Below, one piece after another: positions 1 to 64,000 of a DNA stretch of 64,000 nt. Every line of letters begins with the position of its first letter. Position 1 is the first letter of the stretch. A model generated the notes under the pieces. That model saw nothing but the letters and a program-made list of their open reading frames with translations, did no database searches and was not told the DNA's origin. The translations under genes were made by a program, and so were the position numbers. This stretch comes from Dichotomocladium elegans (Eukaryota > Mucoromycota > Mucoromycetes > Mucorales > Lichtheimiaceae): NCBI GenBank assembly GCA_025716815.1, contig JAIXMN010000005.1, positions 1,302,001-1,366,000 on the forward strand, read 5' to 3'.

Positions 1-2
1 GT

Positions 3-1584
3 GGCCAATTTATTCAGTTCACTGTGCAGCCGACAGAGTACATCAAACAAACACTACTTCAAGTACACAGTGAAAAAAGCCGTTTCGGATGGCACACACA
101 GGCGATACCACAAACTGTAGTAGTTGACTATAGTTCACCAAATATTGCAAAGCCGTTCCACGCTGGCCATCTTCGGAGCACTATCATTGGTAATTTCTGC
201 AAACGTATCAACGAAGCCATGGGCCACCGCGTGATCGGCATCAATTATCTTGGCGACTGGGGCAAGCAGTACGGTCTCTTGTGCATCGGCTTTGAAAAGT
301 ATGGAGACCCTGTCCTCCTCGAAAAGGATCCGATCCAGCATCTTTTTGACGTGTATGTGCGCATCAACAGCGAAAAGAACGAATTGGTGGACATGGAGGC
401 CAACGCATACTTCCGGCGCATGGAAGAGGGTGACCCGGTGGCGCTGGCACAATGGAAGCGGTTCCGAGAGATGAGCATTACCAGTTACGGATCGACATAC
501 AAGCGCCTTGGTATCGATTTTGATCACTACTCGGGTGAATCGGAGGCGGAACCGTACATTGAGCGCGTCTATGACCTCCTTCACCGCCATTGCCTCGTCC
601 AAGTCGACTCAGAAAGTGGAGCATGGGTCGTCGATCTCGAGCAGGACGGGCTTGGCAAAGCGGTAGTGCGACGTGCGGATGGCACAACTCTCTACCTAAC
701 TCGCGATCTCGCCATCCTGCTGCAACGCAAGGAGCAATATCATTTTGATACAGGCATTTATGTTATCGGGGATGATCAGGGACACTATCTCCAGCGGCTT
801 TTCTGCATCGCTAAAAAGCTTAACCTCGCGGACCAGCTCAAGCACGTAGGATTTGGCAAGGTCAATGGCATGTCAACTCGCCGAGGTCAGGTCATCTTCC
901 TTAATGACATACTCGACACTGCTCAAGATCAGATGAAACAGAACATGCTCGAATCGGGCAAGAATGACGAACTTATGGCTGAAGGGGTTGTGCGCGACGG
1001 AAAGCACCTTGGAGGTCAAGACGCGATCGATGCCGTGGCTGATCAGCTCGGGGCATCTGCTGTCATTATCCAGGATCTTGCTGCGCGACGTGTTCTCAAC
1101 TATGACTTTTCTTATGACCGCATGACGGCTGCACGTGGCCACACCGGCGTTTTTCTTCAATATACACATGCGCGCATTTGTGGGTAAGTTGATTTCTACC
1201 AAGAAAAAGCAAGTCTAGCCTATGCATGTGTTGATTATGTATCGTTTCGCATAATGCACTAGTATCGAACGCAGAACAAATGTTTCTATCACACCCGAAT
1301 GTGACTTTAGCCTCCTGAAAGAGAAGGAAGCACTTGAACTAGCTATCCTAATCTCTCAATTCCCGGATATCACTCAGCTGGCATGGAAGCAGTTAGAACC
1401 TTGCACACTTGTCCAGTATCTCTTTAAGCTTGCCCGTTCTACCAGCCAAGTCAACACAAAACTACGGATCAAGGGCGCGGACCCTAAACTTGCAGAGGCA
1501 CGTATGCTCCTACTCTGGGCCGCGCGGACAACGCTTGCCAACGGTCTTCAACTGGTTGGCATTAAACCTTTGGAACGCATGTAG
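3..1584 (+). CDS. arginyl-tRNA synthetase, 5' partial
   Basis: Class I aminoacyl-tRNA synthetase that charges tRNA-Arg. Two exons, 3..1183 and 1263..1584, joined by a GTAAGT...TAG intron; about 500 residues are visible. The reading frame is open to the left edge (GQFIQF before the first Met at 24), so the gene starts outside the window and roughly the first 100 residues are missing. Visible motifs are the HIGH-type HAGHLRS, LGDWGKQYG, the GMSTRRG loop that replaces KMSKS in eukaryotic ArgRS, and YTHARIC split by the intron. The family C-terminus ends in a V/IERM motif; here it is LERM then TAG. Compartment (cytosol or mitochondrion) cannot be judged without the N-terminus. It converges on the JMJD6 gene with about 150 bp between stops. 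Confidence 0.96.
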
Positions 1585-1732
1585 TAAACACACGAACGCA
1601 AACCCGTTTAATTATATAGAACTGCCACTATCACCGCCACCATCACCCTCCACTACCATTCAACTCATGAGAATAAGATGTAAATGCATGTATTAATACC
1701 CATCCTCTTCCAATAAAAAAAATAGACATACA

Positions 1733-3327
1733 CTATTCGATGGATTTTTCTTTCGATGCAAGTTCCCGTTTTCGCTTCCGTTTGCACTTGTGGCACATGC
1801 ATGTTCCATCACTCAGATCCGTTTCTGATTCAGTGGAACTCACATCAAATGAACTGCTGCTACTACTACTAGAGCTTGTGCTGCTGCTACTACTCGAGGA
1901 ACTACTTGGAGGCAGTCGTGGAACAGTTTGTAATGTCTGGAGTCGCATGGCGAGTTCGCCATAACGTTGAGGTTCTAGCTGACCGAGTTGTTGGATCTTA
2001 TTGTACAACTTTGCGCCCAATTTCGGACGGCTGTGGCGCGTAGACAGGTAAACATACTCGGCATTCGTGGGGGAACAAAAGTTTTGCGTAACGGCAAAAG
2101 TCATGTCTGTAAAATCATTACGGACAGATCTTTTAAATGAAAATAAAAACCATTCATTACTTACCCAAATTCATGACCACGTGAGGCCACCCGCCTGGGA
2201 CGAAAATAGTCTCGCCTGGTCGCTGGAGAACTTGCACCATTCCAAGTCGCTCACCGAGAGTCAAATTGTCGTGTTCGCTATCTCGCTTTAGAAACTTTGG
2301 AAAGACTGTGCTGAACCACGACACAGCTTCGCGGTCATATGGTTTCATTGGAGGATCAATGATGCTCTTCGGTGTCCCCGGAGGAAATAGACACCACCTC
2401 TTATGGCCCTTCAGTAGCGCATTCCATGCTGACGTTCCTAGAGGATCCGTGTGAATACTATTACAAGTTGTTATCAATGCAATTGAAAAGAAAAGAACGA
2501 TATGCAAATAGTTAAAGAATTACCCTGTGCCACTTCTTCCGCCTCCGATCACAATCCACCTGTATGGAGGACGGCGGCGCTCGCCTGTCAATCGGAAAAG
2601 ATCGTCTTCAAAGTAGGAAGGGACAGTGTAGTCGCTGAGAAGCATATTGGGGTGATTGGTCTTCGACTTCCGTGACCGTCGGTCTCTATAGAAGCCACTG
2701 TCAAAGATATACAAGGGGGAGTCATCATGCTGTCCTTCGTCGGCGCAATAATGCAAAAAGTGCTTCATCTTAAGATACACATTGTTCTCGTCGTCGTCCT
2801 CGCCGACTTTGAATAAATGTGACCCATAATGTTCTAAAAAATACTGTGCAAGTTTAAGTTTTCCCAATACCCGAATCCTCTTCCATGTCCCCTTAAAATG
2901 GCCCCCCACTGCCATTCTTGTTAATCACCTCTTCGTTCCAACGTTTATGCGCTGGCCACTGATCCGTCAAGTGCGTGATGATTACTGGTAGGTTAGGCTC
3001 TTCGTACTTTTTAATGAATTCTTCTTTGGACGTCAATCGGTAATCGATCCGAGGAAGTACATCCACAAAATTGCATATCCAATAGTCATTCTGGCTGAAC
3101 TTCCATTTTGTCCATGCGAACGCATCGAGCTCTTGTTACTAACGCAATTAGCACAGCCAAGTAACAACTGGTGCGCCGAGTAGCAATACAGAGCTGGGGA
3201 ACATACCAGAACGAACTTTTACTTTCACCCGGCGTATTTTGCGATCGTATCGGCTACCCTTGGATTCTTTGTGTTTCGATCGCTTTCGGGAAGACCGGCC
3301 ATCGTCAATGTCTCGCTTGGACGGCAT
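1733..3327 (-). CDS. JMJD6: JMJD6-like JmjC-domain 2-oxoglutarate oxygenase
   Basis: Fe(II)/2-oxoglutarate oxygenase of the JMJD6 group, known as a lysyl hydroxylase of splicing factors and proposed arginine demethylase; nuclear. Five exons, complement(3207..3327, 2929..3131, 2524..2843, 2165..2457, 1733..2106), give 436 residues in frame; the human protein is about 400. The N-terminus is Lys/Arg-rich (SSRKRSKHK), then the JmjC core with the RRPPYRW block, the iron triad H217-x-D219 (GIHTDPLGTSAWNAL) and H307 (PGGWPHVVMNL), then VTQNF. A serine run near residue 390 and a Cys/Lys/Arg-rich tail follow, as in animal JMJD6. The start MPSKRDID at 3327 is preferred over an upstream in-frame Met at 3426. 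The intron at 2844..2928 has a weak donor (GTGATT) and is the least certain junction. Confidence 0.93.
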
Positions 3328-4079
3328 GGGATAAAGGTACTTTTTTCTTACGAAAAAAAAAGGAGATGAAATTTTATCCCGCAGAATGAGGTTCTTTATT
3401 TGTTGTGACGGGCCACTATGCGACATTGTTTGATTTGGGGTGGTCCCACACCATAGGCAAAAGAACCATTCAATTTAGCAATTCAAGTGCCGCACCTCGG
3501 GAAGACCGGTTCCTGATTGAGACCGGCTCGATCTGCTCCATATGGAAGATTTGATCCACGCCCACGCAAGTAATAGAACAGACTCTGATCCCGTTTTATA
3601 CTCGAGGACCATCCGGAAAAACTCCACGGAGTCATTGTTAAAAATTATGCACAGTACCGAAAGTAACGGATTCTGACAAAATATGATGACGTTATCTTTA
3701 GACCATTCATAGCGGACATCTACATACTCTCTAACTTATCAGGTTTTGTCTTCCTTCATCTAGCATGGTCTAGTGGCACCGCCTAGCTCGCACTCGCAGT
3801 TGGATTATAGGTTTGGCTTTGAGGTAGAGCTGTCCAGATGAAAAACGCAAACCATACAATGCGATGAGGAAAGTGTTGGAACGGGGTTTCTGGTCATTGT
3901 ATCGAAATTTTGTCGGGTGCAAATGAACAGGTTTCGCGTTTGCTCGTATATTCAATGATGAGATCGTGAAGATCGGTTTAAAGCGGAGCAGTCAGTCGCC
4001 GGTACAGTCATGGAAAACCACCAAGGTGAGCGAGCTTAATCCACAGTGGAGTTAATCTCTCTTTCTATGAACAGTTGAT

Positions 4080-4730
4080 GGACGCCCATTACCGACGGCG
4101 CAGCAGGTTAACTGGAAGGAAGGCCAACTTTACCAGAAAAGACGCCAGCCTTATGCCTTTTGCACATGCGCATCATGCTGAGGAGCGGTTCATTATCATA
4201 TCGTAGTAGCGGATGCCTGCTAAGCCAAGAAAAATATGGAATAGCGTTAGATAATTGTCTCATGCCTGGAAAGATCACATCCATCCAATGCCAGTGGGAC
4301 CACTTGAAAACTCATCTGTACAGGGTTATCAAGGGATTAGTCGGGGCTGTATCAACCTCCGAACACGCTGTCATGCAGTCCTTCAACCTCACCACAGCAC
4401 TGACCTATTTTATCAATGCGAAGGCCCTGAACTTTTCGCTACTATTTAAAACCGAGATCAGTAAGCTATAAAAGGAGATTTTGAGACCCCAATCGTTTGC
4501 GCGGATATCCGTCGGAGGGAACACGGGGAGACTGCAAATGGAAGCCTCAAGGCCATAATCACCACAGGAAGGCCAAACGTATCATTCATCCCGAGTCCGG
4601 ACCTTGGAACGATTCCCTGTACTCTGCACGAAATTGCTCGTTGTTTCTCGCAAAACCTATATATTCTGGCAAACAAGTATTCACTTGCTATGGCTGCCCT
4701 GTTCGACTCAGTCTCCCATCAATGCACGCT
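4080..4730 (+). pseudogene. unrecognised decayed coding sequence
   Basis: Two successive stretches look coding but are broken. The frame open from about 4160 to 4471 contains VIKGLVGAVSTSEHAVMQS; a second frame open from about 4505 to 4730 contains REHGETANGSLKAIITTGRP and CTLHEIARCFSQNLYILANK. Codon usage and residue mix look protein-like, but stops and frame changes separate the pieces and I do not recognise a family. It may be a relic of a mobile element or of a host gene. Confidence 0.25.
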
Positions 4731-6331
4731 TTGAGAGCTCCAGGAGTACAGAGCTCTCCTAATCCATCCATCTTAAACGGCATTTAAGTTACATCCGAAC
4801 GTGCCAGCCCCATTCCGAGTAGCTCTGCCTCTGATGAGTTATCCTACGACATCTGGAATATGGTTTTCCGTCATCTTTTCTGCTGTCTCTTGATCATTGA
4901 TATTCTAACAACATATTTCCATCCTCTTGGTAAGACATTTGTATTTGTGTCCAAGAAAGCCGGCTTGATGTCGCGCAAAACTGGCTCTTTATCAGGCTAA
5001 AGGCACCCGGATTACTGCTTTTACCCAATTCCCGATTTCCTTTACTCAAACTGGCTTCCATCTCTGGAGTCTCTCGGTACTGTACAGTCCTCTGGTATCA
5101 TCTTTAGAACGATCTTTTATATATACCCTCATTGCATTGGTCCTAGCTTTATCCCACTCTGCAATCCTCTGTCATACGGTACTTCAAGTCCCACTCCGGG
5201 TTATGTCCACCTATCTCTGATATTGGCGTGTTGGCTAAAAAATTCCACTCCTGTCGTCCTTCCCCGATCCGGACTTAGCCGGCAGGGACCAGTGGGACCT
5301 CTTTGGGTTTCCAAATGTAACATGTGGCGTTTTTAGGCTTTGATTATGTTCTTTCTATTCCGTTTTGCCAATCTCACATAGTAGCTAATCAAATGAGTGC
5401 GTCCATAGTGCCCAACGGGACACGTCGACTTTGTGGTGCAATCGATGAAAAGCTGAACACTTGCTTTTTCCTTTCAAATGAGATACCTGACAGACGCTAT
5501 GGGATCCAGTATCGCTGATTCCGGCTGCCAGGCGATCTCTCTGGATTTCCAAGGCGTATTTAATACGTTCTGAGCGGTCCCCGAGACCAATCAATGTGGC
5601 CACAGATGTCATAATTCTCAGGGTCTCCCTCTGCAGTCGGGCGCCATACCCTCATCCACACCAATTTTGATAAAAGCGCATAGTAAGTCTCGTCGTGTCA
5701 CCTTTTGCCACAGACACAGCGCATGATTTCTGTTAGATGCATGCGTCTGATTTATTCAGTTTGGATATTTAAATGTCCCATTGCTTTTATTCGGCTCTGA
5801 GGACCAACATAGAAAATAGGTCTACAATCCGATCAATTCCGGTCCGAGTCTTGATCTTCCCATGTTCCACTTCTTTTTACCTAATGGATTTTCATTTTTT
5901 ATTGGTTCCTGCCCTATATCTTTCTATCTAGCTCATGGGCCAGCCTGTTTGAAATACACATACTTGGACTCAGACATTTATTTTTGTCGTTCTACGATTT
6001 CTGAATAGGGAAATAGCGCATTTTCTGGTGATTGGGAGAGGCAGAAATTTGCGCTAATTGGGGGCTGTGTCTCCGGGAGGAGAAGCTGTTGTTTGTATCT
6101 CTTGGCTTTGTGTGCGCCCAATGGCATTTTTACCTGGTTGATAAGCGAGAGATCGATATGATAGGCTGCTTTCCATCATCCCCCGGGTTGGTTTTAATGC
6201 TCTATTTGTCAAATTCACACGTACACAAACCGAGAAGCGCTTTGAGATTTTCTGCTAAGCTGATAAAGTCAATTTCATGTGAACGGATAATACAGAAAAA
6301 GAGGTCCGGTATTCTCAAATGATTCCCCATT

Positions 6332-6400
6332 ATATATATATATACGTGTGTGTATGTGTGTGCGTGTGTGTATGTGTGTGCGTGTGTGCTTGTGTATGTA
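6332..6400. repeat. TA/TG microsatellite
   Basis: A (TA) run passes into an imperfect (TG) tract with interspersed TATG and CGTG units. It lies about 760 bp before the GATA start codon. Confidence 0.85.
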
Positions 6401-6574
6401 TGTTGGTAAGGGGTCCTATCAATCAATCAGCATTCACTATTTGTGATATTATGATGCAGCCAAGGAGGGATAAAGAAAAGAGGGGGGTTATCTTTGCTTA
6501 CATTCGGTCGTTGGGCTAGATTTGTTCCTGCAGTGTTTTCTCTTCTTTCTCCAAAAGGTCCCAAAGCTCAGCAA

Positions 6575-6845
6575 AGATAAATGGGCCAATATCTCTGAAA
6601 TTGTAGATTAGGTTGGAAGAAGATCGGTCAAGTGTACTTTGAGGGTAGTGGTGGGGAAGCCTATCAGTGGGGGGAGGATCAAAAAAGGAATGGCGATTGA
6701 TTTCGGAAAAACAGTCACAGGGACCTATCTATCGCGCGCGGTGCGGGCACCGCAGGAAGAAGTTTGTTTGATGCATGATCAGATCCCGCGGAACCCAGTT
6801 TAGGCCAATCTAATCTCGCGGTGATTTAATACGACTTTCTTATCT
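6575..6845. promoter_or_regulatory. candidate GATA-factor sites (WGATAA)
   Basis: AGATAA occurs on the + strand at 6575..6580 and on the - strand at 6840..6845 (TTATCT, within CTTATCTGG), 320-590 bp upstream of the GATA-factor start. Fungal SreA/Fep1 proteins bind (A/T)GATAA-type sites, so self-regulation is possible. Such six-base matches are common by chance; this is only a candidate. Confidence 0.25.
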
Positions 6846-7161
6846 GGTCGTAGATGTGTTATCGGCTCACAATCAGCCAATCATTTGGTCCGGGAGATGG
6901 AAGGATAAAAGGGGAAGGAATACTTTTTGAACGGGGTTCCCATTTCTTTATTTCCTTTTTCTTTCTTTTTTTTCACCTTTGTCAACTTTTTCTTCTCTGC
7001 CTCTTTTCTTCACCTTTCTACTTCTTTGGTACGGACGCACAGAGCGCTATCTCAATATGAGCAAACTAATAAATGGGGTTCATACAGAATTGGTCTGAAT
7101 TGGAAAAGCAGCTAGTTCTAAAAAAAGAAACACGATCACCGCCAACTACCCCCAATCCACC

Positions 7162-8673
7162 ATGACGGTCAAGTCTCCTTTCTACAACAAGCCTTCGACC
7201 GCTACCAGTGTGGATTCCTGCCACAAGTGCCCTTTAGAATTCAACAAGCCCCAGGACTCAAGCGTAGTACCGACTTATTTTTCTGCAAATCAAGTCCAGT
7301 CCTCCCCTAGCGCTGGCTTCGAGCAAGCGCAAGCCACAGAGACTCCCAGCAACAACTCCTCCGCCCAGAGCGCCGTTGTTGAGCCGAGCAGCTCCAGTGC
7401 TGCGAAATCGGACATTGGGAGTGCCTCTGCGACTTCGTGTTCGAATTGTGGAACTACCACCACTCCCCTTTGGAGACGTTCTCCTCAGGGTGAGACCATC
7501 TGCAACGCATGCGGTCTTTATCTCAAGGCACGCAATACCACACGCCCACCATGGTTGAAGCGCAACTGCACCAAGCGTCCTGCGCCTTCCGCGCCAATCG
7601 CCCTTGCACCCGCGCCTCCCGTGGCCTCGGCCTGCATTTCCCCCATCTCACCTGCTCCTTTTGCACAGCAGCATCAACAGCAACAACAACACCAACTGCA
7701 GCCTGCTGCGACCGTCGGGCTCAACGAGGGCGAGGATCGCGCCTCTCTCTCCTGCGCCAACTGCAACACAACTACCACACCTCTATGGCGCCGTGACGGG
7801 CAAGGAAACACCATCTGCAACGCATGCGGCCTCTATTACAAGCTGCACAATGTTCATCGGCCCATGACCATGAAGCGTTCCATCATCAAGCGTCGCAAGC
7901 GAGTGACAGCATCCAGCCTCGCAGCACATCACCATTATTCCTCGTCAGAGGATGGCAGCAGCAGCAGCGATGACAGCAACAGTAGCAACGGCCGCAAACG
8001 CAAGCTTTCGGACTTGAACAGCCATGTTGACGAGTCTCACGGCCAACGCAAGCGGGTCGAAGTCCCCGTTACGACGAAATACGCGATGCGACCGCTGCTA
8101 CCACTTCAACCTGAACGGCTTGATCCTGTTGAACCCGATGCTTTCCAGAAGCATTTGCCATCGCCGCCATTGAAGCCACTTGCACGGTTGTTGGACCCTG
8201 ATAGCCGATCGCTCCCGTCGCTTCCAAGTATGCCATCCCCACCTCTTACGGCGCAGGAGATGTTCAAAGAACAGGGCATTTCGTCGTCGTCGTCGTCGTC
8301 GTCGTCATCGGCATCATCTGTAATGGCGGCAGCAGCAGCGCTCGCCACAGTTTCTGCACTTCTCAACCCGACTCATCGGACACATCAGATGCTCGAAGCC
8401 CACCGCCATGAGCTTCGGCGTGAAGTGTCTAATCTGACGTCACTCCTTTCACGTACGACGGCTATGCTCCAGAATTTAGACCAGGTCATGGCTGCGACCG
8501 GCAAGAACGATGCCAAGTCGCCTGGACCTGCCGGTGTAGCTGCTCTTGCCAATATCTCGCACCAACCTCATGTGGCCAATGCTCTCATGTCACTTTTTGC
8601 CTTGGCTGCTAAGGAAAATACTAGTAATGCCCCTACGGCAGATGCACCGGCCACGCCACCGTATTCCAACTAA
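7162..8673 (+). CDS. sreA: two-finger GATA transcription factor, SreA/Fep1-like
   Basis: Intronless 503-residue nuclear DNA-binding protein. Two class IV zinc fingers, each C-x2-C-x17-C-x2-C, use C93/C96/C114/C117 and C198/C201/C219/C222. The sequences PLWRRSPQG, CNACGLYLKARN and CNACGLYYKLH followed by MKRSIIKRRKRV match the siderophore/iron repressors SreA, Sre1, Urbs1 and Fep1. A basic, Ser-rich stretch, a TCG-encoded Ser run (near residues 375-385) and a C-terminal coiled coil (HRHELRREVSNLTSLLSRT) follow, also as in that group. By homology it represses iron-uptake genes when iron is replete. Oddity: the inter-finger linker (118-197) is Pro/Ala/Gln-rich and lacks the four-cysteine block that binds iron in the known repressors. 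An N-terminal CHKC pair is at 20-23. Family call is firm; the iron role is inferred. Confidence 0.9.
   Translation: MTVKSPFYNKPSTATSVDSCHKCPLEFNKPQDSSVVPTYFSANQVQSSPSAGFEQAQATETPSNNSSAQSAVVEPSSSSAAKSDIGSASATSCSNCGTTTTPLWRRSPQGETICNACGLYLKARNTTRPPWLKRNCTKRPAPSAPIALAPAPPVASACISPISPAPFAQQHQQQQQHQLQPAATVGLNEGEDRASLSCANCNTTTTPLWRRDGQGNTICNACGLYYKLHNVHRPMTMKRSIIKRRKRVTASSLAAHHHYSSSEDGSSSSDDSNSSNGRKRKLSDLNSHVDESHGQRKRVEVPVTTKYAMRPLLPLQPERLDPVEPDAFQKHLPSPPLKPLARLLDPDSRSLPSLPSMPSPPLTAQEMFKEQGISSSSSSSSSSASSVMAAAAALATVSALLNPTHRTHQMLEAHRHELRREVSNLTSLLSRTTAMLQNLDQVMAATGKNDAKSPGPAGVAALANISHQPHVANALMSLFALAAKENTSNAPTADAPATPPYSN
8281..8310 (+). repeat. TCG triplet repeat in coding sequence
   Basis: About ten TCG/TCA units encode a Ser run in the GATA factor, immediately before an Ala-rich stretch. 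Confidence 0.8.
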
Positions 8674-9150
8674 GCACATGCCATCAACTTATTTTTTCTC
8701 CTTCATTAGATTAGGAAAGTTACTTTTTTTTATGAATTAAAGATAGTTCTTGAGCACATAGACCTTTTGAATTGTGGGGAAGTGCATGTGAAAACCATAT
8801 GTGCGTGTGGCGGATACACCCGGCTTCGGGCTTTTCCGGGGTACGGAAAGAGCAAGAGAAAGAAAGAGAGAGAGGATGTGGTGTGTGTGCGAGTGAGACT
8901 AGAAAGAGAGGGATTGAGTTTTATAGAGGAAGTAAGAGTGGGTCTATGGAAAATCAGAAGTTGGACAAGTTCCGCGGAAGAGAAGGAGAAAATGCTGACT
9001 CCACACGATTACAAGAAACCCAAAAAAGATTTATGCCGTTCATTCATTTTGTTTTTCTCTTTCGCCCTCCTTTACTCTCCCTCTTCTTCTTCTTCTTCTT
9101 CCTCCTCCTCCGCTCCCCCTACCCAACCCCCACCTCCACCCTCGACCACG
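8674..9150. other. intergenic, GATA 3' end and bHLH leader
   Basis: An AT-rich stretch directly after the GATA stop, with an ATTAAA-like element near 8737, probably holds its polyadenylation region. From about 9040 a long pyrimidine tract with repeated TTC/TCC leads to the bHLH start. An ORF of about 225 codons crosses this leader but has no motifs. Confidence 0.5.
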
Positions 9151-10280
9151 ATGGACGACCACTACGACCCTACGCATAAGGCATCCAGCGTCAGTAGCAC
9201 CACCAGCATCAGCACCAATGGTACAGCTCCGTCCTTGTATTCGGCTACTTCGAGTATCGGCGGGGACGTCGAGGAGTATGGTCCGCTCGAGGGTGAGTCA
9301 TTTGTGCTGACTAGTTTATTTTTGTTTCTTTATGATCTAATTATTTACCAGTATTCGATCCTACCGCCTGTCTATCCATCCCTGCCGACGACGATTATCT
9401 CCATCTGTACAAGCAACAGCAGACAGTGTGCAATACGGCCGACTTGAATGCCATGACCGACGCGTTTCTTGATGTAATGCCCATCATCTATCTTTTATAT
9501 AAAATGACAAACTGACCTCGCACCTTTTCTTTTTTATAGGCGCCCTTGACACCACCACCACGTAAGTGGAGGGCGTCTGGTACTGCCAACAGCATGATGA
9601 CGACGAGCGACAGCGAAATAAAGCGCCAGGATAAGCGCTCGCGCGACCTGCTGACGGACGAAGAACGCCGTGCAAACCATATCGCGAGTGAGCAAAAACG
9701 GCGCAATGCCATCCGGACAGGCTTCAAAGACCTCACCGATCTTATCCCGACACTGAAGAACATCAACAATTCGAAAAGCACGGTTCTCTTCAAGGCAGTC
9801 GAGTACGTCCGCCATCTTGAGAAGCGCAACCGCAGCTTGCGTGAAAAGTTAGCCTCGCTCCAGCTACGTCTTGAGGTCGAGGGCCGAATGGGGCGCCGTC
9901 ATAGCCTTTTGCCGCTCGCGACGACTACGAAGAACAGCCATGACCATCACCATGCCCCGTCGGCTGTGTCGCGCCCGTCATCATCACAGCTGGCGCCGGA
10001 GACACTTGCTGCGTTGATGGCCCACAAGAAACAACAAAGGCAACTCGAGTTACTGCAGGAACAGTTGCGGTTGCAACAAGAGCTTTTGGCCAAACACAAC
10101 ATTGCATACCCATCCGCATCGCATATTGCCCTCCCGTTCTCCTCACCCTACCTCTCCTCACGGCGCAACGCCCTCGACGCACCGAGTCTCAATATCCCAG
10201 CGGACGACGACCATTATGGCTCTGAGCTCGCGCGACATGAAAGCCTGCTCAACTGCCATTATCGGCGATCATCATCCTAG
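9151..10280 (+). CDS. bHLH-leucine zipper transcription factor
   Basis: Three exons, 9151..9292, 9352..9473 and 9540..10280, give 334 residues. The bHLH lies at about 132-183: a basic region with NHIASEQKRR, whose H135, E139 and R143 are the class B set that contacts CACGTG E-boxes, then loop PTLKNINN and helix 2 STVLFKAVEYVRHLEK, continuing into a leucine-zipper-like heptad (RNRSLREKLASLQLRL). Fungal relatives include Ino4- and Mlx/Max-like factors; I cannot say which is the ortholog. Downstream is a His/Ser-rich part and a Gln/Leu-rich coiled coil (RQLELLQEQLRLQQELL). The N-terminal 88 residues are Ser/Thr-rich. The start is the first Met in a good context after the pyrimidine leader. Confidence 0.88.
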
Positions 10281-11416
10281 TTTTACATGTTCCCTTCCCT
10301 CCTTTATCCTATGCTCTGTACGTTTTTGTTTTATGCCTGCGGTTTTTCTGGTCGTCTCTCCTGTCGATGAAAATATATTCGGTCCTCTTTGTTCCCTTCC
10401 TTTCAGGGATATATGCCCATTTCACCTTTTGATCCCATGGTGCGAGTCAATGTGGCACGTAGCACGACTACAGTAGCTAGGTCTTGGATGGCAATGTTTA
10501 GATTGCGTGATCATTCCTTTTGTCTTATTAGTGATCTCTATATGCCGATCCTGCGGCTTTTGCTCATCCAGGTTAAACATCGCCCTCCCCGCATTTGCCG
10601 TGCTACTTGGTTGTCACCAAGAACGTATGCAATCGAGCCTCATAAAAATCTTTGCTTGGTGGTCGTTCGATGACGATAATCCTATTCATGTTCCCGGGCT
10701 CCTATTCCCTTTGCGGGCTGTGTGGGGAAAAAATAAAGCCTACTTGTGCAACGGTCTACTAAAAAGGGTCGTTTCGCTTGGCGCTGGGCCAGATGGGCCT
10801 TCGCATTTGCGGATATTGCCATCCACCCGATGATTCCATAGATGCCATATCTATATCTCTCTCTCTCTTTCTCTTTTACACTGGGCCTTGTCTTCAAAAA
10901 TAGGGTTTGCATAATTTCCGGTCCATGCTCGTTTTAGAAGCGACAGTGCAAGTCATGTCGAACCCTTCCTTTTCTCCTCCAAGTTTTCAATTACTTGTTA
11001 GACTCAGTAATTGATAGTAATGAATTATGCTTACTGTCGCCAACGCCAACACCATCGTTGGTAAATGAAAACGGCGTCCGGAAGCTTCTGTCTATTCTCT
11101 TCTTACCACCTACAACCCCTCCCTTCATCACCTTCAGTGCCAAGGGCTAAGGACGTCCAATCACGCACGAGCGGCCGGTGAATAGAGAACCTTGGAAACC
11201 GCAAATTTTTTTCTCTCTCCACTCTGGGGTGTCGGTCTCTTTATTTTCGAGCCTATTCTCAGTTCCAAGCCTCTCTCCAAGCCTCTCTATCAAGCCACCG
11301 AGGTAGGTAGGTAGCTAGTGTGAGCCGAAGTCTATGGGAAACCAGACCCTCCCCTCTATACCACTAATTGCAATTGGATACTGAACATACGATGCGTAGC
11401 ACCCTTCCCAAACGTT
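10281..11416. other. intergenic between bHLH and Myb/zinc-finger genes
   Basis: 1.1 kb with no convincing ORF. It contains CT-rich stretches near 10855-10875 and 11205-11285 just before the next gene, which look like promoter or leader sequence. I see no RNA gene or repeat. Confidence 0.5.
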
Positions 11417-11810
11417 ATGGCCAGAGTTCACCTTTTTGCTGGGCCTCAGTCCAATGGCGAGAAAAGAGCAAGAGCCCATCAACATCATCACCATAATCAA
11501 GAGAATGAATTTGTTAATTTATCTAAACGAGGTCCATCGCCTGTCGTTGTTCCTGCTGCTCCGTTACATAACGATCATCCCCACAGTACCTTGGATGTGA
11601 CTACAACAACTAGTGCGAAATCACCTCGACCAGAACAACCACAATCACAACCACAACCACAACCCGATGCTGCCTCCATTGCAACCCTTACTGCTTTCCT
11701 GCAGAACGCCCAAGCGGCCGCACTTAACAATGGCAGTGATATCAGTGAGGTAGTTGGAGCAGTGGCCGCTCATCTTTCAGCCAAGCCTGGTAAGCCGAAA
11801 TTCACACACG

Positions 11811-11842
<32 letters not shown>

Positions 11843-13670
11843 GGCCCAAGGCCTTTGTCCTATCTTTGTTTCTTACTAAAACAATAGATACTCTGGATAA
11901 AGATGAGAAAATAACGACACATACTTCAACGACGACTGAGCAGCAACTTCTCCAATCACTTCTGCGGGCTGAGGAACACGACGGTGCCTCCAAACGCAAA
12001 AAGAGCGAGTCGATGGAATGGATCGATCAGGCGACTGCGGCTACTGCGCTGCAGATGCTCGGACTATCCCATCAAGAATCCAAGCCCCCTCAGCCTGGTC
12101 GGGATGAAACTCGGCCTGCTGCTCGGGGGCTCGACAATGTCATGCTGATTGCGGAGTATCCTGGCCTCTCTGCTTCAGCCTCTCCATCGTCATCGACAGC
12201 AGCAGCCGTGAGCGTCGATAATACGTCCTTGGAGTTTGAAAATGACCCGGATCATAACAAGCGCGGCACATGGACCGCCCAAGAGGACGAGATGTTAATC
12301 GCGGGAATTAAACGCTTCGGCTATGGTCGATGGAAAGAGATCGCGAATCTCATTCCAGGCCGGAAAGGGAAGCAGCTTAAGCAGCGGTGGGATAATTCGC
12401 TAGCAGCAAAGTTCGTCGACACGGATTGGTTACGACAGAAGATTCGTGGTGATGAGGAAGAATGGCAGCACGATATCGATGTCGAAGGCTCGGCTCCTCC
12501 GTCCCCATCCATTCAGCAGCAGCGGCAACATGAAAACAAAGATGATACAGCATCTTCTTCATCTGCGGCGGCAGCAGCGGCAGCGGCGGCAGCAGCAGCA
12601 GCAGCAGCAGCTGTCGCCGCTTCATCGTCGAGCTTGTCGGTGGCTAACGACATTATGCAAAAGATCACTGAGAAGGCAAAAGAAAGAAACCATGATGCCA
12701 TCGAGGCACTGTTGTCTCAGGCGCTGCTGGGAATTACCAGCAGTGACAACAGCAATAGCAATGACGGCAACGACGGCAGCAGCAGCAGTAATGCCGGCAG
12801 CAATAATAATAACAGTGGTGCAGGCGCACCATCCTCTGAGACTTTGCCAATCGAGCACACCATCAGCTTCGCGGACGCAGCTGCGCTTGCGCTGTACGCT
12901 CAGCAATTCAGCCAACAGCGCCGTGATGGCGGTGATGACGCGACCTCGGCATCACCGTCTTCGATTCCTCCCCATTCACCCGCCACGAGTGCTGCAACCA
13001 CATCTACGCCCACACCCGTCACGAGTAATAGCGCATCCTCAGCTGCTCTGACGGCTCTCGCCAACCATCCATACTTTTTGCCTTTCAGTCAGGCAAGTAA
13101 CGGTGATGCAAATACCACCAGCAGTGCGGCAGCGGTGGCGGCAGCGGTGGCGGCGATGGCAGCTAGCCAGCAGGGCCTCACGGCCCGCGCGCCTCCCAAA
13201 CCAGCGCCGCGTGCAACACCGGGGCACAAACGGCGGCGATCGGACCCGGCCCTGGCAGATACCCAGTCAGCGGCGATGTCGATCTATGCCTCGGCGGCTC
13301 CAATCACCACCACCATCAATAACCAGACCCAGACTGTTTACCCATGCCTGTTTCCAAACTGCGGCAAGACTTTTGCTCGTCTCTACAATCTCAAGAGCCA
13401 CTCGCGCACCCATACCGATGACCGCCCCTTCATTTGCGAAGTCTGTCAGACTGCCTTTAGTCGGAACCACGACCTTAAGCGGCACGCCAAGATCCATGGG
13501 GGCGATAAGCCGCACAAGTGCCTCGGCTGCAACAAAACCTTCTCAAGGTAGACAATGGGAGGAAAGCCAGAATGGTGTGATTGTTAACCATCTTTTTTTT
13601 TTATAGATTGGATGCCCTTAAGCGACACAAGAGCAATCTACGTAACAAAGCAACGTGTCTCGCTCCATGA
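11417..13670 (+). CDS. Myb/SANT plus C2H2 zinc-finger transcription factor
   Basis: Three exons, 11417..11789, 11888..13547 and 13607..13670, give 698 residues; both junctions restore one frame. A single Myb/SANT repeat lies at about 248-300: [19 protein letters not shown], then [20 protein letters not shown] and RWDNSL. Long Ala, Ser, Asn and Gln runs follow. Three C2H2 fingers end the protein (about 608-690): [23 protein letters not shown], split here as [18 protein letters not shown]; then [19 protein letters not shown]; then [10 protein letters not shown] joined across the last intron to [10 protein letters not shown]. Both parts are DNA-binding modules, so it is almost certainly a nuclear transcription factor; targets are unknown. 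I do not know a characterised protein with this order. The first intron is almost wholly a TA repeat. Confidence 0.88.
11812..11843. repeat. TA dinucleotide repeat in intron 1 of the Myb/zinc-finger gene
   Basis: An uninterrupted (TA) run of roughly 14-15 units ends in TATAG, so it could also offer a decoy 3' splice site. The true acceptor by reading frame is ACAATAG at 11887. Confidence 0.85.
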
Positions 13671-14423
13671 TGGAATCCTCTTTTCTTTCCTGTCCTCCTA
13701 ATTCATGCATCTACACACACGCACTCTCCCCCTCTTCCTACAACGCACACCACTCATGGCATGGCACTCAAACCCTTACGTTCTTGCATACTCTTGTCTT
13801 CTTTTTCCTCCTCCTCCATTATCGCGCATTTTTGTTTCTCATCGCAGCTCTATATCCGTCCGCGTTCCACTTTTTGCAATGGACAGAGAGAAGATAACTA
13901 TTGCTTGTATAAATCACCGCTGTTCTTGCTTCGAAAGCAACCCCGCTTGTGCGATCCCTTTCCGAATCCATGGGAACCGAGCCGAATAAACAAAAGATGT
14001 GCGCATACAAAGAGAAAAAGGCTTGTCAGCATAAATGAATCCCAACGTACTGAGTGGCGCATCATTTCTCTGTACGAGATGCTTCATGCTGTCACCTCGA
14101 TCCGAGGGAGGATTTTATTTTTTAAATAGCTAAAGACGACGGAGAAAGGAGGGTGGGTGGTAAGGTAAAAATGAGAGTCATATGCAACAGTCGCCTTATT
14201 GGTTTTCTTCGAGCAGCGCGGACTTGCTGGGGAGCTGTGAGCGGGGGTTGCGGTGAGCGTCAGATTTCCTTGTTTCGTTTTCTCCCTTCCCTGTCCTCCC
14301 CGACTCCCCTCCCCTCCCAACACCAGCACCCTTTTCTTCAACGCCTCCCTCCCCCTCTCCCCTCTCTCTCACTCTCAATTAATCATACATTAACATACGA
14401 ATTCGTCCAACTGTTTCAGCGTC
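13671..14423. other. intergenic, promoter side of mub1
   Basis: No supported gene. Purine- and pyrimidine-rich stretches (CCCTCCC-type around 14280-14370) precede the next start codon. Confidence 0.5.
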
Positions 14424-14966
14424 ATGCGAGAACCGAATATATCATACATGTCCCACAACCGTCCTGCCATTTGCATAACGTCGGGTGTTTACGACAGACG
14501 GGCGCTTGATTGTACTGCGACTGTGCCGCTGATCAACTCGCTGACTCATCTAGCGTACCTCACATCGACATCGCCCCGCATTAGAGAGATTCTGGTATCC
14601 GATGGCGGACTAGAGCGGCTTATCCAGATATTGTCTTCCTTTGACCTGCCGAACGACCAGCGCCACTTGTGGAAATGGTCGCTTGCCTTTCAGTGTGTGG
14701 TTAATGTCGGTGTCAGGGGTACGGAGCAGATCAGGACCAGAGTGGTCCTGGCGGGGGCGGTTCATATTGTGATGCGGGTACTTGAAAACTACCTGGAGGC
14801 TGTCAACAAGGCTCGACAACACCACATGAATCGGATTAAACGGGACGGATATCATCTGGTCCTGTCGCCGTCCGATCAAAGAGGATACAGCGTGCTTCAG
14901 CAACCGCCACCTCCTGCAGACATGATAGGTGAGTGATGAAAAAAAAAAGAAAAAGAAAAAAAAAAA

Positions 14967-15006
<40 letters not shown>

Positions 15007-16054
15007 CAGGCAGGGCCGGCTGACCAAAGCCAAATTAGCCAACATGCTGTCTTCGTCGCCTACGATTACGACGTCTTGCGCAACCACAACAGCCACTTCT
15101 TTGACCTGTACACCTATCACAACGACTACTGACACCAGCACCTCCAGCTCACGCTCGGGATCTACAACTGAAGCAGAAGTCAGAATACCCTTACCATCTT
15201 CGACTAGTAGTAATAAACGGGTGCACCGCGTGCGGCTGGCATCCGTCACCGGCCTCCACAGGCGATCGACACTGCCCTATATCAAGGTTGATCCTGCGCA
15301 ACGCCGGCGCAACAGGCTTGTACGCGTGCCGACAGCCGAGCTGGACCCGTTGCGGGATCCCCGCAACTCGAGCATCGAGAATCTGTTTTATCGCGAAGAG
15401 GACATCCTCCTGTCACTACAACTCCTTGCCTATCTCTCGAAATACCCACACATCCGCAACGTCTTCCATTCGGCCTACAAGACCAATGTCTTTTCTCTCG
15501 TCGAGCAATTTTGCAGCCGGTACGTCCACTCATCCCCCGTCCAGTACTGGGCTGGCGTAATCATGCGCAATGCCTGCCGAAAAGACGAAGCGCGCGGCGG
15601 GATTCGGCGGTGTGCCAATATGCAATGCGGCCGGTGGGAGCGACATCAGCGGGAATTTGCAAAGTGCCGACGCTGTCGCAAGGCAAAGTACTGTAGCAAA
15701 ACATGCCAGAGCAATGCATGGGCCGACGGGCATCGATGGTGGTGCATTGAACGTCCAGAAACCACGACAGCCGCAGGAGCCAACACAGCAGCAGCCGCTT
15801 CGGGAGGCGTAGCCGGTGCGGCTGCTGGCGGCGGTGGGGGTCGCGTGGCAACGGCCACGGTAGCCGAAGCCCGTTCTCGTCACCATCTTCCTCACTTTGA
15901 GGATAACAGCAACACCGCCGCCACAGAACAACAGCAAGAGCAGCAGCAGCAGCAGCAGCAGCAATCGCCAGCCATGGCCAACCCCACCACGTCAGCTGTC
16001 GTGGCTGAGGAGGATTCAGTACAGACAGTAGTGGGAGCGACTACCATACTGTAA
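14424..16054 (+). CDS. mub1: Mub1/SamB-like MYND zinc-finger protein
   Basis: Two exons, 14424..14928 and 15039..16054, give 506 residues. The N-terminus (MREPNISYMSHNRPAICITS, then YDRRALDCTATVPLINSLTHLAYLT cut here as DRRALDCTATVPL) is the hallmark start of fungal Mub1/SamB, followed by an armadillo-like helical part. The MYND finger lies at about 359-400: CANMQC, CRRCRKAKYCSKTCQ, then H and final C in HRWWC. Yeast Mub1 works with the E3 ligase Ubr2 in degrading Rpn4 and so tunes proteasome supply; Aspergillus SamB affects morphogenesis. The intron (14929..15038) is a near-pure purine tract, and the acceptor TTAG at 15038 is chosen because only it fits the donor phase. The C-terminal tail is Ala/Gly/Gln-rich with a CAG-encoded Gln run. 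Confidence 0.92.
14937..15004. repeat. homopurine A/GA tract in mub1 intron
   Basis: Poly-A with scattered G changes into a (GA) run of about 12 units. The whole 65-nt block lies in the mub1 intron just after the donor. Confidence 0.9.
15940..15962 (+). repeat. CAG repeat encoding Gln in mub1
   Basis: A run of CAG units encodes about eight Gln in the low-complexity C-terminal tail. Confidence 0.8.
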
Positions 16055-16532
16055 AGCTTTTTTAAATAACATCTTCGGTCCTCTATTTCTTGCCTCCATA
16101 TCCCAACCTTCCACCATACGCATGTTAAGTCTTGCTGTATTTTTTTTCACTATTTTTTTTCCTGCTCTCTCTTATGTTTTTATATCAAACGTATGCACAC
16201 TGCTTAACAGCCATGTAAGGTTACCTTACCCACTTTTTTCTAACGCACACACACACACACACACGCATGCAAACATCTATTTTTTCTTATTCCATCGCCC
16301 AGGTATGATGTGGTTCAATCGTTTTATTATATATATAAAAGACTATTATTCCTCCCCGACAAAGAAAGAACGATGGTGGTGTGATGTGATAGCCGTTCAG
16401 GAAAAGGAAAGAGGGGGGAGAAGGGACCCATCGTCTGATCGTGATTACCAAAGAGACGCTGTTTCTCTGCGCAATGACAAACGTACGACATTTTACGGCG
16501 GAGAACCGGGTATTTTCCTGCTGTGGGTTGGT

Positions 16533-16567
<35 letters not shown>

Positions 16568-16827
16568 CAGAGCCCTATATATTCAATCACCGCGGCTCAG
16601 TGTCACGCACTCTTTGGGCTTTCCAGAGCTTACGGGAGAGGAAGGTGACATCCGGTTCTTTTGTACGTTTCCCATCCTTTGGTAAATTAGAGTGTCCGTA
16701 TGTTGAGACTCTCTCTCTTCCTCCCCCCCTTTTTTCTCCCCCCCTTTTTTTATATCTCTTTTCTTCTCTGCTTTCTCTCTCTCTCTCTTTCCCTCTCTCT
16801 TCCTCCTCTTCATATATCTCTTTTCAA
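16055..16827. other. intergenic and leader of the eIF4E-like gene
   Basis: Contains a CA repeat (16247..16263), a CAG repeat (listed separately) and a long pyrimidine tract (16705..16822) directly before the eIF4E-like start. Overlapping ORFs on both strands are by-products of these repeats. Confidence 0.5.
16533..16564. repeat. AGC/CAG triplet repeat upstream of the eIF4E-like gene
   Basis: Nearly eleven AGC units without interruption, about 265 bp before the start codon; probably 5' UTR or promoter. Confidence 0.85.
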
Positions 16828-18395
16828 ATGACAACAACTTACCATCGTCAGCAACAACCACGTGGGGGAGGGCCGTGTTATCACACCTCTGTCCATCATC
16901 TTCACTACCATCAACGCTCCTCCACCGTAGCCCATCTTTCCTGCGCTGTCGTCGATAGTACATGCTCTGGCAGTAGTGGCGTTAACGCCAGTGCCGTCGA
17001 TGATTTGATCTGCGAATCTGCTATCGCAAAGGCATTGAGTGAACGTGGTATCTTTGGCTCTTTCTCCTTCCCAATCGTGATTCATATGCCACCGCCTCGC
17101 AAGCACAGCCATCATCGATCACGTTGCCGCCCGCAGCTGAGCAGCAGCAGCAGCAAGCCGTTTTGGTCTGCTTTTGTGGATGACCACGATCCTCTGCAGG
17201 CAACGTCAAGGGACCCCTGGGATTCCCACTGCGAGGAGACGATGGAGGAAAAAGAACAGGAAGAAAAAGTAAAGCAAGAGTCCACAAAGACGATGACGAC
17301 CACCACCACCACAGTCTCATCAAGGTAAGAACATTGTGGCACTTGCCCCCCTCCTGCTCCATCCACTACCCCCCCAAAAAAAAGGAATCACGCACTCAAT
17401 GTGTTGGCAACAGCGATGACTACCATCATCACCCTTACTCTTTTGTTCACCATTATCAGCAGCACCAGCACGCGCATAATAGCAACGTCCAATCCAGTAA
17501 TCCACATATCTTCTACGACCCAGGTCGCACAGACATGATGGATCATGACCAGCTGCACCGTCGTGCATCGACCATCTCCGACGCCATCACTACGTCTTCG
17601 ACTGAGATCAGTCGACGCTTCAGCAACACGAGCAGCATCCTGACGGACGCCTCAAGCGTGGAGGCTGAGGAGGACAAAGAGCAAGACGAAAAGGAAGAGG
17701 AATGGCAGCCGGTTTGGGCGGATCCTGCACGGGTGCGGGACAATCCCAGTCGGTACGAGCGTGTCCAGGCGTACATGAAACAGCACGGGATCGCACCAGA
17801 TTCGCCGATGCCCCTGTCGAGCGCCTACACATTCTACTTTTGGGACAGCAGCCAGAAGTCGCCGTCGACGTCTACCTCAGCGAGCCATTACATGGAGGCT
17901 GTCAAGCCGATTTTTGACTGCAAAACAGTCTGGGACTTCTCGTCCCGGTGGCGGCTGTACAAGGCCTTGCGCGGCCGACCGAGTCAGATGGCTCCCAATC
18001 AGAACCTGTACTGCTTCGTCAAGGGCGTGCAGCCCATGTGGGAGGACGTGCGCAACAGGCGCGGCGGCCGGCTTACGCTCTCTCCCGCGCGTAGTGACCT
18101 CGACGAGGTCTTTGAATGGGTGCTTGCGTCCTTTGTCGGCGGCAACCTGGAATCTTACGCCATGGTCGGTCTTGTCCTCTCGCGGCGCACTCGGGGCGAC
18201 CGTGTCGAGCTCTGGCTTGAAAGGACCGTGCCCGAAGACGTCCCGGGTCTCAAGTAAGCTCTTTCCCTAGTGGTTCGTCAAGCTGCATAATCACTCATCT
18301 ATTTTTCCAGGGCTAGGTTATGTCAGCACCTTGCCGCGCCGTTGCATGATCTGGTCATGGGCGCACGCTTCAAGAAGCACTTTGACAGCAAGTAA
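16828..18395 (+). CDS. eIF4E-family cap-binding protein, class II (4EHP-like)
   Basis: Three exons, 16828..17324, 17414..18253 and 18311..18395, give 473 residues. The eIF4E fold occupies the C-terminal half: SSAYTFYFWDSS, VWDFSSRWRLYKALRG, the cap-binding MWEDVRNRRGG, then VELWLERT and a last exon ending KKHFDSK. The positions of the first two cap-stacking Trp residues of canonical eIF4E are Tyr/Phe here, and SHYMEAV has Tyr where eIF4E has Trp56, the pattern of class II proteins (4EHP/eIF4E2, nCBP), which bind caps more weakly and often repress translation. Unusual for the family is an N-terminal extension of about 300 residues rich in His, Ser, Thr and acidic residues. It converges on the NDUFAF8-like gene. 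Confidence 0.88.
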
Positions 18396-18860
18396 ATACC
18401 AATCTGTATACATCCACGCACCCTGTAAAAAAGAACCGCTCCCCCTTCAACAACCCGCCACAGCCTCCTTCCCCGTGAAAAAATTTCCCACACAGTCATC
18501 GAGTAATCTTTAACCCGCGAAAAGAAAAAAACGACGATCGTACATAGCTTTGTATCCCTTCCAATACATAAACCCGCATTCCTGTTTCCTTTCACGAAGC
18601 CGCCACCCATGTGTGGATAGAATTGCATACACGGATAGAGAGAGAGAGAGTGTGTGTGTGTGTATATACACCCAATGTGCATGCAGGCTTGTATAGATCA
18701 TGCACACACGGACCATAGGATATTTATGGAATACTGAATGCGTACTTTTTTTTTTTATATATATATCTACAGAAGGATGGGAGGGGAAGGAGAAGAATAA
18801 TGCGTTCTGTTCACCATTTTCGCTTGACCTAAATGTTGATAAGAATCAGCCTGTTTCTTT

Positions 18861-19073
18861 TTAGCTGTTTGGTGATGGGCTTACGGCTCGTTGTACACAT
18901 TGCTTGAACGCATCGAATTCCTTTGCGCACATGTCCTTGTGGGCATCTTGGTACTTTGCAGCAATGCATCGTCCGTACATGGTTGCCTCTGCGGAGCATG
19001 ATGCCATGCCCTGCGCTAATAATTTCACGCCTTTTGCGGTTGTTTTGCTACTCTTGCCGGTGAGGGCTGACAT
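18861..19073 (-). CDS. NDUFAF8: twin CX9C protein, NDUFAF8-like complex I assembly factor
   Basis: A 70-residue protein with two CX9C motifs, C-SAEATMYGR-C and C-AKEFDAFKQ-C, in the helix-turn-helix layout of mitochondrial intermembrane-space proteins imported by Mia40. Spacing, length and the AEATMYGRC / CAKEFDAFKQC blocks match NDUFAF8 (C17orf89), which helps assemble respiratory complex I with NDUFAF5. The start MSALTG is preceded by TTATTATTCAG, so a 5' UTR intron or a further short 5' exon is possible. A GTAAGC near the end could be a donor, but the frame closes normally a few codons later. Confidence 0.8.
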   Translation of the reverse strand: MSALTGKSSKTTAKGVKLLAQGMASCSAEATMYGRCIAAKYQDAHKDMCAKEFDAFKQCVQRAVSPSPNS

Positions 19074-19751
19074 GACTGAATAATAAATGTGAAAAGATGT
19101 TCGTGAGCGCTGTGTGTGCGCGCGCGCGCGCTCTCTCGCGCGAGTGTAATCCACCCCCCCCTCTCTCCGTTGAAGACGTCCCGCGCTCTCTTCCTCCTTC
19201 CCCCGCCCCCCCCCAGCCGTATTATTTTTTTTTTTTCATTTGATGGTTTTCTCCCCCCCCCGGATGAAAACTCATCTGTGTTACCTTGGACGGGTTCGAC
19301 TCCTTTTTTGGGGTCCTAGGGGGGAGGGGGGTTTCACCCAGTCGATGGGCCCCGTTTACATCATCCACCACCACCCGGGTTTTCAGCGACTCGGGAGGGC
19401 AGGAGGAATGATTTACAAACGAATGCACGACAACGGCTCATTATGTAGACTGGGAGGGCGGGGGAAAAGTGTTTGGGCGGATTAATCGCTCACCCGATCA
19501 GTGAGTGGGAGGGGACATGTTCATCCGTGCGCACACTCTTCCCCCCCCAAAAAAAAATGCTGAAGGCATACATACAGTAACAGAGATGCCGTTGCAGATG
19601 AGAACCTATACTTTATATTTCTGTTGTCATAGGTCTACGACGAACCGTCATGTTATGACATGCGCAAAGCGGGGGATGGTGGGGGGGGACGATGCAAAGC
19701 AGTATATGTACATACATGCGAGAAAGAAAAAAGAAACTATTCACACGCTGC
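19074..19751. other. homopolymer-rich intergenic region
   Basis: Contains many G or C runs of 6-10 nt (near 19153, 19205, 19250, 19320, 19540 and 19680), A/T runs and a CG-alternating stretch near 19118. No gene is supported. It separates the 5' end of the NDUFAF8-like gene from the 3' end of the DUF3684 gene. Confidence 0.6.
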
Positions 19752-20453
19752 TTAGTTTTTAAAGGGAGTAGCAGCAGCAGAAGGGGGATGATTCATCATT
19801 ATAGAGAGCGAGTCCATGAAGGGTTCAAGATACACCTCCGCAAAGGATGACATGTAAAACTCGTGCTCAGAACTGTGATCGGCAACAAAATTATGCGCCA
19901 GCTCGTGACAGATCGTCATGAACCAGTAAATCAGCGCCTCTTTCTGCTTCGCAAACGCTTTGGCGGGTGTGTCCGGTTCATGGAGCGCAAGATAATAGCG
20001 GAGGTTCATGAACAGACTGCCGTTCATGTTAAAGGCAATCGTCTGGCCCTGCGTGTCGTAGAAGATGTGCAGCGTCGTCGCCTTGAGCTCAAACACCGCC
20101 GCGAGCGATTTGATGATATTCGCAAACCGCCCCATCGCCGCCCCATACTGCTGATGCACGTCCACCGGGTCCACCGTCCGGTGAACATAAAACTCCAACT
20201 CCTTGATTTTCCCCGCCGATACGAGATCATGCTGTGGCCGAGCGTCGCAGTAATTGTTAGACTCCCTCACCTTGTTGATCTGCGGAGGCGAGAACACGTC
20301 CTGGCCCGAGAACGGTTTGCAGGAGTGAATCGCTCGCCGGAGGTTCTGCTTGATGTTGGATGTGTAGTTGGGTGTGATCGTTGTATCCGAACTCGGTAGC
20401 TTTGGCTTCTTGTCAATTACCTTGACTGGCGGCTCAGTTGGCTGAGTATCCTC

Positions 20454-20484
<31 letters not shown>

Positions 20485-23400
20485 ATTCCCTTCCAGGGGT
20501 TAAAAAATCGATCAAACATGCTTGTCGGCCGCACAGGCTGGACTGGCGTGGGCATCGTCGCAGTTCGCTTAGCATCTTCTTCCTTCGTAACCTGATTCCT
20601 TGGATAATCCTTGTTCTGCAGTAGCGTCTCGATCACGCGCTCGACATGGTTTTCGCGTTCCCGAGACAAGAGCTGTCGCACATATCCTTCCTGGCAATCA
20701 GAAAACACCTGAAGGACCTTCTTTGTACATTCATCCAACTGAGCCGGCGTCAAGGTAGGAGCAGAAGGAAGAGGGTCAACAGCAGAGGGCGACATGTCCA
20801 CAATCGTCGGTTGCTTGTCTGCCGTCTTGCGGATGTTAAGGATGCGATCGACCGGCACGCCCTTCCGTCGCAGACTGTTGAGGTTCGCGGTGAGATATCG
20901 TTCAACTACAATCGCGTCGTTGAACCGAACCCGGGTAAAGAGCAAGCCGCACAGTGCATTCGCAATATCATAGTAGTCGATCTCGCCCATGCTGGATATG
21001 TAAATCGTGTATGATTTTCTGTCCGCACACGCCAGTGTGGGCTGGACATTTTCCTTATGCGCGTACTTGAATTTACGATGAATCTTCAGTTCACGCGCCT
21101 GGACGATCTTCAGATTTCGCTTGACATAACGTTCGTCGTGACAGAGTTCCTTCTGACGCTGCGGATTGTCGCTCATCATTTGGTAGATGATAATCGGCAC
21201 CCGTTCAAAAACAAGATCCGTCACCGCCTTCGTTCGGTCCGTCACTCCCATGAGCTCCCGATACCGGTAGGTTTCTGTAATCTGCTGTGATAGCCGGTTA
21301 CTGCCGAGATGGACATAAAAGTCTTCCAAAAGAGGTTCCATAGGTGCACAGAGGGGCGAGAAGATCTGCTGGGCCATTGTGTCATCTGCAATAAAGATGT
21401 CCTGCGCCCTTGCGAGTCGATATTGCACAAAATCTTCTTGACCCTCCTCCTCATGCAAAGTCTGCTCAACATTCGACTCGGATGATACCGGGCTCCGCTG
21501 TATCCCTATCAAGAAAGGTGTCGTTTTCATCGCCTCCAGCAGCTTCCGGTTCGTTCGCAGCTGGCGGTACTGACCCGCAATCTGACGAAGAACGTTCAGA
21601 TACCGTTCGCCGCCGCCACTGAGATCACGAAACCGCTGGGGATCCCGCACAATCATGAACGCTAGCTCGGTCGTGTTCGGCTCGTCCTTCACACCACACG
21701 ACCGCAAGAACGAGTTCGCACGCTGGCCAAAATCCACATAGAGAAAGAGCTCCTTGTGAAACGTCGATTCGCCAGAATTAAAATAGCATTGGCCCGGCTC
21801 GACCAAGCTAATGCTATCAGCACCAGCCATGTTTTCGCTCCCGAGCCCTGCCACGGGCACGAACTTCGTTTCTCGAAGTCTAGACCACTGCATAGAACCA
21901 ATATCACCCATCCGATCCGCCATATACTCAAAAATCCGTTGTGCTTTTGCTTGATCTGTCGTGATGCTCTGTATGAAGCCCTCGAGAAGTTGTCTGCCAT
22001 CTGGGTTTTCCCGAACACCCAGCTTGTCCCGCACAATCGAAAGATCCTGGTGGAGCACCTGGAAACCAAGTATTTGTGCCTCGGGATTCGTGAAACAGCT
22101 CCTTGGCGTCGCGTAGGTCTTGCCGTCTGAGCATGGCAGAAACGCAATATTGGTGCTCTCAGCGAGATAGACGTCCTCGTACCGCTTATGGTTCTCCAAA
22201 AAATAATGAAGCGCTCTGTTCTGAACGTCCTTGTCCGGCGTCTCGGCAGACGCTAATGTGAGAATCGTTGTCACCGAAGGTGTGGTGACAAGCCCCAGTC
22301 TCTCCATGAACTTGGCCTCGGGAGCGTCGCTCCGCCATCGGGCCTGTGTCCAGTCAATGATAGGCAAGTGCAATTTCCGAAGCACATCCAGGGGTGCGTA
22401 GAGATCGCAGGCCTTGTACCGACGGAAGATACGCTTTGTATATTTCTCCATTACAGCATTTCCACCAGAGTCAGTCGCTCCGGTCTTTCGTTGAAGCTCC
22501 TTCAATTTGGGTTCCTCGCCTTCTTTGGTAAAGATGGGCGTTTCTTTGAGACGATTGACCTCTGTTTGGGATAGCGTTGCTTGAATGGATGTGAGGTATT
22601 TCACCAAATCAACGTGAGACCAGCTACCATCCGATAATAAACGGTCAAATACCAGTTGTAATTCAACGTGCTATGCGAAATGTTATCAGGACTCAACAGC
22701 AGATGTGCGACGAAACAAAAAAAAAAAAGAGTCGGTCAGGCAAAGAAAACCGGATGCATACCTTCCGAACCCCCAAAGAAGACAAAAGATGTTCGCTAAT
22801 GGGCTTCTCAAAGTGAATAATGGGCAGGTCATCGAACAACTTCACAGTCTCGAAATAGGCCTCATGAGGAAATCGAAGGCCAAATTTTGTCGGGATACAT
22901 CTTTTCGCTTTTAGGACCTTGGCAATATCTGCCTGAGCTTTAGAGGATACGTGGCTATAGCCATGTGTGATAACGCGGAGTGCAAGCTCAGCAAACGAAG
23001 CATCTGTTTCAAGCTCTTTCCTCTCCGCAATAAAGCGCACCCAGTCAGCAAGCGAAAGTTCGACCCACGATCCAAAGTAAGCACCGAGATCTCTAGGATT
23101 GAAGGACCGACTAATATCAAACGGAAGCGCAGTTCCAGGCATAGGCATCTTGGGGGGCGTGATCTTTGGATTAATCCAGTACTTGATGGAGGATAACGGG
23201 ATGGTGTTCTCATCATCCTGCTGCAGGAGAGCAGCGTCGAGGAAACGCCTCCGAATATCTGGAACATTTGCAATCGTACCTGACCGCATATTCTCAATCC
23301 ACCATTTCATGCAGGCAACCATCTCCGTAGGTCTCAATGTCCTTATATCAAGCTCTTTTATGACATCTTGGAAATCAAGCATCTTTAAAAGCCCGACTCT

Positions 23401-25345
23401 TCTGAGTTTGTCCACTCCATCTTTGGCGTTGTCCTGAACAAGGGGAGTGATTGTTGGCACGCTCTTGATGAATTCGCTCAGCAAGGCGTATTGTGGATCA
23501 GTTGGATCGGGGAGTGTGCGTGCGCCGTTGACGGGTCGAATACCATGGCTGGTCATGATTAGGAATGGATATTCATTGCCGCTGAAGAAGTGCTCTTGCT
23601 GGACCTGTTGAACAATGTTACTCGGAGTGGACGGCTTGAAGGTGAACGAGAAAAGTGCGTGTGCGGCTTGCTTCTCGAACATGATTTTGGCTTCGTTAAT
23701 AGAACCATCGGTCTTGTCGACGAATTCTGGTCGCCCTATCAGCTCTCCGTAAAGACGGTCGACTTGATCCATTTCGTAGTTGTAAATGATGCGACATAGA
23801 AGACCTCCTATCGAAAGCAGCTCAGTGTTCCACACACTGATGTAACGATCTGCAAAGTCGATGTTCTCACGCTCCACAGTGGGTATGAAGCGAGCCGCCA
23901 TATGGGAGCAGCATCCGGTAGTCTGATGAGTAGGGAACCCGATGAAGACACGTCCCTGATTCGGGAACGGGACAAGATCCTTGAAGATATCACTGTTATT
24001 TTCAGATGCATCCAGCTCTTGTCTGCCGGTGTAGACAATCTGAAATGTAGTCGTTTTCGGCGGCTTTTTCTTTGTCGCTCTCTCCATTTCCCGCTCAAAC
24101 GCAGGCGACACCCGGACCGCAAGCGATCCAGTGACAACCCGCAAAAAGATATTAGCCTTCTCGACTGGCAGCCCAGCCCCATTCGTTTCAACAGGCCGCT
24201 TGGATAAGAATGACGACATGAAGCTTGGCGGGGTATATTTTTCAGCGCTGAGCTGAATCTCTCGCATGTTGGCGCCGGTGATGGTGAACATGCCGTTTGG
24301 TGAGATGGTCTGGACCCGTTTACTATCCACCGTCATTGCCCGTGGCTGACGAGTCTCCTTATTGATCTTGAATATCATGTGAGAGTCAAGTGACACAATG
24401 ACCTCGCGCAAGTTGGCAGTGAAACCCTAATGAAATCATAGACACCATCTGTTAACCTCGCCACTCCCCGTCCGTCTCTTGACTACTGACCATACTGGTG
24501 GATAAGAATTTGGAGAAATCATCCAGTGCAGGCATTTCCATCGGCTCACGGAGTTCCATTAGAAAAGACGTCCACTCATCTCGATCCTTCTCCGGGACGT
24601 CTCCCCGTCTGGCAAATAACTGATCGCCCTTGAAGTAAAAAGCCATGCATTGCGATCCCGATGCAACGCTTTGAAAGAAAAACGGCTATCAGTTTACCAC
24701 TTGCTCTCGCTCGTTTGATCTCCGTCTCAAGCTTACAAAGGATTCTCACACACAGAAAAAAGAGAATAGAAGCCAACACCAAAAGCGCCTATCTTTTGCT
24801 CGTCTATACCACCAATCATGAGTTTCAAATGCCTGGCATGGCTCTATTATCGACGCTCAAACTTGCCAGGATTGCCTTCCGCAATACGCTTTAAGCGCGC
24901 CCAGTCTTCAGGGCGGAAAGGAATGCCATTGTTTCGAAAGGTGATCTTGTTGCATTTTCCTGACAGATTAGGCTTGGCGGGATCGCCCGGCGATTCCGAG
25001 TGGAACTGAATTTTTACAGAGGTCGATGAGGCGTCGTCTACAGAGAGATGGAAAGGAGGGGGATGTCGGTATTCAGGCACAGCGAGCAGGCAATGGTTAT
25101 CGCAGACGGGGCGAATTTACCGGCATTCTGCATAAGTTCACGATACAAGACATATTCTGCAGAGTAACGTGCGAGGATCTTGTCTATAAGGTGACGCTGA
25201 TTGACTACGGGAGATGGATGGAGTGTGAGTGACGTTCCTGTTGGACAACACGATGAGTGCAAGGGGCTTGCTCACCCTCCACCTTCTCCTCCAGACTGTC
25301 GCTGCCCATCATGTTGGAGCGAACCTGCTCCAGCCGGTTCGCCAT
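19752..25345 (-). CDS. DUF3684 protein: Hsp90/sacsin-like ATPase with C-terminal HExxH motif
   Basis: Seven exons, complement(25276..25345, 25121..25204, 24867..25037, 24737..24803, 24491..24668, 22762..24426, 19752..22670), give 1,717 residues in one frame. The N-terminal about 130 residues form a GHKL/sacsin-type nucleotide site: RELMQNADDASSTSVKI (helix with Glu, Asn and Asp), ITFRNNGIPF, then GAFGVGFYSLFSV split by an intron. The large middle is the fungal DUF3684 region, of unknown function. The last 110 residues hold ICHELAHNFVADHSSEHEF, an HExxH zinc-protease-like signature at 1667-1671 with a following Glu. A Gln run lies near 20455..20485. The third intron is GC-AG (GCAAGT donor). 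I chose the start MANRLEQV because the sequence upstream looks like a 3' splice site or leader. Confidence 0.9.
20456..20484 (-). repeat. CAG repeat encoding Gln in the DUF3684 protein
   Basis: On the + strand this reads as CTG units; it encodes about ten Gln in a linker of the DUF3684 protein. Confidence 0.8.
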
Positions 25346-25775
25346 CGAGAGTTGAACGTGCTGTAGGTAGGAAAGAAAGAAACGTTCTTGTTCCACAAGA
25401 GCGCCGTCTTACTTATTCAACCGCAGTAAAAAAAAAAAATAAGCATGACCCCGTTCCAAATATCCTCTTTGTCGCATAAATTAAAGTTCATGCTGTGGTT
25501 TGACAACCCCTGCCGATGTTTTCTTTTGTGGTTTATCACAGATGCTGATATAAACCTCGAAAATGCCCTTGCTCATATCCATAGCAACCAGAATGGCCGC
25601 CTGAACATCTACAACAATGTCCGCACGTATAGGCCAAGGAGAAAAGAAGAGCATGGATGTTGAGGCAAAGGGTATTCCCATTTGGTTTGCCACCGTATTA
25701 ACATAATATTTGTTTCAAGTAAATAAAGTACAGGTCTTTAACCCCAATCACGTGATAGACAGATCTTTTATCTTC
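25346..25775. other. intergenic with possible short ORF
   Basis: A 70-codon ORF on the minus strand (25481..25693) includes SPWPIRADIVVDVQAAILVA and ends KPQHEL. The residue mix looks protein-like, but it has no partner exon I can establish and no family I recognise. It could be a small gene, an alternative 3' exon of the upstream coiled-coil gene, or chance. Confidence 0.25.
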
Positions 25776-28585
25776 TCAGCGGATTTCGCCCTGAAGCTGC
25801 TGAATGAGCCTAGATTGAAAAGGCATAGGGGAATTAGTACGAGGTGCTTGGGTCTCATAAAAATATTGCTGAAAATCAAATGCATTACTTGGAGAGCTGC
25901 TCGTTCTCGTCGCGGCAGGCTGCACATTGGGTTTCGAGATCTTTGGTTCGACGTTCGTATTGACGGATGCGAGTCTATTGGAGTGGGGTGGGAAGAAAAG
26001 AAAAGAAAATGCGGCAAGAAACAAGATAGGGAAGAACCCCCCCGGAAAGAGAAAGCGGCGCCATAATAACAAGGGAGCATTTGCGATAAAGAGAAGTCAA
26101 AGCATTAGAGTGTAGTACTTTTGGATCACAATTCCCAAGCAAAAACGAGTAAAGTAAGAAAAAGTGTGGTTTGGGAAAATAAAAAGGGTAATGTGCAAAA
26201 CACGGATAATGCATGTAAATGAAAGCATCTCGACGTACCTCATAACCTTCGATTTCTCGCTCCAAATGGGTGATCTGGCCGCTCGATTCCGTGGACTTGC
26301 GTGTCAGTTCTTCCTGCTTGGTTGTCGCGACCACCTTGACCCGATAGGCATAATCCTCGAGCTCACGGTCCTTCAGGTCAACGAGCTTCTGGTATTGCGC
26401 ATGCATCAAATGAATCTCCTTTTTGTGCTGTTCAGCCAGCAACTTGTACCTCTCCTCACCCAGCGCCTGCGCTTGCTGGAGCATCTGGTGTAATTGCTTG
26501 ATCTCGCTCTGAAGTTCCTGGAGCTCTCTGGCCTTTTCGTGCCCCAGCCGATTGAGCTGGCACTCATGTGCGTCTTTGAGCTCTGCCATGCGGCGGTGCA
26601 CTTCGTCAATCTCGGCCTGCTTGGTCTGAAGCCTCTCCTCCCAGACCCGCTGTTGCTCGCGCAACGGTTCCTCCAGGGATACTTTGCGCGAAGACGACAC
26701 GGCCGCAGCCGCAGGGGAATGTGCGCGTTCCTCAAGGCGGCGCGTGGCAGCCTCGAGTGAATTTTGTAGGTCCTCAATCTGGGACAATAAAGTTTGAATC
26801 TGTTGGGCTTGATGATCCATTTCGTCCTCTTGAGCTTCTATCCGCTCCTTCCACTCTTCTATTTCATCTTGGTGATTGTTTTCCAGGGCCACGAGAGCTT
26901 GTGCGTGCGTACGCTCGAGGGTCTGGTTCAGTGCCTCCAGACGGTCGATCTCGTTCTGCATCGCCCGATGCTTTTCCAGCCAGTCCCTGGCCGAATCGTC
27001 GCTGCTGCTCTGCAACTGCTGCATTTCAGCCCGGAATCGGCGTTCAAGCGCCTCAGTCGTCTGCTCAGCCTGCCGTTTATACTCGTCAAATGCCGCTTGG
27101 CTTTGGGTTAACTGCATCTCGAGTCTTCTTATGTTGCTCATGTTTCGAGATGTGTCAAGCCGCTCCTCAAGTACTCGCTTTTCGGCGTCGACCGTGGTTA
27201 ATTCTGCCTTCAATTTTTCAACTTCATCTCTCAAATTTTCCTGCCCGGAGTGAAGAAAGAGATTGTTCAGCCACGAGGTCTTTTTCCTTTTCTCGATGGG
27301 AGCACCATTTCCTTTCACCGGCTCACCTGAGCAAGGCGTGCATCCACAAGCTGCTCGTCATATTCCAGCTTGAGTTTTTCCAACTGGTTGCTGTGATCCA
27401 GCCGCAGTCTGTCCATTTGATGGATGTGTTCTGAGCGCAGGCTACCCAGCTGACTTTCATGGTTATCCATAAGCTCGTCCAATGCTTTCTGATGGAGTGC
27501 TGTCATCTCAAGCCTAACACGTGTCCGAACATGTTCCTGAAGTGCGTAGGTAGGGTAAACAAAATAAAAAAAAATTGTCAGATTCACATACTTGGTCCCG
27601 CCTTCAGAAGTGCTCGACAGTCTTACCTCTAGTGACGCGTTTTCCTTCTATAATTCTTTGGTTAGCTTCCAAGACACATAGGTGAGAGAAAAGGAAATCA
27701 GGGGAGTTGCCGGGGTAGGAGAAGAGAGAGGAGAGCCCTGTCATGACACACACACTTACGGCCTTTTCAATCTCGGCTTCTTGTAGTCGTTTTCTGACCT
27801 GTTCAATCTCCTGCTCGTACTGTTTTCATTTGTGCAACATCCAGAGTCAGCTTTATCATGCAAAAAGAAAAAAAGAAAAATGACCGAAGACAAATTCAGT
27901 TATAACTCGCCTCGTCCCTGAGTTTATCCACTTCAATGATCGGGTCACAGGGAATGAGTGTCGAAGAGGATGATAGGAGCGGTGTGTCTGGGTCGGACGA
28001 CTTCTCCGAGCAGGATGCTTGGAGCTCTAGGATGATACGCTCCTTTTCCTCGAGAAGATGCTCCTTTTCCTCCAACTATTTTGATGCATGCGGCGGCGTG
28101 AGTGGCAACGTCGGGATACAGATAGAGAGGCGCGCATCTCCTATTCCAACTACCTTTTTCTGCAGGTCCTTGAGCTGCTGAGCAAAGTGGGAAGAAGATG
28201 ACGGTGACGGAGTCGGAGGCAAAGACATGCGTTTCGATGCTGTGGAGCTGCGTCGATCGAGGGTGGAATTGGCGGGTGAAGAGGGGAAGACAAGAGAACG
28301 GCGCTTTGAAGCAGCTGTGGTAGGCTGTGGTGTAGGTGGAGATGAGGTTCGCCCAATATTATTGCTAGTGCTGCTGGCTATCATGGAGAGCGGTCGAGGT
28401 CGATTCCCTCCTGCTACGCTGCCTCGCCGAGTCACAGCAGCTGAGGGCTCAGGTGCAGGCGAGCCGCCTTTGTTGGCTATCGGTGAGGGTGCAGGCGCTG
28501 GACTACCAGTAGATCCCGCTGGTCGGATTCCGAGTTCTGCAAGTGTCGATCGTCTTTTTGGCTGAACACCTGCTCGAGCTGCCAT
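25776..28585 (-). CDS. long coiled-coil protein of unknown function
   Basis: Eight exons, complement(28154..28585, 27911..28075, 27760..27819, 27627..27647, 27327..27536, 26239..27240, 25889..25974, 25776..25809), give 669 residues; every junction is in phase. The first 140 residues are basic and Ser/Pro-rich (KRRSTLAELGIRP, TRRGSVAGG, SKRMSLPPTP), like microtubule- or scaffold-binding tails. The rest is almost continuous coiled coil (for example LEEKEHLLEEKERIILELQ and RLEMQLTQSQAAFDEYKRQ), ending LIQQLQGEIR. It has no motor, CAP-Gly or other catalytic domain. A cytoskeletal or Golgi scaffold role is plausible but not shown. Exon 4 is a 21-nt microexon (KENASLE), and the second intron appears to use a GC donor (GCGAGT). 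Confidence 0.85.
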
Positions 28586-30025
28586 AAAAAAGATTTAAAG
28601 AAGTAGAAAAGGGGTGAGGGAAGAAGAAAAAAAAATCAAACGTGCTTTACATGAAGAAAAGCGAACTTTTTACACCCCTAAAAAAAAGGTGTCAATGTCA
28701 CACGAGCTATCAAGTTGTGCGGCTTACTATAAAAGGCTTGTGCGCTGCAAGCTTCATAATCAAAGTGCTATTCCCGACAAACAGAGTTTCTGGCTTATAT
28801 TGTTCACCATCTTTTGGCAACGAAGTCTGAAGAAGCAAGCAAAGGAAAGCGGGCGAAGAAAGTCAGGAAAGGATAAAAAATTGGTGTGGATGAGGAATCG
28901 GGCTACTTTCCTTTTCGTTGCACGCTTCACGTAGGACGTGTGCTTCCTTTGCGACCTCTGTGCAAGGGAGCCACAACCGCCCTTTTTTTTGCAAAGTTGA
29001 TTCTTTTCTTCGCCTGCATGCATCAAGCCCGCCTCTGTAGCACCATGCCATCTTTGCCCAATTAACACGTCTTTTATTAATTAAACGGATTGCCTTCTTT
29101 TGCTGCATGTTTCCTCCTAAATTGACAAGAGAAAGCGCCATGGCTTTCAGGCCACAAGAAATTGCATATGTGTGACGCTCGATCAAATTTGCAGTGGGGC
29201 TCCAACACAGTAAAATAAAACCGCTATTTTATTGAGACACTCACACACATTAAGACAAGCCGCTCTCTCTCTTTTTTTGTTTTTTTACGAGAGCCAGATA
29301 TTTATAAAAGAACGTGAGCGACTCTTTTCATCTTCGCTCCTCCGCTGTAAAAGCCGATCCGGACCGATCTAAACACACATGTTCTGCTTGATAAGCAAAA
29401 AGGAGATGTTCAATCTTATGTCAAGGCAGACCGATGTACTGATGGACCAACAAAGATTTCCCCCCACCCCTATTTCTTCGTTACCTAGGAAGTGAGGATA
29501 TTATTAACTGCACAAAATAGACTTTATTTTAGCAGCCACGTTGCTTTGACGACGTTTATTCACGTGATCAATGCTGACCACTAGCTATACCTTATTTTCA
29601 AAAATAAATGTCGTACAAAATACATAAAAACAATGTCGCAGAGAATTGTATTCATAAAGTTGTCGTATCAGTACGTAAAAAGATTTCGCATCCATGGATT
29701 AAAACCTGTTTGTCAACAGAAAACACAACTCCTCCATACGCTTTAACTTACACTCAAGGACCCAGGAGTTATTCTGGGTAGTCGCGACCATAACCGGGAC
29801 GGAGAGCCAGCACACCATAAGAGACAGGAAGGATATTCAAGGACTCCTCTCTTCCATAGCTCATCAAGCACAGGTACGATTGGTTAACTATAAAGGACAG
29901 TGTTTGTTAGTTGCAATCAAATAATCTGGTATTATAGCGATCATACCGGATAAGACCATGTAAGAGAGGATCGGGATGAAGTTGATGGAGAAAGGAGATT
30001 TTTGTTCCCATTACGGCAGTTAACT
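28586..30025. other. intergenic, AT-rich
   Basis: No supported gene. A stretch at 29845..29902 matches 36248..36310 at roughly 80 percent by eye (dispersed repeat, listed separately). The rest is unremarkable. Confidence 0.5.
29845..29902 (+). repeat. dispersed repeat, copy A
   Basis: Matches copy B at 36248..36310 in the same orientation: both share CTC, TTCCAT, CTC, TCAAG, GTACGATTGG/ATACGATTGG and end AAAGGACAG. Divergence is about 20 percent by eye. Copy B reads through as FPWLVKDGYDWSIYKGQ; copy A does not stay open in that frame. Confidence 0.5.
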
Positions 30026-31250
30026 AGCAAATATGAGAATGATAAACGAAACCTTCGAAATCGCTCAGCTTTAAGCTATGGGATCCCTCGCTGATCTGTG
30101 TTATCAACGTCTCGCTTTCAAGAACCTATTGCATTTAACTTTGCTCTTAACCACCGACCAAAAGTGCTCAATAGGACTGAGTTCAGGCGAGTATGGTGGA
30201 AGATAAGCATATCGATATCCCCGAGACTCGATGTATTTAGAGATATCCTGAGCCTTATGGATAGGCGCATTAACCATTACTAAATAATCGCCCTTCATAT
30301 GTTGATACTTATCCATCTCATCCATTGTTGCCTTAAGGAAGCTGAGATAATGTCCAGTTACAGTTCCTCTGCTCGCAACTTCAGATTGATCTGTCCTCTT
30401 TCTTTTAGTGGTTGGTGGCTGCGGGAGTCTCAAGCTACATTTAATGATGCCTGATGCTAAGATTGCTCCCAAGGTTGTGGCTGTCTTTGGTACAGTAACC
30501 ACTGCAGGAGTCACTTTCTTGGACCATGCCATGCTGCGTTTCATATCAGTATGGAATACAGACGCATAAAGAAAAACGCAGTTAATTTTCTAAAGTCGAT
30601 GTCGGTCATGTCCCATCTGCGCACCCAGTCAAGGCGATCTAGGATTTCTGCATCGCTATTCCTATCTAGAGGCTGAAACCGAGCCATTTTCAATGACAAA
30701 TTGCATTCGTTTTTTCATAAATCGATGGAGCGTCGTTTTAGATACTTTGAGACCCTCGAATCTTTGGAGTAGTTGATCCATCAGCTGCTCTAGGACAATG
30801 GATGGATTCTCATCAACCCATTCTAAAATAATAATTTTATGCTCTTCATTGAGAATACGCGAATAACCTCTGCTTCTACATTTGTTAAAAATGCTGGCAG
30901 GGTCCTTTTCGTACTGTAATGTCCATCGCTGGGGCTTAACGAACATGGATTCCTGACAACTGATGCACTCAAGATCTTCACAAACATCCGTTCGAGAAAT
31001 CTGACCTTGTCTTGATCATTGTATGCTGTGGAACTGCGCTTGATTCCCGCTTCTTCCATACGAATGTATGTATCCTTTCGCTTGGCAGTAAGCTCAGGGT
31101 TATCTTTGCATGACAAGTACGCAGATATTCAGTGTGAGAGCAAACGGATTGAAGTGAGTACATTTCCTCGTCAATGGCATTGTCCATAGACTCAGGACAA
31201 CCACGCTCATCAACGATATGACCTCGCCGATTGTAAACAAAAATAGATCG
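30026..31250 (-). mobile_element. IS630/Tc1-type transposase pseudogene, copy 1
   Basis: DDE-superfamily (IS630-Tc1-mariner) transposase relic. An HTH part (EWVDENPSIVLEQLMDQLLQ, KTTLHRFMKKR) precedes the catalytic part with SMAWSKKVTPAVVTVPKTAT, GTVTGHYLSFLKATMDEMD and YLPPYSPELSPIEHFWSVVK. It is broken by several frame changes, and the last about 30 residues continue in a shifted frame (SETLITQISEGSHSL) to a stop at 30026. Compared with copy 2, the first catalytic Asp is lost (FLYASVFH against FLDKSGFH) and the second is Val (VMVNAPIH, where DNAPIH is expected); the Glu in SPIEHFW remains. No clear terminal inverted repeats or TA duplication were found by eye. Confidence 0.85.
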
Positions 31251-32198
31251 CTCATTTCAGAATGCAAAAGTGTATAAAAAGAGAAAGCTTTTTTGTGCGA
31301 CATCTTTCTGTGTATGAATGCGACATTCGATTTGTGCGAAAAGTAGCAGAAGTGGACAATGTGCGGCAGATTCCATCCACTTGGAGAATGATGGGGTTGC
31401 CGGATGACTGGGCGTTCATCCATCATCTGCACGTAGAGTGCTGATACATGAACTTCAGATCACGTGTTCTGTATCTTGACCAGGACGCTTAAAATATGAT
31501 ATTAACATGCTTTAGAGGCTCATGGGTCATCCGGACCAAGGCACTTATTTTGTAAGGGTGGGACCCATATTATCTATATCCATGGACAATGGCACCCTTA
31601 GAAGCTACACAATCCAAAAGATGTTAAATCATGCCTAAAAACAAAATGATATCCACAATCATGTGCCTGTTTGCAGCTCCCCATATTTGGTCTTTTGCTA
31701 TCCTCACAAATTTTTATTGCGTGGGCCAAATAAATGCAACCGTAAACGCCAATAACAAACTCAGACTCCTAATTAGGCTGAACAATGGGATTAGTCCTGG
31801 GCCCGGGTAAGTGCTGCCAATAACCCCCCCAGCTGACACCATCCTTCTACTACTGCGGGGGCATCCCGTTCCGCCATAAGCCAATAGCAATCCTTCCGGA
31901 AATAGGTCAAGAGCATAGATCCACAGAGTCCGTGTAGCTTTTTACGTCGGTTTCCTTTCAGTTAGCAAATTTTTAACGTTGACTTTTTTCCTAGTAGGAG
32001 TGGAGGAGTATGACTAGGCCGATTGCAATTTTAATGAAAGGGCTACGTATTTGCCACAAACGCTGTCAATTTACGTAATCAGGAGATTCTTACGATCGTA
32101 AGCCATGTCGGATGACCTGATGAGTGAAGATAATTGTATTGGGAGAGCGGTTATGGCTATTGCTGTTGTAACAACGAAAAACAATGGATATTACTAAA
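31251..32198. other. intergenic between transposon relic and sds3
   Basis: No supported gene. The proximal 200 bp may still belong to the transposon relic, but I could not place its end. Confidence 0.45.
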
Positions 32199-33898
32199 TC
32201 AATTGACAAGGAAAGAGTTAGGGTTCTCCTGGCTGATGAAATGGCTCGGATAATGCACGTGCTGTTGGTATGGGAGTCGATGGTTATGAGAACTTCGGGT
32301 TTCGGGTCCAGACGAAGTGAAAGATGTCGTGACGGCGGTCGGTAACATAGTATTAATAGAAGAGGGCCAGTTCTCGTTCCTATCGGATATTAATGAGGGT
32401 AGCCAGTCTGAAGAAGTCGCTGACGCGAGCGGAGGTGAGGTTATGTTAGCCGTCTGTTTTTTATATGGGTCTGGTGAAGGTGATTGCGTCCTTTGATATC
32501 GTTGTGATGAATATGTATTTGATGGAGGCGCCACCGGAGGATGCGATTGCGATGTGAATTCTGTTGTAACAACAGCGTCAGTGCAAGTATGATTTTCCTC
32601 TTGTGCTATGCTGGCAGTACGAATCTGCTCAAGATCATTTTCAGCCTCCTCCTCGTCAAGGGGTATCACGACAGAATGTGCAGTCAGTAAGTTAAGGACT
32701 GTGCGCAAGTTTAGAAAAGGGATCAATAAAAATAAGCAAGTGGTAAAAGGATATCAAGCCGCGATGGGCGGAAGCGCGGTGACCAATCTGACACATGCCA
32801 ATTGTTAGATAAGCCTATATCTTGAAGCCCAAAAAAAAGAAGTTAGTCGGAGCAGCGGCATTAGGAGCAGTAGGTAACAACAACGAATTGTAGTGAACGT
32901 TACCCATAGTATTGTAAATAGAGTACTCTTGTTCAAGCTTGCTGATCTTTTGCTGTATTTCTTGGATCATACGCCGTCGGCAAGCCTGTTTCTGAAACTA
33001 CACATGCTCCCCATTAACAAGTTGCCATGGCTGGATCGAATTTCCTCTGCCGAGCAACTTACCACAAAGTGATCGTTGGAGGCTTTGCAAGTGGTTTTAA
33101 AAACCTCATTGTAGTTTCTGATTGACTCTTCGTATTGCGCCTTGGTGATTTGTATCCGACTCTCACGCTTCTTTTCAATTTCGGAGAGGAGCCGAATATA
33201 CTCTGGATGTGTACCATTCCTGACAGCCTCTTCGAGAATACCGAGCTCAGCGAGTCTATGACCCGATTGTGGGTAAGATTCTTGTTTCTGTATCACGTAC
33301 ACATATTGGCTTGCCTTTCTTTGGCCTCTGCGGCCCGCTGGGCCCGTCTTGCCTCCCGGGCCTCTTTGGTCATACGTTGGCTCGTATTCCGTGTCTCTCT
33401 GTCATTTTGATCCCTGTTTTGATTTGTGGTACCAGTACCGGTGGATGGTTTCGCTCGCTTCCTCGTGTAGCCAGCGGGTCTATTTCCGTCATCACCTGCT
33501 TTTCGGCGGGTACGCTTTCTTGTGGGCGTCGAAGTGGCTGACTGTTGCTCGGACGAGAAAGGATCGCTTGATTCGGCCGATTGAGAGCGCGTCATCCGCG
33601 CTGATTGCTCCGGCGGTGCCGCTGCAGTGTTAAGACTTTCGCTATTATTGCATTCGTGGGCAGCATTCTTGGACGTTGATCCAATATTGTCAACTGCAGC
33701 AACGGGCGATGGCAATCCTTCCATTTCTAATGTTGCCTGTTTCGACGTCGTCGTTGCCACCGTTGCTGCTGCTGCCGCTGCTGCTGCCGCTGCCGCCGCC
33801 GCTGCCGATCGGCTTGCTCGTCGAGTAAGTATACGGTTAGAACCTTCGTCCCCTTTGGGATCTCGCAGGTCTTGTGTAATCGCCCTGGCCTGTGACAT
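32199..33898 (-). CDS. sds3: Sds3-like subunit of a Sin3 histone deacetylase complex
   Basis: Five exons, complement(33303..33898, 33063..33255, 32904..32991, 32755..32787, 32199..32677), give 462 residues. The core NGTHPEYIRLLSEIEKKRE, AQYEESIRNYNEVFK and RRRMIQEIQQKISKLEQEY is the Sds3/BRMS1 coiled-coil domain, which holds Sin3 and Rpd3-type deacetylase together in chromatin. The N-terminus has an Ala run (GCT repeat on the + strand near 33765..33805), Ser/Thr-rich and basic segments (TRKRTRRKAG). After the core, a 33-nt exon (DWSPRFRPSRL) is followed by an AT-AC intron of U12 type (32678..32754). A GT-AG alternative that skips this exon (32903 to 32699) also stays in frame. The first intron, 47 nt with donor GTGTAC, is less certain. 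Confidence 0.85.
32678..32754 (-). other. U12-type AT-AC intron in sds3
   Basis: On the minus strand the intron starts ATATCCTTTT after codon CTT plus G and ends GACTGCAC. The branch sequence TCCTTAAC (complement 32691..32698) lies 14 nt from the AC. Length is 77 nt, and joining the exons keeps the frame (RPSRL-D-SVVIPLDEEE). These are the defining signals of minor-spliceosome introns. Confidence 0.85.
33765..33805 (-). repeat. GCT/GCC repeat encoding Ala in sds3
   Basis: Alternating GCT/GCC triplets on the + strand encode a run of about 14 Ala on the minus strand near residue 35-50 of Sds3. Confidence 0.8.
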
Positions 33899-36800
33899 TG
33901 CAGACTTGTGTATGTAGATCCAGCTGAGTGCAAAACAAAATAATAATATGGGTGCAGCTTTATGGGCTGTGAGTGTGCGGTTGAGAGCTACTAAAAGGAA
34001 ACACTGCTTAATAATGTGTAAAGAAGAAAGAAAAGGGAGTGGATACATCCACTCAGTCTCTCGCTCTCTCGCTCTCTCTGCAACTCACCCGACGGGGGAT
34101 GCGGCCAATGAATTTAAAGCAGGACGCCGCACAAAAAGAGTGCAAGTTGGGGGGAGGGAAGAGGAGTAAGCTTTTTTGGGGGGGGAGAAGGCGGGTATTG
34201 AACAATTGGCGTGGAGAGACAATGAAAGGTCAGCAGGTGAAAGAGGAGCGTTCGTATGAAACGAGTTAGATCACGCGACAAATCATCCAAAAGACCTAAG
34301 AAATAAAACAAGGCAACACAGTACACCGGCACGGTTTCAAAATTAATCTTCCACCACACAAAAGCGCCTGATTTTCGATGATGATGAGAACCGGTGTTGA
34401 TGATATTGTTGCTTTGAATTAGATGTGTCCTCTCTGCCAAAGATTCTTGTCAACCATAGCAACTATTTCTCATCCCCCCGGGGATAAAAACAGCGTCTCC
34501 CTTTTTGATCATTGAGTAAATTATAAGTTGTATATGATCTACGTGTATCTCCGAATAGAGGTTATTTAGCTTATTCGCTGTGGAGAGCATAAGGGCGTTG
34601 TATCAGACTACGTTGGAAAGACCCCATCCATTTTTCTTGAGCAATTGCCTAAGAGACTTGAGGACTTGAAATACCCAAAATGATGCTTTATTGATTTATG
34701 AAATTCAAACCGATTGTCATTAAAAAGGGGTTCGATTTCAGCCTGGAGAAAGGAGGAATAATCCAAGAGCTCTGGGCGCCTTCACTGGGTACGCTGCCGA
34801 GAAATGATTGATATTGACGTAGGAAAACTCATTTTCTTTCATGTGTTTGGGACCTGAAACACAGCATGAGATTATCCAATAAAGGAAACCTCCAAACACA
34901 CACACAGAATGGCTATGGCACAGAAGACAGGAGCATAAGACTACCGCAATTTATGAGTGGGGATTTTCATAGCAAGCATCATAAATAATTTTTGAGACCT
35001 CCACAGTCACCTATCAGAAAGGGAAAGGAAGCGGTCAATCCGAAGTTGCAATTAAGAGAATTGTAAGAGGGTATGAACTCATGGCGGTTTTTTTTTTGTA
35101 AAGAATAGTGTACCTATATTTAAGGTCGAGGATATCTCTACAGTAAGTAGATATATCGAATATGGAAATATCGACCTGTTTATCTTCCGTCGTATGTATT
35201 TCCTGACTCAATCCTATTGAGCAATTCTGAACAGTTACAAGAACAAAGGAAACGCGATACAGTTTTGGAAAATTAAATGTTGATGGCCTAAATAAATGCC
35301 GCATTGGATAATTCAAAGCTGGACGATCTCAAATGTTTTATTTGGCCGTTTATAATGATATCTGTGATATTGATGCAGGTTTGGGTAAATTGGAGACATG
35401 CACATATTACTATAGGAGAATAGAAGCTGCTGCTATCATCAGAATGACTGCACATTTTCGCTTAGGTATACGCATATAACAAGAGAAAACACATAGCACT
35501 GAACTTCTTCTGCCTCATAATCTACTTTATCTTTATTTCCAGCAACAAAATGAGCAGTCGTTCAATCTGCTCTCTCCATCGACTCCGTGCCGATTTTCTT
35601 ATACATGCTGTTAATCTGCACGGTCCTTACTATATCAAGTTCCTCTAATGTAATTTAGCATCCACTCTCTTTTGCAGTTTGATAATCCGTATCAATATGC
35701 GATGAATTATCGAAGAGAGGAGATCCTGGACATCTTTCTATTCATTTTTCGTTATCGATGTCGGCCTCTTTTGCAGTGCCGAGCGCTCTTACCGCTTATC
35801 CGTCCTGGAAATCGCCAGAACAGAGGATAACCCCCCTGCCCTTCTCGGGGACGCTTGCGTGTAAATTTACGCGTATGATCAATGGGGTAGGTAATCGTTA
35901 TCAACTGACTATTTAATTTTCCAAAACAAATCTAGTATACAAAGATTTTGATAGTCAATAAAAAACATTAACCTGTCCCCTTCCTTCTTTGACTTACCAG
36001 CCCGGCTCATACCAGGCATATCAAGATGTGAACGTGGCGATAATCACGGAGAAGAATGGGCGGTGCGCGAAAAGCAACATCCAGGATACACTGTGCATAA
36101 TGGCAGGCGCGAAGCCTGCGAAAGGCGAAGGAGTCGGCAAATTACACCGGGTGAAGCGCGTGGGCAAGGAAGACAAGATCAAAAGGCTCTGCCCGAAGGC
36201 AGCCAAGTCGCGGCCCCATCGGATGATGCGGATGACCTTGTTGAACCCCTCTTTCCATGGCTCGTCAAGGACGGATACGATTGGTCAATCTACAAAGGAC
36301 AGAAGGTGTTAGATTCGATATTAAAATCCATTGTCTTTCTTCGTGCATGCGACCTTTGCTTTTCCATCACGCATAAAGATTCTGGGCAGAACGGGACTTT
36401 TTATTTTCATGACCTTGCGACTTGAGGATTCAATTCCTGGATTATGTATTTTGTGCGACATTATTTTTGATCGTATCTGTAATGTTACACAGTGTCCCAT
36501 GCGTCATTCCTGTAATCTGGTAAAGCGTAGGTGCACTGCTTGGTCTCCTAAGCGTTATAAGCGAAGTTACCCCCACGTATGCTTCTCATCACTTTTAGAT
36601 CGTAGTACGTAGCCATAGATATTTGAATTTCAATTGTTTAGCAACTAATGTTGGAGGGAAACCGATACAGAACGCTTCAAACGATCTGTCAGTGCAGTGG
36701 CGCGTAGATGAGAACACTTTGCACAATACATATTGATGACCATACTTTTACTAAGTATATCCGCGCGAAATTTTACAAAAATTAAAAATATCCAGCCCTT

Positions 36801-37125
36801 GCAAATAAAAATACCTTTCATAGCCCACACAGGCAGGGGGAGGCATCGTCATCCGCTCGTAGTTATCATGTAAGGAAGAGTTTTATTTCAATAGCCTGTG
36901 AATGGCTCTATTTCGAACCCCGTTCTAAAAGGAATTACATCATATTTCTGCACGCTAAATGGGACTTTACGTGTGTGGTGGTGGTTCCTAAAAAGCACTG
37001 AGTGAAAAAAAATAAAAAAGTCCCTTATCTCTTACAGCGCATAACCCTCAATCCTCATCCACTCGTTCTTCCTCATTTTTGTGTTTGTTGTTGCTGTTCG
37101 AAAAACCAATTCTTTTTTTTCATAA
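33899..37125. other. intergenic, with dispersed repeat copy B
   Basis: 3.2 kb with no recognised gene. It has G-rich runs near 34150..34190. ORFs near 36.0-36.4 kb (both about 110 codons, overlapping) contain the copy B repeat but no known domain. The final 100 bp are pyrimidine-rich and lead into the Mit_KHE1 gene. Confidence 0.45.
36248..36310 (+). repeat. dispersed repeat, copy B
   Basis: Partner of copy A at 29845..29902. It lies in an open frame reading FPWLVKDGYDWSIYKGQ, which suggests a coding origin (host gene family or mobile element); the family is not recognised. Confidence 0.45.
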
Positions 37126-38094
37126 ATGCGCGTGTTTGCAGTACCCATTCTCCGCAATCGCTGGGCGTATTATTGTCATTCGAACATTGCTTCTGCGTCG
37201 CGGCTGACGCAGGTCGTGGACTGGTCTAGCAAAAAATGGGACCAATTAGGCGCTGCAGAGCCTGACACATGGAAGCGGAAACTGTACGATCGCGGCAACT
37301 ACTTTATGAATCAGCTTGATTACCAAGAGTGGTTCCTCAAGAACGTGCCGACGAAGGAAGATACCAAGGAGGATCCCCTCGAAAAGGTAAAAAGCCGCAA
37401 GAGACAGCTTTGCGCACAACATGTAGATAATTTTACCTTTTTTTTTTCTTTTTGAATAGGTACACGTCTTTTACGCGCCCATGTTAGACGGTACCGCGGT
37501 CAAAGCGGATCTGGAGGAGCTTTTGAACCAGAGAGAACCGTATCATAAAAAATACATGCTCTACTCTGCGTACTGGGTCCCAGTGGCATGCACCTTTGTG
37601 ATAGTCCCATTGATTCCGAATATACCGCTTGCTTATAACTTGTTCCGATTGTACAGTCATTACAAAGGTGAGAGTTAGAGAGAGAGAAAAAAAAACCAAG
37701 ACGTTTTACAGCGTCGAGCGGTAGAAAGAACCTTACGCGGATGTATATAAATATAGCCTTCAAGGGAGTACAGCACTTGCGGTCATTGCCGCTTGATTAC
37801 GTGGCATCGGCCGAGTTAGAGCAGATATTTGAAACAACCAAGCTGGTCACGGATAAGGATGTGGAGCTACCATCTGAGGTCAAGTCCATGTTCAAGGAAT
37901 CAAAACGCCCTAATCTACAGATACTCCTTCAACGGGACGTCCCGGGCGTCATTGAGCTAGATACCATCGCACAGCTTTCGCGGCATTTTGACTCGCCTGG
38001 CATGGAGATGGAGCTCAAGCGGGCAAGATATCAAATGCTTGCCGAAATTGCTAAGCATCGATTCAAAAATGACGAGGACCCAGTGACACCATAG
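37126..38094 (+). CDS. mitochondrial K+/H+ exchange-related protein (Mit_KHE1 family)
   Basis: Three exons, 37126..37386, 37460..37667 and 37757..38094, give 268 residues. MRVFAVPILRNRWAYYC at the start, WKRKLYDRGNYFMNQLDYQEW and a hydrophobic segment (VPVACTFVIVPLIPNIPLAY) fit the fungal family annotated as mitochondrial K+-H+ exchange-related (yeast YDL183C type), thought to act in the inner membrane. An Arg-containing, acid-poor N-terminus fits a mitochondrial presequence. The gene is 310 bp upstream of phosphofructokinase on the same strand; that gap has TATA-like AT-rich sequence and poly-A/T runs only. Confidence 0.82.
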
Positions 38095-38405
38095 AGAAAC
38101 GACAAGTACCTTTGCACGTTATATTATACATTTCATATCCCACCTGCATTTCCGGTTCTTCTTTTTCTTGATTTTTGTTATCATAGGAATACTCCTCCAT
38201 CGCATCCTGAACGTATACTAGTAGAGAGTGTTTTTTTTAGTTAAAAAAAAAAAAAAAGAACAAGGGTTCAACCACCAATATGCGTGGTGTGTTTGTACCT
38301 GACCCATGTTGCTAGACATCTACAATTTATATATACATCTTTGAATTCCGATGAATTACGACAAATCTTGTCTTTTCAACAACCACTTTCTTGATATTCT
38401 TTTCA

Positions 38406-41400
38406 ATGCATAACACCCAAGGTCTCTCTCATGTGGTGCTATGCGCCCACACACCTGAACTGTACGAATCGACGGTTAGGTTCTACGAGTTGATCGGTTT
38501 TGAGCGGATGCTCGATCAAGTCATGACAGGTGGGGATGACCACCACAAGGTCTGGATGAAGCTCAAGGGCGACGCGGATGCACAAGCAACCGATCTGGTT
38601 ATCAAAGTGGCGCTTTGTAGCAAGGCTCCGGGTGCAGTGCCCGCGTCGCCTGACATAGCCGATAAACCCCATAATGAAGAGAACGCGTTGGTGATCCTCG
38701 TTCGGGATATGGAGGTAAAATGATCTGCTTTGTGTGATATTGATGGATATTCGCTCTAATGCATACACACAGAGAGCGCGTGATCAGATTACCCAATCCT
38801 CGCTCTCGTGTGCTGCCCTCCATGATCGTCTCTATGCAAGGGACCCAATTGGCACACCGCTGATCTTTTATAACAAGCCCCATGGATTGCTGCGGAGGGA
38901 TCCACGCGATGCCGATGCAGAGGAGATGGAGCAGAAGTTCCAATCGGCTTGTGCACCGAGAAAGATAGCTGTGCTTACTTCGGGTGGCGACGCACCCGGC
39001 ATGAACCCATGTGTTCGGGCTGTAGTCCGTTATGGTATCGCCATGGGCTGTCAAATGTTTGCAGTTTACGAGGGATACCAAGGTAGGTTTTGATGTACGA
39101 TCCGCCTTCCCCTCCTCCCCTAAACGCGACCTGCCATCATCCGTTGGATCCCGCATTTGCTCTACTAAAAAAGAAAGAAATCCATAGGCCTGGTGGACGG
39201 TGGCAATCAAATTCGTAAAATGGACTGGAAGAGCGTCCGAGGATGGACTCATATAGTAAGTACAAAGACCAATCAGTGCACATGATCCGTATATATATAT
39301 ATATATATATGTCTTTCCTTTCTCAACGTTCATATGGTGTGTGTGGGGGGGTGTGGTACGACGTTCGTTAGGGTGGTACTTTGATTGGTACAGCTCGCTG
39401 CAAAGACTTTACTCAGCGAGAAGGACGTTTGAAAGCAGTCCAAAACCTTGTTGAGAAGGGCATTGATTCGCTTGTAGTCTGTGGCGGCGATGGGTCGCTG
39501 ACAGGCGCGGATGTCTTCCGCGCCGAGTGGCCAGGACTTCTCAGCGAACTTGAAAAATCCGGTTCAATCACCAAAGAGACTGCAAGGCAGCATCAACATC
39601 TTAACATTGTTGGCTTAGGTAAAAAAAAAAAAGAACACAGGGAAGAGATAACGCACACAAGTGTGGAAGAAACTCATCAGGGGAAGAACGGGTACAGTTG
39701 GGTCGATCGACAATGATATGGCAAAAACGGACATCACTATCGGAGCAGTGACTTCGCTCCATCGAATCTGCGAATGCGTGGATGCGATCAACACAACAGC
39801 GTTGTCGCACTCGCGCGCGTTTGTGGTTGAGGTGATGGGCCGACACTGTGGATGGCTAGCGCTGATGGCGGGCATTGCAACTGGGGCTGACTTTGTATTC
39901 ATTCCGGAGCGGCCGCCGCCCGACGATTGGCGCAGCGATCTGTGCGCGGTCGCGCAGAGACACCGCAAACTAGGGAAGCGCAAGACACTTGTGATTGTTG
40001 CGGAGGGTGCGATCGATCTCTCGCTAAACCCTATCAAGGCGGATGATATCAAGACAACCCTCGCTGAGCGGCTGGGGCTGGACACGCGCGTAACGACGCT
40101 GGGGCATGTGCAGCGCGGTGGCTCGCCATGTGCGGCCGATCGCATCCTTGCGACGACACAGGGCGTCGAGGCGGTCCGCGCCATCCTGGCGGCGAAGCCC
40201 GACACCCCCTCGCCTGTGATTGGCATGTCCGAGAATCGCGTGACATCGACGCCGCTCATGGAGGCCGTTGAGCTGACACACGAGGTGGCCAAGGCGATCC
40301 ATGCCAAGAATTTCGCACGCGCGATGGAGCTACGGGATCCGCAGTTTGCGGAAGAGCACAATGCGTTCAATGCAAGCACGATCATGGACAATGGCACGGA
40401 CTTGATGGTGCCATCCCATCAGAGGCTCCGTATCGGCATCCTGCACGTAGGTGCGCCTGCGGGTGGCATGAACTCGGCCACGCGCACAGCCGTGCGCTAC
40501 GCGCTCAACCGAGGCCACCACCCCATCGTTGTCTACAATGGATTTGCGGGCCTTGTGCGTGGTGACATTGAGGATGCTACCTGGATTGGCGTGGACGGAT
40601 GGACAGCACGTGGCGGGTCGGAGCTCGGCACCAACCGACATGTTCCTGGTGTCGATGTGGACGTGGGGATGATCGCGTATCAGCTGCAGAAGCACCGCAT
40701 TCAGGCATTGCTTGTGATCGGCGGCTTTGAAGCCTACTCAGGCCTGGTGAGTCTGGAAAAGGAGCGCATGAACTACCCGGCCTTATGCATTCCCATCTGC
40801 CTGCTTCCGGCCACCATCTCCAACAACGTGCCGGGGACAGACTTCTCGCTCGGGAACGATACGTCTCTCAACGCGATTGTCTCAGCCTGCGACGCCATTG
40901 CCCAATCCGCAAGGTCTTCTCGCCGCCGCGTCTTTGTTGTGGAAGTCCAGGGAGGGAAGACAGGCTATCTCGCTGTTGAGGCCGGCCTTGCCTCGGGCGC
41001 GAACACGGTCTACATTCCAGAAGAGGGCATCTCCCTCTCACGGCTCCAGTCGGACGTGAACCATCTCATGGCCCTTTACCTCGACGACGACCCGGACAAG
41101 TCCGAGGGCCGCATCATCCTCCGCACGGAAACTGTCAGTGACACTTACACGACCGACGTCATCTCCAACATTCTCAAGGACGAGGGCCATGAATTCTTTG
41201 ACTCGCGCACCGCCGTGCTCGGCCATATTCAGCAGGGCGACACGCCCTCGCCACTCGACCGCATCCGCGCCACTCGTCTTGCCATGCACGCTATCCGCTT
41301 CGTCGAAGCCCACACCTCCGACGCGCTTAACGATGCACACAACAGCGGCAGCCCCGCACCCATCGAGCTCACCACCGCACCCGAGTCTATCGCCGTCGTC

Positions 41401-41601
41401 GGCATTGCTGGTAATGCTGTCAAATACAACTCTGTCAAAGATCTGTTGGCAGAGACAGATATCAAGAACCGCAAGCCACGTGCTGCTTGGTGGTACGAAC
41501 ATCGTGATCTCGTCGATCTTCTAGCCGGGCGTGGCTTGTTCACCCCCGAAGCTCAGGCTTGCATCCGCCAAGACCAAAAAGAAGCTTTAAATTTACCTTA
41601 A
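38406..41601 (+). CDS. pfk1: 6-phosphofructokinase, fungal type with glyoxalase-like N-terminus
   Basis: Commits glucose to glycolysis: fructose-6-phosphate plus ATP to fructose-1,6-bisphosphate; cytosolic octamer in fungi. Five exons, 38406..38714, 38773..39082, 39188..39255, 39372..39618 and 39698..41601, give 945 residues. The first about 200 residues are the glyoxalase-like domain found only in fungal enzymes ([26 protein letters not shown]). The catalytic half follows: [47 protein letters not shown] and HVQRGGSP. The second, regulatory half begins near [15 protein letters not shown], with [15 protein letters not shown] and [12 protein letters not shown]. It has the standard duplicated eukaryotic layout and ends LNLP. 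It converges on cdc4 with 160 bp between stops. The third intron carries a TA repeat. Confidence 0.96.
39293..39311. repeat. TA repeat in phosphofructokinase intron 3
   Basis: Short (AT) run of about nine units, followed by a G-rich segment, between the donor GTAAGT and acceptor TTAG. Confidence 0.75.
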
Positions 41602-41761
41602 TCCAAAGAAAGGTGTCATCCTCTAAGAAAATAGAGCGACAGCATGATATATATATATTATAAAAGAGGGTCAAGTATTTATTCTTTCTTTGAGGAAATG
41701 CAGTCGTTGTTGGATTTTATCATCCTCGTCGAGAAATAGAAAAAAAAAAAAAGAAGAAGGC

Positions 41762-43708
41762 TTAATCAGCGCCATAATCTAGAATTTCCAAACGAGTAAT
41801 ATCTTCTGGGCATTTTACTGCTACCACACAGCGCCGCTCGTCAAAAGCAACACGCCACACTCCCGCGACATCCGTGACGAGATTGTGGAGAAGTTTTCCG
41901 GTCTTAATGTCCCACATTTTGACACCGCCATCAGATCCGGATACCACCTTTGTTTCATCATGTTGGAAGGATGTAATGGGACCCTCATGTCCAACCAACA
42001 TATGTTGGCAGTCGCCCGAATCAGGGGACCATACGCGAAGGGACTGATCGGCCGCCGCGCTCACGAGGAAATTTCTTGAAATGCCGAGCAGGCCAACAAG
42101 AATAGTATGACCTAGATAGTACGCGGGTTTTAAGCTAAAGTACCAAAATGAAATCGCCGTTGTTTACCTCCCAAAAGATGCTCGCATTGACCGGTGGTGA
42201 TGTTCCAAATACGTACGGTCGAATCCATGCTGCCGCTGATGCATCGGTTCCGCTTGGCGTCAATCACGACCGAATATACTTTTTGGGTATGCCCTATTAA
42301 GACATGCCGAAGTTGACCTGCTTCGAGATGCCATATCCGTACTGTGGTGTCGTAGCTGCCGCTCGCGAGGATGTTGCCATGGGCAGCTAAGGCGCGCACA
42401 GAGCTACGATGGCCCCGGAGCTCATGAACGTGGTATATATTGTCAGATGGGTGCACAACTGACTCGTCATCGCTTTCCGCCATAGCAGCCAGCATGGAGT
42501 CTCTGTCGCTGTCGGCTGATAAACCGGGGTTGTGAAAACGCATGAGATGGAAGTGCAGTGGCATGGTGAGGATAGATGGGCGATGTACCCGAGGCCTGTT
42601 GAGCGCAACGGCATTATCGTTGTTGGGTAACATCCATACACGCAAGGTCGAATCACGCGAGCCGCTGACGATCATGGGATATTGGGGCTCTTTGTGCCCT
42701 GGAGTGGTCTCGACAGGCATGACAATCGTCAAGCACCTCACCGTACTACTATGCCCGCGAAAAATATGGCGGCATCGACCTGTGTCAATGTCCCACACAC
42801 GGATCGTCCTGTCCGTGGACCCCGTGACCAATGTATTACCGACGTATTGGAGTGCCCACACTCCGCCTTCATGGCCGTCGAGCACACGCATGAGATTACC
42901 GGTCTTAATGTCGTATATATTTACACTAGTGTCATCCGAGCCGGTGATGATTTTATCTTCGTCAAATTGCAAGCACGTTATCACATTATCCGAGTATCCT
43001 GCTAGTTGCAGTCGACGTGCTCGATTGTATTTCCAGTTGAGCTGCATCCGGTAGTGTCTTCGATAGATTGTCTTGTATGCTTGGGCATAATGGATGGCGC
43101 TGTTCTCTCGCGACAACAGATATCTTTCATACTCCTCGGATGTGACAATGTATCCTGCTTCGGCAACTTTAGTCTGCCATAACACAACATCGTTCTCTAT
43201 GATTTGGTGCCATCTGCGCGAGACTGATGATGCTCGGCATAGAGAGCGATGGTCGAGATGGAGCAGGATGCGGCGTGTGATGTGGACGGGAAGACGGGAG
43301 AGAACGTCCACCCGTAGGGCTTCCAGAATGGACGAATTGGCAAGTCGGAGAGCATGCATTGGGGACCGCCGGAGAATATGAACGAGCAGATAGTGTCTAA
43401 TGTTTTCAGGTAGACTGGAATATGTGTTGAGCATGTTGGGGATATTTAATGACGATGAAGAAGAGCCGGTATGGGGTATTAATGCATGGTCTCTAGACGC
43501 AGCGGAAGACAGGGAGGATGGAGCGAATGTTGAATCGGCAGACAACGATGCCAATGATGGTGGGTGCCAGAAGTCTTCCACTGCAGCTGCGTCATCGGCG
43601 TCATCTGCAGCCAAGGATGATCTGGGGGATAATGAAGGAGAAGGTAAGGCGGAGTGAGGACTTTCGACAGCGCCCAGATTTTCTGTCGAACTTGTAGTAG
43701 TAGTAGTA

Positions 43709-43739
<31 letters not shown>

Positions 43740-43855
43740 TGACGGGTGACTCGGAGACGGCACAGGCGAGTGGGGCAAGACGAACAGCTCGCGAGGAAGG
43801 AGATAAATTGTCACCAAGTCTAACTGCCTCTTGATCACAGCCCTGCTGTCGTGGT

Positions 43856-43889
<34 letters not shown>

Positions 43890-44622
43890 TTTGGGGAGTT
43901 GTAATTGCGGGTGAAGGCAAAACAGCTTGCATTATCTCCGTGCGTTTAGAGCTTCGTGTTTCGTCTTCCCAATACTCTTCGCTGGGGAACCATGAAACTG
44001 GTCGCTTCCGCGGGGAATGGCGCATTGAACGGGTTGATAGCTGAACTTCTACCTAAAAAGAAGTGGGTTATTTCTTGCAAGATCCTGCTTCCTCCCTTTT
44101 GCATGTTGCAAGACCAAGGATTGAAAAAGAAAAGGCCAGCGCCATGTAGCTCACCATGCCATTTGCTAAAGTCACTTCTTCCATGATCCCCTGTGATATG
44201 TGCGTTGAGAATGGCAGTCGCTTAAGTCTCGGTGGAGTTGGCATATTGGCTAAGGGGTATAAAGACACATCTCCGTTGGTTTTGGTTGCATTAAACAGGA
44301 GCGAGCGTCGTATAGAAACGGAAGATGAGGACGAGGCATTCAGGCGGGTTGTTGAAATAATACCGGTGTTGACTGAATGGGTGTGTCCTTGGGAAAGTGC
44401 GTCTGTCAGGCGGACTGGAACGCTGGTATTACTGCTGCTGCTTCCATGGCCGACTCCGGAAGCGGTTGTAGTGCTTTCAATGAACATGGCTTGCTGCTGG
44501 GGCAGCTGGTGGTCGTTCCCTTGATCGGGCCTGCTCCGACTTGATCTTTCAGGCAAGGCGGATGGGGACGGAAGTGGAGAACTCAATTGCAGGGCACCCA
44601 TTGGGGATTGATGGCTTCCCAT
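41762..44622 (-). CDS. cdc4: Cdc4-like F-box/WD40 protein of an SCF ubiquitin ligase
   Basis: Substrate receptor of an SCF E3 ligase; Cdc4/Fbw7 proteins recognise phosphodegrons in cell-cycle regulators in the nucleus. Three exons, complement(44155..44622, 42168..44052, 41762..42111), give 900 residues. The F-box lies near 405-445 (LPVHITRRILLHLDHRSLCR, VSRRWHQI), followed by the Cdc4 linker RHYRMQLNWKYNRARR. Then WD40 repeats run to the end, with typical units TGSTDRTIRVWDIDTGRCRH, SGSRDSTLRVW, SGSYDTTVRIWHLEAGQLRH, SGSMDSTVRIWNITTGQCEH and SGSDGGVKMWDIKTG. The first about 400 residues are Ser/Pro-rich with Gln, Ala and Thr runs encoded by triplet repeats near 43697..43740 and 43855..43892. 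The start is MGSHQSPMGA. Confidence 0.93.
43697..43892 (-). repeat. triplet repeats encoding Gln, Ala and Thr runs in cdc4
   Basis: TGC/GTA triplets at 43697..43740 encode Ala and Thr runs, and TGC/TGT triplets at 43855..43892 encode a Gln run in the N-terminal extension of Cdc4. Confidence 0.8.
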
Positions 44623-46889
44623 GGTATATATATTCCGTTAGAGGGCTGTCGATCTAAGAACGAACGAAGTAGACCCGCTTTGGTTGAGGTGGGGGAGAGG
44701 AGGGGGGATTATGGCCGGACTGCCTGATTTTTTTGTGCGCATGTGTGTATCGTGTGTGCGCGCACCGGGCGCAAAGTGGGGGGGGGATTATTTGTTTGCC
44801 TGGACTGGTGGTGGCTCTCAAAAGGCGCTCTCATTCCCCCCCCCCAAACCATCCCGAAACCGCGAGATCCGGAAAAGGAACATCGAAAAATTTAAAGCCC
44901 TCTCCGGGCTAGAATGGTATCGAACCGCGAACTTACCCTTTTTGTGCCTGAACGTGCAGTACTTGAGAGTAATACTTGCCATAAAGAGCATCAGTTTGTC
45001 AAGAAATGCAATTTTCTTTTCAGGTTGGCTCTTAGCATTGCCTGAATCACCACCGTCAATGCTAGGTGAGCCAAATAGATAGCAAGCATGCCGTAATCCA
45101 GCTAGACAGGATCCTCATATTGAGAATACCTCATCCAGTGCGCTCGTGTGAGATAGGGGAATCCGAAGGCAAATACTGTATCGAGATGCGTGCGCTTCGG
45201 TGCCTTGGATAACATCAAGTCCGCATACCGTCCGTTAGATAGGTCTGCTCGCTCGAATGAAGCACTGTAAAGCGGTGGTAAAAGCTAACATACTATTGCC
45301 ATGATGGTTCCATAGTCAGCCGACAATTCCCAAACCAATAGTGATGCGAATAGTCTCTCATCTCACGAATGTTTACGATTCAATGATAGATTTCTCGACA
45401 CAGTTAAGACCGAACAAAGCATATCGAAGCTTATAAACCATCTGAATAGAGAAAGAAGAAGAACAATTGCAAATAAACAGATGAATCATCCAATTCCAGC
45501 ATTGTCAGTTATTTTCGGCGGTCTGAATAAGCTACGAAAGAACCAACGTGTTCTATGTGCAGAGGCAGCAGATAATCTTTGTTTTGATCTGCATGTGGGT
45601 GCGCTTCGAGCATTATTCGGTGATCCTGCCTCAGACACGTCCCTGTCAGCTGCTTGCCGACGCACGTCCGGCACGTAACATAATGATGCTGTCGGAAGAC
45701 CCGATCCAACGGTGCAATTAATACTATTCTCGACGGATTCATACCTATAGATTCTATAGGAATCACCGATGTTGTGGGATGCCCATCAGTACGCCTCCAG
45801 CAGAGTTTCTCAACTCTGCGCATATATATAGGATCACTGCAGACCTTGTCCCAGATATAAAGGAGTTATTATTGGCGAATGACCATAAAGAATCATCGTA
45901 TTTCTTTCGAATAGTGGCTTCCGCAAAGTACAAGGCGTTGAGAAAAACACTGGAATCTATGATGCGCTTTTCTTGATTGTTCACTTACATTCAGTAGGAC
46001 TCGACCTGTTGAGTAGGAGGCAAGTATATATGGCTTGCACAATGGGTACCAGTCAGCAACATGCCAATTTCATGCTAGAAAAACGAGTGCGAATAGTTAC
46101 TATAGACAAGCCAAACCCTTCGAGAATTTTAGACGTAACTCCTAGATACGACAGCTTCTTGGCTCTTGCTTTGCCATGTAGTATTTCAGTACACTTCGGC
46201 AGCTTGTTGATAATATAATGAGTTTGGTCCAAGCGTATGTCGTCGTTTACAGTATATGCCGGTCAGACCTAACACCTTCGCTAGACGCAGGATAGGCCTC
46301 ACGAAGGCCCTTTCCATGAAGGATAATAGATCCGAGCTATGGATTGTTACATACTGTATTTTAAAAGGCGTGGTTATTAGATTAGGCAAACAAGAAAACC
46401 ACCTGCGCCTATGCATTCTCGCGAATTGACCCGGCAAGGATTTTACAACATCGTTCCCGTATTGAGCGGATAGATCATTCCATATTTGGTTTCAACCTTG
46501 AAAAAGGCTGGAGATGCCCAATTCTTCAAGAGCCTTGTCCTCTGGCAGGGGGCTCATCGGGAAGTGACTGACCTTGATTGACCCCACTCAGTGGTTCCAC
46601 AGAAACGAACACGTCTCTTGCTGAAGAGCTGTATGTCCTCTTTGAATCATTAGAGCACAAGTACATTCGACTTTTTCATGATCATCGACAAAAGCTGCCG
46701 TACGCGTATTGTACTCCATCCTTCATGCAAGCCGTGCTTCTACACATGCAACCAATATCTGCGCGTTCTGGAGGGGCAAAAGTCGCAGCCCTGTCAGTTC
46801 TGAAGTTGCAAGGTCACAACAATAAAATCGCGTTTTCCCCAGAATACGCATGATGACAGATCGAATGTCACATGCATTCATGGAAAGAT
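44623..46889. other. intergenic, cdc4 promoter and decayed sequence
   Basis: G- and C-runs near 44690-44850 lie upstream of cdc4. No gene is recognised further on. An ORF of 91 codons at 46578..46853 (with LAEELYVLFESLEHKYIRLF) looks protein-like but is unrecognised and directly precedes the second transposon relic, so it could be a captured or decayed fragment. Confidence 0.45.
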
Positions 46890-48006
46890 GTTGCTTCCAT
46901 CGCGTTCTTTTGACTCTTTCTCTTTTATATACCTTCCTACTCTGAAATCAACGACCTGTTTTTCTATAAAGATGGCCAAGGTCATGTTGTTGATGAAGAA
47001 ATCTACTCTCTGCAATCCGTTCGTTCTCGCACTAAATATCCGCGTAGCATATCTTGCAAAGATAACTACCACACACATTCCCTAGCAAAAGCATACAGAC
47101 ATTCGCATGAAAGAAGCGGAGATCAAGCGCAGTTACACAGCATACACTGACCAAGGCAATGTCAGATTTTTCAAACGGATGTTTGAGAATGTCTTGAGTG
47201 CATCAGCTGCTAGGAATCCATGTTCATTAAGCCCAGCAATGGGCATTACAGTACGAAAAGGACCCTGACAGCATTTTTAAGAAACGTTGAAGCAGAGGTC
47301 ATTCGCGTATTCTCAATGAAGAGCATAAAATTATTATTTTAGAATGCGCTGATGAGAATCCACCCATTGTCCTAGAGCAGCTGATGGAGCAACTGCTCTA
47401 AAGAGTTGAAGGTCTCAAGTATCTAAAACGACGCTCCATCGATTTATGAAAAACGAACGCAACTTGTCATTGAAAATGGCTCGGTTTCAGCCTGTAGACA
47501 GGAATAGTGCTGCGAAGATCCAACAGCGCCCTTGACTGGGTGCGCAAATGGGACAGGACCGACATTGACTTTAGAAAAAACCGTGTTTTCCTTGATAAGT
47601 CTGGATTCCATATTAATATGAAATGCAGCTTGGCATGGTCCACGAAAAGGACTCCTGCAGTGGTCACAATACCAAAGACAACCACAATCTTGGGAGCAAT
47701 CTCAGCATCAGGGATCATTAATGTAGCTTGAGACTCCCGCAGCCACCAATCAAGAAAAGAAAGAGGGCAGGTCAATCTGAAGTTACGAGCAGAGGAACTA
47801 TAACTGGACATTATCTCAGCTTCTTTAAGGCTACGATGGACGAGATGGATAAGTATAAACATATGAAGGGCCATTGTTTGGTAATGAATAATGCATATCT
47901 TCCACCCTACTCGCCCGACCTCAATCCGATTGCGCAGTTTTGTCCAGTTATCAAAAGCAAAGTAAAAGACAATAGGTTACCCTTGTTCCAGTCTGCAATC
48001 TTTTAA
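46890..48006 (+). mobile_element. IS630/Tc1-type transposase pseudogene, copy 2
   Basis: Same element as copy 1 but in the opposite orientation, roughly 80 percent identical over the aligned parts (for example the block around 47101..47190). It keeps the first catalytic Asp region (FLDKSGFHINMKCSLAW) and AVVTIPKTTTILGAISASGI, but a stop follows at 47731. The second catalytic Asp is Asn (VMNNA), about 25 codons between that motif and YLPPYSPDLNP are missing, and the catalytic Glu is Ala (NPIAQF). It is clearly inactive. The 3' end is truncated relative to copy 1. Confidence 0.85.
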
Positions 48007-49577
48007 TATTCCCGATTCTCTGTAGACAATGGTATCAGCCTAACTCAAGTGGCTCGAGAGGAGAAGATGTCGGCTCTGGATGGGACTGCGGTTTGGCTGC
48101 ACCCGAGCAGGTCTCCCATCGTGGCTTCGTCGAGGTGCTTTTGTCTTCGTCTGCGTCTTCCGTTGCTTCCCCCTGACGCTTCTGTCGCTGGTGTTGTCGC
48201 TGGTCCCTCGTGGTCCCTCGTCGTTCCTTCCCCCAACCCTTCCGCCGTCAACGCTCAACAGCTCCGGCTCCTTCCTTTCCTCCTTCTTCTGTCATTGTTA
48301 CCGCAATGGTACACCTACGTACCATCGGGCTAAGTTGAAGAGTAAGATTGGGGCTGATATTTTCTGTTGCCTAACGGGTATGCATGCGAAATTTATTTTT
48401 GAAAATAAAGGAATCCCACCATGGAAATGTAATGTGGGCAGCTCCCCTAGGATACAAAACTTCTCAAGAATTATGTATGACTCAGATGATCAGAACCGTT
48501 GAATTTACGAGATCCCGCTCTGGAGTCCTCGAGACGTATACCATTGCTTGCTGTACCTACAGGTTTGTCGCTTCGTGCGCGCCTTTGCTTGCTGACATGT
48601 CGGAATTTTTCCATGCTAACAAAAGGGCTCACGCTGAGCTTCAACTAGCCAGAGGACGACAGTGTTCGGAAGACTTGTCCCAAATGAGATGGGTGCAAAC
48701 TGTTGACGAGATCTTTGTCTTTTGCTCGTCAATGATAAAGTACGTACGCTAAAGGGACAGGACGTATTCCTTGGTTGTTTTGCAGCAGCTGATACTTGAA
48801 ACATCCGTTTGAAAAAACATGACCTTGCATTGATCAGGACTGTCTGTGTGTTGGGGGCGGGGATATGTGTAGGAACGCTTCCAAAATTGCGGTTCAAAAG
48901 GCAGGCATACGCTGATCAAACATCATGGGCGAGTTCATTGCTTTGATACAAAGATTGGTTGGTTACTTTAGATTGATGTCTTTTGGAGAATGGGGGAGGG
49001 GCGACCAAAAGTTCATCCCCGAATGGGGAAATTGTTCTATGCACCGTTTACATGGTTTTGAGGCGCCGCTTACTTTCTTTGTTTGTTCGATTTCATGCTC
49101 TTCTGGGCGGGAAAATCCGGTGTGAGGGAGGGAAAACATGGCATGACGCACGCGCGCGCATGTGTGTGTATATAGGTGCGTTTGGGGAGTGAAGAAGAGG
49201 GGGTGATTGTGCTTCCCATGTGCGGTGATGAAAGGAGAGAAGGCTTAGGATCAGCCTTGAACCCCACTGCCTAATTTGCCTATTTCGTTCTCTCCACCTA
49301 CCCAATTTATGTCCCCCCTCCCACCGCCCCGCACGCACGCACATACACATCCATTTTCTCTCTTTTTGTCCCAATTTAGGATCTTCTCCGGGAAATAGAT
49401 CATGGTCATGCATGACCTAGCAGTACGACGTCGAATGGGTCTCAAGTTATCAGTTGGCAAGTCAAGAAGGACGATGAGGCATCCTTCCTTTCCATTCCCC
49501 TGCTCACCTTTCATTTTCCTCATTAATAAAATCTCTGGTCAACAGCAACGTCATGGAAGCACACTCAGCATGCAGAC
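48007..49577. other. intergenic, decayed sequence and upstream of the TBC gene
   Basis: Includes the copy 3 transposon fragment and overlapping ORFs near 48.05-48.75 kb that I do not recognise. The 5' exon(s) of the TBC-domain gene must lie in the later part (about 49.2-49.57 kb), but I could not identify the start codon. Confidence 0.4.
48775..48850 (-). mobile_element. fragment of the same IS630-type element, copy 3
   Basis: On the minus strand the sequence TTTTTTCAAACGGATGTTTCAAGTATCAGCTGCTGC matches the start of copies 1 and 2 in pieces: the segment CAAACGGATGTTT and the following CAGCTGCT are shared with 47171..47214. Only this short stretch is recognisable. Confidence 0.55.
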
Positions 49578-50806
49578 AGGATTTTGGAAGCCTTAGCAAG
49601 ACAAGATCTACCTGAACTCCGGCGATTGGCACAAGAGCCTGGGGGATTCCTCCTTGATAGTATACGACAGCGCGTGTGGTGGGTTATACTTCTTTTTTTC
49701 TTGCTTCCTTCCAGCCTCAAGGCTAAGCTTTTCTTCTATGTATATAACAAAAGGCCCGTTTTACTCCACACGCACCACGGCTGTTATATTGACGAAAAAG
49801 GAAGTGGTAAGATCTCTTGTCGATATATACACACGCATACATTATGCACCGAGGGATAAGAAAGTTAAATAGGGGAGCGGAAGATGTTCCGGAAGAAGTG
49901 AGGAGTGTATGTGGATGTGCTTGCTGATCTTCACGCAATATGTCACTAGAAAAAGATTTAGCCGACCCAAAGCAAATATCCAAAGACATCGCACGATCGC
50001 TTTATTATTACCCACAGAGTAAGTGCAATGCTAATTCGCTTGCTGCACCTGGTGAAAGCGGTGGTGTGTGTGTGTGTGTGTGTTTGTTCGTTTTTTGCGG
50101 GGCCTTGGAGGAGAAGGAGGCAAAACTGGGTGGAAGGCAGGGATGCACTGAGCATCCGAATACTTTTAGATATTACGCCAGCTCAAAAGAGACAGAAACA
50201 AAAAGAACTGCACAACATGATCGTCGAGATTCTTTGGCGCAATCCGCGGCTAAACTACTACCAGGTGACTATTCATCCTGTTTTTATGGTCTTTGTATTT
50301 ATGTATATGTACATATGTAGGGGTTTCATGATATCTGCAGCTGCTTTTTACTTGTTCTTGGCAAGAAGGATGCAATTCCTGCGGCTGAAAATGTTGCTCT
50401 ATTTTATTTGAGATATCCTTTTTTCACAGTGTGCTGTTGTATGACCTTGCCTCTAATGATCTGATCCTTAACCTTGGGAAATGCACAGATGCGATGATGG
50501 ATTCGTTTGACCCGATCTCGAAGCAACTGCAGCTGATGAGTTCGATATTATATTACGAAGATTCCGAGTTATCAGCGCATCTAAACAGGCAGGTGGAGCG
50601 AGGCGAATGTATTCATTGTTTTCTAACATGAGGATGGTTGCACATACTGAGCAGATGTCATATCATGCCGTATTATGCACTCAGCTGGATTCTGACGTGG
50701 TACAGCCATGATTTCTTCCGATTTGACAAGATTGCCCGACTTTTTGACTTCTTTATTGCCAGCTCTCCGCTGATGCCCGTGTACTGTGCAAGTGCGGTAG
50801 GTTATC

Positions 50807-50837
<31 letters not shown>

Positions 50838-51307
50838 ACTAGTCCTCATGAGTCTACGGGAGCGACTAAAGGAAGATGAGGCTGTAGATCACCTTACTTC
50901 GGCGGGCGGAGCTTTTGCGGGCGGATCAGGATATGCTGCATGCAGCGATCCAACATATTCCACAAGACATGGATGTGGAGCGCATCGTCAAACTGGCAGC
51001 CCAGCTCGAAAGAAATTACCCAGCCTTGGATCTTCAGAAACGGACGGGGATGTGGCTCCATGACGAGTGAGTGCGCCTGAACAAGCACGCCAACGAAAGA
51101 AACGGAAGGACTGAAAAAAAGCTGCTCCTTCTCCATATTAGATCACCAGTCAACACATGGGGAAGCGATTGGGGATCGATGGGCTGGGACGATGTTCCGA
51201 ACAGAATCCAAGCAGACAAGTATCTTGAGCAGCAGCCACGCAAAGAAGAATGGGAGGATGAGTTGCTGCAACTGTGGATGGGGCAGCAGCGGTCAGAGAT
51301 AGAGTGA
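49578..51307 (+). CDS. TBC1D20: TBC1D20-like Rab GTPase-activating protein, 5' end unresolved
   Basis: TBC-domain GAP of the TBC1D20/Gyp8 group, which acts on Rab1/Ypt1-type GTPases at ER and Golgi. Exons: up to 49678, 49754..49806, 49950..50018, 50170..50264, 50321..50412, 50487..50588, 50655..50796, 50888..51066 and 51142..51307. Motifs: LLDSIRQRVW then PVLL across an intron, EILWRNPRLNYYQGFHDI (arginine-containing helix then the YQG glutamine finger), YALSWILTWYSHDFF, RLFDFFIASSPLMPVY and AIQHIPQDMDVERIVK. The IxxDxxR dual-finger arginine corresponds to ISKDIARS. Intron 5 (50413..50486) is AT-AC of U12 type and intron 6 appears to be GC-AG. The C-terminus (ends RSEIE) lacks the transmembrane anchor of human TBC1D20. 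Confidence 0.85.
50063..50080. repeat. TG repeat in TBC gene intron 3
   Basis: (TG) run of about nine units between donor GTAAGT (50019) and acceptor TTTTAG (50169). A second TG run of about 13 units at 50812..50838 lies in intron 7. Confidence 0.8.
50413..50486 (+). other. U12-type AT-AC intron in the TBC1D20-like gene
   Basis: The intron starts ATATCCTTTT after TTG AG and ends AAATGCAC before AGATGCG. The branch site TCCTTAAC (50465..50472) is exact, with its second A 15 nt from the AC. Length 74 nt. Joining gives LFYLR-DAMMDSFDP, which aligns with the LRDFMDP region of TBC1D20. No GT-AG alternative keeps the frame here. Confidence 0.9.
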
Positions 51308-51476
51308 TCATCTTTTTTAAGTTCCTATTGTTCCTTGTTGCATGCCATGACAACGTCACACGGTTTCATTTATCTACATTCCCACACGCATTTCCCATTC
51401 CTCTACCCTATCGAAAAAGACACGCACACGCAATATTTACTTTAGTAGTACTAATAATTATATACAAACGAGACGA

Positions 51477-52441
51477 CTACCAATGGATTTTCTCAGGAAA
51501 GTATTCAGCAATGAGTTCTTGATAGTATGGCTTGAGTATTTCCACACACGGTGGAGCCTCAGCCTTTGAATAGAGGTCATACTTGTTGAATTCGTTGACC
51601 CATCGCATCATGGTGTGATCGTGATCATTCATCAGCCAGCGATATGCGCCATCGGTGTGACAGGAATAGAACGAGTGGTGGCGGATGATATAGATGGCCT
51701 CTGGAGGAAGATAGTCCTTGCAGACCATGGCAAGGTACTCATCATGGCCGAAGCTCAGGTGCACATTTTCCAAGCCGCAGTGAGGGGTGTAGATGCCATG
51801 AGGCGTTGAGTACACGGGGTGGTTCGAGTCTGGATTGGATTCGAAGAAGTCGTGGTGCACGATTTCATGCGCAAACCTGCATCCTACCGGAAATGTGTCT
51901 CCGACAACCTTGAATGATCACTTGTACAATTAGTTGATGTTCCTCCAAACACCCGAGGTGGGGAGGAGCCACTTGTTTGGTCATCAAGGACCAGAAAGTA
52001 TCCTCAACATACCGTCCATTGCGGCTCGCCTAGGAAGAAGAGGTATTTGCCAAGGTCATGGATGAGGGCCGTCAGGATCATCCAGCGGGGCTGATGATCG
52101 CGGCGGGCTGCCTCGGCCGACTGAAGGGCATGTACGATCTGCGGCATGGCCGTGTCGGGATCCGACTCGTCCACCAGTCCGTTGAGGATCTCGAGGGCCT
52201 CCCAGACACCGAGATACGCCTTGTCCAGTCCGCCGTACTTCTTTTTCATCGCCAGTACATGCGCCAGGGTTTGTTTCTCATGGTTCTCCTTATAGAACGC
52301 GGTGACGGTCGCTTCAGCCTGAGCATAGTCCCGAAACACTTTCTTCGTCGCACTCAGCCCGCCTTGGGTGGTGGCGTACTTGGCATGGATGTATTCTTCC
52401 CATGCTTCGGATACGATCGCAGCGTCCTTGATATTGACCAT
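51477..52441 (-). CDS. miox: myo-inositol oxygenase
   Basis: Di-iron enzyme that cleaves myo-inositol with O2 to D-glucuronate; cytosolic. Two exons, complement(52013..52441, 51477..51908), give 286 residues, the normal length. Metal-ligand and family motifs: the HALQSAEAARRD block, LIHDLGKYLFFLGEPQW, FAHEIVHHDFFESNPD, GIYTPHCGLENVHLSFGHDE (cut here as HCGLENVHLSFGHDEY), IIRHHSFYSCHTDGAYRWLM and a C-terminal YFPEKIHW. It converges on the TBC gene with 168 bp between stops and lies 170 bp downstream of the DUF1838 gene on the same strand. Confidence 0.96.
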
Positions 52442-52611
52442 TTAATGGGGAAAAAAAAAAAAGAAAACAGAGAAAGAGGAAAGAGGAGTGAGAGGCGCAA
52501 AGACAAGTCTCAAATACGACACTTTTTAATATGCAAAAACAATTTCACACACAAACGTCAACGCCATGGCTGGGCACTTGACCATACGTAGATGGGGTTT
52601 ATGTTATGTAC

Positions 52612-53719
52612 TCAGGGCGATGAGGACGGTGGCCAGACGGCTTCGCCCTGCTGATACAAATCAAAATTCTCACGGAAATACGTCCAGCTCGATTGGCTCT
52701 TGAGGGCGGCGTCGTACTGCTTCGGCGCATGCCGATAGCGGTCCAGTCGGTGTTCGAGCTCGTCCCGGAGAATGGGGCTGCGCAGGTCGCGATAGGTTGC
52801 GTTGGGCGGTAGCTTGTTGCCCGTGCAATGAAACACCAGATAGCCGCGCCGGTCGCCCATCTTCATAAAAGGCGAGAACCGACTCACTCGGGTCCAGTTG
52901 ACCTCTGCGCTAGGCACCGTCCGTGCCTTCGCGTCCGCATCCTCTGTCGCGCACGTGAACGTGAACAATTCGGCCGCTTGGTACATTTTCGCGGGATCGA
53001 ACGCGTCAAACTTGCCGTCTGCTGTCGCCAAAGGATTCGGATAAAATAACGGGATCTAAACAAATGTGTGTGCGTGTGTGTGTTATGACAGAGGTGGGGC
53101 GCATTGCTTGTTTTTTTTTTTTTTTCCATGATACGCCTATATATACCTCAGTGAGCACCTTGGTCGTCTTTGTATACGGGTTAGTTCGCACGTCCAACGG
53201 GATAGAGGCAGGAAAGGCCATCTGGACAGGATCATTGGCAATATGGACCACTTTTTACCCTAAAAAGTTAAAGCGGGTATCCCGATCTTTCATCCCCCTT
53301 TTTTACCTGGGAGACTCTTTTCGCCTGTCCAGGGGTTGTCCCAATGCGTTAATTTCTGGCGCGTCACCGGGTCGCAGTAATAGGTGAGTTCACGTGAGGT
53401 TGCCTGGAGCATCCCATTTGCAATCGCTGCCTTGCCGACGTTCATCCCCACACAATAAAACACTTTTTTCGGCGGCTCATCCGGAAGGAATGCGCTACAT
53501 TTCCTGTTTCATCAGTCTTTCTTCAGTTTTTATGCGGGATGGCAATGGTAACATACAAAATAGACCCTTCCCATTCGAAAAAAGTGTCAGCTTCAGGGTC
53601 GATTGAGTAGCGTAACCGCAGGAGTAGATTGTCTTCTTAATAAAGAGATGCACCCCCTTGTTTCGTGAGCAAATATATTATATGTATATCAGTATAATTT
53701 CTTTTCCTTTACCGTTCAT
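52612..53719 (-). CDS. DUF1838 family protein
   Basis: Five exons, complement(53713..53719, 53557..53635, 53307..53494, 53147..53250, 52612..53055), give 273 residues. Family blocks: FYCVGMNVGKA, TYYCDPVTRQKLTHWDNPWT, HIANDPV, PLFYPNPLATADGKFDAF, YQAAELFTF, WTRVSRFSPFMKMGDRRGYL and VFHCTGNKLPP. DUF1838 proteins occur in bacteria, plants and some fungi; their function is unknown. The first coding exon would be only 7 nt (ATGAACG), chosen because it gives MNEDNLLLRLRYS with a matching phase; a different 5' exon is possible. One acceptor (AAG at 53251) is non-canonical CAG/TAG but keeps the frame. The gene starts only 116 bp from the 3' end of the drs2 gene. Confidence 0.82.
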
Positions 53720-53835
53720 TGTAAAGACAGAAATAAAGAAAAATGTACAAAGTCGCGGTGGTCAAAGGGTTGGGAAGTGTATGGGAAAAAAAAAAGAGAG
53801 AGAAATTTACAGATGAGGGGCAGAGAGGGTTGATT

Positions 53836-56800
53836 TTAGCCGGTGGGCTTTTGCTGGGTAGTATCATACATTCTAATGATCTTGCCTTGGTCCGTGTCGC
53901 TTTGTGAGAACGCATAACCGCGGGATTGTTTGAGCCGCTGGATCTTGCGCACCTTGTTGACCGCCTGTCTGAACCGGTCCATCCGTGGCCGATAGTCGGG
54001 AAGATTGAGCTTTTGGATCTCTTGGACATAATGGTAGCTCCGAGCACGATACATGCGTTTGTAGCTTAAACATATCCATCGTGAACTTTATGGTTTTCTT
54101 TTTCTTTTATCCCTGCACTTACTATTTCCAGAGATAATCGCGGAGGTTGCAAACCACAGGGACCAGGATGAGAAACAACCAGTAATTGACATTACCAAAC
54201 AGCGCCGGCACAATACCAACGTATTCGAGGAAAATACCCCAAGGGACCAAAGGCCCTACGTAGGACACAAATGGCAGAAACACAAACCAGATTAAAAAGG
54301 AGCCAACAAAGGCTACCACGGCATATTTCGTCCATATACTATTTCACGCACACAGACACACATGCGCATATGGGCAATCATTTAGCAAAGAAGAAACGAC
54401 GTGACAAGAACGAACTTACTCCGTAATAAGCGCACCCTTGTACAGAATCGTCGTGAGAGTAGCGCTAAAAATGGCTGTGCCAACCCACCATTGGCCGCCA
54501 GCCCATCCATTCGTGAATACTGCATCGTTCATGAATGCAGCAACGCCAAGGAAATAGAGCAACTAGTGTCATTCCACCTGTGTGTCAGATGTGGCTATCT
54601 CTCTCTCCATCGCAAGATAAGAGACTTACAGCAGAATGGTAAATCGCATTAAAGATCCAGCCCCAGAATCGCTTCTGGTTGAAAAATTCATTGCTTTGTC
54701 CGAGCATATACATTTGAGGGTACTTGTCAAGCAGTCGCGCCGCCGCAAACTGGTCAAAGATACCAATTACCATAGGAGGAAGGATGGTGAAGATGACGTT
54801 GAAGCATGACATTGTCCATGATTCGTAAAGCGTTTGACCAGAGAACCCATTGAAGATGGCATACTAGAACAAGATTGTAAAACAACTGGCTTTTTCTGGG
54901 TACAGAATGAATAATACTTACCCAGAACTGAGTCAGGTAGAGTGCAACGTTCTTATAAAAGTAGTAGAAGATCATCTTACTCAAACGCTGGTACGCCCAC
55001 GCGCCATGGACAAGAAGTAATTTTCGGAGGAACCTGAATTGGGCGATGCTGAAATCAGCACTGCGAGCAGCCTGGAGACCCTCCACGCCACTGATGCCCA
55101 CACCCACGTGTGCGGCTTGGATCATCGACACATCGTTTGCGCCGTCGCCGATCGCAAGAAGGATCGAACTCGAGAACTTTTTCACGACTTTTACGACGAG
55201 TGCTTTTTGCAGAGGGGACACGCGGCAACACACCACAGCTTTGCAGCGGATTGCCAATTCATAAAAGGTCTTTTCAATGTCTTTCTCAAGCGCAAACGTC
55301 AATGGTTTGCCTTCGATCACAAGCGCGAGTGGCTATTGAAGAGACACATCAATATAAGTATTCTTGGCAGCAGCCGAGCCAGCTTCCTCGCAACATCAAC
55401 CGGCTGCTTACATCATTTCCTCCGGATGCCTCCTGCTGCTGTGCAGCAGCAAGCTTAGACTCTAAAAACTCGCGTGTTCCTTCGTGGGTGTCTTCGCTGC
55501 AGATGATAAGATCCATTTCTTCCGTCAAAAGCTTGCAGCTGTAACCGATATTGATAGCGGTCTCTTGTCGGTCGCCCGTGAGTACCCAGACTTTGATATT
55601 GGCTTCATGCAATGTATGGATTGTGTCTGGCACACCGTCCTGGAGTTTGTCTTCGATCGCTGTCGCACCAAGTAAGAACATGTCCTTTTCGATGATCTCT
55701 GCTGCCCTGTCAAGCTCGTCAGCTCGGTCAACTAGGGTGGTTGATGCCTTTTCATAGATCTGGGACCACTGCGCATATTCGTCATCTGGAATTTCGCGCA
55801 TAGCATAGCACAATGTTCGAAGACCTTCGGATGCAAACTCCTGTAATCATTATATTTAGTTTCCTTCTTGTTCTTTTATTGCCATTTTCTTACCTCTAAA
55901 TGATGGAGTGTTGCATCGACAAATGTATTGTTCTTGCCAAGTCGTTCGAGAATTACCGAGTCTGCGCCCTTGCAGAATAATTTGACTTTACCACTCGGAT
56001 CACGTATAATCACCGACATCCGTTTACGCGTTGAATTGAATTCGCACACATTTAGAATTTCGTACTCGACCTCACGATCCTGGATCTTGCAGTTAATCGA
56101 GTGTGGCCGGCGTGCATAAAAATTGTAACCAAACACATCTCGGGCCCCTTTGACGAGCGCGCCCTCATCGGGGGATGAGGCTTGGTATACGATCTCACCG
56201 GTCTCTTCATTTGTCTCGGGAATCACAGTATGGCAGGTCATAAGGGCCGATAGAAACTCGTGGATGAGATTGGCGTGCATCGATGTCTGCAAATGTCCTT
56301 CGAGTTGCTTAAATGAATATTGTCCCTGGCTGTCATAATCAGATTGGGGCTGGCGGTCTTGGTTAGCCGACGTCGCATAGGAAAGACCGGCAATCGAGCA
56401 CTCGCGGAACTCCATTTGGTTGCATGTTAAAGTTCCAGTCTTGTCCGAAAACACAAACTCGACCTGGCCAAGCTCCTCGATTAGTCCACTGCTTCGTGCT
56501 ACGGCCGGCATGTCCGTCTTGGCATAATACATGTCCAAATCGCTTCCGATGAGTGTCGCCTGCACAACCTTGACAATTTCCATGGTCACCATCAAACTAT
56601 GCGCCGCAGGTAATTTTCAGTAGACATTCAACACCTGTACCCATTCTGAAGTGACCTAACCTGATCGGAATGAAGCTATTGAATAGAATCATGAACGTCA
56701 GGATGTTGAAGCCAAACTCACGGCCGCGCTCTGTGGGTGAGAGCGCCAGATATCCCAATTGGTCAAATTTGCGCATCTAATATATTGCAATTAGCTACCT

Positions 56801-58463
56801 TTCCTTCCATACACAAGTGACAATTAGCACATACCGAAACTGCCAAGTAGCCTACGGAACACATGATGCTCATGATCAAAAGCATCAAGAATAAATACCA
56901 GATATTGCGGTTTGTAATGTGTGTAACATTGGATGCTTTTGTGGGTTTTTTACTAAATTCGGCGTATTAAATTCTTGTTTCTGTAAACAAGCGATGCATA
57001 ATTACCTTGAGTTGAGCATCAATTTTGTTTCGTGGCCGGTGAACACAACAACAGCATAGACCCAGCTCGTGTTTCGTAACTGCGCACCTCGGAGCAAGAT
57101 CTGACCAGGATCTACAGGTAGGTACTTGGTTTGTCCGTCGCTCATTTGAAGCTCAAGTGTGCCGTCATAGTTATACAGTCGATTATTAGGTTGTTCAGAT
57201 TTAATCAGGCCCCGCATCTGGGCCACTTTTTCCGGTGAAACAAAGTGCGAAGTTTCGGGGAATGCTTGCTTGATTTTCAGGTTAACTTCACTGAGACAAT
57301 ATAAAAAGATGAGCTATTGGCAGTGATGACGATTTGGATTTATATAACTAACCCATCCAGATTGCTAGTTTCGATATAGCAGAGACCTTCCGGTTCAGAA
57401 CTGCTAAGGATGATGAGATCAGCCGGAAAGAATTCTGATCCCTCGATGCGACAAATGTCGCCGACTTTGACGTCGCACCATTTCTTCTCGACAAATTGGT
57501 GGCCCTCTAGGATTTTGCATTTTCGCGCATTGAGTTCGCTATCCGATCTATGCACACCCTGTATTACGCCGACCTGCGTTAGACTGCTTGTGAAACTCGG
57601 TTCATATGTTGAATCCATACATAATCTTCTATGATTTCCTTGATAGCCGTAATGAGTAAAACAATAACGAGAGGAATGAGCGTGGTATATCGTGAAGTCG
57701 GTGACACATCTGGTATTTGCTAAAAATCAATATAAACGCAAAATAATAATCATAGACGTTAAAATCAATATAGTCTATCTCCACCCCCTCTCTCTGACCC
57801 CTTAAGAGAAGGACGGAAGGCCTACCTGGATACAAGAGATGAACAAGAAAAAGAGATTGGCGGCTTTGCTGAACTCGACATATAAAAAAATTGGTAAAAA
57901 GGTGACGAGATTATATTTCGCAGTAGAAACGCGGTTGCCGACGAATTTTTGCTGTTTGTTGAGCTCAGGATTGTTGAGGTGGATGAGGCGTGGTGATTGA
58001 TCTCCTGCATTTTTCCTTCGGCGTAGCAAAGAAAATATGTTTCCTATGGCGGGCGGCTTGAAAGACAGCTTTTTAATTTTTCTACTGCCCTTGCTGGTAC
58101 TGCTAGGAGAAGCGCGTTTGACATAGCTATCTTTATCAGAGTAAGACATGCGAAAGTCGTCGTTGTGTCGAGGTTTGGCGAGCATCTCGGTTGACTCGTT
58201 GTCGCAGTTTGAAAGATGGGCTGGATGGCTCACGCCGCTTAAAGATGAAAATGAATACTGTGGTAAGATGGACGGTCGCTGTATCGTATGTGGGTGCGAG
58301 AGCAGTTGAAGTTCGTCTTCCTCGGGGCCAGATCGTTCGTCGACTTATGTGTATATATATATATGCATATATACTTTTAGATATTTGTACATTTATATAT
58401 AAAAAGGGGGAAACCCAACAATGAGACGATTTGATGGTAGAACTTACCGTGTCTGGGATTCAT
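53836..58463 (-). CDS. drs2: Drs2-type P4-ATPase phospholipid flippase
   Basis: Moves aminophospholipids to the cytosolic leaflet of trans-Golgi/endosome membranes. Fourteen exons, complement(58448..58463, 57826..58343, 57621..57719, 57353..57558, 57006..57290, 56835..56952, 56661..56776, 55894..56596, 55412..55840, 54922..55332, 54630..54863, 54420..54562, 54123..54338, 53836..54064), give 1,240 residues. Motifs: [20 protein letters not shown] (first membrane region), phosphorylation site [46 protein letters not shown], and the C-terminal [10 protein letters not shown] / IIRMYDTTQ regulatory motif typical of Drs2. The actuator motif reads DGEV, not DGET. Exon 1 is only 16 nt (MNPRH), and the protein ends soon after the GYAFS motif. 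Confidence 0.93.
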
Positions 58464-60833
58464 GGAATTTAGGCCAAAACTGTCGTCACTTGTTCTGGGC
58501 CAATTCGACATATAGAAAAGCCGCTGTATGTACCAGAAGTGGATTCACCGAGTGGGACGGACCGCATGAAGATGGCTCGAATGAGCCAGTCGACAAAAGG
58601 GACAATGGGAAGGAAAGGGAGCTTACGAAAGGGTAGGTCGCGCGCTATTGCCAGCAGGGAGGTCTTCGAAAAGGAGCACTGAATGAGGGCAATGAGAATC
58701 AGGAACAGCGAAAATATGAAAAAAGGAAGAAGAAAAGGAATTATTTTTCTGGGGGGGATTGGGCGAAGGAGGATCGAAGAGATGGCCAGCCAAGTCTGGG
58801 TCCGTTGCGCTGAGGTCGCACAAATCGACCAAGGTTCAAAGGCGATGACAGATATTGAGTTTACAGTGCTAAGCGGGCCGGGCCACTCGATATGGCTAAG
58901 AGAACTGAAAAGGAAACCGGAGTATATCAAAGTAAGAGCCTCAACATATTAGCTACCTATTATTCTCTTACCCATCCCAGCAGCGCTTTTCTTTTGATCT
59001 TTGAACAAAGACCATGGCTGGTCTCTATTTTTAGAACAAAGCAGCACTGTGCAACAAGCGCCATAAGGTAAACCTTGTGATCGCCCTCTTTTTTTCTATT
59101 TCCGCGTCTCTTGCGGCACATGGAATGTGGCGCTGCTTAGGACGATAAAATCGCACAACCAGTAACTGCGTTCCTGGGCGAGAAAAGGCCTTTTCAGTAT
59201 AATAAAGAGAGATGGAGACAATACATCGGATAATCAAAGTAGATAATTGCGATTGCTCAGTAATCCCCACACTGAATCGCATCGAGGATAATACTTGCAA
59301 TTGTAAAAACCTGTGATTGTGGCTATTGGGATGCTAAGCCGACGTACCTTGGCAACATGAACTCAATAATAATGATATTGTTCATAGAAACAAACAGCGC
59401 CCGCGCATTTGCTGAAGCGAAATAAGGCGAGCTCCGTTTTGCTTTGCCCTACGTCGAACAAAATGCGGAACTGAACCTTGCATAGCTGCCTACGCGCTCG
59501 ACTTCCACCATCCTTGTGAACGTCTATACACTGACGCTACAGAATTGTCAGCAATAAGTATACAAGAATATGTAGCTTGATGGTCCCCGTCCCTTTATAC
59601 ATCTCCTAAAACGCAAATCATTCTATGTTGAACTGAAGATAAAAAATGGGCACCCATAGTTTCTATGTGTGTGCGTGCTTTGTCCGCATGTGCTAGGTAC
59701 AATTGATTCATCGGACCTTTTATCTCGCAACTATGGTAACACATCTTGCGATGATGTGGATAGACGATTGTCGCTTAGGTGTCGAGTCCCCCGGTAGTAG
59801 GGAAGGAGAACGCATAGGCTAGAGTTATTGGTCTATGGTTTGGACATACACAGGCATTCCAGTTATGCAGGGTTCCTCTAAAGTTCGGGAGAAGGGATAA
59901 TCAATGGTGACAATAGAGGCTTGAATCGAAGCTCGCTTTGGGGGGGTCAAAGCAAGGTTGCACAGACATCCACGAAAGGATGGCTGGAAAATTGGGCTGG
60001 AGAATTGCGATCACCATCCTATTTTGTATGTGATAGAGAGAAGACGAAGGGAGAGGGGAGGGGGGATCTCCATCTACTATTAACATTGCACTTCACATGC
60101 TTAGTATATTCAGCGTTCAATGCTGGAATTCCCCCCTCCACCCCGTGCGAGGCGTCTTTTATTTCACACGATGTTCCCACTTGTCTTTCTTGAACTACTG
60201 TACATCACCGAAAACCATTGCAGCTAGATGCTCCCACTAGACAGTCATATATCGGCAGCTGTATTCTAATTCATGATTATAATTCATTTTAATAACCTTG
60301 ATGGTATTTTTAAACAGTGAAAACAATGCTTGCAGATCCATCGCTTGCCTGACCTAATTTTTTTTCAAAGTATTGAAGTCTGTTGTACATCCTGTAGCCA
60401 GGCGAAGAACAGGGATGCATGGAAATTTTAATTCTCATAGTTCTATGTATTATTAAGATCTCCCATCTCATAATTCTCTACCAAGTTGGACCCTGCAGTA
60501 CCAAACTCTGCATGTACATTCCGTCATCGAACGTTCAGGGACGATGACTCAGCTCAGCCCAGGGTCATGTTATGTAATCATAAATTCATGACACACAAGG
60601 ACAATCTTCGGTTATTCGGGCTGTTTCATGTCGACATGTGGATGTGTTTTAGGTAACAGGGTAATTAAGATAAAATAAACACACTCCTTCATACGTATCA
60701 AGTGAAGCAAACCCATGATTTGAATATAAAGCCGCCTTTGAAATACTGGCTAATTTTACGTTCTTTTCCAGTCAGTGATAATAATAAAAGGTTTCCCCCG
60801 TTGAACCTTTTCCCTTCTTCCCATCAACCCAAA
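58464..60833. other. intergenic, drs2 promoter side
   Basis: 2.4 kb without a supported gene. A 153-codon minus-strand ORF at 58469..58930 lies in what should be the drs2 leader and has no motif. A TA-rich patch at about 58350-58400 is drs2 intron 1. The last 150 bp before 60834 are the deaminase promoter. Confidence 0.5.
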
Positions 60834-62146
60834 ATGAGATTAACCATTCGTGAGGATTACAACGAGGTCTCCCAGTATGTCGGTAAGCCAAACAAAGATA
60901 TAAGAGGAAGGAAAAGAAAGATAAGATTAGGCACAAAATCGTGTGTGTGTGTGTGTGCACATAAACGAGATCCAACCGAACGGCCACTTAATAATGTGTA
61001 TCCCACACCCAACATCGCCAATATATGATATTTGGCGGGTGATTAGCTAACTACATCAAGGAACGTATCCTACAATATAATCCAAGTGCTGAGAAGCTAT
61101 TTGTCCTGGGCCTTCCCACAGGATCATCGCCCATAGGAACTTATCAGCAACTTGTGAAGATGTACAAGGCAGGCGAACTCTCATTCGAGCATGTTGTAAC
61201 CTTCAACATGGACGAGTATGTAGGGCTTCCGCGCGACCATCCAGAGAGCTACCATTCGTTCATGTGGACCCACCTTTTTCGGCATGTTAATATTAAACCC
61301 GAAAACGTACACATTCTTGATGGGAATGCGGCAGACCTGGACGAGGAATGCAAGCGTTTTGAGGCTGAAATCGCTCGGGTCGGTGGAATTGAGCTTTTTT
61401 TAGGCGGCATTGGACCAGATGGCCATATTGCATTCAACGAACCTGGGTCGTCGCTCACGTCCCGTACACGGGTCAAAACCCTGGCTTATGAGACCATCCT
61501 TGCCAATGCTCGTTTCTTTGATGGCGATATTGCCAAAGTACCCAAGCTTGCGCTCACCGTAGGCGTTGCGTAAGTGGAGGGCGTAGATCTGTTCGCTTAT
61601 CGGAACGTTTTATTTTATTTCTTTGCTCACTGAACGGGATGAAACACGACAGAACGGTTATGGATGCTCGGGAAGTGTGTATCATCATCACGGGCGCACA
61701 CAAGGTATTTTCTCAAGAATGAAAAAAAAAATCGTAAGGGGATTTAGCAATAACATCTCAAGCCTAGTCAATTGCCCTCGCCAAATGTATTGAAGAGGGC
61801 GTGAACCACATGTGGACAGTTTCCGCAATACAGCTGCACCCAAAGGGTCTGATCGTTTGCGACGAGGATGCGACCCTTGAACTGCATGTTAAGGTAACAC
61901 CATCACCACTAATTAGTAGCGCCGTGTTTTCCCACACAGATTGGCTGATATGAATCATTTTACCATGGAAGACCGTGAAATACTTCAAGTCTATTGAGCA
62001 TGTGCATCATTCCCTCATTGGTGCGGAAAACCTTTCGCTACAGGGTAAGTTCATGTTGCTTATACTCGAACATGAAGCTCATAAAGGCCAATGAAATAAG
62101 GTGGGGTGAAACAGTTACGAAGCCCAACCGCGGCACAGGGACCTAA
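60834..62146 (+). CDS. nag1: glucosamine-6-phosphate deaminase
   Basis: Converts glucosamine-6-phosphate to fructose-6-phosphate and ammonia, the last step of N-acetylglucosamine use. Six exons, 60834..60882, 61047..61569, 61653..61704, 61768..61893, 61972..62044 and 62115..62146, give 284 residues, the family length. Motifs: [37 protein letters not shown] (active-site Asp region), [20 protein letters not shown] (lid and catalytic His), [37 protein letters not shown] and [14 protein letters not shown] repeat (60943..60958) sits in intron 1. The hexokinase gene follows 294 bp downstream on the same strand, as in the GlcNAc catabolic clusters of other fungi. Confidence 0.95.
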
Positions 62147-62440
62147 GCCGGCTTTCGAATAATTGGAAATACGCACAAAGCGTAAAAGTAATAATAAAGA
62201 ACTCGTGGATTGCACCAGGGTTCGTAGTCGGCCTTCAGGGTCTCAGGGAACCTTCGTTTGTCCTACTACTATTGTCAGTCCCACCTGATACGAGCAGTTT
62301 TTATAAAGAGATACTGCTTTCCCCTTCATCTCAGTACTTTGTGTTATCCTTCTCTCTCTTCTTTGGTCACGCCGCATCCTACCTCTTTTACTTCACTTTT
62401 CTTTTTTATATATTTCTTTCTTTTTGCTCGTATAAACACA

Positions 62441-64000
62441 ATGGCCAAGATAGCGGACGGAGTGGACTGGATACACCACTGTTTTAGTCTCACTCCCGAC
62501 CATTTTAAAGCCATTGTCCATGGTTTCAAACAAGAATGCAAAGATGGACTCAGCACCCCTTCCGCTATCGGACTAGCCACGATGATCCCTTCATATGTGA
62601 CCCGCCTACCGACCGGCAACGAGACTGGTACATATCTCGCCCTTGATTTGGGAGGCAGTACACTGCGTGTATCTGCCGTACGTCTCTTGGGCCACGGCCA
62701 AGTCCAAGTTACCGAGGTTCGGAAGCTCGTCAGCAGCAGCCTACGAACCTCAACAGCCGATGCCTTTTTCGACTGGATTGCTGATAACACTTCTGAGCTC
62801 CTGGCACAGATCCCTCCGCAGGAGGAAGACCGACCTGTAGCCATGGGTGTTTGCTGGAGCTTCCCTCTTGAGTACGCTGAAGAAACTATCCAACTGACGC
62901 TTTCGCGTTTTCACTAATCTCGTCATTCCTAAGTCAAACAAGCATCTGCAAAGGTACCATTCTCCGCATGGGAAAGGGGTTTCTTCTTGCCGACATTGAG
63001 GGACAGGATCTTGCGACATTATTTCACCGGGCGTTCAGACGCAAGGTAAGAAGCTGGTCTGTTTGCAACAGCAGATAGCCATCTATTTCTCTCTCTCTCC
63101 TTTCCCCTTCCTTGAGAAAAACAAAAGAAAAAAAGGAAGATCTAAATCGGGTAACGGATGGGTGGGACTGCCGGCTGAAAAAAGCGAATCAATGTTGTGG
63201 TGACTGCCCTTGTCAATGATACCATCGGTACGCTGGTGGCCCACGCATACTCGAACCCCAATGTCCGGGTGGGCTTCATTTATGGCACAGGAGTCAATGC
63301 AGCCTATCCTGAGAAGATTTCACGCATCATCAAGCTGAACGTTGCGGAGTGGCAAGACGCGAGTACGGAAATGTTGGTCAACACCGAGATAGATATTTTT
63401 GGGAGCGGCCGTACGTATCTGCCGCTCACGCCTTTTGACCGGGCCCTTGATGCGAACCATCCGCAGCCGGGTTTTCAGCCTTATGAGAAGATGATGTCCG
63501 GTGCCTGCCTGGGCGAGCTCGTAAGGCTAATTGCTGTCGACTTGATCCAGAAGCGTATCCTCTTTGACGGCGTGGTGCCCCCTCAGCTTGCCACGCCGTG
63601 GCAGTTCCAGACTGCAAACATGAGCGACATCGAGGGTGTTTCTGCCGAGGCGCTTCCCGGTAAGCTGCAGGCGATCCTTGATCTTCCAAGTCCGCCCTCC
63701 GATACTCATGCCGCTCTCTTCTTGAGACTATGCGTGATGGTGGCCACTCGGGCGGCCGGTCTAGCTGCCGCCGCCATCGCCGCTATGATTGAACAGCAGA
63801 CCTTTGAACCTGATCAAGACATTGTCGTCGGTATCAACGGGTCTACGTATGAGCTCTATCCACACATGGCCGAGCGCATCCAGAGTTTTCTTGTCGACTG
63901 GTTCGGCGAGGACATCGGCAGCCGTATCCAGCTGGAAGTCGCCCACGATGGCGGCAGTATCGGGGCCGCCTTGGTTGCTATGCTTTACAGGTCCCTCTCC
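62441..64000 (+). CDS. divergent hexokinase, possible GlcNAc kinase; 3' partial
   Basis: Sugar kinase of the hexokinase family. Exons 62441..62871, 62934..63045 and 63185 to the window end; about 453 residues are visible without a stop. Family motifs are altered: LALDLGGSTLRV (phosphate 1; usual GGTNFRV), MGVCWSFPL-D-QTSICKGT, GKGFLLADIEG (usual WTKGF), ALVNDTIGTLVAHAY (catalytic Asp kept), GFIYGTGVNAAY, NTEIDIFG (usual NTEWG.F) and HDGGSIGAALVA. Hexokinases are about 460-500 residues, so only the end is missing. Its position next to glucosamine-6-phosphate deaminase and its divergence fit an N-acetylglucosamine kinase of the Candida Hxk1/Nag5 type, but a true glucokinase is not excluded. The acceptor at 62933 is AAG. 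Confidence 0.85.

Follow-up and report, generated by a model that had tools for sequence, protein, structure and literature searches.

In the genome of Dichotomocladium elegans, the 74-nt segment at 50413..50486 (plus strand, phase 2) is, with high confidence, a U12-type AT-AC intron of the minor spliceosome, probably inherited from an ancestor in Mucoromycota. It lies in a TBC1D20-like RabGAP gene, of which it is intron 6, within the window, that is, the whole 64-kb stretch of DNA that was analysed. U12-type introns are rare, and most fungi no longer have them. As judged from sequence, every test that we made confirmed the intron as real.

The AT-AC intron in the TBC1D20-like gene

The intron starts with the 5' splice site ATATCCTT (50413..50420), which agrees with the U12-type consensus RTATCCTT at every position, and contains the branch site TCCTTAAC (50465..50472), which likewise agrees with TCCTTRAC. 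It ends in the 3' splice site GCAC (50483..50486), followed by the exon sequence AGATGCG, and the exon/intron borders read GAG/ATATCCTTTT ... GATCCTTAACCTTGGGAAATGCAC/AGA, or in a longer form GAG/ATATCCTTTTTT...GATCCTTAACCTTGGGAAATGCAC/AGATGCG. The branch A is the second A (50471) and is located 15 nt upstream of the intron end. This distance is short, yet it lies outside the optimum of 11-13 nt that the available text of PMC3584512 gives for U12-type introns. No pyrimidine run is present between the branch site and the end of the intron. The first-pass annotation had proposed an intron with this length, these coordinates, all of these U12-type signals and a branch A at this distance, and its description proved to be exact.

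When we combined AT, GC and GT donors at 50336-50429 with AG and AC acceptors at 50425-50499 and kept the choices in which both reading frames are open, no GT-AG pair remained, and 50413-50486 was the sole choice that restored LRDAMMDSFDP (joined peptide YLRDAMMDSFDP), both as previously claimed. An AT-AG choice at 50415-50488 also keeps the frame and yields LRYAMM, and RYAM, which corresponds to this misjoin, is found in 2 of 87 homologs (Spinellus P0008 and Chlamydoabsidia P0027). Moreover, AT-AC ends by themselves are not diagnostic of U12 introns, according to the accessible part of PMC3584512, and an AT-AC or AT-AG intron could be spliced by the major (U2) spliceosome. We nevertheless consider this very improbable, given the exact U12-type 5' and branch motifs with no pyrimidine run after the branch site, the U11 and U6atac genes of D. 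elegans described below, and the RDAM at the junction of the deposited D. elegans protein P0001; RDAM, or a start with RD, is also seen there in 52 of the 60 homolog alignments listed.

It could also be supposed that the segment belongs to the coding sequence or is retained, and that its likeness to a U12-type intron is due to chance, since either motif alone occurs at chance level in the window: the 5' motif was matched 5 times against 3.18 expected and the branch motif 4 times against 4.13 expected, neither of which is significant. The window nevertheless holds two copies of the motif pair with a spacing of 20-50 nt, where 300 first-order Markov simulations of 64 kb gave a mean of 0.0033 (a match in one run). 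The exact pattern RTATCCTT-N20-50-TCCTTRAC has 18 matches in the 39.4-Mb genome, and its reversed form has none; this count covers exact motifs in one spacing range and may miss real minor introns. In addition, the unspliced frame is interrupted by a stop codon, and human TBC1D20 is contiguous at the junction. A chance resemblance is therefore extremely improbable, and we retain the reading of 50413-50486 as a U12-type intron.

The gene was modelled on the plus strand at 49402..51307 with 10 exons (49402-49456, 49546-49678, 49754-49806, 49950-50018, 50170-50264, 50321-50412, 50487-50588, 50655-50796, 50888-51066 and 51142-51307) that encode 361 aa. Its identification as TBC1D20-like was upheld by the PDB search, in which no molecule name other than TBC1D20 was matched at E 0.001 (4hl4 and 4hlq); human TBC1D20 (4hl4) matched at E 3e-41, and the alignment is ungapped over the AT-AC junction. 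P0001, which carries the TBC family PF00566, is identical to the spliced model over 307 of 307 residues, namely the first 307 aa of the model, so that the AT-AC junction is already in the public gene model. The AT-AC junction had been set before P0001 was used, whereas P0001 served to fix where exon 8 ends and where exons 1 and 9 lie, and its agreement at those borders is therefore not independent. P0001 terminates at a TGA within the last intron (intron 9) and is without the final exon 51142-51307, which adds 54 residues resembling the Lichtheimia homolog P0002, in which the final exon is present. The model also contains two GC-AG introns, intron 1 (49457-49545) and intron 7 (50589-50654), the latter with the unusual donor AG/GCAGGT.

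Further candidate introns in the genome and homologs at the junction

Joined peptides were read for 13 of the 18 pattern matches, and 10 of these (two of them trimmed) were compared with Pfam, with L013, L017 and the TBC gene omitted; at E 0.05, five of the 10 had no family. Support across the join was obtained for five of the 18, which are the TBC1D20-like, prefoldin, Cch1/NALCN-like channel, Glyco_transf_22 enzyme and Sds3-like genes. For prefoldin, the deposited D. elegans protein has the same junction. For the channel, the join is spanned in the alignment to NALCN of the PDB, and for the Glyco_transf_22 enzyme it is spanned in the Pfam model match, while a PDB search with the latter peptide gave no match. 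At L019, the FANCD2 matches start 2-3 residues before the join and support one side, the downstream exon, but hardly the join itself. The CDC24_OB2 match of L024 is under the cut-off and located after the join, and L012, L014 and L025 were judged to be probable chance matches of the two-signal pattern.

The Sds3-like gene holds the second predicted U12-type AT-AC intron of the window (32678..32754, minus strand, 77 nt, phase 1), which has the exact two-signal pattern (L026). When its exons were joined by hand, the protein agreed with Lichtheimia corymbifera P0208 across the 32754-32678 junction, and its homologs carry Pfam PF08598, which we take to be Sds3. Two homologs, P0209 (Lichtheimia ornata) and P0210 (Fennellomyces), continue into LDILF and terminate shortly afterwards. 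LDILF is the reading to be expected of a retained GATATCCTTTT, as if an intron of the 32754-32678 type had been left unspliced in these models.

We then turn to the homologs of the TBC1D20-like protein. Among the alignments that span the junction, 65 of 76 are ungapped there; RDAM in a protein is uninformative on whether the intron is present. Indels among the homologs are not concentrated at the junction: no more than 7 of 82 lie next to it, compared with 9 of 68 around residue 85 and 10 of 81 at residue 182. Indel clustering was therefore discarded as a junction test since it is not specific. In 5 of the 87 homologs, RYPF or RYPL stands at the junction, directly after a conserved VALFF(L/T)-like stretch; the carriers are Absidia cylindrospora P0046, Entrophospora P0048, Jimgerdemannia P0058, Absidia glauca P0064 and the metagenome protein P0081. 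RYPF/RYPL is the in-phase translation of AGATATCCTT, and a retained AGATATCCT would read so. Furthermore, exon sequence is lost just upstream of YAM in the Phycomyces model P0031 and the Cunninghamella model P0032, while a second Phycomyces model, P0006, has RDAM.

Because five of the 87 homologs read as if the 5' splice site had been retained, the intron looks old in Mucoromycota. Based on the RYPF/RYPL, RYAM and exon-loss patterns, which were read from proteins and not from DNA, we suggest that the intron was probably present in the common ancestor of Mucoromycotina and Glomeromycota, where the Glomeromycota part comes from Entrophospora alone, a genus that we presume to be placed there. Four of the public TBC1D20-like proteins (P0046, P0058, P0064 and P0081) are seemingly shortened by a retained minor intron. 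Public gene models in Mucorales-type fungi can thus break at minor introns, as some proteins of relatives are truncated or altered exactly at the junction, and looking for the translated signal of a retained intron, here RYPF at a single codon, offers a cheap route to old minor introns from protein databases alone.

Candidate minor-spliceosome RNAs and the U6atac triad

The first-pass annotation had predicted U11, U12, U4atac and U6atac in this fungus and proposed a genome search for U12 and U6atac; the prediction was largely borne out in Rfam family searches. At E 0.001, U11 (74 bits, cut-off 39), U6atac (46.1 bits, cut-off 33) and U4atac (41.5 bits, below the cut-off of 53; E 1.6e-4) each gave one match, and U12 gave none. 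With a looser E-value, a U12 candidate appeared at 32 bits, below the cut-off of 53 (E 0.0023, second match E 1.18; E 0.0075 in cmscan), at which level 7 of 14 control genomes also match, none of them over the cut-off. Larue and Roy, who used the same Rfam families, took E 0.01 as the level at which a minor snRNA counts as present (PMC10639083, as far as its text is accessible), and since the E values found here meet that value, all four minor snRNAs would count as present, although the search set-ups differ. The Rfam scan of the whole 64-kb window at gathering scores gave no matches. Two hand-made U12 patterns were rejected, with 6 matches against 11 in the reversed control and 8 against 12, respectively, and cmscan found no U12 among the 6 or the 8 loci.

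The U12 candidate contains GUAAGGA, which pairs with the branch site; not counting the branch A, 9 pairs (one G-U) form between TCCTTAAC and the candidate, whose AUUUUUUC stretch could be an Sm binding site. U11/U12-25K, the sole minor-spliceosome protein looked for, is present in the genome (Pfam PF18036, 37.8 bits); with its exons joined by hand it matched PDB 8r7n at E 1.7e-13, whereas a 58-residue piece of it had no match in the PDB. The low snRNA scores are expected in view of Lichtheimia corymbifera, for which the available text of PMC4133162 reports four of the five AT-AC-splicing RNAs, with a U12 without the third stem, a U6atac divergent in its second half and U4atac not found. In Apophysomyces, U6atac is reported and U4atac and U12 are described as absent (PMC5604411, accessible portion). 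Given the low scores in D. elegans, we suggest that such reported absences in Mucorales can be search failures.

In the proposed mechanism, U11 would pair with the 5' splice site of 50413-50486 and U12 with TCCTTAAC, with the branch A bulged out. At the 5' site, U11 would then give way to U6atac, and release of the intron as a lariat would give LR/DAMM. The U6atac core in D. elegans appears to use GGC and not the usual AGC triad, and this is the unexpected part for a specialist.

To our knowledge, spliceosomal RNAs usually show no variation in the catalytic triad. The U6atac candidate aligns with the Rfam consensus without gaps from AAAGGAGAGA to CCCC, and reads UUGGCA where the consensus has UUAGCA; its triad is GGC, while all four U6 genes found in the genome keep AGC. 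The U4atac candidate, found in its own family search, has UGCCAA in place of the consensus UGCUAA, so that the A-U pair at the triad becomes G-C with both sides changed (U6atac and U4atac loci L009, 1501-1636, minus strand, and L011, 1501-1623, plus strand). In the U4atac/U6atac stretches compared, which were hand-chosen and hand-typed, another position changes from U-U to C-G; on the contrary side, a G-C pair is abolished by a change to U-C, and two others are weakened to G-U. The length of U4atac-U6atac complementarity was not significant as a test, since a run as long as the longest one was obtained in 314 of 1000 shuffles, and we therefore relied on the position of the paired changes. The U12 candidate has GCC, the same as the consensus, and in an assumed helix register, that of U2-U6 taken as the model for U12-U6atac, the A-C opposition with this GCC would become a G-C pair.

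Alternatively, the GGC copy of U6atac could be a pseudogene or stem from a faulty assembly, with a normal AGC U6atac elsewhere in the genome or missing from the assembly. The triad was seen in one genome, the U6atac search scored 46 of 2020 first-look candidates, and some eukaryotes have many snRNA pseudogenes. However, the GGC copy stands at E 6.7e-9 against 0.031 for the next among 14 matches at E up to 10; that next match (L051, 22.4 bits) has no AAAGGAGAGA box in the stretch inspected, and another four of the 14 coincide in part with U6 genes. U4atac, moreover, carries the matching U-to-C change, and we regard a pseudogene or assembly error as rather unlikely. We favour, with moderate confidence, a minor spliceosome that works with a GGC-triad U6atac, compensated in U4atac by the change of UGCUAA to UGCCAA and, in the assumed register, forming a G-C pair with the GCC of U12; its active site would thus tolerate a natural change at a position usually regarded as invariant. 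If this is true, nature has provided an experiment on the catalytic triplex: the minor system has an altered first triad position, and AGC is kept in the major U6 of the same genome.

Comparison with known systems

We take D. elegans to be a member of Mucorales. This placement fits its listing in PMC10056009. Among the papers accessible to the literature search, none joins TBC1D20 with a minor intron and none joins minor introns with Mucorales; a GGC triad is not mentioned in the available portions of papers on U6atac with an AGC triad, the catalytic triad and helix Ib, nor is the U6atac triad of L. corymbifera in those of PMC4133162. Group II introns have AGC or, in some, CGC (PMC4424553, available text), and the first triad position is thus known to vary there.

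The intron is of an established class, and such introns had been reported before from its fungal group; the first-pass annotation, too, mentioned minor-spliceosome machinery as reported in some Mucoromycota. The accessible texts of PMC2846911 and PMC10639083 describe U12-type introns in Rhizopus, Phycomyces, Rhizophagus and Basidiobolus, with about 4 in Rhizopus oryzae, about 20 in Phycomyces, 205 in Rhizophagus and 249 in Basidiobolus. To these, the present intron adds a clear AT-AC case for Mucorales. The D. elegans protein is like human TBC1D20 (PDB 4hl4 and 4hlq) over its residues 19-228. In the related mucoralean L. corymbifera, U4atac was not found in what is available of PMC4133162, whereas D. 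elegans has a candidate. Compared with the introns described in the four genera, the present one is found in another species and another gene, but it is alike in its signals, its AT-AC subtype, the minor snRNAs and its early-branching fungal host.
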